DNA of 64,000 nucleotides from Acidilobus sp. 7A (GTDB lineage: Archaea > Thermoproteota > Thermoprotei_A > Sulfolobales > Acidilobaceae): positions 992,001 to 1,056,000 of the forward strand of contig NZ_CP010515.1 of assembly GCF_003431325.1 (NCBI RefSeq), read 5' to 3'. Of the stretch, positions 1 through 64,000 are shown one piece after another. Numbering within the stretch: position 1 is the first letter of the stretch; every line of letters begins with the position of its first letter. Both the position numbers and the translations under genes were made by a program. A model generated the notes under the pieces. That model had not been told where the DNA came from and did no database searches. It worked only from the letters and a program-made list of their open reading frames with translations.

Positions 1-1299
1 GACGCCTTGCCCCAGGCAAGCGCTAAGGAGGCCATGTCTGACGCGATCCTTGCATCAAACGTGAGCCCTCTGGCCTTAGCGCTGGCCTCCTCAACCATCA
101 CGGCCGAGACGTTGGCCTCTGAGGCAAGCGACGTCAGGAGGGCCGCGGCGACCCTCCCTATCGAGTCCCCCTTCATGACGCCGCTGCCGCTCGTGCCCGC
201 CGCTATCACCAGGTCGCTCTCATAGGGCTCGTACACTATTGGCAGTCCGTCAAAGCTCATGTCGTAATGTTCGGCCCACGCGGCGTCAGGGTACCTGAGC
301 TGGAACTGGGGCAGGTAAGTGCCCAGGACCGGGATTATGCCGTATGTATAGAACCTCTCCTCAGGCTGCGAGCTCTCCTCCAGCGCGAACGGCCTGCCCA
401 GCTCGTCAGACATGCCGACCCAGAAGGTGTTCTCAAGGGGGTTAGGCCTCACGTAGACCCCTTCGGGAGGATTGTAAAGGGCATGACGCCAAGGTCGTTG
501 AGGCCGCTAGCCCTCAGCAGGGAGCCCAGCTGTCCCTCGGCCTTAATTACGAACAGCTGCCTCTTCTTGGGCCTGCTGAAGGAGTCGAGCCCCACGGGGT
601 TCAGCAGCCCGGGGCTCCAGGCCCCGAGGGCTGACACAACCTTCTTACGGGCCTCCACCTCCCTGCCGTCCGCAAGCCTGATGCCCCTGACCCTTAGGTC
701 CTCCCATGGGAACGGCTCCCCCTCTATCCCCAGGGGGCTCCTCGGCCAGACCACGAACTCCCTGACCCTGGCCCCTAACGCGAACTCGACGCCCATCGAC
801 TTAAGCTTAAGGTAATAATAGTCAACGAGCTTCTCTACATCTAAAACGCCGGCCTCCCTGAAGAGGTAACCGCCCTCAACGTCGCTTACGCCCAGCATCT
901 CGGCCTCCTCTGACCCGCTGAGAGAAACCCTCATGTCGAGCGACTTCTCAAGCCTGTCCTGGCTTACCTCCTCAACCTCGACCCCCTCGCTCGCCGCGAC
1001 CTTCACCTCCTCTTGATCGTCGACTTAGTCCTGCCGTCAACTACGAAGAGGTAGCCCACCTTCAGGGCCGCCAAGTTAAGGCCCTCCGACTGAACCTCGA
1101 GGTAGAAACTTATGGCGCCCTTCGCCAGCCTGAGGTTAGTCCTGTTCGTGAAGGCCGCGGCGCTCTTGGCCGTGTCGCCAGCGCCCACGCTGTCCTCCTT
1201 GTCTATCACAAGCACCGTGGAGCCAGGGTCCATCTGCTTTATGTGATAGGCTGTGGCCAGGCCAACTATGCCAGCGCCAACCACCATGTAGTCGTACAT
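1..1299 (-). pseudogene. FAD-dependent oxidoreductase (DAO family), frameshifted, cut by window edge
   Basis: Three consecutive reading frames on the minus strand together give one FAD/NAD(P)-binding oxidoreductase of the D-amino-acid/glycine oxidase type. The N-terminus (ATG at 1299) carries the dinucleotide-binding motif VVGAGIVGLATAY, followed by a GAGDTAKSAAAF segment typical of flavin binding. The first frame stops at 1003; the next continues the protein from about 1006 to about 470; a third frame then runs open to base 1 and carries the C-terminal AGGTSGSG flavin-contact motif. Both breaks look like loss of one base: near 1005 in an AGGAGG run and near 471 in a CCTCCC run. The substrate cannot be told. 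It is either a recent pseudogene or an intact gene with two sequence errors. Confidence 0.75.
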
Positions 1300-1423
1300 G
1301 GCGCCTCTCAGACATACGAGGCCAGGGAGCTCATTATAGGTTCTATAAAGCGTCTCTAATACTGCAATAACTAATAATCGTTGTTTAAAGTCTTCCTGGC
1401 ATTACTGAATTTACAAAGGTAGA

Positions 1424-1441
1424 CCGGAAAAAATAAAACTC
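1424..1441 (+). promoter_or_regulatory. TATA-box promoter of the SCP2 gene
   Basis: An A-rich TATA element (GAAAAAATAAAAC) lies about 35-45 bases upstream of the ATG at 1474. This is the spacing expected for an archaeal promoter giving a short leader. Confidence 0.5.
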
Positions 1442-1473
1442 TTAGAAGATGTTATGTAGGCCGGCGCTACTAC

Positions 1474-1896
1474 ATGAGCGCAGTCGAGTTTCCTAGCAAA
1501 GAGTGGGCAGAAATTTTCTGCAAGAAAATAAACGAAAATTCTAATTATAAAAACGCCGCCAGGGGTTGGGAATGGCCCTTAGTGTTTAAAGTGACCCAGC
1601 TGCCAGACGATTTACTAAGGAAATACCCGAGCGGGAACATAGGGATAAAGGCAAACTTATCTGAAGGCCAGTGCTATGGCGTCGAATTTTACGAAGACGC
1701 TAGCAAAGCCACGGCGGATTTTATATTATCGGCCTCCTTTGAGAGCTGGATGAAAATATTAAGAGGTGAACTAAACCCTGTCACCGCTATCCTGCAAGGG
1801 AAATTAAAGTTGGAGAAAGGGTCTATGACGACCCTTATGAGATTCACTACGGCTGCCGTTGAGCTGGTGAAGTCGGCACAGGAGGCGTCAAAATAA
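1474..1896 (+). CDS. SCP2 sterol-binding-domain protein
   Basis: A 140-residue protein that looks like a free-standing SCP2-type lipid-carrier domain. The C-terminal half (SFESWMKILRGELNPVTAIL followed by QGKLKLEKG) matches the family pattern of a hydrophobic-cavity fold ending in the G-K-L/G-D hairpin. Such domains bind fatty acyl or isoprenoid chains. In archaea they often sit beside alcohol or lipid dehydrogenases, as here: the next gene, convergent and only 2 bases away, is an alcohol dehydrogenase. It is markedly AT-rich, with AAA, AAT, TTA and ATA codons, unlike most genes in the window. The ligand is unknown. Confidence 0.7.
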   Translation: MSAVEFPSKEWAEIFCKKINENSNYKNAARGWEWPLVFKVTQLPDDLLRKYPSGNIGIKANLSEGQCYGVEFYEDASKATADFILSASFESWMKILRGELNPVTAILQGKLKLEKGSMTTLMRFTTAAVELVKSAQEASK

Positions 1897-1898
1897 TT

Positions 1899-3071
1899 TT
1901 AATAAATTTTATTTAATATGTTTTTTATATCCTCGTAGCTTGCTGGCCTTGGGTTAAACGGCAGGTCTGCGTCCTTTAACGCCAGTTCCACTATATCATC
2001 TATTCTCGACCTGTAGGCCTCCTCGCTAATTCCAATGTCCCTTAAGTGCGTCGTCTGGCCTACCTTGCTGTACAGGTCCAGCAGGTGCTCCTTTAAGTCC
2101 CTCCTTTCCTCAAACTTGTCCACCTTCTCTAATATGTCCTTTAACATGTCATATTTTTCTTTGGCAGCCTTATCCTCATAGTTGAACTCGACGACATATG
2201 GCATGACTATCGCCACGGCAAGCCCATGGGGTATGTTAAAGATCGAGCCTAAGGGATGGGCTATTGCATGTGTCAAACCGACGCCGGAGTTTGAAAATGC
2301 TATGCCTGAAATTGTACTTGCTAGGTGCAGGTTACTTAACGCCTCATCTCTGTCTTTATCCGAGAGCGCCTTGGGTAAATGCTTGAAGAACATCCTTGCA
2401 GACTGAATGGCTAAGCCGTCTGACAGAGGGTTCGAATTTACGGCTACCAGCCCCTCAATATCGTTAGCTAATCCGTCTATCGCGGTTATAATCAACTGTT
2501 TCGTAGGTAGTGTTTTTAGAAATTCTATATCTAAGATGGACTCATATGGAACTAGCTCGTAGTTGCCCGTCGCATACTTAACCTCCTTGTTGTCCTCCTT
2601 TATCTTTAGAACAAATGCAAAGCTCGCGTCGCTTCCAGTCCCTGGGGTCGTTGGAACCGCGACCAAGAGGGGTTTCTTGTTCTCGAGATGCAAAGAAACG
2701 AAGGGGGAAATGTCTTCGCTCTTAACGTCGGGCCTTAGGATTTTAACCCTTGCAAGCTTTGAGGCGTCTATTACGCTCCCTCCTCCGACGGCTACTATTA
2801 AGTCTGGGATGTCATTATTTATGAATTTCACTATCTCGTCAGCTATTTCTATACTAGGCTCCTTAGGGATGTTGAAAAAGACTCTTACCCTTATGCCTTT
2901 TTTCTCTAATTCATTAACTAATTTAATAAATGCCTGCGTTCCTTTGATGACTTCGTCGGTTAATATCAGGAAATTCTTTGCGTCATGCATTTCAGACAGG
3001 TTCAGCAGTTCGTCTACGGCGCCTTCGTTATAACTTATTCTCCTAGGAAACGCGTAAGGCATGTCGGCCAC
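1899..3071 (-). CDS. Iron-type (group III) alcohol dehydrogenase
   Basis: A full-length (390-residue) member of the iron-containing alcohol dehydrogenase family, expected to interconvert an aldehyde and an alcohol with NAD(P)H. Visible are the nucleotide-binding GGGSVIDASK (96-105), the family loop PTTPGTGSDAS (140-150) and the metal-binding block HAIAHPLGSIFNIPHG (His268, His272, His282). The first metal ligand Asp199 is present, but the position four residues later, normally histidine, is Asn203. Metal identity and activity are therefore uncertain. It starts 4 bases after the stop of the upstream thiamine-diphosphate enzyme gene, so the two are very likely co-transcribed and may act in sequence (2-oxoacid to aldehyde to alcohol); that is inference. 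AT-rich like its neighbours. Confidence 0.85.
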   Translation of the reverse strand: MADMPYAFPRRISYNEGAVDELLNLSEMHDAKNFLILTDEVIKGTQAFIKLVNELEKKGIRVRVFFNIPKEPSIEIADEIVKFINNDIPDLIVAVGGGSVIDASKLARVKILRPDVKSEDISPFVSLHLENKKPLLVAVPTTPGTGSDASFAFVLKIKEDNKEVKYATGNYELVPYESILDIEFLKTLPTKQLIITAIDGLANDIEGLVAVNSNPLSDGLAIQSARMFFKHLPKALSDKDRDEALSNLHLASTISGIAFSNSGVGLTHAIAHPLGSIFNIPHGLAVAIVMPYVVEFNYEDKAAKEKYDMLKDILEKVDKFEERRDLKEHLLDLYSKVGQTTHLRDIGISEEAYRSRIDDIVELALKDADLPFNPRPASYEDIKNILNKIY

Positions 3072-3075
3072 CCCC

Positions 3076-4797
3076 CTACGAAGGCATCTCTACGCCCTCA
3101 AGCCATATGCCGGCTAATATTTCAAAGTGAGGAGGAATAGCGTTGCCGTCTGTGATGACGTTGATGACCGAGGTTTTCCCTGACTCCACCGACCTCGCTA
3201 GCGCGTCCTTGAAGTCCTTAGGCTCTGTTACGTATTCTCCGTGACCTCCTAGCGCCTCAGCTATAAGGTCGTACCTGATGTCCGAGAAGTCAACGCCGAC
3301 GTACCTCTTGCCGTAATATAATGTCTGTCCAGCCTTAATCATACCCCATGCCTTATCATTTAAAACTATACAGGTGACCTGCAGCCCTAGCCTTACGGCC
3401 GTTTCTATTTCCATGACGTGAAATCCGAAGGCGCCGTCCCCTGATATGCAGTAGACCTGCTTATCGGGGTGCGCCAGCTTCGCAGCGATGGCAAAGGATA
3501 TCCCAGACCCCAAGTGGCCTGAGTCGCCACTGGCGGTACTAAATATGGTTCTTGGAACATGTACTCTGTGCAGGTAAATGGTCCAGACGGTTGTATTTCC
3601 ACCATCTATGATGGCAATGGCGTCCTTAGGGAAGAACTCCCTCGTCTCCCTTATTACCCTTAGCGGATGTATAGGTACGCTGTCAGAATACGACAGGTCC
3701 TCCATTTGCCTTAGGTACTCCTGTTCCATCTGCTTATATCTTGCTAAGGCCTCGGGGTAGTCCTTTCTTGGCGGGGTGTACTTCTTAAGGGCTTCTAGTA
3801 GCTGCTTAAGGACGACCTTTAAGTCTCCAATGATGCCCACGTCCACGTGCCTGTTCAAACCTATGTCGTCTCCTGTAATGTCTATATGGATTGTCTTTTG
3901 GTTTGGCCACTCACCCCATGCAGGAGGCTTCCCCCAAAAGTCTAGGTCTGCAAGCCTTGAGCCAGCAATCAGAACGACGTCAGCTTCAGACTGAGCGGCT
4001 AAGGCGCCTGGCAGGCCTGGCAGAAGCAGGGACGGGTAGTCCTCAGATACGCTTCCTCTGCCTCCTACCGATGTAGTAACTATGGCTTTTAGGTAATCTA
4101 TGAGCTCTAACGCCTCATTAGTAGCGTCTGACCTTAGGACTCCGCCACCCAAGTGAATTAGAGGTAGCTTGGCTTTAGCTAATAACTTAGCGGCGGCGTC
4201 TATATCTGCAGGGTTGCCTGCTGGACCGTTAACCGCTCTATAACTTTCTGGGCTATACAGTTTAACCTCATCCTCGTCCCCTGTTTGATATAAAACGTCA
4301 ACAGCGACATCTAAGTGAACAGGGCCAGGCCTCCCTGTTAAGGCTTTTCTAAAAGCTGTTTCCAGCAGTTCAACTATCCTACTCCAGTGAGCGATATACG
4401 CGTTCCACTTTGTAATTGGTTTAAATAAATTGATTTGATCCAAGGCTTGCATAGAGCCGTGATCCGGGTAAGACCTCCACGACTGGTTCTGTGCTGTTAT
4501 AATTATCATGGGTATCCCCTCTGCATAGGCTGGATAAACCCCTCCTACTAGGTTGGCCGCTCCTGGACCTACAGTCGCGATCACTACCCCTGGCTTTCCA
4601 GTAACCCTTGCGTAGCCGTCAGCAGCGTGCGCGGCAGCGGCCTCGTGATGAAACGTGATGAACTTTATTTTATCATCGTTGTAGAAGGCGTCCAGCAGCG
4701 GATATAGTTGGTCTCCAGGTACGCCAAACACGTATTTAACGCCCTCATCAACTAGAAAACGCTTAATAACTTCCCCACCAGTTATTTTCCTACCCAA
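3076..4797 (-). CDS. Thiamine-diphosphate enzyme, acetolactate-synthase-like
   Basis: 573 residues with the three-domain layout of the AHAS/2-oxoacid decarboxylase superfamily. The pyrimidine-binding domain holds the catalytic glutamate (HHEAAAAHAADGYAR, Glu52). A central Rossmann-like domain spans about 195-340. The diphosphate domain has GDG at 453-455 and the closing Asn at 480. The translation starts at a TTG just after a TATA-rich stretch. There is no regulatory small subunit (ilvN) beside it and the partner gene is an alcohol dehydrogenase, so a catabolic decarboxylase or carboligase is as likely as biosynthetic acetolactate synthase. The substrate cannot be read from sequence. Base composition marks it as part of an AT-rich island. 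Confidence 0.8.
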   Translation of the reverse strand: MGRKITGGEVIKRFLVDEGVKYVFGVPGDQLYPLLDAFYNDDKIKFITFHHEAAAAHAADGYARVTGKPGVVIATVGPGAANLVGGVYPAYAEGIPMIIITAQNQSWRSYPDHGSMQALDQINLFKPITKWNAYIAHWSRIVELLETAFRKALTGRPGPVHLDVAVDVLYQTGDEDEVKLYSPESYRAVNGPAGNPADIDAAAKLLAKAKLPLIHLGGGVLRSDATNEALELIDYLKAIVTTSVGGRGSVSEDYPSLLLPGLPGALAAQSEADVVLIAGSRLADLDFWGKPPAWGEWPNQKTIHIDITGDDIGLNRHVDVGIIGDLKVVLKQLLEALKKYTPPRKDYPEALARYKQMEQEYLRQMEDLSYSDSVPIHPLRVIRETREFFPKDAIAIIDGGNTTVWTIYLHRVHVPRTIFSTASGDSGHLGSGISFAIAAKLAHPDKQVYCISGDGAFGFHVMEIETAVRLGLQVTCIVLNDKAWGMIKAGQTLYYGKRYVGVDFSDIRYDLIAEALGGHGEYVTEPKDFKDALARSVESGKTSVINVITDGNAIPPHFEILAGIWLEGVEMPS

Positions 4798-4807
4798 AAA
4801 CCTCTCC

Positions 4808-4826
4808 CCAATATTTAATATTTAAT
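4808..4826 (-). promoter_or_regulatory. TATA promoter of the TPP enzyme/alcohol dehydrogenase operon
   Basis: On the minus strand the stretch reads TTAAATATTAAATATT, about 12-28 bases before the TTG start at 4797. It is the only strong TATA element upstream of this two-gene operon. Confidence 0.5.
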
Positions 4827-5220
4827 GGTTCCTCATTTATTAATCTTCGCCTCTTGCTCAGCTCTCAAGAACATATAGCGCTTTCACACCATCCTGCGGG
4901 AGGGCCTCAGGGGAAGGCGTCAGCTCTTCACCTCACGCCTCACCTGGTCCTCGCGCCGCCAGGAGGGATCAAGTCCTTTAGCTCATCAAGGCCTGCCTCA
5001 CCTCAGTGTAAACTGGGGAGTTAACACGTGGACAAGGCATCGACACCCTTTTACTTAGGTTAAAGCCCGCAGCAGATAGGACGCCCCTTACCTTCGCCCC
5101 AGGCCCTCTCGTTAAGGAGCTTACGGTCAACAGCGGCTGGCGACAAGGTCGAAGCTGCTCAGAAGGTACGTACCGTTAGGCCGAGGCCGTCAGTCCCTGG
5201 ATGTCAACAAAGGCCCACAC
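4827..5220. other. Intergenic region, no gene seen
   Basis: About 400 bases between the divergent genes at 4797 and 5281. No open frame with coding character, no tRNA and no repeat was recognised. The GC content rises back to the window average here, so the right edge of the AT-rich island lies at about 4.85 kb. Confidence 0.5.
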
Positions 5221-5260
5221 TTATAACCATGCTGAAAAGTTTATAACTGTGCTGAAAACT
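5221..5260 (+). repeat. Two tandem 20-bp repeats containing TATA elements
   Basis: Two units, 5221-5240 and 5241-5260, share the pattern TTATAACYRTGCTGAAAAST and differ at only three positions. The period of exactly 20 bp is close to two helical turns. The second TTTATAAC is placed as the TATA box of the gene at 5281, so the repeat may be a duplicated promoter or a regulator site. Confidence 0.6.
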
Positions 5261-5280
5261 CAATAAAGACAGGTGAGCTT

Positions 5281-5706
5281 TTGGCTAGCGCCTCAGGTCA
5301 AGCGCCCTCCCCTGAGGTAGAGAGGTCCCTTGGCTCAATAAGGACCATGGTCCTGGTGGCCCTGATCTTCGCCATCCTGGCCCTGATTGGCGAGATCGTG
5401 GCCCTAGGCCTTGTGGGCTTCGCAGGCGCTGTGATCTCCAAGCAGGGCATCGTAAGCCCGGTGGCGAGCGCTGAGCTGGGCCTCATAGGCTTCCTTTCGG
5501 TGATATTCCTGATAATAGACGTTGTGGTGGTACGCTGCGCCTGGAAGATGTACTCGGCCGTACAGAACGGCGACATCGCTGCCCTGAAGTCGCTCAACTC
5601 GCTTGGCTGGGCCATAGTGGCCCTGATATTTTCTGGCGTTATACCTGGTGTGTTGCTCCTCATAGCCCACGGGAGGATAGAGGATCTCCCAAGCCCTCAG
5701 GTGTAA
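5281..5706 (+). CDS. Small membrane protein, unknown function
   Basis: 141 residues starting at TTG, preceded by AGGTGAG. There is a short polar N-terminus, then hydrophobic segments at about 21-52, 66-88 and 104-126, and a short charged tail: three or four membrane spans. No catalytic motif is recognised. The layout resembles small crenarchaeal membrane proteins annotated only as domains of unknown function. It is isolated between two intergenic regions and is preceded by the 20-bp tandem repeats. Confidence 0.7.
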   Translation: MASASGQAPSPEVERSLGSIRTMVLVALIFAILALIGEIVALGLVGFAGAVISKQGIVSPVASAELGLIGFLSVIFLIIDVVVVRCAWKMYSAVQNGDIAALKSLNSLGWAIVALIFSGVIPGVLLLIAHGRIEDLPSPQV

Positions 5707-5905
5707 TCCCTTAGGTCAAAGATTTTTCTCACTAGGTGACTCAGGATCTAGGGCCCTTACGCCTTAACTAAGATAGCAACATTAGGTTAGGCACGTCCTA
5801 CTAGATTGAGGAGCGACCTTCGGCTGCCAGGCTAGGTTTGACCATAGGCTGATCGCTTACAGGCGGTTATCTCTAGCCTCTTAGGGCGGAAGCCTTAATA
5901 GTTTT

Positions 5906-5931
5906 GCTGGCTCAACTTTAGTTGAGCCGGC
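5906..5931 (+). promoter_or_regulatory. Palindromic operator of the vapBC operon
   Basis: Two 11-bp arms, GCTGGCTCAAC and GTTGAGCCGGC, surround a 4-base centre and are complementary except at one position. The palindrome lies between a TATA-like CCTTAATAG (about 5893-5901) and the TTG start at 5932, exactly where binding would block initiation. VapB-type antitoxins commonly autoregulate through such sites, so this is the probable operator. Confidence 0.65.
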
Positions 5932-6192
5932 TTGACTGCAAAGGTAGAGGTCGGGAGGAAGGGCTACATAATAATTCCTAAGAGCATAAGGGAGCTGATT
6001 GGGATAAAGGAGGGGGACGTGCTGACCTTGACCGTTGAGAATGGAAGGATAGTGCTGGAGCCGGAGAGGAGGGTCAGCCTGCCTGAGGTGGCTAGGAGGC
6101 TCAGGGAGCACGAGGAGAAAGTGAGAAAGTACGCTAAGGAGGCCAGGCTGGGCGACCTCGCTGGCGTGAGCCTAGAGGATGAGTTCGAGTGA
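5932..6192 (+). CDS. vapB: VapB-type antitoxin (AbrB/MazE-like DNA-binding)
   Basis: 86 residues. The first 45 form a SpoVT/AbrB swapped-hairpin domain: the pattern KVEVGRKGYIIIPKSIREL followed by IKEGDVLTLTVENGRIVLEP is characteristic. The rest is a charged helix (REHEEKVRKYAKEAR) and an acidic tail that would wrap the toxin. It overlaps the PIN toxin gene by 4 bases, the classic antitoxin-toxin order. Initiation is at a TTG immediately after the palindrome, so the mRNA is probably leaderless. Confidence 0.85.
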   Translation: MTAKVEVGRKGYIIIPKSIRELIGIKEGDVLTLTVENGRIVLEPERRVSLPEVARRLREHEEKVRKYAKEARLGDLAGVSLEDEFE

Positions 6193-6578
6193 TATTCGTG
6201 GACGCTAACTTCCTAATTTATCTCAACCTCGGCGTGAAGGAGATCGAGGGCTATTACCTGAAGCTCCTGTCAGAGGAGTCCCTCGCCACCAACCCGCTTG
6301 TCCTGGACGAGGTAATTTATGTCTCTAAGAAAAAGTACGGCGTTAGGCTTGAGGACACCTTAGACTTCCTAGATAACGTTGTGCTGCCAAACTCTGTAGT
6401 CCTTCCACTAACGATTAATGAGTACAGGAGGGCCAGGGAGGTCATGTTAAAGTACTCGCTAAACCCCTCCGACGCGCTCCACGTGGCTGTGATGCTGAAC
6501 AACTCCATAAGGAGGATCCTGAGCGAGGACACGGACTTCGACAGGGTTAAGGAGGTTGAGAGGGTCTGGCTGGGCTGA
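6189..6578 (+). CDS. vapC: VapC-type toxin, PIN-domain ribonuclease
   Basis: 129 residues starting at GTG inside the antitoxin stop. The acidic residues expected of a PIN ribonuclease can be placed: Asp5 in IFVDAN, Glu41 in LDEVIYVS, Asp95 in NPSDALHVAV and Asp114/Asp116 in LSEDTDFD. The family cleaves RNA (tRNA or rRNA in studied cases) when not held by the antitoxin; the target here is unknown. The stop codon is directly followed by a short sequence resembling a tnpB 3' end on the opposite strand. Confidence 0.85.
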   Translation: MIFVDANFLIYLNLGVKEIEGYYLKLLSEESLATNPLVLDEVIYVSKKKYGVRLEDTLDFLDNVVLPNSVVLPLTINEYRRAREVMLKYSLNPSDALHVAVMLNNSIRRILSEDTDFDRVKEVERVWLG

Positions 6579-6610
6579 CCTCATCCCCACCCTGAAGGGC
6601 AAGGCCCTTT
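6576..6610 (-). mobile_element. Possible remnant of an IS200/IS605-type tnpB 3' end
   Basis: The 30 bases from 6576 match 63149-63178 at 26 positions (TGACCTC, then TCCCC, then CCCTGAAGGGC). In the second place the same sequence ends a larger tnpB-like relic on the minus strand. Here only the terminal hairpin region is left. The assignment rests on this internal match and on memory of such 3' ends. Confidence 0.35.
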
Positions 6611-6699
6611 TCGGCCATTGTGAGGTCGCCGCAACCTCATGGAGTTAACCCCTCGGCAGACTTAAGTGCCCCCTTAATGGGGCTTTTCCCTTGCCAAGC

Positions 6700-6720
6700 G
6701 CGTTAACTCCCCGGTTAACA
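6700..6720 (-). terminator. GTTAAC hairpin downstream of dihydropteroate synthase
   Basis: Two copies of the self-complementary hexamer GTTAAC, 6 bases apart, can fold into a 6-bp hairpin. It sits 26 bases after the stop of the minus-strand gene at 6747. A near-identical copy follows the stop of the next upstream gene (7760-7779). It may be a terminator, an mRNA 3' element or a protein site. Confidence 0.4.
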
Positions 6721-6746
6721 AGGGCCCTCGGCGCCTGCGCAACCCT

Positions 6747-7718
6747 TCACCTGGTCAGTACATCATGCACGAGCCTAGCAAGCTCCTCACTGCACTCCCT
6801 GGGGGGTTTGCTGACGCAGAGCCTCAGCGCCTCCCCCACGCTCACCGCGTCCCTGCTCTCGCGCACGTTGTGGGTCCTTATGGCGTCGGCCCCCATGAGC
6901 ACGGATATGGCCTCAGCGCTGAGCGAGGCGAAGAGCCTGTCCTCAGGCGGAGCGGGCCTGCGCATCAGCCTCTCAAGGAAGGACTTCCTCGAGACGCCCA
7001 CGAGCACTGGGAGCCCGAGCTCGCTCCTTATCCTCTGTATGCCTGTTATTAGTATGGAGTCCCAGGAGTACCACGGGTACGCCTCGTCGCCGTGCCTTAG
7101 GTCGCCCCGAACCGGCTCGCCGCCCGTGATTACCGGGTCGAGGCTCAGGGGCCCGAAGCCGACCCCTGGGTCAACCACTACCCTCTCAGGGCCTATGCCT
7201 GCCCTCTCGGCGACCTCAAGGCTCTCCCTGAGGGCCCCTATCACCCTGTCGAGCGGGCTCAGCCCCCTCCTCGGCTCCCTCTCCCTGGCGACAACTATGA
7301 CGGAGGCCCCGCTGTCGGCGACGACCTTAGCCATAGCTGGGTCCCCCTTGAGGCCAGTGACGTCATTAATTACATCGGCTCCCAGCCTCAGGCACTCCTC
7401 CGCGACCCTGGCCCTGAAGGTGTCAACTGAGATCACCAGGTCAGGGTGGGAGTCCCTGATGGCCTTTATGGCGGGCCTCAGCCTGCCCAGCTCCTCCTCG
7501 GCGCTCACAAGCGTCCTGTTGTACGGAGCCGTCGACATGCCCCCCAGGTCAACCACGTCGGCCCCGTCCCTCACCATGGACTCCACGGTCCTCAGGACGT
7601 CATCAACCGTGGCCCTCACTGAGCCCCTGTAGAAGGACTCCGGGCTGAGGTTTATGACGCCCATTATCCTCACGGGCTCGCCGTCGCCCACCCAGACCCT
7701 GCCGAGCCTTGACCTCAA
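6747..7718 (-). CDS. folP: Dihydropteroate synthase-like protein
   Basis: 323 residues with the TIM-barrel signatures of the pterin-binding family: GVINLSPESFY (20-30), GADVVDLGGMSTAP, ISVDTFR, GADVINDVTG and the C-terminal GVSRKSFLERL. Canonical DHPS joins a pterin diphosphate to an aminobenzoate; in crenarchaea the product is a modified folate, so the exact acceptor is uncertain. It starts at a TTG 62 bases after the symporter stop on the same strand. A co-transcript is possible although a hairpin lies between. No other folate gene is nearby. Confidence 0.8.
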   Translation of the reverse strand: MRSRLGRVWVGDGEPVRIMGVINLSPESFYRGSVRATVDDVLRTVESMVRDGADVVDLGGMSTAPYNRTLVSAEEELGRLRPAIKAIRDSHPDLVISVDTFRARVAEECLRLGADVINDVTGLKGDPAMAKVVADSGASVIVVAREREPRRGLSPLDRVIGALRESLEVAERAGIGPERVVVDPGVGFGPLSLDPVITGGEPVRGDLRHGDEAYPWYSWDSILITGIQRIRSELGLPVLVGVSRKSFLERLMRRPAPPEDRLFASLSAEAISVLMGADAIRTHNVRESRDAVSVGEALRLCVSKPPRECSEELARLVHDVLTR

Positions 7719-7759
7719 GGCAGCCCCCGCTGACCAGGACTAAGGGCGCTTTTGAGGAT

Positions 7760-7779
7760 GCGTTAACTCCCGGTTAACA
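7760..7779 (-). terminator. GTTAAC hairpin downstream of the symporter gene
   Basis: GTTAAC-CGGGA-GTTAAC on the minus strand, starting 1 base after the symporter stop. It matches the element at 6700-6720 over 20 positions apart from one inserted C. Same position relative to a stop codon, same strand. Confidence 0.4.
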
Positions 7780-7780
7780 C

Positions 7781-9244
7781 TCACTCCAGCTCCTCCGTCC
7801 TGAGCCTGCTCGTCACCCTGACCCCGGAGATCCTCACAACGCCATGGACCGCCAGCATAACTGCAAGGTTAACGGCGAGCCCGAGGAAGCCGGCGTAGAC
7901 GTCGTACATCCAGGGCAGCAGGGACGACGAGAAGCGCACCGTGAACAGGCCGTAGGTGGTCACGGCCGTGCCGGCAGCCCAGCCGACGGCCACGCTGTAC
8001 TTGTCAAGGCTGTACCAATACATGGAGATTATGATGGCTGGCAGCGTCTGCAACAGCCAGGCGTAGGCGAAGGTCAGCAGGTAGAATATCAGGCCACTGG
8101 CCGCCGGCGTCAGGGCGAAGGCGAGGGAGGCAGCTATAAGGATGAACACTGAGACCCTGCCCCAGAGGACCTGCTGCGGCTCGCTGGCCCCCCTGTTTAT
8201 GAACTGGAGGTAGATGTTCCTGGTGACCAGGTTGGCCGCGCCCAGGCTCTGCAGGGCCGCTGGGACCATGCTGCCTATTACTATCCCCGCGAACGCCAGG
8301 GCTGTGAATGTGCTGTTAAAGTAGGCGTAGAGGACCGACGGGAAGGCCAGGCTTGAGACCTTGCTGGGCACGAGGCCCTTGGCGAGGGCCACGAGGCCCA
8401 TTATTGCTAGGAAAACTAGCCAGACCTGATAGAGGGGCAGGAAGACGGAGTTCCTCCTTATGACATCCTCGCTCCTGGAGCTCAGCAGCCCGGTGAGCAG
8501 GTTGGGGAAGAGGAGCCACGATATGCCGCTGGCAAGGGCCAGGGTCATGTAGCCCACCATCAGGTTGCCCGATATGAGGTAGTGGGAGGGGCCAACCTCG
8601 GCGAAGATGGGGCCGAAGCCGCTGAACTTAACGCCCAGGTACACCACGACCGTGATTATGACTGCCCAGAGTATGGCGTCCTTGACCAGCGAGGCCAGGG
8701 CCGGCCCCCTGAGGCCGCTGACGGCCACGAAGGCCGCCACCAGCAGGTAGGCTATTATGAAGCTCGGCAGCACCGGGAACCCCATGGCTTCAAGAACGTA
8801 CCTTATGCCCACCACCTGGAGCGCTATGTAGGGGAGCATGGCAATTATGCCCGTCAGGGATATGAGCAGGGAGAGGACCTCGCTGTCGAACCTGTCCCTG
8901 ACGTAGTCCCCAGCAGTTATGTAGCCGCGGCGCCTGGAGATCCTGTAGAGCTTCGTGGCGACTATGTAGAGGAACGGGTAGGAGATGGAGCCGTAGGCCA
9001 CAGCGTAGAGTATGAAGCCGCCAGTGGAGAATGCGGCCCCAGGTATTGATATCAGCGAGTAGGCCGTGTATATGTCGGCCCCCATCAGGAACCAGACTAT
9101 GAAGGCGCCGAACCTCCTGCCGCCTATGCCCCACTCCGATATCCTGCTGAGGTCTGCTGCCCTCCATCTGCTGCCCAGGAACGCCACTACTACGGTGAGG
9201 CCCACGACGACAAAGAAGAGGGCGTAGTCGACGGGCCTGAACAT
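7781..9244 (-). CDS. Sodium:solute symporter (SSS family)
   Basis: 487 residues from the ATG at 9244, with about 13 hydrophobic segments and the SSS-type opening (a first span, then SRISEWGIGGRRFG, then the second span with LMGADIYTAYSL). A longer upstream frame exists but would run through the preceding gene; the ATG overlapping the stop of the DUF3311 gene by one base is the natural start. Coupling of such permeases to a DUF3311 partner is common. The substrate, often a carboxylate or amino acid, cannot be told. Confidence 0.85.
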   Translation of the reverse strand: MFRPVDYALFFVVVGLTVVVAFLGSRWRAADLSRISEWGIGGRRFGAFIVWFLMGADIYTAYSLISIPGAAFSTGGFILYAVAYGSISYPFLYIVATKLYRISRRRGYITAGDYVRDRFDSEVLSLLISLTGIIAMLPYIALQVVGIRYVLEAMGFPVLPSFIIAYLLVAAFVAVSGLRGPALASLVKDAILWAVIITVVVYLGVKFSGFGPIFAEVGPSHYLISGNLMVGYMTLALASGISWLLFPNLLTGLLSSRSEDVIRRNSVFLPLYQVWLVFLAIMGLVALAKGLVPSKVSSLAFPSVLYAYFNSTFTALAFAGIVIGSMVPAALQSLGAANLVTRNIYLQFINRGASEPQQVLWGRVSVFILIAASLAFALTPAASGLIFYLLTFAYAWLLQTLPAIIISMYWYSLDKYSVAVGWAAGTAVTTYGLFTVRFSSSLLPWMYDVYAGFLGLAVNLAVMLAVHGVVRISGVRVTSRLRTEELE

Positions 9245-9456
9245 CAGCTCCCACCCCTCCTGTCTATGAGCCTGTAGACCACGTACGTCAGGGCGGGCTG
9301 GATGAAGACCCAGGCCGTGAGGTACCACCAGGCGAAGGGCCAGCCGCCGAGCTCAGGCTGCGGCCTGTTGTAGAGCGGGGCTGCGAGGACTATGAAGGCC
9401 CAGGGAACCACTATCAGGAGGAGCACCTTCGCGAGGTCCCTTCCCCTGAGTCCCAT
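9244..9456 (-). CDS. DUF3311-type small membrane subunit
   Basis: 70 residues with two membrane spans (about 9-28 and 41-62) separated by YNRPQPELGGWPFAWWYLT, the tryptophan-rich loop typical of DUF3311. These proteins are usually encoded just before an SSS symporter and are thought to be its accessory subunit. Here the stop codon overlaps the symporter ATG, so translation is probably coupled. Confidence 0.75.
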   Translation of the reverse strand: MGLRGRDLAKVLLLIVVPWAFIVLAAPLYNRPQPELGGWPFAWWYLTAWVFIQPALTYVVYRLIDRRGGS

Positions 9457-9547
9457 GATTAAGCCCCTCTTCAGGGGACCCTACACAGTTGTTCTAACTA
9501 ATAAATTAAACTGATCTTAGAAAGTTGAGGGAACTTTTAAATATTTA

Positions 9548-10810
9548 TTGGGTGTGCGAGTCAGGCCGGCGGATGACGTGAGGGCTGAGGAGCTGGCCCA
9601 GCTGACCTCGGAGCTCGTGAGGGCAAAGGGCGTCAACCCGCCCGGCGACGTGACCGAGGTGGCGGGCGTGATAAGGGAGTGGCTCAGCGAGCGCGGCTTC
9701 AGCCCGGAGGTCAAGGAGTACGAGAGGGGGAAGCCGAACGTGATAGCCAGGGCGGGGAGCGGGAGGCCAACTCTGATACTCAACGGGCACACGGACGTCG
9801 TGCCCCCTGGCGACGAGTCCAGGTGGAGGTACCCGCCGTTCTCAGGCAAGGTGGTCGACGGCAGGGTGTTCGGCAGGGGGGCGGCGGACATGAAGGGTGG
9901 CCTGGCCGTGCTCATGGCTGTCTTCGCCGAGCTCGGGCCAGCGGTCGAGAGGGAGGGCTCGGGCTCCCTCGTGCTCGCGGCCACGGCTGACGAGGAGGTT
10001 GGAGGGGGAGCCGGCGTCAAGGCACTCGTAGAGGACGGCGCCCTGGCTGGGGACGCGGCCATAGTCGCTGAGCCCACGGGCTTCGACACTATATGCATAG
10101 GCGAGAAGGGCCTCTGCCAGGTCAGGCTCGTCGCCAGGGGGGTGCCGGCCCACGGGAGCCTGCCGCTGCTCGGCGACAACGCAATACTTAAGCTTATCAG
10201 GGCCGTGGGGAGGGCCCAGGAGGTCGTTGAGGAGCTCAACAGGGACCTGAGGCCGCCCGATGAGCTCAGGGACGCGCTGAGGGACTCCGCCAGGGCCTAC
10301 ATGGAGGGGGCCAGGGCGCCGGGGCTCGGCGAGGAGGACTTCACCAGGGCCATGGGCTCCATATCGTTCAACCCGGGCGTGATAAGGGGAGGGTCCAAGA
10401 TAAACGTGGTGCCAGACCTTGCAGAGCTGGAGCTTGACATGAGGCTGCCCCCAGGCTCCTCGCCAGGCCAAGTCATAGGGAGGCTGAGGGAGGCCCTCAG
10501 TGGGCTGGCAGAGGTTGAGGCAATAGACACCAGCGAGCCAAACTACACGCCGCCCGGCGAGGCAATAGTTAGGCTCGTGGGCGAGGGGGTGGAGGCCCTG
10601 GGCGCCAGGCCGAGGCACATAATAATGACTGGGGCCACGGACGGGAGGCACCTCAGGGCCAGGGGAGTACCCACGGTGATCTACGGGCCGGGGAGGCTGA
10701 CTGTGGCCCACTCCTACAACGAGTACGTTGAGGTTAGCGACCTGGCCAACACCTATGCCGTGATAAGGGGCGCCGCAGCCAGGTACCTCGGGCTCAGGCT
10801 GGCCCCCTAG
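9548..10810 (+). CDS. M20 peptidase (ArgE/DapE/CPG2 family)
   Basis: A metal-dependent amidohydrolase of up to 420 residues. Metal-binding and catalytic motifs are in order: LNGHTDVVPPGD, GRGAADMKGGLAV, ATADEEVGGGAG, AEPTG and a C-terminal GPGRLTVAHSYNEYV. The dimerisation lid lies in the middle (GVPAHGSLPLLGDNA). Family members deacylate N-acyl amino acids or cleave dipeptides; no neighbour fixes the substrate. The first possible start is the TTG at 9548, but a TATA box at about 9534-9544 would start transcription near 9565, so the GTG at 9578 (protein beginning MRAEELAQLTSELVR) may be the true start. Confidence 0.85.
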   Translation: MGVRVRPADDVRAEELAQLTSELVRAKGVNPPGDVTEVAGVIREWLSERGFSPEVKEYERGKPNVIARAGSGRPTLILNGHTDVVPPGDESRWRYPPFSGKVVDGRVFGRGAADMKGGLAVLMAVFAELGPAVEREGSGSLVLAATADEEVGGGAGVKALVEDGALAGDAAIVAEPTGFDTICIGEKGLCQVRLVARGVPAHGSLPLLGDNAILKLIRAVGRAQEVVEELNRDLRPPDELRDALRDSARAYMEGARAPGLGEEDFTRAMGSISFNPGVIRGGSKINVVPDLAELELDMRLPPGSSPGQVIGRLREALSGLAEVEAIDTSEPNYTPPGEAIVRLVGEGVEALGARPRHIIMTGATDGRHLRARGVPTVIYGPGRLTVAHSYNEYVEVSDLANTYAVIRGAAARYLGLRLAP

Positions 10811-11413
10811 GCGAGGAGGGACGAGAGCGGCACCGGCATCGCTACCCTCTTGGCTATGGTTATGTGCCTCGTCGACCTGGGCGGCAGCAGCTCCCCGCTT
10901 TCGGCGGCGCTGAGCACGAGCTCCCTTGTGGGCCTAGGCGGCACGACTATGAGGCCCCTGAGGGCCCCTGGGCTCGCCGAGACCCTCCTGAGCTCAAAGC
11001 CGTCGGCCTCGAACTCCCTCACGTCATAGTACGACTTAAGGCCCTCAAGCCTTACAACGACGCTGCCGTCTTGCCTTCCCCTCACGCTCACGGGGGCAAG
11101 CCTCTTTATTGCGGAGAGCGCCTCGTCGCTCAGCTCGTACTCCCTGGCCCACCCTGCCACCTCAACCTGGGAGTAGTCAACCGCTATAACGGGCGCAAGG
11201 GAGGCGCCCAGCCTTCTCAGGGCCTCCAGCCTGTGGGCGCCGTCTATCAGCGTCATGGTTGCGGCGTCAACTATGAGGGGCCTGTGGACCACCCTCCCCC
11301 TCGCAATGCCTTCCATTACCTCCTTGACGTGGCCCTCGAGGAAGAGCTCGTGGGGCCTTATCGAGGCTACCTCGACGAGGCCTATGTACGCCCTAAGCGG
11401 GGCAAAGGCTCAT
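10807..11413 (-). CDS. ParB/sulfiredoxin-fold N-domain protein, 5' end frameshifted
   Basis: The uninterrupted part starting with ATG at 11316 gives 169 residues. It opens inside a ParB-N motif (RPLIVDAATMTLIDGAHRLE) followed by an unassigned C-terminal half. The frame stays open upstream, and its translation there (YIGLVEVASIRPHELFLEG) is the missing first strand of the same domain, but it has no start codon before a stop. An ATG at 11413 lies one base out of frame; removing one C from the CCCC run near 11400 joins it to the protein. A sequence error or natural frameshift is likely. The domain binds nucleotides or DNA in relatives; the role here is unknown. Convergent with the M20 gene, overlapping it by 4 bases. 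Confidence 0.6.
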
Positions 11414-11556
11414 CCGCTCCACCGCCCCTGCCTCATGACAGCAGGGAAAAAAGCTTTGATAATGCATGGACGCCGATAGAAGCCCTTAAAAACCCTGCCG
11501 GCCAGCTGACCTTGGCCCCTTCCCGCATAGCGGGAGGGGTCGCGTAGCAGAAGGGA

Positions 11557-12075
11557 GTGTGCAAGGTGTCTGGAGGTAACGAGTCCCCTCGCAAGGTTTC
11601 TAACCTTCGCGAGGGAGAGGACAACGTGGACATAAAGGTCCGTGTTATAAGTGCTGAGCCGCCCAAGACAATACACACGCAGCGCGGCGACAGGACAATA
11701 AGCGAGGCCATAGTAGGCGACGAGACAGGCAGGGTGAAGCTGACGGCGTGGGGCCAGCAGGCCGGCAAGCTGCAGGAGGGAGACGCCGTTGAGCTCAAGG
11801 GCGCCTGGACCACAAGCTTCAGGGGCCAGGTGCAGCTCAACATAGGCGGCAGAGGGACGATACAGAAGATAGACGACGGCGAGGTGCCTAAGGCGGAGGA
11901 GATACCGGAGAGCACGCCCAAGGCCTCCTCCGACTACAGGCCCCCTAGGAGGGGAGGTGGGAGGAGGTTCGGCCGCCGCAGCTTCGGCGGGGGCGGGAGG
12001 TCCTACGGAGGCGGTGGCGGCGGGGAGGAGGGCGAAGAGGAGAGCGAGGGCGGAGGGGAAGAGGAGGAGTTCTAA
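11557..12075 (+). CDS. ssb: Single-stranded DNA-binding protein, crenarchaeal SSB type
   Basis: 172 residues. One OB fold spans about 15-110 (VDIKVRVISAEPPKTI, then GDETGRVKLTAWG, then GDAVELKGAWTTSFRGQVQL). It is followed by an Arg/Gly-rich linker and an acidic tail (EEGEEESEGGGEEEEF). This single-OB plus acidic-tail design is that of Sulfolobus SSB, which coats single-stranded DNA and uses the tail to recruit partners. The GTG at 11557 is taken as start, with GTG 11566 as an alternative. A TATA-like CCCTTAAAAACC is at about 11485-11496. A T-rich terminator follows the stop. Confidence 0.85.
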   Translation: MCKVSGGNESPRKVSNLREGEDNVDIKVRVISAEPPKTIHTQRGDRTISEAIVGDETGRVKLTAWGQQAGKLQEGDAVELKGAWTTSFRGQVQLNIGGRGTIQKIDDGEVPKAEEIPESTPKASSDYRPPRRGGGRRFGRRSFGGGGRSYGGGGGGEEGEEESEGGGEEEEF

Positions 12076-12096
12076 GCTCAAACTTAACGTAACTTA

Positions 12097-12120
12097 GCTT
12101 TTTTACTTCCTACCCTTTTC
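12097..12120 (+). terminator. T-rich terminator after ssb
   Basis: GCTTTTTTACTTCCTACCCTTTTC begins about 20 bases after the ssb stop. Oligo-T tracts in this position are the usual archaeal termination signal. Transcription of the next gene starts just downstream. Confidence 0.5.
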
Positions 12121-12127
12121 CACACTC

Positions 12128-13036
12128 GTGGGAAAAGCCTTGACGTTAAGTGGCCTTGTTGGAAACACGTTCCTTGAGAAGGGGAGCCCTGCGACAGTCC
12201 TCTACGCGGCGGAGCCCGGAGTTGTCTATGTCGTGGACCCAGGCCAGGGCGAGGACAGGCCCAGGGCGCTGAGGAGGGACCTGGAGAGGCTCTCCGCGAG
12301 GAAAGTGATGGTCCTTGTCACCCACTACCACAGCGACCACCTGCAGGCCCTGGGGGACCTAACAGTTGACGAGGTGGCAATGAGCAAGGCCGACGCCCCA
12401 GTTGCTAGGAACCCTGAGCTCAGGGTCGTGATGACCTTCGGCTACCCCGTTAACCCCGAGGACAGCCTCCTGGCGTTCCACGGCCCTCCCATAAGGGTTG
12501 ACGTGGAGGTTGAGGGGGACAGCTACGGTCCCCTTAAGCTGGTCAGGCTGCCGGGCCACACGGACGGCCAGCTGGGGGTCATAACGCCCGACGGCGTCCT
12601 CTACGCGGCGGACTCTATTTTCGGGGACAGGGTGCTTGAGAAGTACGGCGTGCCCTACCACAGGATGCCGTGCGCCGCAGAGGCAAGCCTTAAGACTATA
12701 GAGGGCCTTGAGGGCAGGGCTGAGATCATCGTTCCATCGCACGGCCCCGTGCTCAAGGCCTCGGAGGCCGGGCCCATGATAGAGGCCAACATTAGGAGGA
12801 TCGAGGAGGCGGGCGAGGTGGTCGCCGAGGCGGCCTCAAGGGGCTCCTCCCTCAGCGACATAGTCTCAGCCCTTCTCAACAGGTTCAAGTACTCCCAGCT
12901 GGCGCCTGACGTTGTTATGTTGCTTGAGGCCACAGTAAAGGGCTACATAAGGTGCATGAGGGACGAGGGGTCCCTTGACGTTGAGGTTGGCCCCTCAGGC
13001 CTCGTCTTCAGGTCTAGGCGGGCAGCCTCACCCTGA
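12128..13036 (+). CDS. Metallo-beta-lactamase-fold hydrolase
   Basis: 302 residues starting at GTG. The dinuclear metal site is visible: THYHSDHL (the HxHxDH motif), the later histidine in LPGHTDGQ, the bridging aspartate in YAADSIFGD and the final histidine in VPSHGPVL. This order matches glyoxalase II/MBL hydrolases acting on thioesters, lactones or phosphodiesters. The C-terminal about 90 residues are helical (ANIRRIEEAGEVVAEAASR and on) as in family members with a helical cap. No neighbour indicates the substrate. The 3' end overlaps the convergent gene by 23 bases. Confidence 0.8.
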   Translation: MGKALTLSGLVGNTFLEKGSPATVLYAAEPGVVYVVDPGQGEDRPRALRRDLERLSARKVMVLVTHYHSDHLQALGDLTVDEVAMSKADAPVARNPELRVVMTFGYPVNPEDSLLAFHGPPIRVDVEVEGDSYGPLKLVRLPGHTDGQLGVITPDGVLYAADSIFGDRVLEKYGVPYHRMPCAAEASLKTIEGLEGRAEIIVPSHGPVLKASEAGPMIEANIRRIEEAGEVVAEAASRGSSLSDIVSALLNRFKYSQLAPDVVMLLEATVKGYIRCMRDEGSLDVEVGPSGLVFRSRRAASP

Positions 13037-13292
13037 AGGCCGCCACCCTGACGCTCCCGGCGGGCCCCTCAGGCTCCTTCAAGCCCTCTACCTCGGCCTG
13101 AAGGCCCTTGGACTCCATTATGTACTTCAGGTCCTCTATCCAGTCGTAGAGGCCGCACGTCTCGCAGTAGGTGCCATCAAACTTTATGTAATAGACGTCG
13201 CCCCTCCTAGTCACAATCCTTGCGACCGCCTCAGGTGCCCTGTACCTGTTGTACTCCCTTATGGACTCCCTTACCGCCTCCTTCGCCTCCAT
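13014..13292 (-). CDS. Conserved hypothetical protein with a CxxC motif
   Basis: 92 residues. The N-terminus is helical (EAVRESIREYNRYRAP). It is followed by a beta hairpin, a central GTYCETCGLYDWIEDL in which the two cysteines could bind a metal or form a disulfide, and a second alpha/beta half. No known family is recognised with confidence. It follows the hexulose phosphate synthase gene by 1 base, so the two are likely translated from one message. Confidence 0.65.
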   Translation of the reverse strand: MEAKEAVRESIREYNRYRAPEAVARIVTRRGDVYYIKFDGTYCETCGLYDWIEDLKYIMESKGLQAEVEGLKEPEGPAGSVRVAAFRVRLPA

Positions 13293-13293
13293 C

Positions 13294-13977
13294 TTAACAC
13301 CTCGGCCTGAGGCCCTCCAGGGCCCTCCTGGCCGCGGAGGCCGGGTCAGCCGCCTTAGTTATAGCTGAGCCTATAATTATAATGTCAGCCCCGGCCTCCG
13401 CGACGCCGGCCACGTCCTCAGGCTTTATGCCCCCAGCCACGGCAACTGGTCCCCTGAAGAGCTCCTTGGCCCTCCTGACCACGTCCTTCGCCTGGGCGGC
13501 CGTTATGCCCAGGGCCCTCTGGACGTCTATGCCTATGTGTATCAGCGCCACGTGGGCCCCGGCCCTCCTGGCCTTCTCAACCCAGGGGCCGAGGTCCGTG
13601 AAGCCCATGAGGTCTGCGTACACGTCCCTCCCAGCGGCCTCGGCCTCCCTGACGGCCTCCCTTATCGTCTCCTCGCTGCTCGCGGCGAGGACGCTCATGG
13701 CGTCGGCCCCGTGCTCGAACGCCAGCCTCGCCTCAAGTCCCCCCACGTCCATGGTCTTGGTGTCAGCCATCACGAGGTGGCGGCCGGGTATTGACCTGAG
13801 CACGTCTACGGCCTTCATGCCCTCAGCCTTTATCAGCGGCGTGCCGGCCTCAAGTATAACGGCGGGCCCAAGGGCCGTGAGCGAGCCCACCCTCACGGCG
13901 TCCCTCAGGTCTGTGAAGTCAAGGGCCACCTGGAGCAGGCGGCCGCACTCGCCGATCCTCTCAACGAGGCTTCCCAT
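13294..13977 (-). CDS. hxlA: 3-hexulose-6-phosphate synthase-like (OMPDC superfamily)
   Basis: 227 residues, the usual length of a single-domain HPS. Diagnostic segments: LQVALDF at the start, ILEAGTPLIKAEGM, VMADTKTMDVGG (the D-x-K-x-x-D active-site triad), HIGIDVQ and VAVAGGIKPEDV with GADIIIIGSAITKA. In archaea lacking the oxidative pentose pathway, HPS with its isomerase (PHI) makes ribulose 5-phosphate from fructose 6-phosphate with release of formaldehyde. The PHI gene is not in this window. It is distinguished from orotidylate decarboxylase by the EAGTPLIKAEG loop. Confidence 0.85.
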   Translation of the reverse strand: MGSLVERIGECGRLLQVALDFTDLRDAVRVGSLTALGPAVILEAGTPLIKAEGMKAVDVLRSIPGRHLVMADTKTMDVGGLEARLAFEHGADAMSVLAASSEETIREAVREAEAAGRDVYADLMGFTDLGPWVEKARRAGAHVALIHIGIDVQRALGITAAQAKDVVRRAKELFRGPVAVAGGIKPEDVAGVAEAGADIIIIGSAITKAADPASAARRALEGLRPRC

Positions 13978-14119
13978 AGAGCTAGCCCAAGCTGCTAAGG
14001 CTGCCTAGTAATAATAGTGTTACGGCTGACGCCCGCCCTTATAGTGGATGAGGCCCCGCCCCTTGCACGTAGAATTTAAGGTATTACCGCGCCTTAACAG
14101 GGAGGAGGCCGGGGCCCGG

Positions 14120-15373
14120 TTGCTGATAGCCCACATGTCAGACGTCCACCTGGGCGCCAGGAAGTACGGCGAGAGGGCAATATATGACGACGTCTTCAGG
14201 GCCTTCGAGGAGTCCCTGGAGGCCGTGGCGAGGGAGCACGCGGAGGCCCTAGTGCTCGCCGGCGACGTCTTCGACTCGCCTCACCCGGACAACAACACGC
14301 TTGTCACAGCGGTCAGGATGCTCAAGTCGTTCACCTCGAGGGGAATTAAGGTGGTCGCGGCGCACGGCGAGCACGACACGCCGGGCAGGAGGGAGGCGAG
14401 CGCCCTCTCAATAATGTCCGAGGCCATAGAGGGCTTCACTGCACCGAGCCTGCTGGGGGCAAACGTCAGCCAGCCCCAGCAGGTGGTCGACATCATGACG
14501 GTTAGGCTGGGGGGCGCCGCCTTCCTGGTCTACCCCTTCTTCAAGGTCAGCGTTGAGGAGAGGAGGAAGCACTACAGCGACCTGAGGCCCTTCTACGACG
14601 CGGCAGCAAGGAGGCTCAGGGGCGACGGGATTAAGGCCGTCTTCGTGGCCCACATACCGGTTGACCCCGTATTCAGGTTCCCCTCCGAGACCGTTACCTC
14701 CGTCAACTCGTTCCCAAGGGTGAACTACGTTGCCCTGGGGCACATACACTCGAGGACCATAGGCAAGGTTGAGCTTGTAGACGGCGCCCTCTGGTACGCC
14801 TACCCGGGCTCCATCTACCCGCTGGACCTCGAGGAGGCGAGGCTGAGCCACAGGAGGGGGCCCCTCCTCATTGACCTATCGGGAGACGAGGCGTCCGTGC
14901 AGGAGGTGCCCGTGCAGGTCAGGGAGCACTTCGTCGTGCCTGTCACCGTGAAGGAGCCCAACTCGGCCTACTACGACATGAAGGCGGCCCTCAGCAAGGT
15001 GAGTGGCCAGGGGGGAGGGCCTGAGCCCCTGGTTCACCTTGAGGTCACAGCTATGCCGGGCGTGCCCACGAGGCTCATCGCGGCTGAGGCCAGCAGGCTC
15101 AGCAGGGAGCTTAACATGATAATAATACCCCACGTCAGGAGGGCCGAGGAGGAAGAGGGGGATGCCAGGGAGCTCAGGCGCGAGGAGGGGAGAATTGACG
15201 TAGTGAAGCTGATGCAGGAGATAGTTGAGAACGACGAGTTCACGGCCAGGGCAGTCCTTGAGCTTGCGGCCGCGGCCGCTGAGGGCGACGAGGAGTCCGT
15301 GGACTCGACCCTTGAGAAGCTGGCCTCGTGGCAGAGGTCCCTTGACATACTTAGGAGGCTGAGCTCGCAGTGA
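14120..15373 (+). CDS. mre11: Mre11 nuclease/phosphoesterase
   Basis: Calcineurin-type phosphoesterase motifs in order: SDVHLG, GDVFDSPHPDNN, HGEHDTPG, AHIPVD and GHIHSRT, the metal-binding set of Mre11, which trims broken DNA ends with Rad50. The C-terminal part (REEGRIDVVKLMQEIVEND) is the Rad50-binding and capping region. An ATG at 14048 opens the frame, but a TATA-like AATTTAAGG sits at about 14076-14084, so the TTG at 14120, which begins the conserved LLIAHMSDVHLG, is preferred (417 residues). First gene of the mre11-rad50-nurA-herA operon; overlaps rad50 by 4 bases. Confidence 0.9.
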   Translation: MLIAHMSDVHLGARKYGERAIYDDVFRAFEESLEAVAREHAEALVLAGDVFDSPHPDNNTLVTAVRMLKSFTSRGIKVVAAHGEHDTPGRREASALSIMSEAIEGFTAPSLLGANVSQPQQVVDIMTVRLGGAAFLVYPFFKVSVEERRKHYSDLRPFYDAAARRLRGDGIKAVFVAHIPVDPVFRFPSETVTSVNSFPRVNYVALGHIHSRTIGKVELVDGALWYAYPGSIYPLDLEEARLSHRRGPLLIDLSGDEASVQEVPVQVREHFVVPVTVKEPNSAYYDMKAALSKVSGQGGGPEPLVHLEVTAMPGVPTRLIAAEASRLSRELNMIIIPHVRRAEEEEGDARELRREEGRIDVVKLMQEIVENDEFTARAVLELAAAAAEGDEESVDSTLEKLASWQRSLDILRRLSSQ

Positions 15374-18096
15374 CGCTGACCATAAGCAGGCTGACGCTTA
15401 GGAACTTCCTGAGCCACAGGGGCACCACAGTAGAGCTGCCAAGGGGCAGCATAGCCATAGTCGGGGAGAACGGCGCCGGGAAGTCAAGCATGTTTGAGGC
15501 GATCTACTTCGCCCTGACGACCTCGGGCTGGAGGGGCAAGCTCGCTAACCTGGTGAGCGTGGGCTCCAGCTCAGCCATGGTTGAGCTCACGCTCAAGGAC
15601 GACTCCGGCCAGGAGGCTGTCGCAGCTGCCACAGTTGAGAGGCGCAGGGACTCGGCCACCTCGTCGTACAGGCTCAAGGTGAACGGGAAGCTCGTGGCCA
15701 GCGCTGCCTCGGCCTACAGGGAGGAGGTGGCCAAGCTTCTGGGCCTCGCGGGCGTGAGCGACTACAGGGGCTTCATAGAGTCGGCCGTTATAATAAGGCA
15801 GGGGGGACTTGAGGAGATAGCCTCAGTCCTTGCCCGCGAGGACAGCAAGAGGCTCAGGGAGCTGGTGGAGACCGCCATAGGCATCCCTCAGCTCAGGGCG
15901 GCGGTTGACAACATAAGGTCGCACTCCATAAGGGCCGTGAGGAGCGACGGGAGCGTCATAGCCTCCTTTGAGGTAGGGCCAAGGAGGAGGAACGACCTGG
16001 CCCTCACGCTGCAGGGCGTGAGGAAGCAGAGGCAGGACAGGCTTGCGGAGCTGAGGGACGCCGAGGCAAGGGCCAAGGAGCTTGAGGCGCAGCTGAGGGA
16101 GGCCGAGGCCCAGGTCAAGGGCCTTGAGGCCGAGGTCGACAGCCTCTGCGGCCCCGTGGGGGCGCTGCCGGAGCTTGAGGCGCAGCTGAGGGAGGTGGAG
16201 GGGCAGCTGAGCTCAAGGACTTCGGAGCTGAAGGAGCTTGAGGAGAGCGAGAGGGAGCTCGAGTCCAGGATTGCAAGGGCTGAGGACGCTAAGGCCGTTG
16301 CCTCGCTTGAGCCCAAGGTGAGGGAGGTTGACGCGCTGAACTCCCAGCTGGCCTCGCTCTACGGCGAGCTGGCATCGCTGAGGCCGGCCGTTGAGGCCCT
16401 TGACGACCTTAAGCAGCACGAGGGCGACTACAGGCGCTACCTTGACCTGACGTCAGAGCTCGACGAGCTTAAGAGGAAGGAGGTTGAGCTGACAGCAGCG
16501 ATCAGGGGCGCCGAGTCGGCGGAGGCCCAGGCCCGCTCGCTCATGGAGCAGGCGAAGGCCGTCGCGAGGAGGCTCGGCTCTGCCCTCGGCCTCAGCCTTG
16601 AGCCTACGCAGGAGGCCCTGAGATCCGCCCAGGAGGCCGTTAACAGGCTGAGCGACGAGCTTGAGGGGCTCCGCAGGAGGGCCCAGGAGCTCCAGGGCAG
16701 GCTCGGCTCCATCAGGCAGGCCAGGGGACAGCTTAATGACATAACGAGGGTCCTGGCCTCGGGCTCCGAGGCCAGGTGTCCGGTCTGCGGCAGCCCCCTG
16801 TCGCCTGGCAGGAGGGAGGAGCTGAGGAGGCACTACGAGGAGGAGGCTAAGAGGCTTAACGAGGAGGAGGAGGAAGTCAACAGGGAGCTTAAGGAGCTTG
16901 AGGCCAGGGCGACTGAGCTCGAGGGGGGGCTCAGGGGGGCCCAGACGGCCCTGGGACAGCTGGCCCAGCTTCTCGAGTCCCTCGCCAAGGTGCAGCGGCA
17001 GGACGTCAGCGGCCTCAGGGCGCAGCTGAAGGAGATCGTTGAAAGGGAGGAGGAGCTTAAGGAGGAGGCCAAGGGACTTGAGAGGGGCTACTCAGCCTAC
17101 GTCTCGGCGGCCGACAGGCTCTCAAAGCTTAAGGTGAGGCCCGAGGAGGCTGAAGCAGTGAGGAGGCGCTTCTCAGAGCTCTCAGCCAAGCTTAAGGAGG
17201 CGACCGAGGCCAGGGACTCGGCCCTCAGGGAGCTCATCCAGGCGGTCAACGCGAAGAGCTACGACGAGGCCAGGAGGGCCGTTGAGGAGGCCGTCAGGAC
17301 GGCCGCGGAGCTGCCGTCCCTTAAGGAGCAGCTCAGCATGGTGAGGTCAAGGATGGAGGCCGCGTCCTCTGAGGTTAAGTCGCTCGAGGCCAGGGCCTCT
17401 GAGGTTAGGGCGAGGCTTGATTCCCTGAGGTCGCAGGCCGCCATGTGCGACGCCAGGAGGAGGGCGCTGCAGGAGGCCAGGGAGCGCCACACCAAGCTCG
17501 CCGCAGAGGCGGCCTCAGCAAAGTCAAGGGCTGAGCAGCTGAGGAAGGACGCGGACAGGGCCTATGAGGACGAGCAGGCGCTCTCCGCGGCGCTTGACAG
17601 GCTCGACGCGGCCCTGGGGGCCCTCAGCGCCATAGAGAGGCTCGAGAAGACCCTCTACAGGAGGGCGCTCGTCAGCCTTGAGAATGAGATGAACGACGTG
17701 TTCAGGGTCTTTGGCCTCGACTACGCCAGGGTGGAGGTCAGGGAGACCGAGGACGCGTTCTACTTCACCGTCGTGGACAGGGAGGGCAGGGAGAGGCCCA
17801 TAGCCGGCCTGAGCGGGGGCGAGCAGATAGTGATAGCCCTGGCCTACGTGCTGGCACTCAACAGGGTGATGCACTCAAGCATAGGCTTCCTTCTCCTTGA
17901 CGAGCCAACTGACATGCTTGACGACGAGAGGAGGAGGGCCCTCGTCGATGTCCTTGGTAGGCTGACCGAGGAGGGAGGGCTGCAGCAGCTCATAGTGATA
18001 ACCCACCACACGGACCTAGTTGACAACGTCGACAAGGTGTGCACGGTGGAGAAGGGCCCCGACGGCTTCTCAAGGGTGAGGTGCGAGGAGGGATGA
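15370..18096 (+). CDS. rad50: Rad50 SMC-like ATPase
   Basis: 908 residues, full length. Walker A GENGAGKSS is at 32-40. Long heptad-rich coiled coils run from about 205 to 465 and from 480 to 780, separated by the zinc hook CPVC at 470-473. The ABC signature LSGGEQ is near 814 and Walker B FLLLDEPTD near 840. Rad50 dimerises on ATP, tethers DNA ends through the hook and controls Mre11. It starts at a GTG overlapping the mre11 stop and its own stop overlaps the nurA ATG, so the operon is translationally coupled throughout. Confidence 0.95.
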   Translation: MTLTISRLTLRNFLSHRGTTVELPRGSIAIVGENGAGKSSMFEAIYFALTTSGWRGKLANLVSVGSSSAMVELTLKDDSGQEAVAAATVERRRDSATSSYRLKVNGKLVASAASAYREEVAKLLGLAGVSDYRGFIESAVIIRQGGLEEIASVLAREDSKRLRELVETAIGIPQLRAAVDNIRSHSIRAVRSDGSVIASFEVGPRRRNDLALTLQGVRKQRQDRLAELRDAEARAKELEAQLREAEAQVKGLEAEVDSLCGPVGALPELEAQLREVEGQLSSRTSELKELEESERELESRIARAEDAKAVASLEPKVREVDALNSQLASLYGELASLRPAVEALDDLKQHEGDYRRYLDLTSELDELKRKEVELTAAIRGAESAEAQARSLMEQAKAVARRLGSALGLSLEPTQEALRSAQEAVNRLSDELEGLRRRAQELQGRLGSIRQARGQLNDITRVLASGSEARCPVCGSPLSPGRREELRRHYEEEAKRLNEEEEEVNRELKELEARATELEGGLRGAQTALGQLAQLLESLAKVQRQDVSGLRAQLKEIVEREEELKEEAKGLERGYSAYVSAADRLSKLKVRPEEAEAVRRRFSELSAKLKEATEARDSALRELIQAVNAKSYDEARRAVEEAVRTAAELPSLKEQLSMVRSRMEAASSEVKSLEARASEVRARLDSLRSQAAMCDARRRALQEARERHTKLAAEAASAKSRAEQLRKDADRAYEDEQALSAALDRLDAALGALSAIERLEKTLYRRALVSLENEMNDVFRVFGLDYARVEVRETEDAFYFTVVDREGRERPIAGLSGGEQIVIALAYVLALNRVMHSSIGFLLLDEPTDMLDDERRRALVDVLGRLTEEGGLQQLIVITHHTDLVDNVDKVCTVEKGPDGFSRVRCEEG

Positions 18097-19295
18097 GCGT
18101 AGTAGCTTACGCGCTTGAGCTGAGGGACCTGATAAGGTCGCTGATAGACGTGAGGCCTGAGCCCTGCGAGTTCAACTGGCTCCCGCCGCCAGAGCCCAGG
18201 GGGCCCGTTGCCTACTCCGTTGAGGACGGCGGCCAGGGCGACAGGAAGCTCAGGACATACACCGTGTTTGCCCTGAAGGCCTGGGGGGCGGGCTTCGTTG
18301 ACGGCGAGGCCCCGAGGAGCTTCCAGGAGGGCTTCGTTGGCGTTGTAGTGCCCCAGGGCCTTGAGCAGGGCCAGAGGATGAGGCGCTACAGGCAGGTCCT
18401 CGAGCTCGAGGTGGCCCTCAAAAGCATGGTGCCGGGGGGCCTCGCGCTCTTCGACGGCACGCCCCCCATGAGGTGGGGCAGGGTGGGCGCTAAGGCCACG
18501 TGGGAGGAGAGCCTTGAGGCCGCCGCCAAGCACATCATTAAGCACAGGGGTGCGCTTGAGGGCCTCACGAAGGGCACGTGCTCCACGCCAGACGTAGACT
18601 GCCTGGCCGAGGTCCTTGAGGGGGCCACGAGGAGGCCCCTGAGCGCCAGGGCGCTTATGAGGCTCGCCAGGGAGGGGGCCCTTGGGATAGGCAACTCGCT
18701 CAGGGACTACTACCCGATACTTGCGCTTGAGAGCCTTGAGAGGCTCCTGCTCTTCAGGAGGGTCATAGAGGCCGCCTGGTCGAGGGGCTCAACCCCCGTC
18801 TTCGTAGTGAAGACCAGCAGGTCGACGAGCTTCTGCGGCGGCAGCCTCCCGGACGTCCACCTGGTTGAGGCCACCCTGAGGGCCAGGGGGAGCTTTGAGC
18901 CGGGCTACGCTGTGGCCAACGTCTACAACAGCGTCTACGACTACTTTGGCCTCAGCAAGAGGGAGCGCAGCATGTACCCAGACGTCGGCGGCCTCAGGGA
19001 CTTCTACGAGAACAGGCTGGCGGTCGCCAGCGCCTTCGTGAGGCTCAGGGCAGGGGGCTTCATCTTCAAGGTCGAGGTGCTCTACGACCGCTCCGCGGGC
19101 GCCGGTGACCCAGCGGGGCTGCTCAGGGAAGTGGTCTCAAGGCTCTCCTCGCTGCCCTTAACCTCCGAGGGCTACCCGCTGCCGCTGGTGGTAGCAGACT
19201 CAAACTCAAGGGTCGCCAGGGCGGAGATGGAGGCGGCCATGAGGGCCCTGGGCCTCGACCTCACGCCCGAGAGCAGGAGCATGTTGAGGGTTTAG
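18093..19295 (+). CDS. nurA: NurA 5'-3' nuclease
   Basis: 400 residues. NurA works with the HerA translocase to resect DNA ends after Mre11-Rad50 has engaged them. The RNase H-like core begins with the acidic motif in LALFDGTPPM (Asp near residue 121); further acidic positions lie in the C-terminal part (LPLVVADSNSRVARAE). The frame is open further upstream, but the ATG at 18093, overlapping the rad50 stop by four bases, is the clear start. Followed after 8 bases by herA. Confidence 0.9.
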   Translation: MSVVAYALELRDLIRSLIDVRPEPCEFNWLPPPEPRGPVAYSVEDGGQGDRKLRTYTVFALKAWGAGFVDGEAPRSFQEGFVGVVVPQGLEQGQRMRRYRQVLELEVALKSMVPGGLALFDGTPPMRWGRVGAKATWEESLEAAAKHIIKHRGALEGLTKGTCSTPDVDCLAEVLEGATRRPLSARALMRLAREGALGIGNSLRDYYPILALESLERLLLFRRVIEAAWSRGSTPVFVVKTSRSTSFCGGSLPDVHLVEATLRARGSFEPGYAVANVYNSVYDYFGLSKRERSMYPDVGGLRDFYENRLAVASAFVRLRAGGFIFKVEVLYDRSAGAGDPAGLLREVVSRLSSLPLTSEGYPLPLVVADSNSRVARAEMEAAMRALGLDLTPESRSMLRV

Positions 19296-19303
19296 GGTGA
19301 TAT

Positions 19304-20869
19304 ATGATGAGCGATTGCGCGTCAGGCAGGAGGCTCGGGTGGATAGTGGGGGAGAGCACGCCCAGGAACAGCCAGGTTCTCTTCGCCGATGACAAGGACA
19401 GGCTGCCGCGCGTAGGCACTTACGTGCTCGCCGACTCGCCGGACGGCTGCCTCTTCGGCATACTTGAGTTCATATCGTCAGGCAACAAGCTGTTGTCAGA
19501 GGACGTCACGAGCCCTGAGTCCGTTGACGGCCTCGTGCAGCTCATAAGGCAGAGCCCGGGCGTCTCGCCCACGTACGTCAAGGGCACGGTGAGGTGGCTA
19601 AGCTACGAGGGCACGCTCACCGAGGGCGAGGTCTCCCTGCCCAAGGTCCCCCCGAGGCCAGGCACGGAGGTCTACGAGGCCCCCAAGGAGACGCTTGAGA
19701 AGGTGTTCAAGGGCGAGAGCAGGGAGGGGGGCTGGGTCAGACTGGGCTCCCTGGTCAGCGACTCAGATATAACCTACAGCGTCAGCGTCAACAAGCTGAC
19801 GAGGCACCTCGCGGTTCTGGCCGTCACGGGCGGCGGCAAGAGCAACACTGTCTGCGTGCTGGCCCGCAGCCTTGTCAAGGAGCTCAACGCCACCGTTGTC
19901 ATATTCGACATGCACGGCGAGTATGGCGACCTGGGGCTCGAGGACAAGGCGAACTACATGAGGTCGCCGGCCATACAGCCCGCCATGTTGACCTTCGGCG
20001 AGCTGGTGGAGCTCACTGGGATGCCTGAGAACGCCACGAACCAGCTCAGGGTGCTCAGGCAGGCCTGGGAGGACGTCATGGAGAAGTACCAGGCCGGCAA
20101 GGTGAGCCCCAACGAGATAATGGGGACCCTCCGCAAGACAGTTGAGCTCATGGGGGAGGGGAAGGGAGGGGACCCGGCCGTAGGGGTGCTCAACAGGCTC
20201 AGCGACCTTGAGGACTACTACGGTGACATACTTGACAGCGGCGTGCCTATGAGGCTCGAGGAGGTCATTAAGCCTAACATGCTCAACGTTTTCGACCTGA
20301 GCGAGCTCGACGAGCGCGGCGCTGACGCCGTAGTGAGCCACTACCTCAGGAGGCTGCTGCTCGAGAGGAAGAGGTGGAAGCGCAGCAACGGCAGTGAAGG
20401 CTACCCGACGCCTGTTATAGTAATCATAGAGGAGGCGCACGTGCTCATACCAGCCAGGGACTCCACCCTCACCAAGTACTGGGCCGCCAGGATAGCCAGG
20501 GAGGGGAGGAAGTTCGGCATAGGGCTTGTCATAGTGAGCCAGAGGCCTAGGAACGTGGACCCGGACGTGCTGAGCCAGACCAACAACAAGATAATACTGA
20601 AGATGGTGGAGCCGCAGGACATAAAGTACGTGCAGGAGGCCAGCGAGGAGCTGAGCGAAGACCTGGCCAACATGCTGCCGAGCCTCAACCCTGGCGAGGC
20701 GGTGGTCATAGGCAGCATGGTCAAGCTGCCCGCAGTCGTTAAGATCGACCTCTGCAAGTGCGGCGACAGGAGCTGCAAGAAGGGCGGAGGGGACCTGGAC
20801 CTAGTCAAGGAGTGGGCGGCGAGGAAGCCCGGCGGGGGCTCAGGGGAGTGGCTCGGTGAGCTGACTTAA
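19304..20869 (+). CDS. herA: HerA DNA translocase/bipolar helicase
   Basis: 521 residues. An N-terminal HAS barrel comes first (about 1-140; GRRLGWIVGESTPRN and on). The RecA-like FtsK/HerA motor has Walker A VTGGGKSNT near 173-181, the RIIFDMHGEYGD-type motif (here VIFDMHGEYGD), Walker B VIIEEAHVLIP near 375 and the arginine region REGRKFGIGLVIVSQRP. A Cys cluster near the C-terminus (DLCKCGDRSCKKGGG) is unusual and might bind metal. HerA forms a hexamer that drives NurA. The TAATG junction overlaps the next gene by one base. Confidence 0.95.
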   Translation: MMSDCASGRRLGWIVGESTPRNSQVLFADDKDRLPRVGTYVLADSPDGCLFGILEFISSGNKLLSEDVTSPESVDGLVQLIRQSPGVSPTYVKGTVRWLSYEGTLTEGEVSLPKVPPRPGTEVYEAPKETLEKVFKGESREGGWVRLGSLVSDSDITYSVSVNKLTRHLAVLAVTGGGKSNTVCVLARSLVKELNATVVIFDMHGEYGDLGLEDKANYMRSPAIQPAMLTFGELVELTGMPENATNQLRVLRQAWEDVMEKYQAGKVSPNEIMGTLRKTVELMGEGKGGDPAVGVLNRLSDLEDYYGDILDSGVPMRLEEVIKPNMLNVFDLSELDERGADAVVSHYLRRLLLERKRWKRSNGSEGYPTPVIVIIEEAHVLIPARDSTLTKYWAARIAREGRKFGIGLVIVSQRPRNVDPDVLSQTNNKIILKMVEPQDIKYVQEASEELSEDLANMLPSLNPGEAVVIGSMVKLPAVVKIDLCKCGDRSCKKGGGDLDLVKEWAARKPGGGSGEWLGELT

Positions 20870-21732
20870 TGGCTGAGATCTTCTCCTTCACCCCATGCAG
20901 GTGCCTAGTGCTGGCCCCCTGGGAGAGCCTCGAGGCTTCAAGGGCTGAGGGCGGCAGGGTCAGCGTCAACATCGGCCTTGACGAGGCCGAGGCCAGGAGG
21001 GGCGAAGACTCCGTAACTCTTGAGTGCTGCGGCGTCTCGGCCAAGGTTCCCCTTGAGGTCCTAAGGAGACACTCCTCCAGGAGGTCAGCCCTTGCTGTGA
21101 GCGATGATGGCTACTATGAGGTTGAGCTGAGGCTCCCCAGCTCCTACTACAAGCTGGTCCCCCTGCCCGGGACGGCGCCGACCCTTGAGATAAACGGCAT
21201 CCACATGCACAGGGTCAAGGACGTTAAGCCCATTGAGGACTCCGCCCTGAAGGTCAGGCTGGCTGGAGTTAAGCGGGGCGACAGGGTGCTTGAGGTTGGC
21301 ACGGGCCTCGGCTACACCGCTATAGAGTCAGCCAGGAGGGGGGCCCGCGTCACAACTGTTGAGGCCAGCGAGGCGGTTCTCTGGGTGGCCGAGAGGAACC
21401 CGTGGAGCCGCGGCCTCGCCGACAGCAACATAGCGATAGTCCTGGGGGACGCCTGCGAGGCCCTCAAGGAGATGACGGGCGCCTTCGACGTGGTGATCCA
21501 CGACCCTCCCAGGCTAACCCAGGGCACCGGCTGCCTGTACTCAAGGGATTTCTACAGGGAGCTCTACAGGCTCCTGAGGCCCGGGGGTAGGATATTCCAC
21601 TACACCGGGGAGCCCGGGAGGACAAGGGGGAGGAGCCTGGGCCCAAGGGTCGTGGGGAAGCTTAGGGCTGTGGGCTTCGTGGGGCTCAGGTACGTTGACA
21701 AGGCTATGGGGGTCGTTGGGGTGAGGCCTTAG
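20869..21732 (+). CDS. Predicted SAM-dependent methyltransferase (COG2521-like)
   Basis: 287 residues. The class I SAM-binding site is clear: VLEVGTGLGYTAIESARRGA for motif I, TVEASEAV for the acidic post-motif and FDVVIHDPPRL for motif IV. The N-terminal 130 residues (FSFTPCRCLVLAPWESLEAS) match a conserved archaeal family of unknown target. It shares one base with the herA stop. In other crenarchaea this methyltransferase is also found near repair or division genes, but that is from memory. The substrate could be protein or RNA. Confidence 0.75.
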   Translation: MAEIFSFTPCRCLVLAPWESLEASRAEGGRVSVNIGLDEAEARRGEDSVTLECCGVSAKVPLEVLRRHSSRRSALAVSDDGYYEVELRLPSSYYKLVPLPGTAPTLEINGIHMHRVKDVKPIEDSALKVRLAGVKRGDRVLEVGTGLGYTAIESARRGARVTTVEASEAVLWVAERNPWSRGLADSNIAIVLGDACEALKEMTGAFDVVIHDPPRLTQGTGCLYSRDFYRELYRLLRPGGRIFHYTGEPGRTRGRSLGPRVVGKLRAVGFVGLRYVDKAMGVVGVRP

Positions 21733-22883
21733 ACGGCCTTGAACTTCTCAGTCCAGACCTCATAGGCCTTAAGCATCCTCTCGTCCACGCTCGGCTTTCT
21801 GCTCCTCATGGCCTCCTCGAAGTCAGCCGCTGTGACGGGCCTCAGGCCGCCCTCCCTGTTCTCAAAGTACTCCCTAACGGCCCTCATGTAGGCGTCCTGT
21901 ACCAGGTCCTTTATGTCGCTGCCCGAGTACCCCTCAAGCCTCTTTGCCAGCTCATCTATGTCAACCTTGGCCCCTGCCGGGAGCTTTGAGAGGAGCGTCT
22001 CAAGGAGCCTCTTCCTGGCCGCAAGGTCAGGGAGCCCAACGTATACCCTCTTCTGGAACCTCCTTATGAAGGGCTCGTCGAGGTCCCAGGGCTTGTTTGT
22101 AGCCGCTATAACGTAGACGTGAAGCCTCTCCCCCTTGTCCTGGAGGCCGTCCATCTCCTTGAGGAACTGGTTCCTGACCCTGACCTCGCCCCCTACCTCG
22201 TTCGAGTGCACGCCGAAGAGGGCGTCCACCTCGTCTATAAATATTATCACGGGTACGCCAGACCTGGCCCTCTCCCTGGCGTAGTCGAAGAGCTTCTTGA
22301 CGTTCTTCTCGCCCTCGCCCAGCCACTTGCTCATTATGCTGGCAGCGTCGGCGTAGAGGAACTCCCCTGACACCTCGTTGGCCACAGCTGCCGCGAGCAT
22401 GGTCTTCCCAGTGCCCGGGGGGCCGTAGAGCAGAATGCCCCTAGGCCAGCCCAGGGGAAAGAGCTCGGGCTTCACCACGGGGTAAATTATGGCCTCCCTT
22501 ATGGCCCTCTTGGCGTCTTCCAGGCCAGCTATGTCGTCAAATGTCACCTTGGGCCTCTCCCTGAGCACGAACTCAGGCGGCTCGCTGCCGTCGTTAACTT
22601 CGCCCTTGAGGTCGACCTTGACTAGATCATCGCCCTCGCTGAGGGGCTGCGTCCCCTTGACCTCCACGTACTTAAGCCTTGACTTGACGTCGCTGTACAT
22701 CCTCCTGTAGACGCCTATCAGGGGATGGTCCGGGTAGTTCCTCAGTATCTCCTCGAGGGCGTCCAGCGCCCTCCTGTACTTGTCTGCGGCGGCCGCGTAG
22801 TCCTTCTCCTTCTCGGCGGCAAGCCCCTCCTCTATCTTCTTCTTGGCAAGCGCCTCCAGCATCTGCACTGGGCTCCCTGACAC
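21729..22883 (-). CDS. cdvC: CdvC, Vps4-like AAA ATPase
   Basis: 384 residues. An N-terminal three-helix MIT domain (1-75; EKEKDYAAAADKYRRALDAL) binds the tail of CdvB. The AAA core has Walker A GPPGTGKT (154-161), pore loop SKWLGEGEKN (185-194), Walker B IIFIDEVD (213-220) and the arginine-finger region EPFIRRFQKR. It ends in a Vps4-type C-terminal helix. It disassembles ESCRT-III filaments during cell division. GTG start at 22883; cdvB lies upstream by 54 bases on the same strand. The 3' end overlaps the convergent methyltransferase by 4 bases. Confidence 0.95.
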   Translation of the reverse strand: MSGSPVQMLEALAKKKIEEGLAAEKEKDYAAAADKYRRALDALEEILRNYPDHPLIGVYRRMYSDVKSRLKYVEVKGTQPLSEGDDLVKVDLKGEVNDGSEPPEFVLRERPKVTFDDIAGLEDAKRAIREAIIYPVVKPELFPLGWPRGILLYGPPGTGKTMLAAAVANEVSGEFLYADAASIMSKWLGEGEKNVKKLFDYARERARSGVPVIIFIDEVDALFGVHSNEVGGEVRVRNQFLKEMDGLQDKGERLHVYVIAATNKPWDLDEPFIRRFQKRVYVGLPDLAARKRLLETLLSKLPAGAKVDIDELAKRLEGYSGSDIKDLVQDAYMRAVREYFENREGGLRPVTAADFEEAMRSRKPSVDERMLKAYEVWTEKFKAV

Positions 22884-22937
22884 CTTAGCTCAGCCCCCGG
22901 CCTGGGCTATTGCGTTAACCAATATTAGGGTGAGAGC

Positions 22938-23732
22938 CTAGGCCCTCTGCCCTAGGCCCTCGACCTTCAGCACCCCCTTGGCCTCAAGCCTGGCTAGCAT
23001 GTCCCTGACAGCGGCTGGGGAGACGCCGAGCTCCTCAGCGACCTTAGACACCCTTATCACTCCCCCTGAGGCCTTGATGTACTCTATCAGCTTCGCCTCA
23101 AGCTCCTCAGGGCTAACAGCCCTGGGGACCTGCGGCGTGAGCTTCTCGGTCTCGGCCTGCGCCTCAGCCATGGCCTCAGATATGGCCTTCTTAACGTCGT
23201 CGTCGAGCAGCGCCAGGCTCCTGCCCTCGGGCAGGACAGAGCTGAGCACGTTGACCTTCCTTATCACGTTCTCCGTTGACTCAAACACTGAGGCAAGGGA
23301 CGCCGTGGCGTCCGGGGCAAGCCCTGATAGGTAGTTGCTTATGGCGCCCATGGCGTAGTGGAGCGGCGCGAGGGCCTTGGTTATGGCCTCCATGGTCCTG
23401 GCGTCCTTTATCCTCTCTATGGCTATGCCTATCAGGTGGCCGTAGCTTGCGACCAGCTTGTAGACCCTCTTCTTTATCACCAGCTCGGAGGCGTTGATCT
23501 CTATGCTCTCGTTGTCGTGGGCCCTTATGGCGCCTACGAGCTTCGTGTGGTACTCGTTTATCTCGCCGAGGAGCTTGAGCTTGTACCTGTCAACCTCTGA
23601 CTTAACTATGTTAAGCTGGGCCAGTATGTCGTCATAGTTTATGCCCTCCTGCTGGCCAAGGATGTCAACGCCCTCAGCCTCACCCCTCCCCCAGCTGAAG
23701 GCCCTTCTTAGCACGTCTGTGAACCCTGGCAT
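22938..23732 (-). CDS. cdvB: CdvB, ESCRT-III-like division protein
   Basis: 264 residues. The helical ESCRT-III core occupies about 25-190 (basic, with the paired helices YKLKLLGEINEYHTKLVGAI and ELVIKKRVYKLVASYGHL). A proline-bearing segment TPQVPRAVSPEEL near 195-207 is a candidate MIM2 motif for the CdvC MIT domain. The C-terminal winged helix (VAEELGVSPAAVRDMLARLE) normally binds CdvA. The usual upstream cdvA is absent: the next gene is a divergent proteasome subunit. This wH-bearing form is the true CdvB rather than one of the shorter paralogues. Confidence 0.9.
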   Translation of the reverse strand: MPGFTDVLRRAFSWGRGEAEGVDILGQQEGINYDDILAQLNIVKSEVDRYKLKLLGEINEYHTKLVGAIRAHDNESIEINASELVIKKRVYKLVASYGHLIGIAIERIKDARTMEAITKALAPLHYAMGAISNYLSGLAPDATASLASVFESTENVIRKVNVLSSVLPEGRSLALLDDDVKKAISEAMAEAQAETEKLTPQVPRAVSPEELEAKLIEYIKASGGVIRVSKVAEELGVSPAAVRDMLARLEAKGVLKVEGLGQRA

Positions 23733-23866
23733 TCGCCCAACCTCCTTAGAGTTCCTAAGGCGCTGCAGGGTGTTAGCTCCTGAGGGTAAGTATTACTGCT
23801 GTGAGTCCGCCGGGCTAACAGCTCACTCTTTTAAATTCGCCAGCCGCGAGGTGACAGGGAAGACTC

Positions 23867-24490
23867 ATGTCACTCTACATGATAGAGCAGGGGACGGCGG
23901 TAGGGCTGAGGGCCAAGGACGGCGTCGTGCTTGCAACGGACAAGAGGATGGCCTACGGCTCCTTCGTCATGAGCAGGAACGCCAAGAAGGTGTTCCTGGT
24001 GAACAGGAGGGCAGGCATAGCAATGAGCGGCCTCTACGCCGACATGGGGGCGATACAGAGGTACCTCGCGGCCGAGAGCAGGTACTACGAGCTGAGCTCT
24101 GAGGTCACCATGAGCCTCTACTCAGTGGCGAAGCTGCTCTCAGGCATGCTGTACTCATATAAGATGCTGCCCTTCATAATAGAGGCCCTAGTAGGCGGCA
24201 TAGACAGGGACGGGCAGCCCAAGATCTACACGCTGGACTCGCTGGGCTCGGTCTCGGAGGACAAATACATGGCCGTCGGCAGCGGCGCCACCACAGCCTT
24301 GGGCTACCTGGAGGACCAGTACAGGGACGACCTGCCAGTGGATCAGGCCGAGCAGGTAGCGATAAACGCTCTCAGGATATCGATGGAGAGGGACGCCTCG
24401 ACGGGCGACGGCATAGACGTGCTCACGATCCCGGTCAACGGGGAGCCGAGGGAGAGGAGCCTAAGGCTGAGGGTTGTTGAGGAGAGCTGA
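23867..24490 (+). CDS. psmB: 20S proteasome beta subunit, probably non-catalytic type
   Basis: 207 residues with the beta-subunit fold. Active-site lysine and aspartate positions align with those of the Thermoplasma enzyme (ATDKR and NAKKVF). However the N-terminal sequence EQGTAVGL is one residue shorter than the usual GTTTVG, so when Lys33 and Asp17 are aligned, position 1 is glycine rather than the nucleophilic threonine. Crenarchaea have two beta subunits and one is not self-processed; this looks like that structural one. A TATA box CTTTTAAATTC is at about 23826-23836. Divergent from cdvB and overlapping the endonuclease V start. Confidence 0.85.
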   Translation: MSLYMIEQGTAVGLRAKDGVVLATDKRMAYGSFVMSRNAKKVFLVNRRAGIAMSGLYADMGAIQRYLAAESRYYELSSEVTMSLYSVAKLLSGMLYSYKMLPFIIEALVGGIDRDGQPKIYTLDSLGSVSEDKYMAVGSGATTALGYLEDQYRDDLPVDQAEQVAINALRISMERDASTGDGIDVLTIPVNGEPRERSLRLRVVEES

Positions 24491-25286
24491 GTGGGAGGAG
24501 TCCTGCAGGGGGGTCAGGGGAAGCGTAAGCTATAGCAGGGCGAGGGAGGCCCAGCTCAGGCTCAGGGAGCTCCTAAGGCTTGACTACGAGCCGCCCGAGC
24601 CCAAGGTAATAGCTGCGGTCGACGCTGCCTACTGGGGTCAGGGCGGCATCTACGGCGTCGCGGCCGTCCTAGTTATTGACCTCCTGGGGCGCTCGGCGAG
24701 CCTCTACTACTCCTACGGCCCCGTCTGCGTCCCTTACATACCGGGCCTGCTGGCCTTCAGGGAGATGGAGGTCATGGCCCCCGCCCTGGTGAGGGCCAGG
24801 CGCCGCGGTTTCGACGTGATACTAGTTGACGGCCACGGCGTAGCCCACCCGAGGGGCCTTGGCATAGCGTCCCACGTGGGCGTGGCCCTCAGGGCGCCGA
24901 GCGTCGGCGTGGCCAAGGGGCGCCTCTACGGCGAGGAGGGGCCGTGCGCCTACGGCGCCTGCCTCTACGCTGATGGTAAACCTGTCGGGGCGGTCCTCAC
25001 GTCTCCGACAGGGTCTAAGGTGTATGTAAGCCCCGGCAACATGGTGACGCTTGACTACAGCGTCAGGCTGGCGAGCTCGCTGATGGCCAGGGGCCTTAGG
25101 CTGCCATACCCCCTGCAGCTGGCCGACGCTGCCACCAAGGACCTGAGGGATCAGCTGAGGGGCGAGTCGCCCAGGGGGGTGACGGTTGAAGAGGTCGAGC
25201 TTAACCATAGGTCGCTTAAGGGGTTCAAAAACCTCTACTCCCTGCTCGGCCTGGTCCCCATCAGCCCGTGGCTGGGACCTCCCTGA
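24474..25286 (+). CDS. nfi: Endonuclease V
   Basis: 270 residues. Endonuclease V nicks DNA or RNA next to deoxyinosine or inosine and starts repair of deaminated adenine. The family pattern is plain: Asp50 in IAAVDAAYWG, VPYIPGLLAFREM (about 91-103), VDGHGVAHPRGLGIASHVGV (Asp118) and VGVAKGRLYG. A C-terminal metal-binding stretch VTLDYSVRLASSLM follows. The TTG start at 24474 lies within the end of psmB (17-base overlap) and no later canonical start precedes conserved sequence. The 3' end overlaps a convergent zinc-ribbon gene. Confidence 0.9.
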   Translation: MLRRAEWEESCRGVRGSVSYSRAREAQLRLRELLRLDYEPPEPKVIAAVDAAYWGQGGIYGVAAVLVIDLLGRSASLYYSYGPVCVPYIPGLLAFREMEVMAPALVRARRRGFDVILVDGHGVAHPRGLGIASHVGVALRAPSVGVAKGRLYGEEGPCAYGACLYADGKPVGAVLTSPTGSKVYVSPGNMVTLDYSVRLASSLMARGLRLPYPLQLADAATKDLRDQLRGESPRGVTVEEVELNHRSLKGFKNLYSLLGLVPISPWLGPP

Positions 25287-25524
25287 TTATGGCGCCCTTC
25301 CTCAGGCCGTTGTGCTTAACCGTTATCGAGACCCCGTCCTGGGAGTGCCTTATCAGCAGCTCCTCGTCTATAATGGTCCTGCCGCACACTGGGCACTTGT
25401 AGTACCTCGTCACCTTCACCTCAACGCCGTCTGATTTTGAGGTCCTCTCAGTCCTTGAGTAAAAGTTCATGGGGACCTTGCACTTGGGGCAGAGCACCTC
25501 TATCTCAGTTCCTGCTGCGCCCAT
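25261..25524 (-). CDS. Small zinc-ribbon protein
   Basis: 87 residues with two CxxC knuckles (CPKC at about 12-15 and CPVC at about 44-47) separated by about 30 residues: a single zinc ribbon. The rest is basic, with a short helix (IIDEELLIRHSQDG). Such small archaeal ribbons are often nucleic-acid or ribosome-associated, but no specific family is recognised. Monocistronic; convergent with and overlapping endonuclease V by 26 bases. Confidence 0.65.
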   Translation of the reverse strand: MGAAGTEIEVLCPKCKVPMNFYSRTERTSKSDGVEVKVTRYYKCPVCGRTIIDEELLIRHSQDGVSITVKHNGLRKGAIIREVPATG

Positions 25525-25675
25525 ATTTTGTCACCGCCTTTGTCCTTTGCCTCTCATGCAACGCACGCTTGTGCGGGATTTTATCCCTAAGCCCGTTGCG
25601 CCTTCTTTCCGTTAGCACATAGCTTCCGCCCAGCGTTTTTAAGGATTGCACGCGCATAGCTTCCTGGGAGGTAGC

Positions 25676-26365
25676 TTGAGCCAGCAGCCCGTTGACCCAG
25701 ATGAAGTTGACGACTCCCTTGGGGAGCAGCTGGTGAGGATAGCCAGGTCGAGCGTTGAGCACTACTTCTCCAACAGGGCCCTCATGCCAACGCCTCAGGG
25801 CCTCAGCCCAGTGCTCCTCAGGCCTGGGGCCGCCTTCGTGACCATAGAGACCTACGAGGGCGAGGGCTCAAGGAGCCTGAGGGGCTGCATAGGCTTCATA
25901 GAGCCGGTGAAGCCCCTGGTGAGGTCTGTCATAGAGGTCGCCGTTGAGGCCGCCTTCAACGACCCAAGGTTCACCCCCATGGAGGTAAACGAGCTCGACA
26001 ACGTCACATTCGAGGTCTCAGTGCTATCAAAGCTTGAGGAGGCCCCGAGGACGCCAGAGGGCCGCAAGGCCTTCGTGACCATAGGCAGGGACGGCCTTGT
26101 GGTTGAGAGGGGCTTCTACAGGGGGCTGCTCCTGCCCGAGGTGCCGGTTGAGAACCTGTGGGACGTCGAGACCTTCCTCTCGGAGACCTGCATAAAGGCG
26201 GGCCTCTGGCCCGACTGCTGGTACGACGAGAAGGTCAAGGTCTACAGGTTTAGGACCGCCGCGTGGCTTGAGGAGAGGCCAAAGGGGAGGGTCGTGAGGA
26301 GGGACCTGGCAGAGGAGTACAGGAAGCTCCTTGAGAGCAGGGGCCTGGCGGCACAGAGCACTTAA
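25676..26365 (+). CDS. AMMECR1-domain protein
   Basis: About 229 residues from a TTG at 25676, preceded by a good Shine-Dalgarno GGGAGGT and a TATA-like GTTTTTAAGG at 25634-25643. The AMMECR1 core shows the hallmark LRGCIGFIEP segment, then VEAAFNDPRFTPM and LLPEVPVENLWDVETFL with the buried cysteine region CIKAGLWPDCW. The family belongs to the so-called AmmeMemoRadiSam set, whose chemistry is not established. A Memo homologue lies at 53.2 kb, but no radical SAM partner is in the window. Confidence 0.85.
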   Translation: MSQQPVDPDEVDDSLGEQLVRIARSSVEHYFSNRALMPTPQGLSPVLLRPGAAFVTIETYEGEGSRSLRGCIGFIEPVKPLVRSVIEVAVEAAFNDPRFTPMEVNELDNVTFEVSVLSKLEEAPRTPEGRKAFVTIGRDGLVVERGFYRGLLLPEVPVENLWDVETFLSETCIKAGLWPDCWYDEKVKVYRFRTAAWLEERPKGRVVRRDLAEEYRKLLESRGLAAQST

Positions 26366-26400
26366 ACTTTCGGCGTCTCCGCATTAAGGGGGCGGCCAAG

Positions 26401-26580
26401 TTGAGCGTAAAGGAGAAGCTTCAGAACCACGTGGCGGCCTGGAAGAGGATACTGTTGCTCTCCAGGAAGCCCGACGAGGAGGAGTTTGGGCTACTGACGA
26501 GGCTGACCCTGTTAGGCGTCGTGTTGGTCGGAGCCATAGCTTACGTCGTTCACCTGATATACGTTCTCCTGCTGAGCTGA
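26401..26580 (+). CDS. secE: Preprotein translocase subunit SecE (Sec61 gamma)
   Basis: A 59-residue protein starting at TTG 26401. The amphipathic N-terminal helix ends in the conserved SRKPDEEEF, followed by a single membrane span (about 35-57; LLGVVLVGAIAYVVHLIYVL). This is the essential clamp subunit of the Sec translocon. It is directly followed by spt5, a gene pair conserved from bacteria (secE-nusG) to archaea, which supports the call. TATA-like GCACTTAAAC at about 26357-26366. Confidence 0.9.
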   Translation: MSVKEKLQNHVAAWKRILLLSRKPDEEEFGLLTRLTLLGVVLVGAIAYVVHLIYVLLLS

Positions 26581-26589
26581 GGTGTTACC

Positions 26590-27084
26590 ATGGAGTCGCA
26601 GCAGCCCGACCAGGGGACAGCTGAGGGGCGCAGCAGGTTCTACGCCATATACGTGACAGGCGGCTACGAGGAGAGGGTTGTGGCGGTCCTAGCCGAGAGG
26701 GCCAGGACCCTTCAGCTCGACGTCAGGAGCTTAGTCTACTCCCCGGACCTCAAGGGCGTCGTCTTCGTGGAGGTTGGAGACGTTAAGGACCTCTACTATG
26801 TAATAAGGGGTGTTAGGAACATAAAGAGGAGGAGGCCCACGGCCGTTAACGTTGATGATATACTGAAGCTCATCAGGCCTCCGGTCGCCGCGGCCCCAGT
26901 GGCCAAGGGAGACACGATACAGGTCATAGGCGGCCCGTTCAAGGGCATGATGGGCAGGATAGTGGATGTCAGGAAGGGCGAGGTCGACGTCAACCTGCTT
27001 GAGGGCGACTCGAAGATACTAGTGACCATACCGATAGACCAGGTCAAGCCCCTGAGCAAGGAGGAGCGGCAGGGTCAAAGTTAA
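26590..27084 (+). CDS. spt5: Transcription elongation factor Spt5 (NusG homologue)
   Basis: 164 residues. The NGN domain comes first (about 15-95; RFYAIYVTGGYEERVVAVLA), then the KOW domain (about 105-150) with GDTIQVIGGPFKGMMGRIVD. Spt5 binds the RNA polymerase clamp with Spt4 and makes elongation processive. Archaeal Spt5 is limited to these two domains, as here. Nine bases separate it from secE. The ribosomal protein genes that often follow in archaea are not present; a nucleotidyltransferase gene follows instead. Confidence 0.95.
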   Translation: MESQQPDQGTAEGRSRFYAIYVTGGYEERVVAVLAERARTLQLDVRSLVYSPDLKGVVFVEVGDVKDLYYVIRGVRNIKRRRPTAVNVDDILKLIRPPVAAAPVAKGDTIQVIGGPFKGMMGRIVDVRKGEVDVNLLEGDSKILVTIPIDQVKPLSKEERQGQS

Positions 27085-27126
27085 CATTATAAGTTTCGCA
27101 GCCCCCAGGCCTTAGGATCATAACAG

Positions 27127-27873
27127 ATGGAGGGCAGCCATGGGCAGGAGGACATAGCTGAGAGGGCTGAAAGGTACATAAAGAACCTCAGGGAGGCGCT
27201 TAGGCAGGCCAGCGAGAGGCTTGAGCAGCTTAAGGGTAAGCTACCCATAGACGCGGGCAGGCTCCTTGAGAACGCCTCAGCGTACGCCAGCGACGCGGAG
27301 TACTACCTGGCCAAGGGGGACGCCGCAACAGCCCTGGTCTCGGCCTCCTACGCGGAGGGCCTGCTCGACTCGCTTAGGTTCCTCGGCCTGCTTGACGTGA
27401 GCTGGCCCAGGTCCGTTGACGACGAGAGGAGGGTCGTGGTGGCGGGCACCTTTGACATAGTTCACCCTGGGCACCTGCAGCTCCTCAGCTTCGCCTCAAG
27501 GCTGGGCAAGCTGTATGTAATAGTGGCGCGTGACAACAACGCGTCGAGGGACAAGGGGAGGCCAACGCTACTCGACGAGCAGTCCAGGCTCCAGATCATA
27601 AGCTCCATCAGGTTCGTCTACAGGGCCGTGCTGGGCGACGAGAAGGACTACCTTAAGCCCATAGAGGAGATAAGGCCCGACTACATAGTGCTCGGCCCTG
27701 ACCAGGCCATGGATGAGGGCTGGCTGGCCAGCGAGGTCGAGAGGAGGACCGGCAAGAGGCCCACCGTGATAAGGTTTGACTCAAAGAGGGAGTTCTCGGG
27801 CGGCCTGAGGGGCTCAAGCGACATAATTAGGAGGGCCTGCAAGGTGGCCGCTCAGCTTGACCCTAAGCCCTAG
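27127..27873 (+). CDS. ribL: DUF357-cytidylyltransferase fusion, FAD-synthetase-like
   Basis: 248 residues in two parts. The first 90 are a helical DUF357 domain (DIAERAERYIKNLREAL, SAYASDAEYYLAKGDAATA). The rest is a class I nucleotidyltransferase with AGTFDIVHPGHLQLL (the HxGH motif) and ARDNNASRDKGRP. The closest known archaeal function for such a catalytic domain is RibL, adenylation of FMN to FAD; CTP:phospholipid-head transferases share the same fold, so the substrate is not certain. The helical domain may bind a partner. Convergent with ridA, overlapping it by 11 bases. Confidence 0.75.
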   Translation: MEGSHGQEDIAERAERYIKNLREALRQASERLEQLKGKLPIDAGRLLENASAYASDAEYYLAKGDAATALVSASYAEGLLDSLRFLGLLDVSWPRSVDDERRVVVAGTFDIVHPGHLQLLSFASRLGKLYVIVARDNNASRDKGRPTLLDEQSRLQIISSIRFVYRAVLGDEKDYLKPIEEIRPDYIVLGPDQAMDEGWLASEVERRTGKRPTVIRFDSKREFSGGLRGSSDIIRRACKVAAQLDPKP

Positions 27874-28252
27874 AGCGGCGGGCCGCTATGACGTCAAGCT
27901 CAACCTGGGCCCCGGCGGGCAGGTCGCTCACAAACACGGTGGTCCTCGCAGGGTAGGAGCCCTTGAAGTACTCTGAGTACACCGCGTTGAAGTCTTGGAA
28001 CCTCGAGGGGTCCTTTAGGTACGCAGTCACCTTGAGCACATCGTCAAGGCTTGAGCCCCCTGCCTCCAGTATGGCCTCCACGTTCTCTATGACCCTCCTG
28101 ACCTGCTCCTTGAAGTCGTCGCTAACTATTTTCCCCGTGGATGGGTCTATGGGCACCTGACCTGAGACAAATACCAGGTCACAACACACTGTGGCCTGGC
28201 TGTAGGGCCCTATGGGCCTCGGGGCCCTCTCGGTGAACAGGATCTCCTTCAA
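27863..28252 (-). CDS. ridA: RidA-family enamine/imine deaminase
   Basis: 129 residues, standard length. Conserved RidA segments are present: RPIGPYSQATVCCDLVFVSG, PIDPSTGKIV, the arginine-bearing YPARTTVFVSDLP that contacts the substrate carboxylate, and the end VELDVIAARR. RidA trimers hydrolyse reactive enamines made by PLP enzymes. It lies 43 bases downstream of a dehydrogenase gene on the same strand and may share its transcript. Confidence 0.9.
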   Translation of the reverse strand: MKEILFTERAPRPIGPYSQATVCCDLVFVSGQVPIDPSTGKIVSDDFKEQVRRVIENVEAILEAGGSSLDDVLKVTAYLKDPSRFQDFNAVYSEYFKGSYPARTTVFVSDLPAGAQVELDVIAARRSRA

Positions 28253-28295
28253 GCGGGCTCGCCGCGCTCAGCGGCCAGGCCCGACATAAAAAGCC

Positions 28296-29174
28296 TCAGG
28301 CGGTCGCCGTCTTAGTAGCCCTCCTCGAGAGCGCCCTGTAGAGCTCCTCGACCTCAGATATGTCAGACCTGCCGAGGCCGTAGCTCTGGGCCGCGCGGAG
28401 CACCTCGCTGACCTCTACAAGGACTGGCGTGAAGCTGGAGCCGAGCTCCTTGAGCGCCTTCAGCGTCTCGTCGGCGACGTAGCTCCCGAGCTCCAGCGAG
28501 AAGAGCTCCTTGTAGCTGCCCTTTAGCATGAGCGGCAGCCTCGACCTCAGCTGGGCTGAGTCTGCGCCGCCCATGGAGAGGGCCTTTACTACGTCGTCAT
28601 AGGGCAGGCCGAGGTTCCTCAGGGCGCTGGCGACCTCGGCGAGGATGACAGTGTTTGCCATGATGATCATTGTGCTCACGAGCTTAAGGGCCACTGCGTT
28701 GTCATCGCTGCCCACGTAAATGTGCTGACCCATGTCGTCAAGTAGGGGCCTGGCGCGCTCGTAGCTCTCCCTGTCCCCGCCAACGTAGAGCACCAGGGTG
28801 CCGGCCTCTGCGTTGGCTGGCCCTCCCTCCATCATGGCAGTTATGTACCTGAGCCCCAGGTCGTCGGCGAGGGACTTGGCCTTCCTTGACTCGTCAAGGC
28901 CGACCGTTGTCAGGTTGACTATGACGCCCTCAAAGCCCTTGAGATGGGGCAGCGCGGCCAGGAGCTCCTGCCCGCCAGGGAGGGAGAGGAGGACAAAATC
29001 ACCGTCAACGGCGTCAGCCGGGCTGCCAAGGGCCTTGAAGTTGTTCAAGTCCTTGAGGTAGGAGTACGAGGAGGCGGCGACGTCGTAGCCCCAGACCTCG
29101 TGCCCCCTTGAGGCCAGCCTCCTGGCTATGCCCCTTCCCATCCTTCCAAGCCCTATGACTGAGACCCTGCTCAA
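28296..29174 (-). CDS. 3-hydroxyisobutyrate dehydrogenase-family oxidoreductase
   Basis: 292 residues. The N-terminal Rossmann fold has GLGRMGRGIARRLASRGHEV; the substrate loop is MEGGPANAEAGTLVLYVGG, which corresponds to the family DAPVSGG-type motif with variation. The catalytic lysine is in VALKLVSTMIIMANT, and an all-helical dimer domain ends the protein. Family members reduce or oxidise beta-hydroxy acids (hydroxyisobutyrate, tartronate semialdehyde, glyoxylate). The altered substrate loop argues against assuming hydroxyisobutyrate. Starts at TTG 29174 after a short spacer from the tRNA. Confidence 0.85.
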   Translation of the reverse strand: MSRVSVIGLGRMGRGIARRLASRGHEVWGYDVAASSYSYLKDLNNFKALGSPADAVDGDFVLLSLPGGQELLAALPHLKGFEGVIVNLTTVGLDESRKAKSLADDLGLRYITAMMEGGPANAEAGTLVLYVGGDRESYERARPLLDDMGQHIYVGSDDNAVALKLVSTMIIMANTVILAEVASALRNLGLPYDDVVKALSMGGADSAQLRSRLPLMLKGSYKELFSLELGSYVADETLKALKELGSSFTPVLVEVSEVLRAAQSYGLGRSDISEVEELYRALSRRATKTATA

Positions 29175-29263
29175 GGGTTCACCGGATGGGACTGAAGCGC
29201 CCTGAGAATAAAAGCAAAGTACATGAACTCCACGTAACCCGCGAAGGCGCAGAAGGCAAGGGG

Positions 29264-29340
29264 TGGTAGCGGGGGGTGGATTTGAACCACCGACCTCGGG
29301 GTTATGAGCCCCGCGGGCTACCAGGCTGCCCTACCCCGCT
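29264..29340 (-). tRNA. Initiator tRNA-Met (CAT), CCA encoded
   Basis: A complete cloverleaf on the minus strand: acceptor AGCGGGG/CCCCGCT, D arm, anticodon stem CGGGG/CCCCG with loop CTCATAA (anticodon CAT) and T arm GGTGG-TTCAAAT-CCACC. The discriminator A at 29267 is followed by an encoded CCA (29264-29266). The A1-U72 first pair and the three G-C pairs at the base of the anticodon stem are the archaeal initiator signature, so this is the initiator rather than the elongator. No intron. Confidence 0.93.
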
Positions 29341-29383
29341 GCTCCGCCCCGCTTCCCCTTGCCACAGCCTACGACAACTATAC

Positions 29384-29395
29384 AGCTTATAAGCT
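29384..29395. promoter_or_regulatory. Palindromic TATA box shared by tRNA-iMet and the reductase gene
   Basis: AGCTTATAAGCT is a perfect 12-bp palindrome. Its centre lies 50 bases from the tRNA 5' end on one side and 50 bases from the GTG of the oxidoreductase on the other. One symmetric TATA element may therefore serve transcription in both directions. Confidence 0.45.
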
Positions 29396-29439
29396 TATTC
29401 CATTTATTCCACAGGAATAACATCAAGGCAGGGGAGACT

Positions 29440-30360
29440 GTGAAGGCCAGGGCAGCTGTGCTGAGGGAGTTCGGGAGGCCCTTTGAGCTGACTGACATCG
29501 ACGTGAGCCCGGGGGAGGGCGACGTCGTGGTGGAGGTGAGGTCAACTGGGATCTGCGGCAGGGACCTGGTCGTCTGGCGCGGCGGCTTCAGGAACCTGAG
29601 GCCTCCTCTGGTGCTTGGCCATGAGGTCTTCGGGGTCCTCAACGGGGAGCCAGTCGCCGTCTACCCTGCGGACCCTGCTTCCAAGGAGTTCCTGCCCCTG
29701 GGTGAGAGCAGGCCCGGGGGCTACGCCGAGCTCATGGCGGCGCCAAGGGAGAACATAATAAGGCTGCCGGACGACGACTTTTACAAGTACGCCGCCGCTG
29801 CCTGCGGCGTCGCCACGTTCATACACGCGGCCAGGCTCGCCGGGGTCAGGCGGGGCGACAGGGTGCTCGTCACGGGGGCCACGGGAGGCGTTGGAATTCA
29901 CGGCGTCCAGTACCTCTCCAGGGTCCTGGGGGCCAAGGTATACGGGCTGGCCAGGTCAGCTGAGAAGGCCAGGGTCCTCGAGGGGCTGGGCGTCAGGGCC
30001 TTCACGGACCTCGGGTTCTACCGCTCTGAGGGCAGGGTGGACTTCGTCTTTGAGGTCGTCGGCGGCCCAACAATGAATGACAGCATGCTGACCCTCAGGG
30101 ACGGCGGCGTCATGGTGCTCGTCGGAAATGTGACGGGGGAGCCCATAACAATAGCGAGGCCCGCGCTGCTAATTATGAGAGAGCTCAGGGTAACCGGCAC
30201 TGCCGCCTACAGCAGGGGGGAGTTTGAGGAGGCCATAAGGCTCATAGGGGAGGGCGTCATAAAGCCCTTCTTCAGGGCCTACAAGCTGGAGCAGGTGAAC
30301 GATGCGTACTCCGACATAATGAGCGGCAGGGTCCTGGGCAGGGCGGTGCTTAAGCCTTAG
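29440..30360 (+). CDS. Zinc-type medium-chain dehydrogenase/reductase
   Basis: 306 residues from the GTG at 29440; an earlier ATG frame start at 29359 would lie upstream of the TATA box and adds unrelated residues. The catalytic-domain motifs are STGICGRDLVVW (zinc-binding Cys) and GHEVFGVL (His-Glu). The nucleotide fold is VTGATGGVGIHGVQYLSRVLG. The four-cysteine structural zinc loop is missing and the protein is shorter than typical alcohol dehydrogenases. It may act as an alcohol, sorbitol or quinone-type reductase; the substrate is unknown. Divergent from tRNA-iMet. Confidence 0.8.
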   Translation: MKARAAVLREFGRPFELTDIDVSPGEGDVVVEVRSTGICGRDLVVWRGGFRNLRPPLVLGHEVFGVLNGEPVAVYPADPASKEFLPLGESRPGGYAELMAAPRENIIRLPDDDFYKYAAAACGVATFIHAARLAGVRRGDRVLVTGATGGVGIHGVQYLSRVLGAKVYGLARSAEKARVLEGLGVRAFTDLGFYRSEGRVDFVFEVVGGPTMNDSMLTLRDGGVMVLVGNVTGEPITIARPALLIMRELRVTGTAAYSRGEFEEAIRLIGEGVIKPFFRAYKLEQVNDAYSDIMSGRVLGRAVLKP

Positions 30361-31997
30361 GCAGCGAAGAGAGACTCCTCCATGACGTACTTCCTCCTCG
30401 AGACCTCCAGCATGTGCCTCGTGAAGAGCAGGGCGAATAACACTACAACTAGGCCGAACAGCGTTGAGGCCCAGGCCGCCAGCGCTATGTTGCCCTCGTC
30501 TGTGGCGACGTCAAGTATCTTAATGATGCCGTGCGTCACCTGGAGCGTTCTGTCGCCTATTATGTCGGGCCAGTACTCCCCTATCATGAGGCCTCCCCAG
30601 GCGCTGTCTATCGTTGACGTCAGCCCAGTGACTATGTAGGGCATGGTGCCAGGCAGCAGCACCTTGCGGAGCCTCGTGAAGAACCCCATGCGGAGGTTGT
30701 CCATGAGCTCCACGACCTCCTGCGGCATCGCCTTAAGGCCCATCCAGTAGGCGTAGAATATGTAGTAGAAGGTGCTCACGAAGCCAAGGAAGAGGACGTA
30801 GAGCTCGTTCGTGAGGCCGCCGAGGGCCCTGTAGAGGGCCGCTGAGGTGGCCAGGAACAGCAGCGGGAAGTAGACGGGGGCCGGCAGGGCGGAGAAGGCC
30901 TGTATTAGGGGCACGAGGACGGCCTCGGCCCTCCTGTGGGTGACGAGGTAGTAGCCGATGAAAACGGCGAAGGCGAACGCCACTAGGGTTATGACGACCA
31001 CCCTGGCGTAGTCGTAGGCGAGGCCCACCACTATGGGCCAGGTCTGCGACAGCAGGTACCTCCACGTGCCGGCCCTCACGGAGATTATCGTGGTCACGGC
31101 ACCGTAAAGTATAAGCGCCAGTAGCGCCGCCCCGACGGCCCTGAGGGCCCAGTCGAGCGCCCTCTCGCTCAGCTGGGCCCTCTCCACCCTCCTCAGGGGC
31201 ACGGCCCTCACGGCGGGGCGGCGGAGGGCATCTCCCACGGCCCTCAGGGGCCTGGCGGTCGCCACGTAGAACCTGCTCAGGGCCCTCCACCTGCCCCTGG
31301 CGCCGCGGCGGGTCAGCTCCATTGGCGTGTCGATGCCGTACTTGGCGGCGGCCCAGTTGGCGAACCTCCTGAGGCCAAGCACTACACCAGCCACTAAGAC
31401 GGCCAGGGCGACGAGCGAGTAGTAGACGTAGGTGTAGAGGCCCTCCGAGGTGAACTCGGCTATGAGGGACCCTATGCCAAACACGTGGTACGACGTGGCG
31501 CCTATGCTGAAGACCTCGCTCACAGTTATGTAGAAGTAGGCGTCGGCGAAGCTTGGAAGCAGGTTGGCCGCTATGCGGGGTATGGAGAACGGTATGTAGA
31601 GCTTCCTCATCTTGGAGAAAAAGCCGTAGCGGACGTTCTCCACGACCTCAAGCATGGGCAGGGGGACGGTCTTGAAGGCCTGATATATGCCCATCCATAT
31701 GTTCCAGACCACTGCCGTGAAGACAAGGAAGTCCACAGCAAGCTCAACGCCCAGGTAACCGCCTATCCTGTCAACGAAGAATACGAGGACCACCGGAAAG
31801 AACGATATCACTGGCACGGACTCGAGGACCTCGCTTACGCTCACGTAGGCCGACTCAAAGGCCCTGCTCCTTATAGCCAGGTAGCCCAGGAGCCAGCCGC
31901 TCACTATAGAGATGCCTATAGTAAGGAAGACCCTGCCGGTGGTGGCGAGCAGCGCCAGGACAATGATGATGGACACAGCGTCATTGGCCACAGTCAC
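30357..31997 (-). CDS. ABC transporter permease, two fused domains (SsuC/TauC type)
   Basis: 546 residues with about 11-12 membrane spans in two similar halves joined by a basic linker (about 240-290). Each half carries an EAA-type coupling helix: EVVENVRYGFFSKMRKLYIP in the first and EVVELMDNLRMGFFTRLRKV in the second. One polypeptide thus supplies both permease subunits. The family imports sulfonates, nitrate, taurine or thiamine precursors. The ATPase gene is 4 bases upstream on the same strand; no substrate-binding protein is nearby. GTG start at 31997. Overlaps the convergent reductase by 4 bases. Confidence 0.88.
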   Translation of the reverse strand: MTVANDAVSIIIVLALLATTGRVFLTIGISIVSGWLLGYLAIRSRAFESAYVSVSEVLESVPVISFFPVVLVFFVDRIGGYLGVELAVDFLVFTAVVWNIWMGIYQAFKTVPLPMLEVVENVRYGFFSKMRKLYIPFSIPRIAANLLPSFADAYFYITVSEVFSIGATSYHVFGIGSLIAEFTSEGLYTYVYYSLVALAVLVAGVVLGLRRFANWAAAKYGIDTPMELTRRGARGRWRALSRFYVATARPLRAVGDALRRPAVRAVPLRRVERAQLSERALDWALRAVGAALLALILYGAVTTIISVRAGTWRYLLSQTWPIVVGLAYDYARVVVITLVAFAFAVFIGYYLVTHRRAEAVLVPLIQAFSALPAPVYFPLLFLATSAALYRALGGLTNELYVLFLGFVSTFYYIFYAYWMGLKAMPQEVVELMDNLRMGFFTRLRKVLLPGTMPYIVTGLTSTIDSAWGGLMIGEYWPDIIGDRTLQVTHGIIKILDVATDEGNIALAAWASTLFGLVVVLFALLFTRHMLEVSRRKYVMEESLFAA

Positions 31998-32001
31998 ACC
32001 C

Positions 32002-32682
32002 CTACCCTCCAGCTATGTAGTCATAGAGCAGGTCCGTGTAGTTGGTGAACTCGGGGTCCCTCTGGTTCCTGGGCCTCGGCAGGTTTACCTTGACCTTGGC
32101 CGTTATTGTTGCGGGCCTGCCGCTCAGCACGTAGATCACGTCGCCGAGCTCAACGGCCTCCACCAGGTTATGAGTTATCATCACTACCCCCTTGAGGCTC
32201 GTGTTGACGTTAAATAACATATTATATATGTCCTTCCTCAGCGACTCCGCCGTCAGCTCGTCAAGGTGCGAGAAGGGCTCGTCCATGAGGAGAACCAGGG
32301 GGTCCGCCGCCAGCGCCCTGGCTATTGCTACCCTCTGCCTCATGCCGCCGCTGAGCTGCTTTGGGTAGAAGTTCTCGAAGCCCCTGAGGCCCACCACATC
32401 TATCAGCTGGAGGGACACCTGCCTGGCCACGTCCTTAGGGAGGCCTCTCACCTCGGCCCCCATCATGACGTTGTCCAGCACCGTCATCCATGGGAACGTA
32501 ACTATGGACTGGTGAACCATCATTATCCTCGGGCTCGGCCCCGTGACCTCCTCGCCCATCAACAGCACCCTCCCCTCCGTGGGCCTCATGAAGCCGCCGA
32601 GTATGCGAAGGAGCGTGGACTTGCCTGCCCCTGAGGGCCCCACTATTACCACAAATGAGTTCTCGCTAACCTCAAGGTTCAC
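32002..32682 (-). CDS. ABC transporter ATPase (SsuB/TauB type), 5' end unresolved
   Basis: 227 residues from the first in-frame GTG. Walker A is GPSGAGKST, signature LSGGMRQR, Walker B LLMDEPFSHLD, and H-loop MITHNLVEAVELGD. The true N-terminus lies upstream: the same frame continues without stop and encodes PILEAQDISFSYGDYKVLDH, the expected first strands of the domain, as far as about 32790, but it has no ATG/GTG/TTG. A GTG at 32801 is in another frame and would join if one A were added near 32785. A frame error or an unusual start is likely. Pairs with the fused permease gene. Confidence 0.85.
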   Translation of the reverse strand: MNLEVSENSFVVIVGPSGAGKSTLLRILGGFMRPTEGRVLLMGEEVTGPSPRIMMVHQSIVTFPWMTVLDNVMMGAEVRGLPKDVARQVSLQLIDVVGLRGFENFYPKQLSGGMRQRVAIARALAADPLVLLMDEPFSHLDELTAESLRKDIYNMLFNVNTSLKGVVMITHNLVEAVELGDVIYVLSGRPATITAKVKVNLPRPRNQRDPEFTNYTDLLYDYIAGG

Positions 32683-32912
32683 GTGATCAAGTACCTTGTA
32701 GTCGCCGTAGGAGAAGGAGATGTCCTGGGCCTCTAGAATGGGGCCGCCCGCAGACCTAGCAGCCTCGGCGGTCGCTAGTGCCGTTCTTCCAATGCCTTCA
32801 CCCCGTCCGAGGGAGCAAAACTCTCCAGGGCTATTATGTCTTTAGTTAATTTACTGGCGCTCAAATGGTGGGCATCAGCTGGCCTGGAGCCCGCTGGCCC
32901 TGAAGGAGGGCC

Positions 32913-33458
32913 TCAGGGCTGTGAGCCCATGTAGGCTGACACGGCGCTCGCAAAGGCGTTGTAGAGGTCCTCCTCTATAGCTACTAGGACGACCTTGTAG
33001 GGTGGGGGGCCGTTGGCGTCTATGAACTTCTTGATCTCGTCAACCATGGCATTGGCTGCAACTGCGAGGGGCACCCCGCCGACGCCCGTCCCCATGCCTG
33101 GGAACGCGACGCTGTTCACATTAAGCTGCCTGGCCACCTTTAGGGCCGCCCTAGTCGCTAGCCTCACGTTGACCTCATCTGTTGGCGATGCTGGCTCCCT
33201 CATGGTAGGCGCATGAATGACGTACTTCGCCTTCAGCTTCCCGGCCGAGGTCGCCACCGCGTCCCCTATGTCAACGGGGGCCTTAGACGTGGCCTCCTCC
33301 TCTATTGACCTGCCCCCCCTTCTCCTTATGGCCCCTGCCACGCCGCCCCCCATTATCATGTATGAGTTGGCCGGGTTCACTATGGCGTCCTCTTCCTCCT
33401 CGGTTATGTCACTCATCTTAACAACGACCATAACTTGGCCGTACTTAACAGCCAACAA
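32913..33458 (-). CDS. Macro-domain protein (ADP-ribose binding or hydrolase)
   Basis: Up to 181 residues. The macro signature is clear: DAIVNPANSYMIMGGGVAGA at the N-terminus, GDAVATSAGKLKAKYVIHAP in the middle and the loop AFPGMGTGVGGVPL near the end. Such proteins bind ADP-ribose or remove it (or O-acetyl-ADP-ribose) from targets. The longest frame starts at TTG 33458; the ATG at 33431 is probably better because a T-rich promoter element at about 33471-33480 places the transcript start between them. Monocistronic on the minus strand. Confidence 0.9.
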   Translation of the reverse strand: MLAVKYGQVMVVVKMSDITEEEEDAIVNPANSYMIMGGGVAGAIRRRGGRSIEEEATSKAPVDIGDAVATSAGKLKAKYVIHAPTMREPASPTDEVNVRLATRAALKVARQLNVNSVAFPGMGTGVGGVPLAVAANAMVDEIKKFIDANGPPPYKVVLVAIEEDLYNAFASAVSAYMGSQP

Positions 33459-33499
33459 GGGCGACGCCCGCGAAAAATTGACCCTAAAGGTAGTTAAGG

Positions 33500-33865
33500 T
33501 TAACCCTGGGGCTGGCCCTGGGGCTGGCTGCCCTCCAGCTCCTCCAGCCTGTCCCTTGCCCCGCTTTTGATCTCCTCAAGGTGCTCGAGCACGTCGTAGA
33601 GGCCGTTGAGCTGTGTCGGCATGAAGGAGACGCGCCCCTTCAGCGCGGCGTACTCCTCGGCCGTCAGCGTGTCACCCTTAACTATTATTGCCTTGGCGCC
33701 GAGCTCTACGAGACCCTCTATAGCGGCCTCGCTCCCCGTCTCGGGGGCCGGGTTCTCATACTGCTCAACAACCTTCTGCTCCTCATCTATAATGCCAAGG
33801 ACCTCTGCCTTGGCAAGGGGCTGGAGGACGAAGTCCTGGCCCCCGTAGAATATCGCTATCCTCAA
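33500..33865 (-). CDS. NifX/NafY-like (dinitrogenase iron-molybdenum cofactor family) protein
   Basis: 121 residues. The start MRIAIFYGGQDFVLQPLAKA and the core EAAIEGLVELGAKAIIVK fit the RNase-H-like fold of the NifX/NifB C-terminal family, which binds iron-sulfur or metal clusters. The C-terminus is charged and ends in a glutamine/glycine repeat (GSQPQGQPQG). No nitrogenase genes are present and these archaeal homologues have no settled function. Alternatively it is an unassigned alpha/beta protein. ATG start. Confidence 0.5.
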   Translation of the reverse strand: MRIAIFYGGQDFVLQPLAKAEVLGIIDEEQKVVEQYENPAPETGSEAAIEGLVELGAKAIIVKGDTLTAEEYAALKGRVSFMPTQLNGLYDVLEHLEEIKSGARDRLEELEGSQPQGQPQG

Positions 33866-33920
33866 GGCTCACATCTCAGCTGGCACGTGAGGGCCGGCGT
33901 TTTTATGCTCAGATGCTGAC

Positions 33921-34604
33921 CTAGCCGTTGGCTTGGCCCTTGAAGTCTGGGAACTCCACGCTTAGGACCTCGCAGAGGTCCCTGGCCCTCCTGGCCCCAA
34001 ACCTTGATACCTCCTCGTCGCTGTAGCTCATGGGCACGTCGCCCCTCACAAGGTATATGTCGCGGATGCCGGCCCTCCAGAAGGCCTCAACGTCATTGAT
34101 GGTGTCGCCGACCCCGAAGGCCTCGGTTGGCCTGAGGCCGGCTACCGAGAGGGCCCTGACCACGGGCTCAGGGTCAGGCTTGCCCCTCTCCACGTCATCG
34201 CTTGTTATAAGCACGTCGGGCCTCACCCCTATGACATCAAGCACCAGGGAGGCGGCGAACCTGGATGCTGAAGTCACCACCACTACCTTGCCCCCTGAGC
34301 GCCTAACTGCTGACACTACTTCAAGGGCGCACGGCATGGGCTTGGCCTTCTCCTTAACTATGCTTGAGAAGTGTGAGTTCTTCACCCTCGTCAGCTCTTC
34401 AGGGCTGACGCTTGATCCCGGCTCGCCGAGGGAGGCCAGTATGATCTGGGCTATCTCGGAGGCCCTCCTGCCCAGCAGGAGCCTCTCGTCAAAGGTGACG
34501 CCGCCAAGGCCCAGGTCGCGCAGCGCCGCCAGCCATGCGGTGAAGTGGGCTGAGGCCGTGCTAGCCAGCGTGCCGTCAAGGTCGAAGACTCCTGACTTTC
34601 TCAT
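33921..34604 (-). CDS. HAD-superfamily phosphatase
   Basis: 227 residues. The four HAD motifs are visible: FDLDGTLAST (nucleophile Asp and general acid), VVVTSASRF (Thr/Ser of motif II), the Lys in ERGKPDPEPV and GVGDTINDVEAF (metal-binding acids). A helical cap lies between motifs I and II (about 20-90), as in phosphoglycolate phosphatase or beta-phosphoglucomutase relatives. The substrate is unknown. It sits upstream of the NifX-like gene on the same strand, separated by 55 bases. Confidence 0.88.
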   Translation of the reverse strand: MRKSGVFDLDGTLASTASAHFTAWLAALRDLGLGGVTFDERLLLGRRASEIAQIILASLGEPGSSVSPEELTRVKNSHFSSIVKEKAKPMPCALEVVSAVRRSGGKVVVVTSASRFAASLVLDVIGVRPDVLITSDDVERGKPDPEPVVRALSVAGLRPTEAFGVGDTINDVEAFWRAGIRDIYLVRGDVPMSYSDEEVSRFGARRARDLCEVLSVEFPDFKGQANG

Positions 34605-34696
34605 GGCGCCCGGCAGAGTAGTGGGCAGGCCCCTAATATCGCCTCATGGACCCTTGCTTAAGCAAATAAAAGGCCCTCACGACAGTAAAGAGCTGG

Positions 34697-34783
34697 GCCG
34701 GGGTGGCCGAGCGGTCCAAGGCGACGGGCTCGAGACCCGTTACCCGAAAGGGTGCGTGGGTTCAAATCCCACCCCCGGCGCCA
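34697..34783 (+). tRNA. tRNA-Ser (CGA), CCA encoded
   Basis: Acceptor GCCGGGG/CCCCGGC, anticodon stem ACGGG/CCCGT around loop CTCGAGA (anticodon CGA), a long variable arm (ACCCGAAAGGGT) as required for serine tRNAs, and T arm GTGGG-TTCAAAT-CCCAC. Discriminator G at 34780 fits serine; CCA follows at 34781-34783. A TATA-like AAATAAAAGG is about 25 bases upstream. No intron. Confidence 0.95.
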
Positions 34784-34888
34784 TGAGGGGCTAGGAGGCC
34801 CTGACCTTGACCATTACCTCTGCCTTTACGACAACCCTTTGGCGCCTAGGTAATAACCTTAAAACGCCTAACACAGCCCAGGGCTGAT

Positions 34889-34965
34889 GGGGCCGTAGTC
34901 CAGCTTGGTAAGATGCGAGGCTTGGGCCCTCGTGATCCCGGGTTCAAATCCCGGCGGCCCCACCA
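34889..34965 (+). tRNA. tRNA-Pro (TGG), CCA encoded
   Basis: Acceptor GGGGCCG/CGGCCCC, anticodon stem CGAGG/CCTCG with loop CTTGGGC (anticodon TGG), T arm CCGGG-TTCAAAT-CCCGG. Discriminator A at 34962, then CCA. A TATA-like CTTAAAACG at about 34858-34866 gives it its own promoter, separate from the serine tRNA 105 bases upstream. Confidence 0.95.
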
Positions 34966-35270
34966 CGTTTAACAGGTCCTCCCGGCCTAACCGTTCATCC
35001 CTAGACGCTCATTCTCATCAGTTTATATTCACTCGTCGCGCCCAGGGACCTCCACCTCTTGCCGCGGGCCCGCTGCCCCCGCGGCGTTATGGACGGCTGT
35101 CAGACCCAACGGCATGGGGCCCCATCTACGGCGGCCCGGCCTCATAGCCCTCGCCCTTGGGTATCGCCTCCATCAGGCGAGGGGTCACCCGTGGGGCCTG
35201 TCAAAATGATGGATTATTAAAAGGATTTCTACCGATGCGAAAAATGGTTCAGCCCTGCCATGCTAATATA
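34966..35270. other. GC-rich intergenic region with three strong hairpins
   Basis: No coding frame is credible here. Three self-complementary sites stand out: GCCGCGGG/CCCGCGGC (35061-35068 with 35078-35085), the perfect palindrome ATGGGGCCCCAT (35114-35125) and CGCCTCCATCAGGCG (35165-35179). On the minus strand a TATA-like CTTTTAATAATCC (about 35211-35223) lies upstream of all three. A structured RNA transcribed leftwards is possible; no known RNA family was recognised. Confidence 0.35.
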
Positions 35271-35307
35271 ACAGTATAAAAACGCCCTGCTCCCGACCTA
35301 AGCTGAT

Positions 35308-35973
35308 GTGGTAAGCTTGAACCTGAAGTTACTAATCGTGGTCATAGTTATTGTAGTAGCTGTGGCCGTTGGCGGCACCTACGCGGTGCTCCTAAGGCAC
35401 ACAAGAACCACAACAACAACGTCGCTAAGCCAGCTCTTCAGCGAGAGGCCCGGGGAGCTGAACAGCAGTGAGCTCTCATCGATGCTTGGCGGCAACTGGA
35501 CCATGCTCACCAACGCCTCCTTCGTTGCCGTGGTCAAACAGAGCGAGGGCAAGCTCTATGTTGAGTACATAAACGGCACCAGCAAGACCCTTAACCTCAC
35601 GAGCGGGCTTGAAATGGTTGGCCCAACTGGTCAGGCCAACGGGGGCTACCCGCTGTGGGTGGCGGGCTACTTCTACTACTACAAGGCGTCCCCGAACGCA
35701 ACTTACGTGCTTGGCATAGAGGTTTTCAGGGCGACTAACTCGACTCAGGCCAACTGGACCCTGTCGGCCGTGGAGAACTACTACAAGGTCCCGCCCAGCA
35801 CCCTGGACGGCCTCACGTATGTTGAGCTGAGGCCCTACGCGCCGCTCTCCAACATTACCTTCGTCTACGCCTCCTACAGGTCAACGTACATTATCGTGGT
35901 TATGTCCTCCACGAACGCCAGCGAGGGCAGCATAGCGCAGGTGGCTATGGCCTCCGCTAGGAACCTGCCGTGA
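35308..35973 (+). CDS. Membrane-anchored extracellular protein, unknown function
   Basis: 221 residues. One N-terminal membrane span (about 5-27; LLIVVIVIVVAVAVGGTYAV) is followed by RHTRTTTTTS and an extracellular domain rich in Asn, Ser, Thr and aromatic residues, with about ten N-x-S/T sequons typical of surface glycoproteins of crenarchaea. No catalytic motif was recognised. GTG start about 30 bases after the TATA box AGTATAAAAACG (35273-35284), so the mRNA is leaderless or nearly so. The repeat element described next begins right after its stop. Confidence 0.7.
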   Translation: MVSLNLKLLIVVIVIVVAVAVGGTYAVLLRHTRTTTTTSLSQLFSERPGELNSSELSSMLGGNWTMLTNASFVAVVKQSEGKLYVEYINGTSKTLNLTSGLEMVGPTGQANGGYPLWVAGYFYYYKASPNATYVLGIEVFRATNSTQANWTLSAVENYYKVPPSTLDGLTYVELRPYAPLSNITFVYASYRSTYIIVVMSSTNASEGSIAQVAMASARNLP

Positions 35974-35975
35974 AG

Positions 35976-36189
35976 GGGTTCAGCTCCTACATGGGTTCAT
36001 TGTTTTACAGTAATCGCCTCACCCCTGTTCCCCCGCGTCCCGCTCGGGGCCTCATCGGGCCTGGGGCGCTCAGGGTTACCTGGGGCCCCAAGCCCTGAGT
36101 AGCCTCAGGGGCTGGCGGCCCTTCACCCCCTCACAGGGGATCCCGCCGATGAGCATATGCGGTATAATGAACCTTAAAACTATGTGAAA
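35976..36189 (+). repeat. Short dispersed element, copy A (about 214 bp)
   Basis: This intergenic block is repeated in inverse orientation at 40279-40472. The first about 115 bases align well with the complement of 40360-40472, including the exact block CCCTGTTCCCCCGC (36023-36036 here, 40410-40423 there) and ATCGCCTCA just before it. The outer ends resemble each other as inverted repeats: GGGTTCAGC...GGTTCATT on the left and, read on the other strand, GTTTCACAT...GGTTCATT on the right. The right end overlaps the UDG start and supplies its TATA (GGTATAATGA). It may be a MITE-like element or a conserved RNA/regulatory module. Confidence 0.6.
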
Positions 36190-36885
36190 CCCGAAACAGT
36201 TGCAGAGCGGACCAGCTTTAGCCTCGGCCAGCTAAAGCCTAGCCGAGAGGTGCCGCGCGTGGGGGAGGAGAAGAGGGAACTGTACAACAGCATAGTCGAG
36301 GCTGTGAGGAGCTGCAGGGCCTGCCCCCTTCACAGGCTGAGGACCAACGCCGTGCCGGGCGAGGGGAACCTTGAAGCTAAGGTGATGTTTGTGGGTGAGG
36401 CCCCCGGAAGGAGCGAGGACGAGCAGGGCAGGCCCTTCGTGGGCGCTGCGGGACAGCTCCTCAACGAGCTCCTCCTGAGGGCCGGCCTGAGGAGGGAGAA
36501 CGTCTACATAACCAACGTCGTCAAGTGTCGCCCCCCTAACAACAGGACCCCCACAGAGGAGGAGGTGGCTGCCTGCGTCGGCTTCCTCAGGCAGGAGATA
36601 GCCCTCGTGAGGCCTAAGGTGATAGTCGCCCTCGGCAACACCGCTGGGTCTACAATAATGGGCCTCGCCGGGAGGCAGTGGAGGGGGGTCACGGCCGAGA
36701 GGGGCAGGAAGGCTAAGGTCACCGTCGAGGGCGTAGAGGTCATAGTCGTGCCAACTTACCACCCGGCCGCGGCGCTCTACAGGCCTGACCTGAAGGAGCT
36801 CCTGGCCGATGACATAGCCGAGGCCGCCAGGGAGGCCTCAGCGCAGGGCACCAGGAGGACCCTGCTCGACTTCATGGGCGGCTGA
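36184..36885 (+). CDS. udg: Family 4 uracil-DNA glycosylase
   Basis: 233 residues from the GTG at 36184 (GTG 36250 or 36259 are later options, as the TATA boxes are close). The iron-sulfur cysteines begin with SCRACPLH (Cys44, Cys47) and continue in VVKCRPPNN and VAACVGF. Motif 1 is GEAPGRSEDEQGRPFVG and motif 3 has the histidine in VVPTYHPAAALYRP. It removes uracil arising from cytosine deamination, a serious problem at high temperature. The window also holds a family 5 enzyme and endonuclease V. Convergent with the S16-type protease. Confidence 0.92.
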   Translation: MKPETVAERTSFSLGQLKPSREVPRVGEEKRELYNSIVEAVRSCRACPLHRLRTNAVPGEGNLEAKVMFVGEAPGRSEDEQGRPFVGAAGQLLNELLLRAGLRRENVYITNVVKCRPPNNRTPTEEEVAACVGFLRQEIALVRPKVIVALGNTAGSTIMGLAGRQWRGVTAERGRKAKVTVEGVEVIVVPTYHPAAALYRPDLKELLADDIAEAAREASAQGTRRTLLDFMGG

Positions 36886-38779
36886 CAGAGGCCACGTACT
36901 TCTTGTAGGACCACAGAGAGGCCGCGGCCACCGCCGTGGCCCCTAGGGCCATCGCGGCCAGCACGAGGGCGGCGGTAAGCACGGGGCTCTGGCCCGCCAC
37001 CTGCTGCTGGGTCGCGGGGGCACCGCCGTAGCTGATGGCGCCCAGGTACCACGCTAGCTCGTCTATCACGGCCGTCTCCATGATGTAGATCGCGTCCTGG
37101 GGGTCCGTGGGCAGCAGCGTCTCCGCGTAGCTCATGTAGGAGCTGTCCAGGGAGCTGCCCAGGCCCCTCATGGAGAGGGCAGAGCCCAGCAGGGAGTACT
37201 CGGCCTCAAGCTCCCTGACGTAGGGGCCCACCACTGCCGGGTTTGAGAAGTTGCCGCTCTCGATGAATATTATGTTGAGCGCGTTGGTCAGGGCGTCCTC
37301 ATAGACGCCTATGGAGGCCACGTAGTAGCCCTGGGAGAGCAGCTGGTCGCCCTCCTTAACAAGGAAGTTCAGGTCGCCCTCCATTGACTGGAGTGCCTGG
37401 GCCTCGGCTATGTCACCTATGCTCTCGAACTGCTGGACGTAGTAGTTTATCAGTGAGTCGGCGTAGTTTATGGCAGTGTCAGTGAAGGACCCCAGCGCCT
37501 CAGCGGTTGATGACACGAGGCCTGGGGAGAGCAGCGGCCCTAGTCCCCTGGTCGCGTTGGCTGCCACGACCCAGCCCACGGCGCTCTCTATCCTAGCCTT
37601 GGCGACCCCCAGGTAGTAGGCGGGCACGTAGGCCAGGCTTATGTTAATGCCCTGCGAGGCGCTCGACGCGTAGCCCGCGTAGTAGAGCGAGTCGGCCAGC
37701 CTGGCGAAGGCCGTGGCCAGCAACTCCTCATAGGCCAGGCCGTAGGAGGCGTTTGAGTAGTTCGTGAGCCGCGAGAGCGCGCTGGTGGCCTCAGAGGCCA
37801 CCTCGTTGGCCTGGCCTGAGAAGAAGCCCTGGAGTGACCCGCCCGACGCGTAGACCCTGTAGGCCCATACCGTGTAGTTTGCCGCCAGGGCGTCTATGTA
37901 CGCTGTGAAGGCGTAGCTTGCGGCCGCGTAGGGTATGGAAGTCAGGTACCTCTGGGCCAGCTCCAGGTCCTGTTGGCTGTTGTTAACAAAGCTCTCGACC
38001 TCGCCGCTGACAGGCGCCGGGAGGCCCTGGAGGCCGAGGCTGCCTATTACGGCCCTGCTCGAGTTTATGAAGCCGTCAGCCACCTCCTCCATGGCTGAGT
38101 TGAATGGCGGCAGGGGCTGCACGCTCAGGCTGACGTTGAACCTGTAGGCCTTCAGTACCTTCGCTAGGGCGCTCACTATGCCTGCCACCGGCACCTGCTC
38201 GCTGTCGTTGCACAGCACAATGCCGCCCAGGTTGCCTACGGGGTAGACTATGCCAAGCCCGTCCTCCTGGGCGGCCTCGCACTTGTAGGACAGCCCGCCT
38301 ATGGGGCCTGAGAGGCCTGATGGCGAGGCCGCGCCAGTTATAGCGTAGTCGTGGAGGTACGTGCTGTTAAGTCCTGTTGCCAGCGAATAAACTGCGAGAA
38401 GGACGCCGAAGCTGCCGCTGGGCCCCGATATCTGGCCGCTCACATTTATATGGACGTTTAGGTTGTAGTACCTCCAGTCGAGACCAGCGTACGTCATGGC
38501 CACCATGAAGGCCGTCTCAATGCTGTAAAGCGTCGAAGGCTGAGCCGGGCCGCTGTTGTCCGTGACGGTGACCTTGCCGGTCCCGGGGTATGAGAGCGTG
38601 ACCGTGGCGTTTGTGACGACCCCGGAGGTGCCCTCGACGGCGGGCAGCAATATCCACGCGCTCCTACTCCACGACGACACTGGCTGGGCCCTGGAGGGCC
38701 TCGCGAGGGCTGAGGCCGCGACAAGCGACGCTATAACCATGATGACTAGCAGGAGGGCCAGGCCCCTGCGTCCGCTCAT
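36872..38779 (-). CDS. Secreted, membrane-anchored Lon-like (S16) serine protease
   Basis: 635 residues. An N-terminal signal peptide (1-26) is followed by a domain with the Lon catalytic layout: Ser121 in SGPSGSFGVLLAV and Lys166 in GPIGGLSYKCEAA, 45 residues apart as in Lon. There is no AAA ATPase part. The remaining extracellular region is helical and rich in N-glycosylation sequons and ends with one membrane span (about 603-628) and a short basic tail. This matches an archaeal family of secreted S16-like proteins (COG1750). Its substrate and energy independence are open questions. Overlaps the UDG gene end by 14 bases. Confidence 0.8.
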   Translation of the reverse strand: MSGRRGLALLLVIMVIASLVAASALARPSRAQPVSSWSRSAWILLPAVEGTSGVVTNATVTLSYPGTGKVTVTDNSGPAQPSTLYSIETAFMVAMTYAGLDWRYYNLNVHINVSGQISGPSGSFGVLLAVYSLATGLNSTYLHDYAITGAASPSGLSGPIGGLSYKCEAAQEDGLGIVYPVGNLGGIVLCNDSEQVPVAGIVSALAKVLKAYRFNVSLSVQPLPPFNSAMEEVADGFINSSRAVIGSLGLQGLPAPVSGEVESFVNNSQQDLELAQRYLTSIPYAAASYAFTAYIDALAANYTVWAYRVYASGGSLQGFFSGQANEVASEATSALSRLTNYSNASYGLAYEELLATAFARLADSLYYAGYASSASQGINISLAYVPAYYLGVAKARIESAVGWVVAANATRGLGPLLSPGLVSSTAEALGSFTDTAINYADSLINYYVQQFESIGDIAEAQALQSMEGDLNFLVKEGDQLLSQGYYVASIGVYEDALTNALNIIFIESGNFSNPAVVGPYVRELEAEYSLLGSALSMRGLGSSLDSSYMSYAETLLPTDPQDAIYIMETAVIDELAWYLGAISYGGAPATQQQVAGQSPVLTAALVLAAMALGATAVAAASLWSYKKYVASVSRP

Positions 38780-38911
38780 CCTTGGTCTTCCCCAGCTCCT
38801 GCCCCCTGCAAGACTTTTAAGCTAAGATAGGAACGCGCCTAAACCTTGGCCTTGCGGCCTCCAGCTCTATTATTTAAAAAGGTTAGGCGCCAGGGAAGGC
38901 GAGGGTAGGCT

Positions 38912-39439
38912 ATGGGCGGCAGGAAGCAGACTAAGATGAAGGAGGCATCCGTGGACGAGAAGGCCAGCACAACAAAGGAGCTCAGGATAGCGCCCGTTCA
39001 GGTGATAACTAAGGACAAGGTTATGCAGAACCAGAAGCTCATGTCCTTGGTGTACCTGGTCAGCAGGCTCGGGCCCCTTCACGAGAGGACCCTTCACATG
39101 GTCGTCAACGAGGTCCAGACCAAGGGGTTTGACATGGGCTACCGCTTCTCCAAGATAGGCGAGGACCCCTACAGCCCCTCGCTTAAGAACGACATAGTCG
39201 CGCTCCTCTACGTAGGCTTCCTTGAGGCTGAGCCCAGGTACAAGAAGCTTGCCGTGAGCTCAGCGGGCAAGGAGGCCCTGGAGAAGGCCGGCGTCCCCAA
39301 GGGCCTTCAGGACGTGGTTGAGGGCTCCGTGCAAGAGCTGAAGGCTAAGGGCTCCATGATGGACGCCAGGATAGACGTGGAAATTAAGAAGGGCATTGGC
39401 GGGGGGCGCCGCCCCTCGAGGTCACCCCTGGGAATCTAG
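38912..39439 (+). CDS. Conserved crenarchaeal protein, possible winged-helix
   Basis: 175 residues, basic. An N-terminal lysine-rich tail (MGGRKQTKMKEAS) leads into a helical domain (about 40-120) with the pattern LMSLVYLVSRLGPLHERTLH, NDIVALLYVGFLEAE and YKKLAVSSAGKEALEKAG. The last reads like the end of a winged-helix domain. The C-terminus is again basic (GGGRRPSRSPLGI). DNA or RNA binding is likely from composition and pattern, but no named family is recognised. ATG start after a TATA-like TTATTTAAAAAGG (38869-38881). Confidence 0.6.
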   Translation: MGGRKQTKMKEASVDEKASTTKELRIAPVQVITKDKVMQNQKLMSLVYLVSRLGPLHERTLHMVVNEVQTKGFDMGYRFSKIGEDPYSPSLKNDIVALLYVGFLEAEPRYKKLAVSSAGKEALEKAGVPKGLQDVVEGSVQELKAKGSMMDARIDVEIKKGIGGGRRPSRSPLGI

Positions 39440-39638
39440 TCTGAGGAGCCCCTCAGCCGTGCTTTAACCAGGGACTACAGCCCTCAGGCGACAGCCCTAT
39501 TCTCCGCGAGGCATGGACGCCAGGCTACAGGGGCTGCCACAGTCGTACGCCTAAGCAAGCTGGGGAGGCGCTTATAGAGTGTAAGGCCCAAGCGGAGCTT
39601 CTAACGCCCCAATTACCTGCATGTCCTAAGAGGTCGCG

Positions 39639-40046
39639 GTGCAGCCCTTGCACAGCTATGTCCACCTGCTTGGCAAGGAGACTAGGAGGAGGATAATAGA
39701 GCTCCTGGCATCTGAGAGGGGCGTCAGGAGGCTCGCAGACGAGCTTGGGGTCACCCCCGCGGCCATAAGCAAGTACCTCAGGGGCGAGACGCACCCCTCG
39801 GACAAGGTGGTCGAGAGGGCCATAGAGGTAGCCAGCGCCGAGGAGGCGCTCGAGATATCTAAGATTGTCTCCTCGGAGCTCGTGGAGGGCATAGATGACT
39901 TCATAGGCTGGTCCATGGAGAAGGGGGTCGTGGACCCCAGGCTCTCGGTGAGGCTCTCAGAGGTCATAGCCAAGGTCGGCCTCGCCTCCCTCTCCTCCAG
40001 GAGGCCAGTGGAGCAGGATAGCAGCGCGGCGCCCCTGCACGACTAA
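39639..40046 (+). CDS. HTH (XRE-like) transcriptional regulator
   Basis: 135 residues. A Cro/C1-type helix-turn-helix occupies about 15-60: ETRRRIIELLASERGVRRLA, then DELGVTPAAISKYLRGETHP, the recognition helix being PAAISKYLRG. The C-terminal half is helical and may dimerise. This design recurs in crenarchaeal regulators with an unknown effector. GTG start; a TATA-like GCGCTTATAGAG at 39569-39580 implies a leader of about 35-40 bases. Confidence 0.75.
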   Translation: MQPLHSYVHLLGKETRRRIIELLASERGVRRLADELGVTPAAISKYLRGETHPSDKVVERAIEVASAEEALEISKIVSSELVEGIDDFIGWSMEKGVVDPRLSVRLSEVIAKVGLASLSSRRPVEQDSSAAPLHD

Positions 40047-40278
40047 CCGTTACTCCTTTAATCCCATTAGCGCCGCTAGGCAGGCCTAAGATCTGCCGTT
40101 AACCGTAAGCGCGGGGGGCGCCGCAGCAAAGTCGATGAGCAGTCGCGGGCGAAGGGGCGCCCAGTGGAGGCATCCCTGTATCGTGACTGGGAAGCCCGCT
40201 CCCTGCCTAGGCGCAGGGAGAAAGCAGGGGCGTGAGGCCTTAGCGCTGGCGGCCATGAAAAGGACCGCCCACGTAGCT
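40047..40278. other. Intergenic region with a strong hairpin
   Basis: No convincing gene. A perfect 8-bp stem CTCCCTGC/GCAGGGAG (40199-40206 with 40213-40220) is preceded by GGGAAGCCCG, which is reminiscent of the 3' structured end of IS200/IS605 elements, but no further support is visible. The repeat element copy B begins at its right edge. Confidence 0.35.
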
Positions 40279-40472
40279 GTTTCAACTTTCATATAGGTTT
40301 ACAAGTTGTCACCGCAATCAGCATATACAGGAGGTACGTGTCTGTGCACTCAAGATGTGGGGCCCTGGGGTGGCCTGAACGCCCCAAGCCGATGAAAGCC
40401 GAGCGGGGTGCGGGGGAACAGGGATGAGGCGATGACAGTAAGGCAACATGAACCTATATGAGAGCTGAACCC
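40279..40472 (-). repeat. Short dispersed element, copy B (about 194 bp)
   Basis: Inverse-orientation partner of 35976-36189. Within this copy the two ends, 40279-40301 and the complement of 40449-40471, agree at 19 of 23 positions with the shared core TCATATAGGTT, forming imperfect terminal inverted repeats. The interior carries the same CCCTGTTCCCCCGC block as copy A. No open frame fits. The size, terminal repeats and intergenic sites fit a miniature inverted-repeat element, but no parent transposase is in the window. Confidence 0.6.
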
Positions 40473-40501
40473 CAGTCACTATGAGGTTGAGCCCTCGAGC
40501 G

Positions 40502-40876
40502 CTAGTCCTTAGGCAGCGAGTACGTCGACCTGAGGCCCAGAACCATAAAGGTCTCAGAGGCCTCGATCAGCCACCCAGCTAGGGCCCTGAGCAGCCTCTC
40601 TGCTGCAACCTCCTTAGGCTGGCCGAGGGCCCTTGAGGCCACGTCAAGGTCAACCCTCTCTCTGAACCTAGTAATGAGAGCGTCCATGAGTTCCAGCAGA
40701 GTCATTGAGGGAGACGACTTGACAAGCGTCTCGACGAACTTGAAGTCGTCCTCGCTCAGCATGGACTTCTCCACAAGGTCCTCCCTGCCCTCCTCCCTGG
40801 CCCTCTGCCAGTAGAGGAAGAGGGGGGCGTAGTCGTCAATCAGCTTCCCGGTGGCGAACGGGGGCAGCCTGCTCAA
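40502..40876 (-). CDS. Hypothetical helical protein
   Basis: 124 residues, predicted almost fully helical, with repeated acidic/basic heptads (REEGREDLVEKSMLSEDDFKFVETLV) and no membrane span or cysteine cluster. No family is recognised. TTG start with GAGGGGG nine bases upstream. It follows the MBL hydrolase gene on the same strand by 21 bases (or overlaps its possible frameshifted extension), so the two are probably one transcription unit. Confidence 0.55.
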   Translation of the reverse strand: MSRLPPFATGKLIDDYAPLFLYWQRAREEGREDLVEKSMLSEDDFKFVETLVKSSPSMTLLELMDALITRFRERVDLDVASRALGQPKEVAAERLLRALAGWLIEASETFMVLGLRSTYSLPKD

Positions 40877-40897
40877 GCCTGCGCCCCCTCACGCTCA

Positions 40898-41530
40898 TCA
40901 CCTCAAGCCTGGGCCCTCCCCCGACCCCCTTGACGACCTCAAGCTCCGGCCGGGCCTCTCCACGTCGCCGCGCCAGATCGAGAGCATGACATCTATCGGG
41001 TCGAGGGGCACGTTTGAGCCTGGGAGCCAGTAGTGCATGGGTATAACCACGGGGGCGCCGACAGCCTTTGCCCACTCTATGGCGCCCGCCTGGCTGACAG
41101 TTGTCACGTCGCCGGCCGGCACCATTATGACGTCAACCTTCCCGAAGGGCCTCACCAGGTCCTCCGTGGGCGCAACCCCCACGTCCCCCATGTGGAGCAC
41201 CCTCACGCCGTCGGCCTCCACCAGGTAGGCCGCGGTCCAGCCGTACCTCGAGCCGTCCTGGGCGTCGTGGGGGAGCCTGACCCCGGCCACCCTGAAGGGG
41301 CCAAACGTGAACGTGCCCTCCCTCCAGAGGGCCACCCCCTTGGTCCTGGGTCCCCTGGCGACATCGACGGCGTTGTGGTCGTAGTGGTCATGCGTGACAA
41401 GTATGTAGTCAGCGTCGGCCTCGCACCTGGGAAGCCCGAGGCTGTCGCCGTCGTGGGGGTCTACGGCGAGCCTGACGCCGCCAGGGCCTGTTATTATGAA
41501 GTAAGACTGGCCGCACCAGCTGACCCTCAA
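40898..41530 (-). CDS. MBL-fold hydrolase (UPF0173-like), possible 3' frameshift
   Basis: 210 residues from the TTG at 41530 (protein begins MRVSWCGQSYFIITGPGG). A longer frame runs on across pgk on the other strand but is not credible. Metal ligands: VTHDHYDHNAVD, HMGDVG and the final MHYWLPG. The fold is that of UPF0173-type metal-dependent hydrolases. The last about 17 residues are Ser/Arg/Gly-rich and look out of frame; shifting by one base near 40955 (GGCCGG) gives the more natural ending PELEVVKGVGGGPRLEVMSV. Divergent from pgk and sharing its promoter region. Confidence 0.75.
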   Translation of the reverse strand: MRVSWCGQSYFIITGPGGVRLAVDPHDGDSLGLPRCEADADYILVTHDHYDHNAVDVARGPRTKGVALWREGTFTFGPFRVAGVRLPHDAQDGSRYGWTAAYLVEADGVRVLHMGDVGVAPTEDLVRPFGKVDVIMVPAGDVTTVSQAGAIEWAKAVGAPVVIPMHYWLPGSNVPLDPIDVMLSIWRGDVERPGRSLRSSRGSGEGPGLR

Positions 41531-41591
41531 GGGCGCTCCTGCCCCAGCCGTGCCCTGCGGCCCTATTATTGTTAGGGCAGCCCTTTCAAAG

Positions 41592-41614
41592 TTTTTATAT
41601 TTCAGACTCTGAAA
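41592..41614 (+). promoter_or_regulatory. pgk-gap promoter with palindromic site
   Basis: A TATA box GTTTTTATATT (about 41591-41601) is followed directly by TTTCAGA-C-TCTGAAA (41600-41614), a perfect inverted repeat with 7-bp arms and a 1-base centre. It lies between TATA and the expected pgk transcript start, a repressor-type position. The reverse strand offers AATATAAAAAC as the TATA of the divergent MBL gene. Confidence 0.5.
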
Positions 41615-41632
41615 GGAGAGCGGTGCGCCAGT

Positions 41633-42871
41633 TTGCTTCACGTCAGGTTCAGGGGGATTGTAGTAGGCACGATGGATGACGTCAACTTCTGGGGGAAGAG
41701 GGTGTTGGTGAGGGTCGACGTAAACAGCCCCATGAAGGGAGGGAAGCTGCTCGACGCCAGCAGGGTTGAGGCCCACGCGAGGACGATAAGGGAGCTGCAC
41801 GAGGCCGGGGCCAAGGTCGTCATAATGGCCCACCAGGGCAGGCCAGGAGGGGACGACTTCGACCACCTGGAGCAGCACGCCAAGGCCCTCGAGCCCCTCG
41901 TGGGGGCCCCAGTGGACTTCGTCAGGGACGTCAGCGGCCCCGAGGCGCTCAGGAGGATAGACTCCCTTGAGGACGGGGAGCTGCTGATGCTTGACAACGT
42001 CAGGCTGCTTGCGGAGGAGAACGTGCAGGCGGAGCCCGAGGCCCTCGTTAGAACCCTCCTCGTCAGGGAGCTGGCCCCCCACTTTGACATCTACGTGGGG
42101 GACGCCTTTGCAGCGGCCCACAGGTCGCAGCCCAGCATAGTCGGCTTCCCCTACGTGCTGCCCTCCGTTGCGGGCAGAGTGATGGAGGCGGAGCTCAGGG
42201 GGCTCTCTAAGGTCCTCGACGTGAGCCCCAGGTCGTTCTTCGTAGGCGGCTCGAAGGTCGACGACGTCGTCAAGGTGATGCCGAGCCTCACAGCCAAGGG
42301 CACAGTGATGACCGGGGGCCTCGTGGCACTGGCCTTCTCAAAGGCCTACGGCATGAACCTCGGGCCGGCGGAGAACATAGTTAAGTCCATGGGGGCCGAG
42401 GTCATGGAGGGGGCGAGGAAGGCCATAGAGAAGGGCAAGGTCATGGTGCCCGTTGACTACGTTGTGGAGAGGCCCGACGGCGAGGTCGACGTTGAGGAGG
42501 TGGGGCAGGAGCTCAGCGGCGTGCCCAAGGACATAGGCCCCTCCACGATAGCCATGTACAGGGACGTCATAGACGCCTCTGACGCGGTCATATTCAAGGG
42601 CACGGCGGGCGTCGTGGAGGACCCGAGGTTCAGGAGGGGCACCGTCTCCCTCCTTGAGGCCGCCCTGGGCTCGGGGGCATTCGTGCTCGTGGGCGGAGGG
42701 CACGCAAACGCGGCCCTCTCGTGGGTCGAGGAGGGCCTAAGGAAGGCGGTGGGCTACACTAGCACCGCTGGAGGGGCCATGCTCTACCTGGCGGCAGGCC
42801 TCAAGATGCCCGGCGTCGAGGCCCTGGCGTACTCCTACTCAAGGTTCATAGCCAGGGGAGGCTGGCCTTGA
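41633..42871 (+). CDS. pgk: Phosphoglycerate kinase
   Basis: Up to 412 residues. It interconverts 3-phosphoglycerate and 1,3-bisphosphoglycerate with ATP. Motifs: RVDVNSPMKGGKLLDASRVE (substrate-binding Asp/Asn and Arg), MAHQGRPGG, MLDNVRLLAEEN, the hinge VGGSKVDDVVKV and the nucleotide-binding VLVGGGHANAALS near the C-terminus. The ATG at 41672 (MDDVNFWGKRVLVRVD) is an alternative start matching the usual family N-terminus. The stop overlaps the gap start by 4 bases; together they form the lower glycolysis/gluconeogenesis pair. Confidence 0.93.
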   Translation: MLHVRFRGIVVGTMDDVNFWGKRVLVRVDVNSPMKGGKLLDASRVEAHARTIRELHEAGAKVVIMAHQGRPGGDDFDHLEQHAKALEPLVGAPVDFVRDVSGPEALRRIDSLEDGELLMLDNVRLLAEENVQAEPEALVRTLLVRELAPHFDIYVGDAFAAAHRSQPSIVGFPYVLPSVAGRVMEAELRGLSKVLDVSPRSFFVGGSKVDDVVKVMPSLTAKGTVMTGGLVALAFSKAYGMNLGPAENIVKSMGAEVMEGARKAIEKGKVMVPVDYVVERPDGEVDVEEVGQELSGVPKDIGPSTIAMYRDVIDASDAVIFKGTAGVVEDPRFRRGTVSLLEAALGSGAFVLVGGGHANAALSWVEEGLRKAVGYTSTAGGAMLYLAAGLKMPGVEALAYSYSRFIARGGWP

Positions 42872-43926
42872 GGTCCAGGGCCGCCGTTGGGGTCAACGGC
42901 TTCGGAACCATAGGCAGGAGGGTCGCCTGGGCCGCCTCTCAGCAGAGGGACATGGAGGTAGTTGGCGTAGTAAAGACCAAGCCTGACTACGCGGCTATGC
43001 AGGCGGCCTCCGCTGGCCTGCCGCTCTACGTGCCTGGCGAGAGGGAGGCCGAGGCGTTCAGGAGGGCGGGGCTTGAGGTCAGGGGCGCGCTGAGGGACCT
43101 CCTTAAGGAGGTTGACGTCATAGTAGACGCTACCCCCGACGGGGTTGGGGCCACGTACGCCAAGGCCTACTCGGAGGCCGGGGTCAGGGCAATATTCCAG
43201 GGAGGGGAGGAGGCGAGCGTGGCCAAGGTCTCCTTCAGCGCCCTCTGCAACTACGACGAGGCTGTGGGCAAGGAGAGTGTCAGGGTAGTCTCGTGCAACA
43301 CCACCGGGCTCCTGAGGTCGATATGCGCGTTAAACTCGGCCATTGGGGTTAAGTCCGTTAACGCCTTCCTCGTGAGGAGGGCGGCTGACCTCCAGGAGGT
43401 CAAGAGGGGACCTGTGAACGCCATCGTGCTAAACCCCGCCAGGGTGCCGAGCCACCACGCCGGCGACGTAAGGAGCGTGCTGCCGTGGCTTGAGATAAGC
43501 ACCGCCGCAGTGGTGGTGCCGACGACGCTCATGCACGTGCACTATGTCAACGTTAGGCTCAGGGGGGCCGCCACAAGGGAGGAGGTGATAGAGGCCCTCA
43601 GGGCGTCGCCCAGGGTGCTCGTGGTGAGCTCCTCGAGGTCCGGGGTTGAGAGCACCGCCCAGCTGATAGACGCGGCAAGGCACGTGAGGCCGAGGGGGGA
43701 CATACCTGAGCTTGTCGTCTTCGAGGAGAGCGTCAGCGTGAGGGGCGAGGAGGCATCATTCATACAGGCCGTCCACCAGGAGTCCATAGTGGTGCCTGAG
43801 AACGTCGACGCTATAAGGGCCTCCCTGGGGATGGCGGACGCCGAGGAGTCAGTGAGGGCCACCAACGAGGCCCTGGGCATAGGGAGGCTGCCGGGCCTCG
43901 CGGGCAGCCCATCAGCGAAGGGCTAA
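42868..43926 (+). CDS. gap: Archaeal (type II) glyceraldehyde-3-phosphate dehydrogenase
   Basis: 352 residues. The N-terminal VGVNGFGTIGRRVAWA is the archaeal GAPDH Rossmann motif; the catalytic cysteine is in VVSCNTTGLLR (about residue 145); the histidine/arginine region is in RVPSHHAGDV and TLMHVHYVNV. It catalyses the phosphorylating reaction, in hyperthermophiles mainly for gluconeogenesis, since ferredoxin- or NADP-linked non-phosphorylating enzymes serve glycolysis. It begins at TTG inside the pgk stop (translational coupling). Confidence 0.93.
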   Translation: MRSRAAVGVNGFGTIGRRVAWAASQQRDMEVVGVVKTKPDYAAMQAASAGLPLYVPGEREAEAFRRAGLEVRGALRDLLKEVDVIVDATPDGVGATYAKAYSEAGVRAIFQGGEEASVAKVSFSALCNYDEAVGKESVRVVSCNTTGLLRSICALNSAIGVKSVNAFLVRRAADLQEVKRGPVNAIVLNPARVPSHHAGDVRSVLPWLEISTAAVVVPTTLMHVHYVNVRLRGAATREEVIEALRASPRVLVVSSSRSGVESTAQLIDAARHVRPRGDIPELVVFEESVSVRGEEASFIQAVHQESIVVPENVDAIRASLGMADAEESVRATNEALGIGRLPGLAGSPSAKG

Positions 43927-44220
43927 AGTGAGCGCGTCAGCGCGCTGCTCGCCTCTCGCAGTTACAAAACTATGAGAGCCTCCAGCAGGTGACTGCGGCC
44001 CCGTTACCGTTTTATCAGAACGTGAAGGGCTGTAGCCAGGCGGAGGCGTCCTGCTGCTGGCGTCGCGGCCTTGACTGTAGGAGCGACTGAGCTCCAACAG
44101 CGCAAAGTTGGTATTACGTGGAGGCTGCATAGGTATTACAAGCCCTTTCGTTCCATTATGAGGTCCGTGTTACTGCCAGCGATATCTAAATTAGTTTCCA
44201 TTACCAATACAGCACCTTAG
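43927..44220. other. Intergenic region, no gene seen
   Basis: 294 bases between gap and the pilin-like gene. It holds the near repeat GGTATTACGTGGAGGCTGC / AGGTATTACAAG and, at the right, TATA-like TATCTAAATTAG at about 44183-44194, a likely promoter for the pilin-like gene. Nothing else is recognised. Confidence 0.4.
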
Positions 44221-44709
44221 GTGTACAGCGTGGCGAGGTCCAGGAGGAGGGCCATCTCAGACATTGTTGCCGTCGTGATGCTGATAATAATTGCAATAGC
44301 CGCAGCGGTGCTGATCTACGCCTGGATGAGCGGCCTCATAGGGGGCGTGCACACGTCTAACAGCGGCCTCTACACCAAGATAGAGGTCGTGGGGGCAAGC
44401 ATAACCAATACCAGCAGTCCATATTACACGCTTTCTGCAACCGTGGACAACATAGGCAGCATTAGCGCGACTATCAACTACCTGGCAGTTGAGTTCGCCA
44501 CCAACTCCTCGGTGATATGCAGCTATCCTGGCGCGATGTCATTGACATCGCCATCGTCATCGCCTGTCACAATCCCACCAGGCACCACGCACTCCTTCAG
44601 TGGCAGTTGTACCTGAAGTAGCAGGATGCCAGCACCAGGAACCCCTGTGGTAGTTGTGGTCTCAACCACCAACGGCGTCACGGCAACCTACCAGACCACG
44701 TGGCCGTGA
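44221..44709 (+). pseudogene. Archaeal type IV pilin-like protein with in-frame TGA
   Basis: The frame from GTG 44221 gives a class III-type prepilin: a basic leader MYSVARSRRRAIS with likely cleavage before DIVAVV, then the hydrophobic assembly helix (about 14-36) and a Ser/Thr-rich head. It stops at a TGA at 44614-44616 after 131 residues. The same frame continues for 30 codons to a TGA at 44707-44709 and encodes PVVVVVSTTNGVTATYQTTW, the beta-strand ending usual for such pilins. So a sense codon has apparently become TGA, either by mutation or base error. A shortened pilin may still be made. Confidence 0.6.
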
Positions 44710-44748
44710 CGAGGCCTTAGAGACCCCTTTATTGTAGTGAAAAAGAAA

Positions 44749-44767
44749 GCCTTTTTTCTTCCCTTTG
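44749..44767 (+). terminator. T-rich terminator after the pilin-like gene
   Basis: GCCTTTTTTCTTCCCTTTG follows the second stop by about 40 bases and lies before the convergent gene end at 44788. Oligo-T context as expected for archaeal termination. Confidence 0.5.
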
Positions 44768-44787
44768 CTTTACGTTCAGCCCTAAAG

Positions 44788-45648
44788 CTAATTGCCCCCT
44801 TTAAGCTTTACGTGTATCTCGTAGCTGATGAGTGAAGTGGCCGCGGCCACTATGTCGAGCAGGGAGCCGAGGTTCCAGCCCCTTGACCTCCACGCCCTGT
44901 CAAGCTCCTCGGCGCCAAGGAGCGAGGCCTCCGCCATAGCTATCAGCGAGGCCCTGGCCCCCCTCGACCTCGCCAGCAGCGAGTCAGGCGTTGATGAGGC
45001 CAGCCAGAGGAAGGCCCCTGATATGGCCTCCTCTATGCCCTCAGTGAGGCGCCCCCTCATGAGCTCGTAGGCCCTGAGCGTGAGCCTGTAGCCGTTAACC
45101 GCCTCCTGGGACACCAGGTCGTCCACTAGTCCTAGAACTTCCCCAAGCCCCACGCTCGGCGCCCCCTGGCTCACGTCAGGCAGCGGGCCCCAGTACCTGC
45201 CCAGGTGGGAGGGCGCAAGCGCCGCCAGCGCCCTGTAGTAGGCCGCCGACGCCCTCGGCGTCGACCTCCTCACGAGCTCGCTTGCCCTCTCGCAGAGGGC
45301 CCTCACCCCAGGCCTCCCGGGGGAGGCGGCTGCGAGTGGAACTATGAGGAGGGCCTGCCCGAGGCCCACGTTTGTCCTGAGCCCCAGGCCCCTCACTGCG
45401 TCAAGGTAGGCCTCCAGGCCGTCCGCTATGGGGTCCTCGGAGCCCTCAGCAGCCGATACGCATGCCCTTATTGCCCCCCTCTCGACGGCCTCGTGGTGTA
45501 AGGCGAAGTCAAATATGCCTTTGTCGGCCTGCCCCTGCACCCTTGTAACTGCCCCAGGCTTCGGGTGCGCCAGGGGCTCAAGGAGGGCCCCAAGGGAGAG
45601 GGCTGAGCCCAGCGCCACGCACTCATAGGCCTGAGAGGGCGTCACCAA
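44788..45648 (-). CDS. Triphosphoribosyl-dephospho-CoA synthase-family protein (CitG/MdcB-like)
   Basis: 286 residues. The family signature PLAHPKPGAVTRVQ near the N-terminus is followed by a mostly helical body with GLRTNVGLGQALLIVPLAAA. In bacteria CitG/MdcB make the prosthetic-group precursor of citrate or malonate lyase from dephospho-CoA and ATP. No lyase genes are present and archaeal homologues have no proven role, so only the nucleotide-transfer chemistry is suggested. GTG start overlapping the phosphatase gene end by 26 bases. Confidence 0.75.
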   Translation of the reverse strand: MVTPSQAYECVALGSALSLGALLEPLAHPKPGAVTRVQGQADKGIFDFALHHEAVERGAIRACVSAAEGSEDPIADGLEAYLDAVRGLGLRTNVGLGQALLIVPLAAASPGRPGVRALCERASELVRRSTPRASAAYYRALAALAPSHLGRYWGPLPDVSQGAPSVGLGEVLGLVDDLVSQEAVNGYRLTLRAYELMRGRLTEGIEEAISGAFLWLASSTPDSLLARSRGARASLIAMAEASLLGAEELDRAWRSRGWNLGSLLDIVAAATSLISYEIHVKLKGGN

Positions 45649-46123
45649 GCCCCATCCCCTGGGTCAGCTCCCTTATCGCGCCCCACGGCCCCAGCTTCCT
45701 CCTCATCACCTCCAGCAGGTCCAGGAGCATGAGCTGCTCCTCCGACTCAGGCCCACATCCCCTGGCCCCCTCAAACAGGTTCACGGCCTCCTCAGGGGTC
45801 ATGTTGTGGAACAGCACGAGGTAGCCTGAGACCACGGTGCCCGTCCTGCCGCAGCCGGCGTAGCAGTGCACGTAGACCCTCCTGCCCTGGCCTAAAAGCC
45901 TTGCAATTGCAGCTATGGCCCCTGCCGTGTTTCCTATTGGCTCGACCTCCATGTCCCTTATCGGGTAGACCTCCCTTGAGGCCCCGCTAGCCTCGGCGGG
46001 GCAGGAGGGCTCAAGCGTTATTATCGCGTCGACGCTTATGCCATAATCGTCAAGGTCGACGCAGCCGGGGCCGGCGTAGAGCCCCTTTATCACCTCAGCC
46101 GGCTCATCCCTCATGTCATTCAC
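45623..46123 (-). CDS. Dual-specificity protein phosphatase
   Basis: 166 residues. The cysteine phosphatase loop HCYAGCGRTG (HCx5R) is intact, with the general acid aspartate probably in YPIRDMEVEPIG. Archaeal members remove phosphate from tyrosine and serine/threonine; targets here are unknown. It starts inside the end of the family 5 UDG gene (8-base overlap) and overlaps the CitG-like gene, giving a tight three-gene operon of apparently unrelated functions. Confidence 0.88.
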   Translation of the reverse strand: MNDMRDEPAEVIKGLYAGPGCVDLDDYGISVDAIITLEPSCPAEASGASREVYPIRDMEVEPIGNTAGAIAAIARLLGQGRRVYVHCYAGCGRTGTVVSGYLVLFHNMTPEEAVNLFEGARGCGPESEEQLMLLDLLEVMRRKLGPWGAIRELTQGMGLGDALSGL

Positions 46124-46805
46124 CTGCCAGCCCAGCTAGCTCCTTGGCCCTCTCAAATATGGCCCTCAGGCCCTCAATGGTCAGCGTCCCGGTGTTCACG
46201 TTCCTTGGGCTCGGGTGGTAGCTAGCTATGAGCCACCTGCCGTCGGGCAGCCTGTACTCAGCCCCATGCTTGAACTCAGGCCTGACGTTGAAAATTCTGC
46301 AGAGCTGCTCAAACGCCAGCCTGCCGAGGGCCACGAAGACCTTGGCGTTCGGGAGCAGTGATATCTCCTCCCTCAGGTATGGGAAGCAGTTCTCCACCTC
46401 CTCCCTTAGGGGCCTGTTGTCGGGCGGGGCGCAGTGAAGGGCTGCAGTTATGTAAACGTGGTATACCTGAAGGCCGTCGTCCCTGCTCACGCTGACGGGC
46501 CTATTCGCGAGCCCAGCCTCGTAGAGGGCCCTGAAGAAGTTGTTGCCAGACTGGTCCCCCGTGAACATCCTGCCCGTCCTGTTGCCGCCGTGAGGCGCGG
46601 GCGCCATCCCAACGATCACTATTGGGGCCAGGGGGTCGCCGAGGCTTGGGACCGGCCTTGACCAGTAGGCCTGGCCCCTGAACCTCCTGGGCGGGTTGAG
46701 GCCTACCTTGACGTCGAACTCCCTAAGCCTTGGACACCTGTTGCACGCCAGTATCTCCTCCTGCAGCTCCCTGAGCCTCCTCAGCCTCTCATCAGTTGCC
46801 TGCAA
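46116..46805 (-). CDS. Family 5 uracil-DNA glycosylase (UDGb)
   Basis: 229 residues. Iron-sulfur cysteines start at LACNRCPRL and continue in AALHCAPPDN and VENCFPYL. The family 5 motif 1 is GMAPAPHGGNRTGRMFTGD, where alanine replaces the usual polar catalytic residue, and the motif 3 histidine is in IASYHPSPRN. UDGb removes uracil, hypoxanthine and related bases from DNA. It is first in the operon with the phosphatase and CitG-like genes. Confidence 0.9.
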   Translation of the reverse strand: MQATDERLRRLRELQEEILACNRCPRLREFDVKVGLNPPRRFRGQAYWSRPVPSLGDPLAPIVIVGMAPAPHGGNRTGRMFTGDQSGNNFFRALYEAGLANRPVSVSRDDGLQVYHVYITAALHCAPPDNRPLREEVENCFPYLREEISLLPNAKVFVALGRLAFEQLCRIFNVRPEFKHGAEYRLPDGRWLIASYHPSPRNVNTGTLTIEGLRAIFERAKELAGLAGE

Positions 46806-47026
46806 GCCGCCCCTTCCCAGGGCGTGATGCCCAGGAGGCCTTTAAGCTTGGTCTGTCTAGCGCCGAGTGACGGCACGCGCCACCGTGAGGTCTTAGCAGG
46901 GGCCGTCGCCGCCCTCCCCTACCTCGGCATAAGCCATCTCCTTCACATCACTCGTGCTCATCTCGGCCAGGGCCATGAGAGGCTAACCTTAATTTTTGGG
47001 CCTCAGCCCCCCGCCTAGGGTTTAAG

Positions 47027-48502
47027 TTGGAGAGGGGCAGCGGCATACTGCTTCACGTCACGTCGCTCCCAGGCTCCCCCCTGGTGGGGGACCTGGGGCC
47101 ATCAGCACATGAGTTCCTGGAGCTCCTTAGGGAGGCCGGGCAGAGGTACTGGCAGGTGCTGCCGCTGAGCCCAACGGCGCCTGAGCACGACAACTCCCCC
47201 TACAGCGGCCTCTCTGCGTTCGCTGGCAGCCCGCTCATGGTGAGCCCCCAGCTGCTTGCTGAAGAGGGCCTGCTGACAAAGGAGGAGGTGGCCTCCATCC
47301 CGCAGGGGCCCAGGGGGCGTGTCGACTACCCCCTTGCGTACCAGCACAGGAGGAGGCTCCTTGAGCTCGCCCTCTCAAGGTTTAAGCCGACGGGGGACTA
47401 CGACAGGTTCGTGGACTCAAACTCCTGGTGGCTCAGCGACTACGCCCTCTACGCCTCCCTCAGGGAGCACTTCAACGGCTCAGACTGGGGCTCCTGGCCC
47501 GAGGGACTGAGGAGGAGGGACAGGAAGGAGCTCGAGGCCTGGGGGCAGAAGCTGAAGTCAAGAGTCGAGCTGGAGCTCTTCACGCAGTACGAGTTCTTCT
47601 CCCAGTGGTCGAGGCTCAGGGCCCACGCCAGGAGGCTCGGCATAAGGATAATAGGCGACATACCTATCTACGTCAGCTACGACAGCGCCGACGCGTGGGC
47701 GAACCCGCGCATCTTCAAGCTAAACAGGGACCTGAGGCCGGCCTTTGTCTCCGGTGTGCCGCCCGACTACTTCAGCAGGACCGGCCAGCTCTGGAACACC
47801 CCCGTCTACGACTGGGAGGAGCTCAGGAGGGAGAGGTACTCGTGGTGGGTTAAGAGGATGGCCCACGCCTCAAGGCTGTTCGACGCAGTTAGGCTAGACC
47901 ACTTCAGGGGCTTCGCGGCCTACTGGGAGGTGCCTGCAGGCGAGAGGACCGCCGTGAGGGGCAGGTGGGCCAGGGGGCCCGGCGAGGACCTCTTCAGGGC
48001 AATAATGGCGGCGGCCCCGAGGCTCCAGCTCATAGCCGAGGACCTGGGGCTCATAACGCCTGACGTGGTGAGGCTGAGGGAGAGGCTCGGGATACCCGGC
48101 CTCAAGGTGCTTCAGTTCGCCTGGGACGGCAGCCCAAACAACCCTTACCTGCCCCACAACTACGCCAGGAACTTCATAGTCTACACGGGGACGCACGACA
48201 ACAACACCATAGTGGGCTGGTTCTTCCACGAGGCCAGCCCGAGGGCCAGGGCGCAGGCGCTGAGGTACATGGGGCTGAACTCTGCCAGGGACATAAACTG
48301 GGCCTTCATAAGGCTGGCCATGATGAGCGTGGCTGACGTCTCCATTTTCCCTGCACAGGACGTGCTGGGCCTCGGGCCTGAGGCCAGGATGAACACCCCT
48401 GGAACTGTCAGCAACAACTGGCTCTGGAGGCTTGACTCCCTCGAGGGCCTGTGGAGGACTGCCAGCAGGCTGAGGGACATGACGAGGTCGTACGGCCGCT
48501 GA
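47027..48502 (+). CDS. malQ: 4-alpha-glucanotransferase (amylomaltase, GH77)
   Basis: 491 residues, standard for the compact form. It transfers malto-oligosaccharide segments in glycogen or starch metabolism. Motifs: SLPGSPLVGDLGP, PLSPTAPEHDNSPYSGLSAF, IGDIPIYVSYDSADAWANP, VRLDHFRGFAAYW (nucleophile Asp), IAEDLGLITPDVV (acid/base Glu) and YTGTHDNNT (stabilising Asp). TTG start; a TATA-like CCTTAATTTTTG at about 46987-46998. It stands alone between the divergent UDGb operon and a convergent membrane protein. Confidence 0.95.
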   Translation: MERGSGILLHVTSLPGSPLVGDLGPSAHEFLELLREAGQRYWQVLPLSPTAPEHDNSPYSGLSAFAGSPLMVSPQLLAEEGLLTKEEVASIPQGPRGRVDYPLAYQHRRRLLELALSRFKPTGDYDRFVDSNSWWLSDYALYASLREHFNGSDWGSWPEGLRRRDRKELEAWGQKLKSRVELELFTQYEFFSQWSRLRAHARRLGIRIIGDIPIYVSYDSADAWANPRIFKLNRDLRPAFVSGVPPDYFSRTGQLWNTPVYDWEELRRERYSWWVKRMAHASRLFDAVRLDHFRGFAAYWEVPAGERTAVRGRWARGPGEDLFRAIMAAAPRLQLIAEDLGLITPDVVRLRERLGIPGLKVLQFAWDGSPNNPYLPHNYARNFIVYTGTHDNNTIVGWFFHEASPRARAQALRYMGLNSARDINWAFIRLAMMSVADVSIFPAQDVLGLGPEARMNTPGTVSNNWLWRLDSLEGLWRTASRLRDMTRSYGR

Positions 48503-48575
48503 CCTTACTCGCCAGGGAGCGCCGCCCTCATTAAGGTGCTTCCTGCCGCGAGACCTGGTCAGCTATGGCCGCGCC

Positions 48576-49163
48576 TCAGCGCTCTGCGCGGCCCCTAAGG
48601 AGCCTCCTCCTGTGGAGCCTCGCCGCGAGGCCCACCACTATCCGGTAGACTATCACTAGGAGCGTCACCCCAATGATAATATATGCGACAGCGTACATGC
48701 CAAGTGACGAGGCGACGGCGCCCGCGGCAAACAGTGCCCCCACAGCAAGCCTTGCGCTCAGCTCCCTCCTGAGGTCAGCCCTGGCCGAGGCAGGGAGCGA
48801 CGGGTCCCTGACGGCCTCCAGCACTATGCCGGACCAGGCAAAGGCCATGGCCGAAAGCACGCCAGCTATGTAGATCGGGTTCCCGCTCCTCAGGACCACG
48901 GGCAGCACTGATATGAGCACAAGGACTATCACGTCGAGCGCCGGGAACCCCTCCCCTCGGGGCGGGTAGCTGAGCCTCTCAACTACGTAACGCCACCAGA
49001 ACCACACGACGACCACGTTTACAACTATGAAGTTGAATATGGACTCCCACGTTATGCTTGAGGCCTGAAGGGACTCTGCGTTGAAGGCAAGGGCTATGGC
49101 CACTATCATTGTCGAGAGCTCTAGCACCAGCATGTTGGTCGTTAGCCTTGACTCCCCGCTCAC
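48576..49163 (-). CDS. Integral membrane protein, unknown function
   Basis: About 195 residues from the GTG at 49163, which has a good GGGGGAGGT Shine-Dalgarno just upstream; the frame is open to 49214 but the added residues look non-coding. Five hydrophobic segments with a tryptophan-rich second one (VVVVWFWWRYVVERLSY) and a basic C-terminus (LHRRRLLRGRAER). The helix pattern resembles TMEM175-like or DUF1211-type proteins only loosely, so no function is assigned. Confidence 0.65.
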   Translation of the reverse strand: MSGESRLTTNMLVLELSTMIVAIALAFNAESLQASSITWESIFNFIVVNVVVVWFWWRYVVERLSYPPRGEGFPALDVIVLVLISVLPVVLRSGNPIYIAGVLSAMAFAWSGIVLEAVRDPSLPASARADLRRELSARLAVGALFAAGAVASSLGMYAVAYIIIGVTLLVIVYRIVVGLAARLHRRRLLRGRAER

Positions 49164-49321
49164 ATGACCTCCCCCTTGAGGGGCCAGCGGCCTGAAGCTT
49201 TGCCTGCAGAACATGGCCTCGCACGAGAGCCTGTAATCACAGCCCTTAGCTCAGCCGGTTCGCTACCGCTCATCGGCCACCACTCAGGCTGTCAGGACGC
49301 CTCTTAAGGACGTCCCCGCCT

Positions 49322-50109
49322 CTAAAGCCCGGCCTCGTATGAAAGCCTTATCGCCTCCAGGTAGTCCTCGGGCCTGCCAATGCTGACCCACCTCCTCCTG
49401 AGCTCCAGGGCCCTCACGTCGCCCCCCTCCTCTATGAGCCTCTGCAGGCCCTCGACCAGCTCAAGCTCCTCGCCCTCGCCTTTCGAGGCCTTCACCCCCT
49501 CAAGGGCCCTGAAGATCCTCGGGGACATAACGTAGACCGCGGCCATAGCGAGGCCGCTTGGGGGCCTGGCGGGCTTCTCAACAACCCCCCTGACCCCGTA
49601 AACCATGTAGCCCTTGAACTCGCCCTGGGAGGAGGGCTCAATGACCCCGTACCTCGTAGGGTCCTCGACCCTGTGAACGAATAGCACAGCGTCAGGCCCT
49701 CGGCCTCAAAGAGCTCAACGCCTGCCCTGTAGTCCTCCAGCGGCAGGATATTATCGTCAGCGTTGAGCACGAATGGGCCGGTGACGGAGCTCCTGGCCAG
49801 GAGGACGGCGTTGCCGTAGCCCCTCATCTCGGCGTCCAGCACTAGCCTGAGCCTCAGCCTAGGCGGCCCCCTGCTGCTCAGGTAGTCGAGTATTAGTGAG
49901 GAGTTCTTGCTGAAGACGATAGTCGCCGGGTCAAGGCTCAGGGCCTCGAACCTCTCGAGTATGAAGTCTATGAAGGGCTTGACGTACCTCCTTCTGTCGC
50001 TGTTAAAGCTGAAGAGGGGCAGCAGCGGCTTGGGCAGGACGTAGGTTATGCTCCTCATCCTTGTGCCCTTTCCGCCCGTTACTATTACTCCCTCCAAGGT
50101 CATTTCCAT
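49322..50109 (-). CDS. Sugar-phosphate nucleotidyltransferase, frameshifted
   Basis: Two frames join to a protein of about 260 residues. The first (ATG 50109) starts EGVIVTGGKGTRMRSITYVL, the GGxGTR nucleotide-binding loop, and includes FVLNADDNILPL (metal-binding Asp). It loses frame near 49690. The second continues with LFVHRVEDPTRYGVIEP (substrate loop), VVEKPARPPSGLAMAAVYVM and SIGRPEDYLEAIR to 49322. Adding one G in CTGTGC near 49688 restores one frame. It probably activates glucose 1-phosphate to a UDP- or dTDP-sugar and lies divergent to the sulfoquinovose synthase gene, which needs UDP-glucose. Confidence 0.75.
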
Positions 50110-50208
50110 GCCCTGGCGGAGGATCCATGGAAGTTAAATTAAGCGTTGTGGACGCGGAGTCCATCAAAGGTTTTTACCTCCAGGGCTTTCAAGACGTGGC
50201 CAAAGGAC

Positions 50209-51480
50209 ATGGAGACGAAGAGAGTAATGATACTGGGCATAGATGGCTACCTAGGCTGGCCCCTGGCGCTGAGGATGCTGAGGAAGGGCCATATAGTCTA
50301 CGGCATAGACGACCTGAGCACCCGCTACAACGCCGCCCTGGCCGGCGAGGGGTCAGCGTTCCCCCTGCCTGAGCCCAAGGAGAGGGAGGCGTACCTGAGG
50401 GAGCTGGGCGACCTGCAGGCCTTCCAGGTCGCTGACATAACGCAGCCAGGCGTCCTCAGGGAGGCCGTGGAGAGGTTCAGGCCCGACGCTGTAGTTCACT
50501 TCGCCGAGCAGAGGGCGGCCCCCTTCTCAATGATGGACGAGGAGAGGGCTGTCTACACGATGTACAACAACATCATAGGGACCATCAGGCTTATCTACGC
50601 CCTGAGGGACAGGCCCGAGGTCCACGTACTTAAGATGGGCACCATGGGCGAGTTCGGCACCCCAAACTACGACATACCCGAGGCGGCCTACGTGGAGTTC
50701 ACGTACAAGGGCAAGAGCGACCTTATGCCTGTGCCCAAGTTCGCAGGCTCCTGGTACCACTGGACGAAGGTCCATGACACGCACAACCTGCTGTTCGCCA
50801 ACAGGGTCTGGGGCCTCACGGTGACAGACGTGAACCAGGGGCCCGTCTACGGCACCAGGACCTCAGACATGCTGATGGGTGGCAGCGTTGAGGACCCCGA
50901 GGCCCAGGTCGACGAGAGGCTGAGGACAAGGATTGACATAGGTGACGCCTTCGGGACCGTCATCAACAAGAACATAGCCAGGGCCCTGGTGAGCATGGCC
51001 CTCTACAGGAAGGAGGGCAGGAAGCTGCCGCTCTACCAGTACGGCAAGGCCAGGCAGGTGAGGGGCTTCATAAGCCTTGAGGACAGCGTTGAAGCCCTTG
51101 AGATACTCATCAACAACCCGCCCAGGGAGGGCGAGTTCAGGGCCGTAAACCAGTTCCGCGAGCTCCTCACCACGGGCGAGATAATATTTGCCATCAGGGA
51201 CTACATCCAGAGCGCCTACAACTATGAGATACCCATAGAGTGGATAGAGGACCCCAGGGTTGAGAAGGAGGAGCACTACTACAACCCTGAGATAAAGGTG
51301 CTCCCGTCCCTCGGCTTCAGGCCCAAGCACACCTTCAGGCAGCTGCTCCCCTCAATGGTTGAGGACATGAGGAGGTACCTTGACAGGCTCCTTGCCTTCA
51401 GGGACGTGGTGGGCGAGGTCAGGATAGGGTGGAGGACTGGTATAGGTTACTCTAAGAGGGTCCTGAAGAGGGAGGAGTGA
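50209..51480 (+). CDS. agl3: UDP-sulfoquinovose synthase (SQD1/Agl3 type)
   Basis: About 423 residues from the ATG at 50209. An extended SDR enzyme: RVMILGIDGYLGWPLALRML (Rossmann), the NAD contact HFAEQRAAPFSMMDEERAV, catalytic MGTMGEFGTPN and YHWTK (YxxxK). These segments follow SQD1 closely, including the sulfite-pocket region after the SMMD motif. The enzyme turns UDP-glucose and sulfite into UDP-sulfoquinovose. In Sulfolobus, Agl3 supplies the sulfosugar of S-layer N-glycans. TATA at about 50167-50176 gives a short leader. Confidence 0.85.
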   Translation: METKRVMILGIDGYLGWPLALRMLRKGHIVYGIDDLSTRYNAALAGEGSAFPLPEPKEREAYLRELGDLQAFQVADITQPGVLREAVERFRPDAVVHFAEQRAAPFSMMDEERAVYTMYNNIIGTIRLIYALRDRPEVHVLKMGTMGEFGTPNYDIPEAAYVEFTYKGKSDLMPVPKFAGSWYHWTKVHDTHNLLFANRVWGLTVTDVNQGPVYGTRTSDMLMGGSVEDPEAQVDERLRTRIDIGDAFGTVINKNIARALVSMALYRKEGRKLPLYQYGKARQVRGFISLEDSVEALEILINNPPREGEFRAVNQFRELLTTGEIIFAIRDYIQSAYNYEIPIEWIEDPRVEKEEHYYNPEIKVLPSLGFRPKHTFRQLLPSMVEDMRRYLDRLLAFRDVVGEVRIGWRTGIGYSKRVLKREE

Positions 51481-51488
51481 GATCGAGC

Positions 51489-51566
51489 TGGTGGGCCCGG
51501 CCGGACTTGAACCGGCGACCTCCGCCGTGTCAGGGCGGCGTCCTAACCAATCTAGACTACGGGCCC
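51489..51566 (-). tRNA. tRNA-Val (GAC), CCA encoded
   Basis: On the minus strand: acceptor GGGCCCG/CGGGCCC, anticodon stem CCGCC/GGCGG with loop CTGACAC (anticodon GAC), T arm GCCGG-TTCAAGT-CCGGC. Discriminator A at 51492, then encoded CCA (51489-51491). A TATA-like GCTTAAAAATC lies upstream at about 51590-51600. No intron. Confidence 0.94.
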
Positions 51567-51672
51567 GCCAAGCAGAGCTCTTTCGCCTAGATTTTTAAGC
51601 TCTCTGCCTGAGCAGCCGTCAATAGTAAGATATAAGATATTTCGGTTATCTTAAGGTCTCTGGCGGCTGCCG

Positions 51673-53154
51673 TTGGAGTACAAGTGGAAGGCTCTCTCGG
51701 TGACCAGCGTCGGCTCCCTGATGTCAGCCATAGACAGCACTGTGGTGCTCCTGGCCCTCGTGCCCATAGCCGAGGACCTGCACGCCGACTACGTCACCAT
51801 AGTCTGGATGGTCATCGCATACCTGCTCGCCAACACGTCCCTGGTGCTGACGTTCGGCAGGATAGGGGACACCTACGGCAGGAAGAGGGTCTACAACCTC
51901 GGGTTCGTCGTCTTCAGCGTAGGCTCCCTCCTCTCAGCCCTGTCGCAGAGCGGCCTAGAGCTGGTCATGTTCAGGGCCATACAGGGCGTAGGCTCCGCGA
52001 TGATGGTCTCGAACTCACTCGCAATAATATCGGAGGCGTTCCCGGTCAACGAGAGGGGCAGGGCGCTGGGCATAAACTCCATAGTTTGGGCCACGGGGAA
52101 CATACTGGGCATAATACTTGGCGGCCTCATAATAACGTTCACATCGTGGAGGTGGATATTCCTGATAAACGTGCCCATAGGAGCCTTCGGCACGCTGTGG
52201 GCCTACGTGACCCTCAGGGAGTCCAAGTTCAGGAGGGCGGGGGAGAGCTTTGACGTGCCGGCGGCGGTGCTCTTCACGACTGGCGTACTGGCCCTCCAGC
52301 TCGGCGTGACCTTCGGCCTCCTCAGGGGCTGGGCCGACCCGTACACGCTGGCCTCCTTCATAGCGACGCCTCCACTGCTCGCGGCCTTCGCGCTCTGGGA
52401 GCTCTACAGGGCAGACAACCCAATAGTTGACCTCAGGATGTTCACTACCAACAGGATGTTCTCGGCGTCAATATTCACAGCCACAGTGCAGAGCCTTGCC
52501 ATGTTCTCTGTGAACTTCCTGCTGCTGTTCTACCTTGAGGGCATATTCGGCCTCCCGGTGCTCACGGCGTCATACCTTATAATACCTATGGCCACGGTCA
52601 ACATGATCTCAGGCCCCATAGGGGGCAGGCTCACCGACAGGTACGGCCCGAGGCCCGTGGCCACGGCCGGCCTCATAATACAGGGCGTCGCCCTCTACCT
52701 CTTAGCGTCTATGACGACCAAGACCCCGCTGTGGTGGGTCGCGGCCGTTGAGGGCATATATGGCCTTGGAGGGGGCCTCTTCTGGCCCTCAAACACAACA
52801 GCAGTGATATCGTCAGCGCCCAGGGAGAGGTACGGCGTGGCCTCAGGCACGCTGACGACCTTCAGGAACACGGGCATGATCCTCAGCTTCGCCGTCTCAC
52901 TGACGTCAGTCGCGGCCGCCCTGCCGGCCTACTACGTCTATAGGCTGTTTGTCGGCACTATGAGCGGAAACCTGCCGCCCCACCTGATGGTCAGCTACCT
53001 CGGCGCCCAGGCATTCGCCTACCACGTCTCGCTCGGCCTGCTGGCCGTCGCAACCGTGCTATCGGCCCTGAGGCCCTCAGGCGCACTGTCTAAACACACG
53101 GGGCCTCAAATAGCGACGCCGCGCATAGCTAGGGCTAACGACGAGGGCAGCTGA
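51673..53154 (+). CDS. MFS transporter, DHA2 (EmrB/QacA) type
   Basis: 493 residues with 14 hydrophobic segments. The opening SVGSLMSAIDSTVVLLALVP carries the D-S-T-I/V-V-N-like motif of drug:proton antiporters, and the A-motif appears as GRIGDTYGRKRVY. A second MFS motif is GGRLTDRYGPRP. Such pumps export drugs, lipids or peptides by proton antiport; the substrate is unknown. TTG start; TATA-like AAGATATAAGATATTT at about 51627-51642. Confidence 0.9.
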   Translation: MEYKWKALSVTSVGSLMSAIDSTVVLLALVPIAEDLHADYVTIVWMVIAYLLANTSLVLTFGRIGDTYGRKRVYNLGFVVFSVGSLLSALSQSGLELVMFRAIQGVGSAMMVSNSLAIISEAFPVNERGRALGINSIVWATGNILGIILGGLIITFTSWRWIFLINVPIGAFGTLWAYVTLRESKFRRAGESFDVPAAVLFTTGVLALQLGVTFGLLRGWADPYTLASFIATPPLLAAFALWELYRADNPIVDLRMFTTNRMFSASIFTATVQSLAMFSVNFLLLFYLEGIFGLPVLTASYLIIPMATVNMISGPIGGRLTDRYGPRPVATAGLIIQGVALYLLASMTTKTPLWWVAAVEGIYGLGGGLFWPSNTTAVISSAPRERYGVASGTLTTFRNTGMILSFAVSLTSVAAALPAYYVYRLFVGTMSGNLPPHLMVSYLGAQAFAYHVSLGLLAVATVLSALRPSGALSKHTGPQIATPRIARANDEGS

Positions 53155-53210
53155 GCCAGGCGAAATACAAGTAATAAGTAGTTTTAACTCTTGGGGGCCC
53201 TCAAAGTCCG

Positions 53211-54077
53211 GTGCCCCGGTTGCAGGTAAGAAGGCCAGCCCACGCCGGCAGCTTTTACCCGGCTGAAAGGGACGAGCTTGTCAAGTCTATAGAGTCCAGC
53301 TTCCTCCACAGCATTGGCCCTGGGAGTCTGCCAAGCGCCCCGCAGTCGAGGAGCAGGGCGAGCGTCGGCTACCTAGTGCCCCACGCTGGCTACATGTACA
53401 GCGGCCCTGTGGCTGCCCACAGCTACTACTCGCTCGCAGGCGAGGGGGCCCCAAAGGTTATCGTGGTGGCAGGCCCCAACCACACGGGCCTCGGCGAGGC
53501 CGCCTCCCTCTGGCGGGGCGACGCCTGGGAGACGCCCCTCGGCACTGTTGAGGTTGACAGCGAGGTCGAGAAGCTGATAATATCTAACACCAGGTACTTC
53601 ACCTTCGACAATGAGGCCCACGCCTACGAGCACTCCGTTGAGGTCCAGGTGCCGTTCCTGCAGTACATCTTCGGGTCAAACTTTAAGCTGGTGCCCATAG
53701 TTATAAAGCTCCAGAACCCGGAGGTCTCGAAGGACCTCGCTGACGCCCTGGTCAAGATAGTCAGGGAGAACGGGGTGGACCTGGTGTTCATAGCCAGCAG
53801 TGACATGAACCACTATGAGCCCCACGACATTACCATAGCAAAGGACAACGAGGCCCTCAGGTACGTTGAGTCCCTCGACCCGGAGGGCCTCTTCAGGGTA
53901 CTTGAGACTGATAACATAACCATGTGCGGGCCCGGGCCAGCCATGACGCTCCTCTACATGGGCAAAGCCATGGGCGCCCAGAGGGCAGTGATACTGAAGC
54001 ACGCCACGTCGGGCGACGTCACAGGGGAGAAGGACTGGGTCGTGGGTTACGCGTCGGCAAGGGTCCCCCTGCCCTAG
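53211..54077 (+). CDS. Memo-family protein (AmmeMemoRadiSam system protein B)
   Basis: 288 residues. Hallmarks: RRPAHAGSFYPAERDELV at the start, VPHAGYMYSGPVAAHSYY, VAGPNHTGLG and HSVEVQVPFLQYIF, and a C-terminal CGPGPAMTLLY. The fold resembles extradiol dioxygenases with conserved histidines and cysteine. Function is unproven, but in crenarchaea the gene is found with mevalonate-pathway genes, and here it is followed after 1 base by a GHMP-like gene and then by isopentenyl phosphate kinase. GTG start. Confidence 0.9.
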   Translation: MPRLQVRRPAHAGSFYPAERDELVKSIESSFLHSIGPGSLPSAPQSRSRASVGYLVPHAGYMYSGPVAAHSYYSLAGEGAPKVIVVAGPNHTGLGEAASLWRGDAWETPLGTVEVDSEVEKLIISNTRYFTFDNEAHAYEHSVEVQVPFLQYIFGSNFKLVPIVIKLQNPEVSKDLADALVKIVRENGVDLVFIASSDMNHYEPHDITIAKDNEALRYVESLDPEGLFRVLETDNITMCGPGPAMTLLYMGKAMGAQRAVILKHATSGDVTGEKDWVVGYASARVPLP

Positions 54078-54078
54078 G

Positions 54079-54870
54079 GTGCGCGCCTTGAGGCTCTCCC
54101 TCAGGCTGCCAGTCATATTAATTGGCCTGCCCATGGAGGGCGTTGAGAACCCCTACCTTGTGGCGCCTGGCGACAAGGTCAGGGTTGAGGCGGAGTACAG
54201 CGAGTGCGACTCCCGGGGGCTCAGGGCCGAGGGGCTGCAGCAGGACGTCGCTGAGAGGCTGGGCGAGTTCTGGAGGAAGCTCATGGATGGCCTGGGCATG
54301 GGGGGCTGCGCTAACCTCAGGGTCGATGGCATGCCGCCCAGGTGGCCCGCCTCAGGCGTGTACGCTGCCATGAGCTCAGCCCTGCTCTACCTCACGGCCA
54401 GGTCCCACGCGGACACGCTTGACGAGCTTGAGATAGTTGAGATGGGCAGGATGTCAGACCCGTGGGGCGAGGGCTCCCTGTGGTGGCAGGGGGCGCTGGA
54501 CGCCATGAGGTACTCCGCCGCCACAGGGAAGGCGGTCGCCTACAGGAACGACGAGGAGAGCGTCGAGCTCTCCGACGAGGGCGTTAGGGCTGAGCTGATG
54601 TCTGTGTCAGCTGTTGGAGGAGGGGCCGGCAGGCAGGAGCTGGGCGAGAGCCTCTTCGACGCCGTGGTTCACATGGTGGGCCAGGCGGTCCTAGACGCCT
54701 CAGACGCCATAAGGTCGGGCTCCCACGTCAGGCCTGAGGCGCTCAGGAGGGCCAGGGTGCAGAACGCGACCGCCTACCTGGTTTACGGAGTGGCGCCTCC
54801 CCAGGAGGGCAGCTGCGTCTGGTCCCCGGGGCTCCCAGGGCAGCTTCAGCTGGTCTGCATAACCGGCTAG
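54079..54870 (+). CDS. Divergent GHMP-kinase-like protein (possible mevalonate kinase position)
   Basis: 263 residues. Between memo and ipk other crenarchaea carry a mevalonate-type kinase. The sequence retains a weak version of that fold: APGDKVRVEAEYSECD near the N-terminus, WPASGVYAAMSSALLYLTAR in place of the glycine-rich ATP loop, and later GRMSDPWGEGSLWWQGALDA and SAVGGGAGRQELG. The usual PxxxGLGSS loop is altered, so kinase activity is doubtful without a model. Position suggests isoprenoid metabolism. GTG start. Confidence 0.5.
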   Translation: MRALRLSLRLPVILIGLPMEGVENPYLVAPGDKVRVEAEYSECDSRGLRAEGLQQDVAERLGEFWRKLMDGLGMGGCANLRVDGMPPRWPASGVYAAMSSALLYLTARSHADTLDELEIVEMGRMSDPWGEGSLWWQGALDAMRYSAATGKAVAYRNDEESVELSDEGVRAELMSVSAVGGGAGRQELGESLFDAVVHMVGQAVLDASDAIRSGSHVRPEALRRARVQNATAYLVYGVAPPQEGSCVWSPGLPGQLQLVCITG

Positions 54871-54909
54871 GCACTTATTTTCAGGGCCCCCGCTGAGCCG
54901 AGGGCGAGT

Positions 54910-55638
54910 ATGGCCTGCAGGGTTGCCGTCGTCAAGCTGGGAGGCTCGGCCATAACGGACAAGTCGACGCCTGAGACCGTTAGGTGGGACGTCCTTGAGA
55001 GCGCCTCCTCGCAGCTGGCCCGCTTCGCATCAGGCGGCGGGAGGCTGGCCGTGGTCCATGGAGGCGGCAGCTTCGGCCACTACATAGTGAGCGACCTGCT
55101 GTCAAGGCGCGGTAGGCTCGGCCCCGCCGAGGTCTCGGCCGTGCAGAGGGAGATGTTGCTCCTCGCCATGGCGGTCCTTGACGGCCTGACGTCGAAGGGG
55201 GTCCCGGCCAGCCTTCACGCCGCCCACAGCATGTGCACTGACGAGAGGGTCTGCGACCTGACACCCATGGTAAGGGACCTGGAGGGGGGCCTCGTGCCCC
55301 TCACCTACGGCGACGCCGTGCTCACTGGCAGGGGAGGCGTGGTCGTGAGCGGCGACACTATAGCGGCCCTCATGGCTTCCAAGGTTAAGGCGGACTGCCT
55401 GATATACGTCTCCGACGTCGAGGGCGTCATAGGCGTTGACGGGAAGACTATGAGGAGGGTTAGCCCCAGGGACCTCATAGCGAGCCTGGAGGGAGGCGGG
55501 GTCGACGTGACGGGCGGCATGAGGAGGAAGATAGCAGAGGCGGCCTCAGCCGGGGTGCCTAACACGAGGGTAGTGAGGTGGGACAGGCTCCTCGACGCCC
55601 TCAGCGGGGCCGACGTGGGGACGCTTGTGGTGCCCTAG
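54910..55638 (+). CDS. ipk: Isopentenyl phosphate kinase
   Basis: 242 residues of the amino-acid kinase fold. KLGGSAITDKSTPET binds ATP phosphate; HGGGSFGHYIVSD includes the catalytic histidine that distinguishes IPK from glutamate or uridylate kinases; YGDAVLTGRGGVVVSGD and YVSDVEGVIG complete the nucleotide site, with the end DVTGGMRRKIAEA. It phosphorylates isopentenyl phosphate to the diphosphate in the archaeal alternative mevalonate route. ATG start 39 bases after the GHMP-like gene; convergent with the Bax1 gene. Confidence 0.92.
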   Translation: MACRVAVVKLGGSAITDKSTPETVRWDVLESASSQLARFASGGGRLAVVHGGGSFGHYIVSDLLSRRGRLGPAEVSAVQREMLLLAMAVLDGLTSKGVPASLHAAHSMCTDERVCDLTPMVRDLEGGLVPLTYGDAVLTGRGGVVVSGDTIAALMASKVKADCLIYVSDVEGVIGVDGKTMRRVSPRDLIASLEGGGVDVTGGMRRKIAEAASAGVPNTRVVRWDRLLDALSGADVGTLVVP

Positions 55639-57086
55639 GGCTTCCTGACAACTGCGTCACTAAGCCCAACCCACCTGAGCGAGTAGCCCATGGCCTGAAG
55701 GGCCTCCTGGACCCACGGGCCGTACTTTGAGGCCAGCTGGGACAGCCTGGCCCCCTCAAGCCTCTCTGATGAGAGCGCCCTGAGCAGGCCCTCCCTGACG
55801 AAGTAGCTCCTTAGCTTAACGTAGCCGGGGGCTGCACCGCTGAAGCCTCTCACGTCGTCCGCGCTGACGCCGTAGGCCTTGGCAACGTCCTCGAAGCTCA
55901 CGTAGTCGCCGCTGAGCCTCAGCTCCCCCGGGAGGCCAGCTGAAGGCCTCCCAAGGGTCCTCTTAAGCCACTCATAGATGGGCGCCACGTTGACCCTCTC
56001 CCTGTAGGTGACCACGTCATGGCCTGTCAGCCTGAAGGCGTCGACGCCCAGCGTCTCGTTAACGACCAGGAGGACGCGCTCCTTAAGGCCTGAGAGCTTC
56101 CTAAGCTTGTTGTTCACGTACTCCCTCGTCCAGAAGCCCACGACCTCTATGTAGGCCCTCGAACCTCCGACTCTGACCCCGAAGTCAGGTATCATGATCT
56201 CCCCGTCCGCCGTGACCAGGGGCTCCGGCTCCCTCAGCACCTCCCAGCCGTTGTCCTTGGCCAGCAGCGCCAGCTTCCTGTAGAGGTCCTCCTCTACGGA
56301 GCTGTCAAAGGCCTGGGCCTCCCTGCGCTGCTCCCTGGGCATCTCAGCGTCGCCGTCCCTCACCTCAACCACGATGAGCCTCCTGCCCCTGCCGACGGCC
56401 ACCTGCGCCCTCAGGGCCCAGGCGCTGCTCCTGAGCAGCACCGGCACGAGCCTCGCGACCAGCCTTCCGTACCTCTCTGTCATCTTGACCAGCGACACTG
56501 GGCCGTAGACGTCAACCTGAAGGGGCCTGGACCTGGCTAAGTACATGAGGCCGAGCGACTTGACGGACCTAAGCAGCTCCTTCCAGTTGTCGCTGACCTC
56601 AAGTGTGACGCTGTAGGACCTGAGCAGGAGGCCCTCAAGCTCCTCCCTGTTGTACTCCGCCAGCAGCGACCTAGGGTCCACGCCAGGGGCCTTAACTATA
56701 ACCCTCTCTATGTCAAGGTCTGAGTACATGAACCTCTCGGCGTCGACCCCGAGCTCTGCCGAGACGGTCTTAAGCCTCGCCCTCCTCTCCTCGTCGTTAA
56801 GGGCTGGGCCGCCGGCGAAGAGCCTCTGCCTTATGAGCCCAGGGCTGACCGGGGAGGCCTCCTCGAGCTCCACGTGCCTCAGCGCCACCTCAAGGGCGCC
56901 GTCCACGAGCTTGTGATCGTAGATTTTCCTCAGGGGCTTCAGCTCCTCCAGGACCTCGCCGAGCCTCAGGCCTGGCCTGAGCCTCTTTATCACCTCTGAG
57001 AACACGGGCAGGTCCTCGTCCCTTGCAAATATCAGCCTCCCCCTGTTGCCCCTAACTACAACCCTGACAAGGTCAGACCTCAGCAC
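55635..57086 (-). CDS. bax1: Bax1-like nuclease (DUF790), partner of XPB
   Basis: 483 residues, matching the DUF790 family. Regions: N-terminal domain (1-130), central ELGVDAERFMYSDLD, and a PD-(D/E)XK-like nuclease core with MIPDFGVRVGGSRAYIEVVGF (Asp and Glu metal ligands). Bax1 forms a complex with the XPB helicase in archaea and cuts branched DNA for repair. The start lies within the last 14 bases of the xpb frame, so the two are translationally coupled, as in other archaea. Confidence 0.88.
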   Translation of the reverse strand: MLRSDLVRVVVRGNRGRLIFARDEDLPVFSEVIKRLRPGLRLGEVLEELKPLRKIYDHKLVDGALEVALRHVELEEASPVSPGLIRQRLFAGGPALNDEERRARLKTVSAELGVDAERFMYSDLDIERVIVKAPGVDPRSLLAEYNREELEGLLLRSYSVTLEVSDNWKELLRSVKSLGLMYLARSRPLQVDVYGPVSLVKMTERYGRLVARLVPVLLRSSAWALRAQVAVGRGRRLIVVEVRDGDAEMPREQRREAQAFDSSVEEDLYRKLALLAKDNGWEVLREPEPLVTADGEIMIPDFGVRVGGSRAYIEVVGFWTREYVNNKLRKLSGLKERVLLVVNETLGVDAFRLTGHDVVTYRERVNVAPIYEWLKRTLGRPSAGLPGELRLSGDYVSFEDVAKAYGVSADDVRGFSGAAPGYVKLRSYFVREGLLRALSSERLEGARLSQLASKYGPWVQEALQAMGYSLRWVGLSDAVVRKP

Positions 57087-58434
57087 CCTCCCTTCTCCTC
57101 CTGCTTATCCTGCCGTCCACAGTGCCCCTGGTCACGAGCTCTATGAGCAGGGCCCTCTTGCCCTCCGCGGGCCTCAGCACCCTGCCTAGCCTCTGGACGA
57201 ACTGCCTCGGCGTGCCGTAGCCGCCCACTATTACTGCGACGCCAGCGTCAGGCACATCAACGCCCTCGTCGAAGACGCTCGAGGCTACTATCACCCTGTA
57301 GTCGCCCCTCCTGAACATCTCAAGCACCTTGGCCCTCTCCTCCTTGGGCGTCTTATAGGTCACGGCAGGCACGAGGAACTCCCTTGATATGGCATACGCC
57401 ATCTCCGTGTCCCTCGTGAATACTAGCACCTTCCTGTCAGAGTACTCCCTCAGCAGCTCCCTGAGGGCCTCAAGCTTGGCCCTTGAGTTTACCGCAAGCC
57501 TCACGGACTCGTACCAGGCCTCTACGGCGTCCTTAGCCACCGGGTCCCTGGCAGCGAGCGAGAGGAGCCTGTGGAAGTCGTCAAGTGACCTCAGCCTCAG
57601 GCCGAGCCTCCCAAGGTCTCCCCTGAGCCTCCGCCTCAGCTCCTCATACCTTGCTCTCTCGTCATCCGTTAAGCTCACGTAGACCCTCTTGACGTCGTAG
57701 TCCGCCAGGTACTTGCCCCTCAGCTCGGCCGGGGACACCCTTATGACTATGGGCCCCACGAGGTCGGGGAGCAGGGAGTGTCTGCCGTCCTCCCTCTCAG
57801 GGGTCGCCGTGAGGCCAAGCCTGTAGGGCGCTGCAAGGACCTGTGCGACCTCCATGTAGCCCGGGGAGGGCAGGTGGTGAACCTCGTCAAACACGGCAAG
57901 GACGAACCTGTTGCCAAGCTCCTCAGCCCTGCTGTAGGCGCTGTCGTAGGTTGAGACGGTTATGCCCCTGACCTCGTCCTCCCCGCCGCCCAGGACGCCT
58001 GGGGTGACGCCAAGGTGCTTTGCTATGGCCCTGCTCCACTGCCACAGGAGGTCTATGGTTGGCACAAGGACTATTGTGGCCCCCGCGACCTCCCTTATGG
58101 CCTCAAGGGCTATGATTGTCTTGCCGGCCCCCGTCGGAATCACCACGACCCCCCTTCTACCGGCCCTCCTCCAGGCCTCCAGCGCCCTCCTCTGGTAGTC
58201 CCTGAGCTTCAGCTCCTCGCCCCTGCCGAGCTGGAGCGGCAGGGGGCTGATGACCTCGTCCTCTACGCTGATGCCCGACTCCCTGAAGTAGGCCAGCACG
58301 TCAGCGTACCTGTAGGGGAGGCCAACGTAGGCCCTGAGCCTCTCCTCATACCTCAGCCCGGGGGCATAGGCGTCACTCAGCAGCAGCCCCTTCCTGTAGG
58401 CCAGCCGCAACGCTCCTGCACGACCAACCATCAT
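57073..58434 (-). CDS. xpb: XPB-type DNA repair helicase
   Basis: 453 residues. Damage-recognition domain at the N-terminus, then the helicase: VVIPTGAGKTIIALEA (Walker A), VFDEVHHLPSPGYM (DEVH), LTATPEREDGRHS with the R-E-D motif diagnostic of XPB, and motif VI RQFVQRLGRVLRPAEGKRA. It opens DNA in repair together with Bax1. The thumb-like insert lies around residues 240-300. It overlaps the bax1 gene, which follows on the same strand. Confidence 0.93.
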   Translation of the reverse strand: MMVGRAGALRLAYRKGLLLSDAYAPGLRYEERLRAYVGLPYRYADVLAYFRESGISVEDEVISPLPLQLGRGEELKLRDYQRRALEAWRRAGRRGVVVIPTGAGKTIIALEAIREVAGATIVLVPTIDLLWQWSRAIAKHLGVTPGVLGGGEDEVRGITVSTYDSAYSRAEELGNRFVLAVFDEVHHLPSPGYMEVAQVLAAPYRLGLTATPEREDGRHSLLPDLVGPIVIRVSPAELRGKYLADYDVKRVYVSLTDDERARYEELRRRLRGDLGRLGLRLRSLDDFHRLLSLAARDPVAKDAVEAWYESVRLAVNSRAKLEALRELLREYSDRKVLVFTRDTEMAYAISREFLVPAVTYKTPKEERAKVLEMFRRGDYRVIVASSVFDEGVDVPDAGVAVIVGGYGTPRQFVQRLGRVLRPAEGKRALLIELVTRGTVDGRISRRRREGAEV

Positions 58435-58470
58435 CTCTGATACATCTAACCCCAGGCCTTTAAGGAGCCC

Positions 58471-59604
58471 TTAGTGGACCTCCAGCTCGCCAGCTATGGG
58501 CTCCTCCTCTACCGGCATCCCGTTGACGGCCAGCCTCGTCATTATGTCGCCCGAGGCCTCCTCCATCTGTCCTATGGCCTCAGGGTATATGACGCCCGTG
58601 CCCTTAACCTTGCCCTCCAGCACCGCCAGGGCGCTGAAGCCCAGGACGCTGCCGGTTACCTTTGACATCGCTGTCACGCCCTCCTCCGCCCTCGTGACCT
58701 GCGTGAACCTAATGCCCTCGCCGGCCTTGCCGCGGACCTCGACGACCAGCACCACTATGTCCTTTAGGCTGACCCTCATTGACCATATAAGGGAGGCCAG
58801 GACCTCGTCAGCCATGACCTCGTACTCGCCGACGTGAATGGGCCTGTGCTCGAAAAGGCCCAGCTTCTTCAGGCCCCTGACGAAGTTCACGTGCCCTGGC
58901 CACCTGAGGGTGTACTCAGCCAGGAAGGAGGCGCCAGAGTAGCTCCTTAGGAGGGTCCTGAGGCCGTCGGTGGGGAAGTACTCGAGCTCGCCGACGCCGG
59001 GGACGTAGATGGTGCCGGTGGGCCCTGAGAGCGGGTCGAAGGAGACCAGCTTGCCGTCAACTACGGCCCTGGCGGGCCTCCTGTACTCATCTATTAAGTC
59101 TGATATGCTCCAGCTCGGCACGAGGCCAAGGGGCGGGTCGGGCCTCTCACTTATGCCTCCCACGTATATCCTCGCCTGACTCACGCCGCCCAGCTTCCTG
59201 TCAGCTATGCCGACAAGCATGTTTGAGAGCCCGGGGGCTACGCCCGCGTCGACGACTACCATGGTACCCGCCTTGGAGGCCGCCTTGCCGAGCTCCTCCG
59301 GGTCCTCGGGGAAGAAGGAGACGTCAACTATGTTAACGCCGAGGCCCACGAGGCCCTGGAGCGCCTTATACGCTATGCTCCCAGGCAGGGCCGTCACAAG
59401 GAGGTCGACGTCCCCCACGGCCTTCTTTACGTCCTCAGGCGACGTGGCGTCCGCCGTCGCGTAGCGTATCTTAAGCCTCTCCGAGGTCCGCGCCAGCTGC
59501 TCCCTTGCCCTGTCAACTAGTATGACGTCGTGTCCCTCGTTCTTAATTACAGTTGCAGCCACTGAGCCCACTCCGCCAGCGCCTATCACTGCGACCTTTG
59601 CCAA
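58471..59604 (-). CDS. Saccharopine dehydrogenase-family oxidoreductase
   Basis: 377 residues. The Rossmann motif IGAGGVGSVAATVIKNEGH opens the protein; VVVDAGVAPGLSNMLVGIAD is the family's conserved turn. The rest is a substrate domain with SGPTGTIYVPGVGELEYFPT. Relatives include saccharopine reductases and diaminopimelate- or carboxynorspermidine-type enzymes, so the substrate is uncertain. ATG at 59604; a TATA-like ACTTTAAATATGC on the minus strand is at about 59634-59646. Confidence 0.85.
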   Translation of the reverse strand: MAKVAVIGAGGVGSVAATVIKNEGHDVILVDRAREQLARTSERLKIRYATADATSPEDVKKAVGDVDLLVTALPGSIAYKALQGLVGLGVNIVDVSFFPEDPEELGKAASKAGTMVVVDAGVAPGLSNMLVGIADRKLGGVSQARIYVGGISERPDPPLGLVPSWSISDLIDEYRRPARAVVDGKLVSFDPLSGPTGTIYVPGVGELEYFPTDGLRTLLRSYSGASFLAEYTLRWPGHVNFVRGLKKLGLFEHRPIHVGEYEVMADEVLASLIWSMRVSLKDIVVLVVEVRGKAGEGIRFTQVTRAEEGVTAMSKVTGSVLGFSALAVLEGKVKGTGVIYPEAIGQMEEASGDIMTRLAVNGMPVEEEPIAGELEVH

Positions 59605-59646
59605 GGCTTAGCACCTGGTGAGGCTGTCACTACGGCATATTTAAAG

Positions 59647-59900
59647 TTGCACCCATCATGTGGGCTTAGCACAACAAGCCTAGGGCCTCACGGTTGGCCT
59701 CAGGCTAGGCAGTTCCGATTAACATCACTGCTCGGCAGACCCTCTTGTCCTCACAGCCTGAGGCCCTCACAGCAGTGAGCCAGGGAAGTTAAAGCTAACA
59801 CCTTTACGGGGCGCATATGCCCTTTGATTGGGCTCTGCTGCCGGCCAAATGACGGTATACACCTATAAGCCCTGGAGCACATCAGTACGCCTGAGGAGCC
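59647..59900. other. Intergenic region, promoters only
   Basis: About 250 bases between divergent genes. A TATA-like ACCTATAAGCC (59861-59871) serves the gene at 59901. The centre contains short near-repeats of CCTCACAG and GCCTCAGG but no gene, tRNA or longer repeat. Confidence 0.4.
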
Positions 59901-60245
59901 TTGGAGGACGCGCTCTTAAGGCTCCTCTCCAGGGTTGTGGAGCTCGAGGGCAGGGCTCCAGAGAGCATAGCTGACGGCTCCATGGAGGAGGCCCTCAGGG
60001 AGCTCGCTGAGGCCCTAAGGGATAGGGAGGAGGGGGGCCAGCAGGTTGTGAGAAGGCCTTACGTGGGCGTGAGCACAGAGGTGAGGCTCCTCAGCGAGAT
60101 GGCCCTGGCCCTCAGGCTCAGGATGCTGCAGACGGGGAGGCAGAACGTGAGCGGGCTGAGCTACTTCTACCACAGGCTCGACGAGGTGATCTCCAGCCTC
60201 ATGGACAACGGCGTGGGCAGAGCAAAAGCTGAGAAGTTACAATAA
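59901..60245 (+). CDS. Hypothetical helical protein
   Basis: 114 residues starting at TTG. Helical and charged, with an acidic first half (EEALRELAEALRDREEGG) and a second half RLLSEMALALRLRMLQTG, SYFYHRLDEVISSLMDNG. No cysteine cluster, membrane span or known motif. The conserved-looking C-terminal part suggests a folded helical bundle. A T-rich stretch after the stop (TTCCTTTTTAG) probably terminates it before the antiporter gene. Confidence 0.55.
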   Translation: MEDALLRLLSRVVELEGRAPESIADGSMEEALRELAEALRDREEGGQQVVRRPYVGVSTEVRLLSEMALALRLRMLQTGRQNVSGLSYFYHRLDEVISSLMDNGVGRAKAEKLQ

Positions 60246-60286
60246 TTCCTTTTTAGATAGCGCGCCTCTGACGTCCTGGAACCGAC

Positions 60287-61507
60287 TTGCAGGAGCTGGC
60301 GCTGGAGCTGCTAGGCCTCTCGCTGATGCTGCTGGTAGGCGAGGTGCTGGGGGACCTCACGGAGAGGCATGGGTACGGCAGGCTGACCGGCGTCATGCTT
60401 GGAGGCCTAATAATGGGGCCCTTCGCCCTCGGGGGCCTGATCAACGACCTCTTCAAGGTCAAGCTGATCTACCTAGGAAGCGACATCATGTTCCTCTCAG
60501 AGCTCTCCGTGATATTCCTAGTCTTCGCATCAGGGCTAGAACATGGCGTAGCCCCTCTTAGGAGGGCTGGGGCCTGGGGAGTCATGGGGGCTACCATGGG
60601 GGCCCTGGCGCCCTTCCTCTTAACCCTCGGGGCCAGGGGGCTCCTGGGTCTAGACCTTAACGCATCCCTTATCGTGGGCACGGCCGTTGCACCCACGAGC
60701 CTCGCGGCCGTCTCAGGCCTCATAATGGAGGAGGGCGGGGGCGGCAGGTGGACCGACATGCTTATCTCGGCGTCAGCAATGGACGACGTAGTGTCCCTCA
60801 TACTGCTCTCCGTGGCCCTTGGCCTCTCTCAGACCAAGTTCGTGGGGGCCCTCGGCATGGTCAGGGTGGTGGTCTTCTACAGCGTGTCCTGGGCCATAAT
60901 CTTCTTCCTCTCGGTTAAGTTAGTCCCTATCATAGTGTCAAGGGTGAGCAGGAGGTACCTGTTCGAGTTCTCGCTCGTAATGCTCTTCGGCATAATAGCA
61001 GTCATGGAGGCCCTCGGCTTCTCCCCTATAATAGCCGCCTTCATAGCGGGCGTCTCCTTAGCGGAGTTCTCAGGCTCCTCAGCCCTGCAGGAGTACTCCA
61101 GGTCCCTCCTGCTCGTCTTTGGCTCCATATTCTTTGTGGTGGTTGGGGCCGAGGTTAACCTAACGGCTGTTGGCCTCCTGGGGCTCCTGACGGCGGTGGC
61201 TCTCACGGCACTGGCGCTTCTCGGCAAGTTCATAGGCGTCTTCCCGTTCTCCTACGCCTTCACTAGGAGGCACGACGAGGCCACCGCGGTCTCGCTTGGC
61301 ATGGAGTCGAGGGGCGAGGTGGGGCTGTCGGTCGCGCTTACAGCCCTCCAGGCGGGCATAATAGACGAGAGGTGCTACGGCTCCCTCACGGTAGCCCTGA
61401 TACTTACAACCATCATAGGGGTCGCCGCCTTCAGCTACTACATAAGGGCGAGGAGGGCACTCACTTACCCTGCCCCTGCTGTCCCTCCTGCTTCTTCTCC
61501 TCGCTGA
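60287..61507 (+). CDS. Cation:proton antiporter (CPA2, Na+/H+ or K+/H+)
   Basis: 406 residues with 12-13 membrane spans. The CPA2 pattern is visible: LTGVMLGGLIMGPFALGG near the first spans, VGTAVAPTSLAAVSGLIMEE, ASAMDDVVSLILL (ion-binding Asp-Asp) and the C-terminal SLGMESRGEVGLSVALTALQ. There is no TrkA-N domain, so it is the short, NapA-like form. It helps hold intracellular pH or sodium, which fits an acid-living thermophile. TTG start. Its end overlaps the convergent SPFH gene by 47 bases. Confidence 0.9.
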   Translation: MQELALELLGLSLMLLVGEVLGDLTERHGYGRLTGVMLGGLIMGPFALGGLINDLFKVKLIYLGSDIMFLSELSVIFLVFASGLEHGVAPLRRAGAWGVMGATMGALAPFLLTLGARGLLGLDLNASLIVGTAVAPTSLAAVSGLIMEEGGGGRWTDMLISASAMDDVVSLILLSVALGLSQTKFVGALGMVRVVVFYSVSWAIIFFLSVKLVPIIVSRVSRRYLFEFSLVMLFGIIAVMEALGFSPIIAAFIAGVSLAEFSGSSALQEYSRSLLLVFGSIFFVVVGAEVNLTAVGLLGLLTAVALTALALLGKFIGVFPFSYAFTRRHDEATAVSLGMESRGEVGLSVALTALQAGIIDERCYGSLTVALILTTIIGVAAFSYYIRARRALTYPAPAVPPASSPR

Positions 61508-62306
61508 CCACCAGGTCCTTGACGCCCATGAGGCCTACCGGCGACATGGGCCCTGAGGTAGGCGGCCCTGCGATTGGCAGGTTGGCTGGTATGAAGACTA
61601 GCATGTTCTTGCCCTCCATGCCAAGCTCGTATATCATGTTCATCCACCTCAGCATGAAGGCCCTGTCGTTGTTGACGTAGAGGTTGGCAGCCTCCACCAT
61701 CTTCTGGGCCGCCTCGTACTCGGCCTGAGCGAGGGTCACCCTGGCCCTCCTCTCCCTCTCCGCCTGGGCCTGCCTTGACATGGCCTGGACCAGGTCGGGC
61801 GGTATCTCAACGTTCCTTATCTCGACAGAGGTCACCTTGACGCCCCAGGTCTCGGTCTTGCTGTCAATTATGTTCCTCGCGAGTGCGGCCACCTTGTCCC
61901 TCTCGGCCAGGAGCTCATCAAGCATGGTCTGGCCTATGACCTCCCTCAGGGTCGTCTCAGCCGCGAGCCTCGTGGCGACGTTGTAGTCCTCAACCTTCAG
62001 GACCACCTTCTCCAGGTCCACGGGCTGGTAGTACATAACGGCGTCAACTATGACCGGCACGTTGTCCTTGGTCAGGCTCTGCTCCGTCCTGAATGATATG
62101 GCCTGCAGCCTCGTTGATATCCTCATGGGCACCTTCCCTATTATTGGGGGCACGTATATTATGCCCGGCCCCTTGAGCCCGGCGAACCTGCCGAGCACCA
62201 GGACGGGCAGCCTCTCCCACTCATTCACGACCTTTATGCCGCTGAGGAGTATGATGGCTATGATAAGGACTATAAAGGCTATAATTATGTCAAGCGCTAA
62301 GCCCAC
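61461..62306 (-). CDS. SPFH/band 7 (stomatin-like) membrane protein
   Basis: 281 residues. One N-terminal membrane helix (about 5-24) is followed by the SPFH domain (VVNEWERLPVLVLGRFAGLK to about 190), with the conserved VEIRNVEIPPDLVQAMSRQA, then the coiled-coil region AEREEER-like (QAERERRARVTLAQAEYEAA). A hydrophobic patch and a Gln/Gly/Lys tail end it. Stomatins scaffold membrane microdomains and are often cleaved by a partner NfeD protease; no nfeD gene is adjacent. GTG start. Confidence 0.92.
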   Translation of the reverse strand: MGLALDIIIAFIVLIIAIILLSGIKVVNEWERLPVLVLGRFAGLKGPGIIYVPPIIGKVPMRISTRLQAISFRTEQSLTKDNVPVIVDAVMYYQPVDLEKVVLKVEDYNVATRLAAETTLREVIGQTMLDELLAERDKVAALARNIIDSKTETWGVKVTSVEIRNVEIPPDLVQAMSRQAQAERERRARVTLAQAEYEAAQKMVEAANLYVNNDRAFMLRWMNMIYELGMEGKNMLVFIPANLPIAGPPTSGPMSPVGLMGVKDLVVSEEKKQEGQQGQGK

Positions 62307-62309
62307 TTA

Positions 62310-62537
62310 AGCCACCTGAGTTTTTAATGGTTTTGTGGGGGTTTAAATAGGCATTAGCTAAGAGGGCTTCTAGCAAACGTGTGCTTTCAGCGCTGATCTA
62401 GAGCTAAACTAGCACCTACTGTGGTCCACAGGGGCACGGGGGCTCAGATGCAATAGACCTAAAACATCATAGTGTAGCCCTGGGTCGGGTTGATACTAAA
62501 TAAGGCCACGGCCTGCTAAAGGCCCTAGGGACGCCCT
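62310..62537. promoter_or_regulatory. Divergent promoter region of SPFH gene and gins23, with an extra TATA
   Basis: The minus-strand TATA CCATTAAAAAC (about 62320-62331) serves the SPFH gene. ACTAAATAAGG (about 62494-62504) lies 34 bases before the gins23 GTG. A third, strong plus-strand element, GGTTTAAATAGG (62341-62352), has no gene within 180 bases downstream and could start a small untranslated RNA. Confidence 0.4.
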
Positions 62538-63104
62538 GTGAAGCTTGATGAGAGGCTGCAGCTCCTTGGCATTGACGCCCTGCTTAGGCCCGTTAAAGTC
62601 ATGATACTCAGCGACTGCAGAGTGCCGCTGCCCGAGGGCCCCCTGCAGGCGAAGAAGGGGGACGAGGTCGAGGTGCCGAGGTGGATAGCCGAGGTGCTAG
62701 TAAGCCAGGGGCTCGCAAAGTACAAGGAGGAGGTGAACGTGAACTACGTCAACATGTACCACTACAAGGAGAGGAGGTCCACCACAGGCTCTCAGCTGGC
62801 CCAGCTTCCCCCTGACTTCTACGTATCCGTGGGGGAGTTCATCAGGTCCCTGGAGGAGGAGATAAAGAGGTCGCCCTCCCACATGTTAATAAACGACAAG
62901 GACATGAGCGAGAAGAACGTTATTGAGCTGTCCGAGACCAGGCTGTCCAAGATAATAAGGCTGGCCCAGACGGACATGGGGGACGAGGAGGTGCCCAAGA
63001 TGACGCCCGAGGAGGCGCTTGTATACTCACAGCTGAAGACAACTGTGAGCGCATGGAAAAAGTATATAGAGTCCTTGATGGGATCGCAGGCCCCTCCCCC
63101 CTGA
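62538..63104 (+). CDS. gins23: GINS complex subunit Gins23
   Basis: 188 residues. The small B domain comes first (about 17-65; PVKVMILSDCRVPLPEGPLQ, KKGDEVEVPRWIAEVLVSQG) and the helical A domain after it (about 90-185), the B-A order that defines Gins23 rather than Gins51. GINS links MCM to GAN/Cdc45 in the replicative helicase. GTG start, TATA 34 bases upstream. In crenarchaea gins23 is next to mcm; here mcm follows too, but a relic of a mobile element lies between. Confidence 0.88.
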   Translation: MKLDERLQLLGIDALLRPVKVMILSDCRVPLPEGPLQAKKGDEVEVPRWIAEVLVSQGLAKYKEEVNVNYVNMYHYKERRSTTGSQLAQLPPDFYVSVGEFIRSLEEEIKRSPSHMLINDKDMSEKNVIELSETRLSKIIRLAQTDMGDEEVPKMTPEEALVYSQLKTTVSAWKKYIESLMGSQAPPP

Positions 63105-63121
63105 GGCGTCCGCCAAGTGCC

Positions 63122-63500
63122 TAAAACCTAAGGGGCCTGCCCTTGATCTGACCTCCTCCCCGCCCTGAAGGGCGAGGGCTCCCTTAGGGCGGCTCATAGG
63201 TTCGCGGCTTACCGCCCTCACCTTCATCACATCATGGCTGGCGGGCGCATATGCGCCCACCCCGCTCCGCTCGTCCAGCGGCAGGCCGCGGGCCGGGCCT
63301 TCGGCCCTTTACCCCTACCCCTCGCTGGGAGTTGCCTCCTCCCCTCCCGCTCCCAGGGGCTCGGGGATATGTGGGGCCCTGTTGGGGCATCCCCTTGCGG
63401 GGACACTATTTGTTCACGCAACTTTAAGTGCTCAGATGTTTTATGCCTTACCCGCCCCTTCAGGGGCGAGGCTTGCCTCTCACTTTTGTCATAGGCTCAG
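63122..63500 (-). mobile_element. Probable degraded tnpB 3' end (IS200/IS605 group)
   Basis: The 554-base gap between gins23 and mcm contains, on the minus strand, broken frames resembling the tail of TnpB proteins: DAPTGPHISPSPWEREGRRQ (about 63395-63336) and MSRPKGALALQGGEEVRS (about 63204-63151). Two hairpins follow the same style, CGCCCTGAAGGGCG (63161-63174) and CGCCCCTTCAGGGGCG (within about 63451-63466). The first matches 6576-6605 at 26 of 30 positions. No TnpA, intact TnpB or clear ends are left. The reading rests on recall of such tails, so it is tentative. Confidence 0.45.
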
Positions 63501-63658
63501 CGGCTGCGTCACCAGAACTATGACAAGGCCTTGCACGTTAAGTGCCGTCCTCAGGCGGTCGCATTAAACTATTCACAGGGCAGCGCGCTAGGGCAGCCAA
63601 CCTACTCTTAAGGCCTGGATGATAAATCATAATGTAACGGTGCAGAGAGGCGGGGCAG

Positions 63659-64000
63659 GTGAGCGCTGCTGAGCAGGAACAGCTAAGCATAGGTGAGCGG
63701 TTTAAGGACTTCGTGAAGAACTTCAGGACGGCAGAGGAAGGACTGAAGTACGTGGACAGGCTCCACAGGATGATAAATTTAGACATGACCAGCCTCATAG
63801 TCGACTTCAGGGACCTGTACAGGTACAACACGGAGCTCGCCAACATGCTCATTGATGAGCCCAAGAAGGTGCTCAAGGAGTTCGACCAGGCCCTCCTTGA
63901 GCTGGTCGAGAGCGAGAGCCCCGAGTTCGCCAAGAGCAAGGGCAAGTTCCACGTGAGGGTGCAGGGCCTCTTTGACACGACCAAGATAAGGGACATAAAG
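63659..64000 (+). CDS. mcm: MCM replicative helicase, N-terminal part (cut by window end)
   Basis: 114 residues from the GTG at 63659 (GGGGCAG just before). The sequence ERFKDFVKNFRTAEEGLKYV, then MTSLIVDFRDLYRYNTELAN and LLELVESESPEFAKSKGKFH is the N-terminal domain A of archaeal MCM. The open frame runs to the last base, so the OB fold and AAA motor lie outside. MCM is the motor of the replication fork and partners Gins23 encoded just upstream. Confidence 0.92.
   Translation, partial: MSAAEQEQLSIGERFKDFVKNFRTAEEGLKYVDRLHRMINLDMTSLIVDFRDLYRYNTELANMLIDEPKKVLKEFDQALLELVESESPEFAKSKGKFHVRVQGLFDTTKIRDIK

Follow-up and report, generated by a model that had tools for sequence, protein, structure and literature searches.

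In the heat-loving archaeon Acidilobus sp. 7A, a 64,000-nucleotide stretch of DNA (the window) encodes a 635-residue Lon-type (S16) protein that we read, with a probability of roughly 0.7, as a membrane-anchored serine protease acting at the external surface of the cytoplasmic membrane. From N to C terminus it comprises a signal peptide, the Lon (S16) protease domain, a long stretch of helices, and a membrane anchor. The computed support consists of the protease fold, residue conservation, the lack of an ATPase domain, the export and anchor signals, and the linkage of two domains within the class; from these we infer activity, orientation in the cell, the task of the helical domain, and the substrates. 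An earlier note on this DNA had proposed an extracellular Lon-like Ser–Lys protease without an ATPase, and the boundaries that it gave match the ORF exactly. The features are as follows.

36872..38779, minus strand: whole gene of the predicted exported S16 protease; ORF with ATG start, 635 aa.
38702..38779, minus strand: predicted signal peptide, residues 1–26; hydropathy 2.83 at residues 7–25, likely cut after ALA (residues 24–26).
38141..38665, minus strand: Lon-type protease (S16) domain, residues 39–213, from Pfam and VIA-align.
38417..38419, minus strand: predicted catalytic Ser121 (in GPSGS); S in 60/60 covering rows.
38336..38338, minus strand: Thr148, at the position of a Thr in the LonB protease domain by alignment; T in 60/60.
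38282..38284, minus strand: predicted catalytic Lys166; K in 60/60 covering rows.
38279..38281, minus strand: Cys167, possible disulfide partner of Cys190; pair pattern in 60 covering rows.
38210..38212, minus strand: Cys190, possible disulfide partner of Cys167; pair pattern in 60 covering rows.
37028..38110, minus strand: predicted 12-helix domain, residues 224–584; separate model with pLDDT 90.4 and pTM 0.89.
36926..36982, minus strand: predicted C-terminal transmembrane anchor, residues 600–618, followed by a basic tail; hydropathy 2.23.

The assignment to S16 was borne out by profile and structural searches alike. Pfam Lon_C (PF05362) matched the protein with 23.0 bits (E 6.7e-5), narrowly above the curated cut-off of 21.1 bits, and 13 of the 27 members of set A1, the window protein among them, were matched at E <= 0.001; a profile search recovered S16 similarity at 5.9e-12. 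The best PDB sequence match was the LonB protease domain of Archaeoglobus fulgidus (1z0b, E 3.6e-6), in whose alignment Ser121 falls on the S of GDSAS and Lys166 on the K of QKIEAA, placing the Ser–Lys dyad at positions equivalent to those of LonB. The predicted structure of the window protein was confident (pLDDT 85.0). Foldseek recognized in it the Lon P-domain fold (E 6.5e-7), with PDB titles among its matches that name bortezomib in complex with Lon domains, and VIA-align superposed the predicted structure on 8dvh_A (Z 21.9, rmsd 2.0, 168 residues aligned) and on Escherichia coli Lon (1rr9_A, Z 21.5).

Conservation of the putative active site was strict, with Ser, Thr, and Lys counted over the 60 family rows that cover these positions; one more row is a fragment lying outside them. 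The Thr–Lys spacing was 18 in all 60 sequences. The Ser–Lys spacing, which the earlier note had called standard, was 45 in the window protein, 43 to 46 in 52/60 family members, and 41 to 48 in 60/60; the published residues give 43 for E. coli Lon (S679/K722; PMC2605481) and 45 for YlbL (S234/K279; PMC6051672).

Structure comparison also placed RadA and ComM in the fold of this protease domain. Neither is known to be proteolytic. The Lon domain could thus be a noncutting scaffold or sensor, with the helical domain doing the work, for instance as a chaperone or surface-layer anchor. Some residues of the helical domain that are as constant as Ser, Thr, and Lys (Tyr284 and Tyr439 are present in 58/58 covering rows) would suit such an arrangement, as would the lack of detectable in vitro activity reported for YlbL purified without its membrane segment (PMC6051672); by analogy, however, this last result may mean that an isolated S16 domain is inactive. 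Invariance of Ser, Thr, and Lys would be unexpected for a dead enzyme, and we consider a noncutting role improbable.

A further point counts against a working protease. Acidilobus is an acidophile, and the external lysine of a Ser–Lys dyad would therefore tend to be protonated; the strict conservation of both residues argues that the dyad works despite the acid pH.

Cys167 and Cys190 were both present in 32 of the 60 covering rows and both absent in 27, with a single Cys in 1. The pair-bearing rows form one group on a quick tree (support 76) that requires one change, so the pair was counted as one event and was dropped as a case of independent covariation. A disulfide is a suggestion that the pattern allows.

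The chain appears to carry no ATPase, as the earlier note had held. Lon_C was the only Pfam domain matched up to E 1, and residues 214–588 searched alone gave no Pfam match; hence, we assign no AAA+ domain. The NCBIfam LonB cut-offs were missed by far (29.6 versus 723.3 bits and 26.6 versus 516.6 bits).

The signal peptide and membrane anchor proposed previously were both recovered. Hydropathy and the ALA motif point to a likely cleavable N-terminal signal, and a hydrophobic stretch within the first 70 residues was found in 57/60 family ORFs longer than 450 aa. The C-terminal hydrophobic segment is followed by a tail carrying K, K, and R; 56/60 family ORFs longer than 450 aa have such a segment, and among these 56 the sequence after it is richer in K+R than that before it in 55. 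Since topology was derived from hydropathy, sequence, and conservation rather than from a predictor, one might suppose instead that the N terminus is an uncleaved anchor, or that the protease domain is cytoplasmic and works with a separate cytoplasmic ATPase. Against this stand the basic residues after the C-terminal helix, the ALA motif, which fits cleavage, the Cys pair of a single clade, which fits an oxidizing exterior, and a threefold enrichment of sequons described below; we regard a cytoplasmic or uncleaved form as very improbable.

Residues 32–590 contain 13 N-X-S/T sequons, compared with 4.2 +/- 1.8 in shuffled sequences, none of 2000 shuffles reaching as high a count. Of the glycosylated-type region described in the earlier note, this enrichment stands; the machinery for it did not appear, in that the STT3 profile PF02516 had no match in the protein's own genome. 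The same profile was also silent in 17/40 genomes searched. TIGR04154 found two genes in the own genome, at 58.2 and 52.2 against a 450-bit cut-off, with a profile whose search controls were also positive in a cyanobacterium. N-glycosylation was accordingly set aside: the sequons argue weakly for it, and we take their enrichment as a weak indication of export only.

The helical region noted earlier was modeled as 12 helices. Foldseek of this model against the PDB gave no match at E <= 0.001, and the best VIA Z score was 10.2. The tool cautions against scores up to about 13 when a model is helical, and the talin, vinculin, lyase, and designed-helix entries, all at Z <= 10.2, were therefore rejected as relatives. 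The VIA rows lay mostly over residues 28–297 of the 375-residue model, so that its last part was barely probed. A TPR superhelix was likewise dropped as a firm call: Pfam gave no TPR match in the helical region of the window protein, TPR_2 appeared at E <= 1 in 5/15 family members (best 5.6e-5, a weak match), and the fold searches gave no clear answer, the lack of any TPR protein among 50 VIA rows excluding nothing. The 12-helix domain is predicted with confidence, and the searches made turned up no convincing equivalent among solved structures.

The family is widespread. Its profile matched 92/126 genomes of the class and 96/200 genomes sampled in the phylum, many over the protease part only, and 26 full-length homologs aligned to the window protein at identities from 71 to 22%. 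The helical domain was found in 55/126 genomes of the class, and all 63 of the 63 matches listed lie inside S16 ORFs, as judged by comparing coordinates by eye. The window protein was the sole Lon_C match in its own genome; Sulfolobus acidocaldarius, a standard crenarchaeal laboratory host, gave none. Among the sampled genomes of its order, 29/29 listed Lon_C matches (18 genomes) fell in ORFs of 560–725 aa, at places also found by the exported-family searches; none of the matches listed was of LonB type, and in this order the S16 fold therefore seems to be used exclusively on the cell exterior. A congeneric genome (G002, 84% complete) has the gene split in two, with an internal stop, through either decay of the copy or faulty assembly.

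At least five genomes (G014, G016, G023, G042, and G111) carry two paralogs from different parts of the tree, which fits separate substrates. This bears on the possibility that the enzyme is a dedicated processing protease in the manner of SepM, whose substrates would be a single exported protein or peptide, or a small number of them (surface-layer, pilin-like, or signaling), with the helical domain as a docking site, rather than an agent of general quality control. Such specialization, with the helical domain as a dedicated module for recognition, would also fit the finding that, among the matches listed, this domain occurs only with the protease, and SepM and YlbL are themselves described as targeting a single peptide or protein each (PMC6051672, PMC8545107, PMC11197336). 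No substrate gene is conserved beside the S16 gene, however, and the wide spread beyond one family fits housekeeping equally well. We hold this narrower role tentatively, as the less probable but serious alternative.

Gene context was compared over 20 loci of 16–19 kb. A gene of about 175 aa lies divergent to the S16 gene in 7/7 A-type loci of the window's family, its own locus included; its product had no credible Pfam match. On the other side, the S16 gene has a uracil-DNA-glycosylase gene as its immediate or near-immediate neighbor in 9/20 loci. Because other families have a different divergent neighbor and the glycosylase gene is reversed in one genome (L088), we read both as synteny and not as an operon. 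The neighboring genes in these 20 loci gave no functional hint. Of other proteases, thermopsin was sought in the own genome and not found; M41/FtsH was also not found, a result of little weight given that archaeal controls were equally silent. The own genome holds four large subtilisin-like ORFs.

As a membrane-anchored external protease, the protein would work as follows. The signal peptide would export the chain, leaving the enzyme on the external side of the cytoplasmic membrane, in the pseudo-periplasm under the surface layer, with its N terminus out and its single C-terminal helix holding it to the membrane. There the Lon-type domain would fold without an ATPase, its Ser121–Lys166 dyad supported by Thr148, and the 12-helix domain may select, present, or limit access of substrates. 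Since neither an unfoldase nor ATP would be available outside, the expected targets would be exported and membrane proteins, cut where their chains are flexible or unfolded, and the role, as we infer it, surface-protein processing or quality control. A broader scheme, which we think doubtful, would extend this to the Thermoproteota: a Lon domain freed from its ATPase, exported, and gated by the 12 helices (a cage on a Lon ring being one form) would be a main ATP-independent surface protease, kept even in moderate acidophiles but reduced there to one copy, and lost in extreme acidophiles (Sulfolobaceae), where the dyad could no longer work outside.

We take COG1750 to be the COG of such archaeal S16 proteins, and nothing under that name was found in the open-access literature. 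Among the papers listed in searches of that literature, titles and abstract openings pointed to no experimental work on this archaeal family; it does not appear in excerpts of PMC5898192 and PMC3189178, and PMC8105010 held no terms for it. The description of external, ATP-free S16 proteases as poorly studied should be softened, since SepM and YlbL/DdcP are known in bacteria as ATPase-free external S16 enzymes and a survey had already associated secreted S16 peptidases with thermophilic archaea (PMC6411800). The current picture of archaeal membrane proteolysis, as outlined in part of a review, centers on LonB (PMC4343526). The present family is a clear candidate, open to experimental test, for the processing or quality control of proteins on the crenarchaeal cell surface. 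It may also provide a naturally occurring Lon domain that operates without ATP, possibly under acidic conditions.

MtaLonC (PDB 4fw9) is a Lon-fold protease like the window protein (Z 18.2). It is ATP-independent, keeps a degenerate AAA-like module, and is not known to have an export signal. SepM, YlbL, and DdcP are homologs. Archaeal LonB (A. fulgidus, T. onnurineus, and M. jannaschii) shares the protease-domain fold and dyad and gives the best sequence matches, but it is described as ATP-dependent and membrane-bound, with domains facing the cytoplasm, and as widely represented in archaeal genomes (review, in part; PMC4343526), whereas the window protein lacks an AAA+ domain. A MEROPS-based survey associates secreted S16 peptidases with thermophilic archaea, a statistical association only, and the window protein probably belongs to that group (PMC6411800, in excerpt). 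SepM of Streptococcus, described as an S16 protease that works extracellularly and trims a pheromone (PMC8545107, PMC11197336), and YlbL/DdcP of Bacillus are tied to the membrane, expose S16 outside the cell, and lack an ATPase (PMC11197336, PMC8545107, PMC6051672); YlbL has the Ser–Lys dyad, and a section heading states that its putative catalytic residues S234 and K279 are needed for function (PMC6051672). On its sequence signals, the window protein shares the tie to the membrane, the external S16 domain, the dyad, and the lack of an ATPase. The SepM family profile NF041438 did not match it at E <= 1 and matched 4/27 members of set A1 at E <= 0.001 (best 2.6e-5), and no PDZ match was found in it by Pfam up to E 1. 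In SepM, as described, a transmembrane segment lies at the N terminus, a PDZ domain is present, and S16 lies at the C terminus (PMC11197336), whereas here S16 comes first, the 12-helix domain takes the place of PDZ, and the anchor is C-terminal. Thus, an ATPase-free, membrane-tied external S16 protease is already known in principle from bacteria, and the archaeal protein differs in its architecture, with a helical domain and C-terminal anchor in contrast to a PDZ domain and N-terminal anchor.

The S16 gene of Acidilobus sp. 7A is real and conserved. The window that holds it spans bases 992001-1056000 of one 1.54-Mb contig (completeness rated 99.94%). Its product is composed, in order, of a signal peptide, the protease domain, a helical domain, a membrane anchor, and a short basic tail. 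We put the probability of this architecture, an exported and anchored S16 protease, at about 0.9. The gene and its divergent neighbor are as follows:

36872-38779, minus strand: S16 gene, ORF translated to 635 residues
38912-39439, plus strand: 175-aa protein starting MGGRKQ; all 7 window-like S16 loci of the organism's family have it divergent from the S16 gene

The S16 gene stands alone at its locus, with the divergent gene 132 bp upstream and a convergent uracil-DNA glycosylase gene (36184-36885, +) overlapping its 3′ end by 14 bp. Neither flanking gene points to the function of the S16 protein. The 175-aa protein had no credible Pfam match; our impression is that it is small and winged-helix-like, its tail basic. 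TTTTAA and ATTTAAAAA motifs, which resemble archaeal TATA boxes, occur in the 132 bp between the divergent genes (38780-38911). The glycosylase, assigned by Pfam, shares a similarity cluster with the gene at 46116-46805. The gene at 35308-35973 (+) encodes a 221-aa protein with a hydrophobic stretch near its N terminus, a Thr-rich linker, and approximately ten sequons (counted by eye); it had no Pfam match, and relatives are present in both other genomes of the genus examined.

An earlier note had described a Lon-type protease with catalytic Ser121 and Lys166, and both profile and structural comparisons bear this out. The Pfam profile Lon_C (PF05362) matched narrowly (23.0 bits versus a cut-off of 21.1), a sequence search of the PDB returned the Archaeoglobus fulgidus LonB protease domain at 3.6e-6, and a 15-sequence profile reached 5.9e-12. 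In an AlphaFold2 model built with 15 sequences (pLDDT 85.0, pTM 0.82), residues 39-213 superimpose on the Lon protease domains of Bacillus subtilis (8dvh; Z 21.9, rmsd 2.0, 168 residues aligned) and Escherichia coli (1rr9; Z 21.5). Ser121, Thr148, and Lys166, which align with the Ser, Thr, and Lys of A. fulgidus LonB in the PDB sequence alignment, are identical in all 60 distinct covering sequences of the protein family (one further row is a fragment). Thr148 and Lys166 are 18 residues apart in 60 of 60; Ser121 and Lys166 are 41 to 48 apart, and 45 in the window protein. Its GPS motif is LonA-like, whereas LonB has GDS; the consulted part of PMC2605481 gives PKDGPSA for LonA. The protein belongs to the S16 family at the domain level and is neither LonA nor LonB. 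In our judgement, it is probably proteolytically active. Cys167 adjoins the catalytic lysine; it occurs together with Cys190 in 32 of the 60 covering sequences (neither in 27, one alone in 1), a distribution that maps to a single event on the tree. A Cys167-Cys190 disulfide would be plausible outside the cell.

The signal peptide, helical region, and C-terminal anchor proposed in the same note also held up, the first and last as predictions from hydropathy. Maxima fall at residues 7-25 (2.83) and 600-618 (2.23), and among family ORFs longer than 450 aa (n = 60), a stretch over 1.6 lies near the N terminus in 57 and near the C terminus in 56. Lys and Arg are more numerous after than before the C-terminal helix in 55 of these 56, which would place the tail inside and the remainder outside. 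The ectodomain contains 13 sequons, versus 4.2 ± 1.8 in shuffled sequences (none of 2000 as high). Median density across the 60 family ORFs is 1.67 per 100 aa versus 0.29 in 211 neighboring ORFs of at least 200 aa, a rough comparison since the neighbors are mechanical ORFs. Evidence for an oligosaccharyltransferase in this genome is thin: the two TIGR04154 matches (E 1.2e-16 and 7.9e-15) score far below the cut-off of that profile, which also matched a cyanobacterial control, and PF02516 gave none.

Modeled alone, the helical domain forms 12 helices (pLDDT 90.4). It has no convincing solved counterpart: Foldseek returned no PDB match at E ≤ 0.001, and a second structural comparison, which barely covered the last part, gave Z ≤ 10.2, under the tool's warning level for helical models. 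Sequence profiles gave weak TPR matches in 5 of 15 members and none in the window protein. Of the 126 class genomes, 55 have matches to a helical-domain profile, and every one of the 63 matches listed falls in an ORF also matching the S16 part (compared by eye). The module is therefore dedicated to the S16 protease within the reach of the profile, which, drawing on S16-linked sequences from a single lineage, could miss distant free-standing relatives. Tyr284 and Tyr439 are constant in 58 of 58 covering rows, as invariant as the dyad, which argues that this domain also has a conserved task. Given its linkage to the protease and no other role in sight, we judge the chances even that it gates or recruits substrates.

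Among same-genus genomes, two carry the S16 gene at 72% and 58% identity, nearly full length; a third (G002, 84% complete) has it split into two pieces, with an internal stop. Named relatives at 43 to 46% identity occur in an Acidilobaceae archaeon, a Caldisphaera sp., and two Candidatus Hestiella, and 50 of 60 related genomes had matches. Searches with the family profile gave matches in 92 of the 126 class genomes and in 96 of a 200-genome phylum sample; many matches span the protease part only, and some in the wider phylum lie in ORFs of ~190-360 or 840-930 aa, so that 96 is not a count of the full architecture. Lon_C found one match in this genome, the S16 gene, and no second S16 protein. 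It matched 91 of 151 genomes of a phylum sample; for the window's order, 29 matches from 18 genomes are listed, every one inside an ORF of 560-725 aa and at a position also given by the family-profile searches (compared by eye). Lon_C ORFs of at least 735 aa, possibly LonB or other fusions, appear among the matches listed only in lineages outside this order (compared by eye). Other lineages of the phylum include both shorter (~190-360 aa) and longer (~900 aa) S16 ORFs. Seven loci from related genomes (L090, L092, L094, L096, L098, L100, and L104) carry a second paralog of the S16 protein, 609-718 aa long, that lacks the Cys pair.

The family is absent from all 18 listed class-sample genomes of f11, which we infer to be Sulfolobaceae, and Sulfolobus acidocaldarius was the only control genome of 14 lacking a Lon_C match. 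Three genomes of the window's genus and four of the Caldisphaera-like genus g5 have one family match each; 16 of 18 other genomes of the window's family have at least two, counting at least one genome (G004) whose matches are two pieces of a single ORF. A Ser-Lys dyad requires an unprotonated lysine, which makes loss of the family in acid plausible; independent events are few. The portion of PMC6411800 consulted associates secreted S16 peptidases with thermophilic archaea, and A05, A37, and S53 with acidophilic ones. Possible large surface proteases are encoded near 878759, 123765, 1236723, and 117280 of the contig, where four ORFs of 1169-1339 aa match subtilisin (S8).

We judge the odds even that the S16 protease acts on surface proteins where these are unfolded or flexible; specific processing instead is a strong rival. 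An ATPase-free S16 fold outside the cell is already known in bacteria, as are secreted archaeal S16 peptidases at survey level. What makes this protein a novel form of that known type is that it joins S16, a dedicated helical domain lacking a convincing solved counterpart, and a C-terminal anchor. Our open-access literature search (titles and abstract starts) found no experimental study of the archaeal family.

SepM and YlbL/DdcP are the systems whose working principle comes nearest. According to excerpts, SepM has a transmembrane segment (10-26), a PDZ domain (131-195), and an S16 domain (233-314) (PMC11197336) and acts extracellularly on a pheromone, shortening it by three residues (PMC8545107). 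YlbL, in the sections consulted of PMC6051672, joins transmembrane, PDZ, and Lon domains without the AAA+ part, requires putative catalytic residues S234 and K279 (per a section heading), and was inactive when purified without its membrane segment. The archaeal protein differs in showing neither a PDZ domain nor a match to the SepM/YlbL family profile, and in the reversed placement of its anchor and domains; judged by its parts, however, it would work like SepM and YlbL/DdcP.
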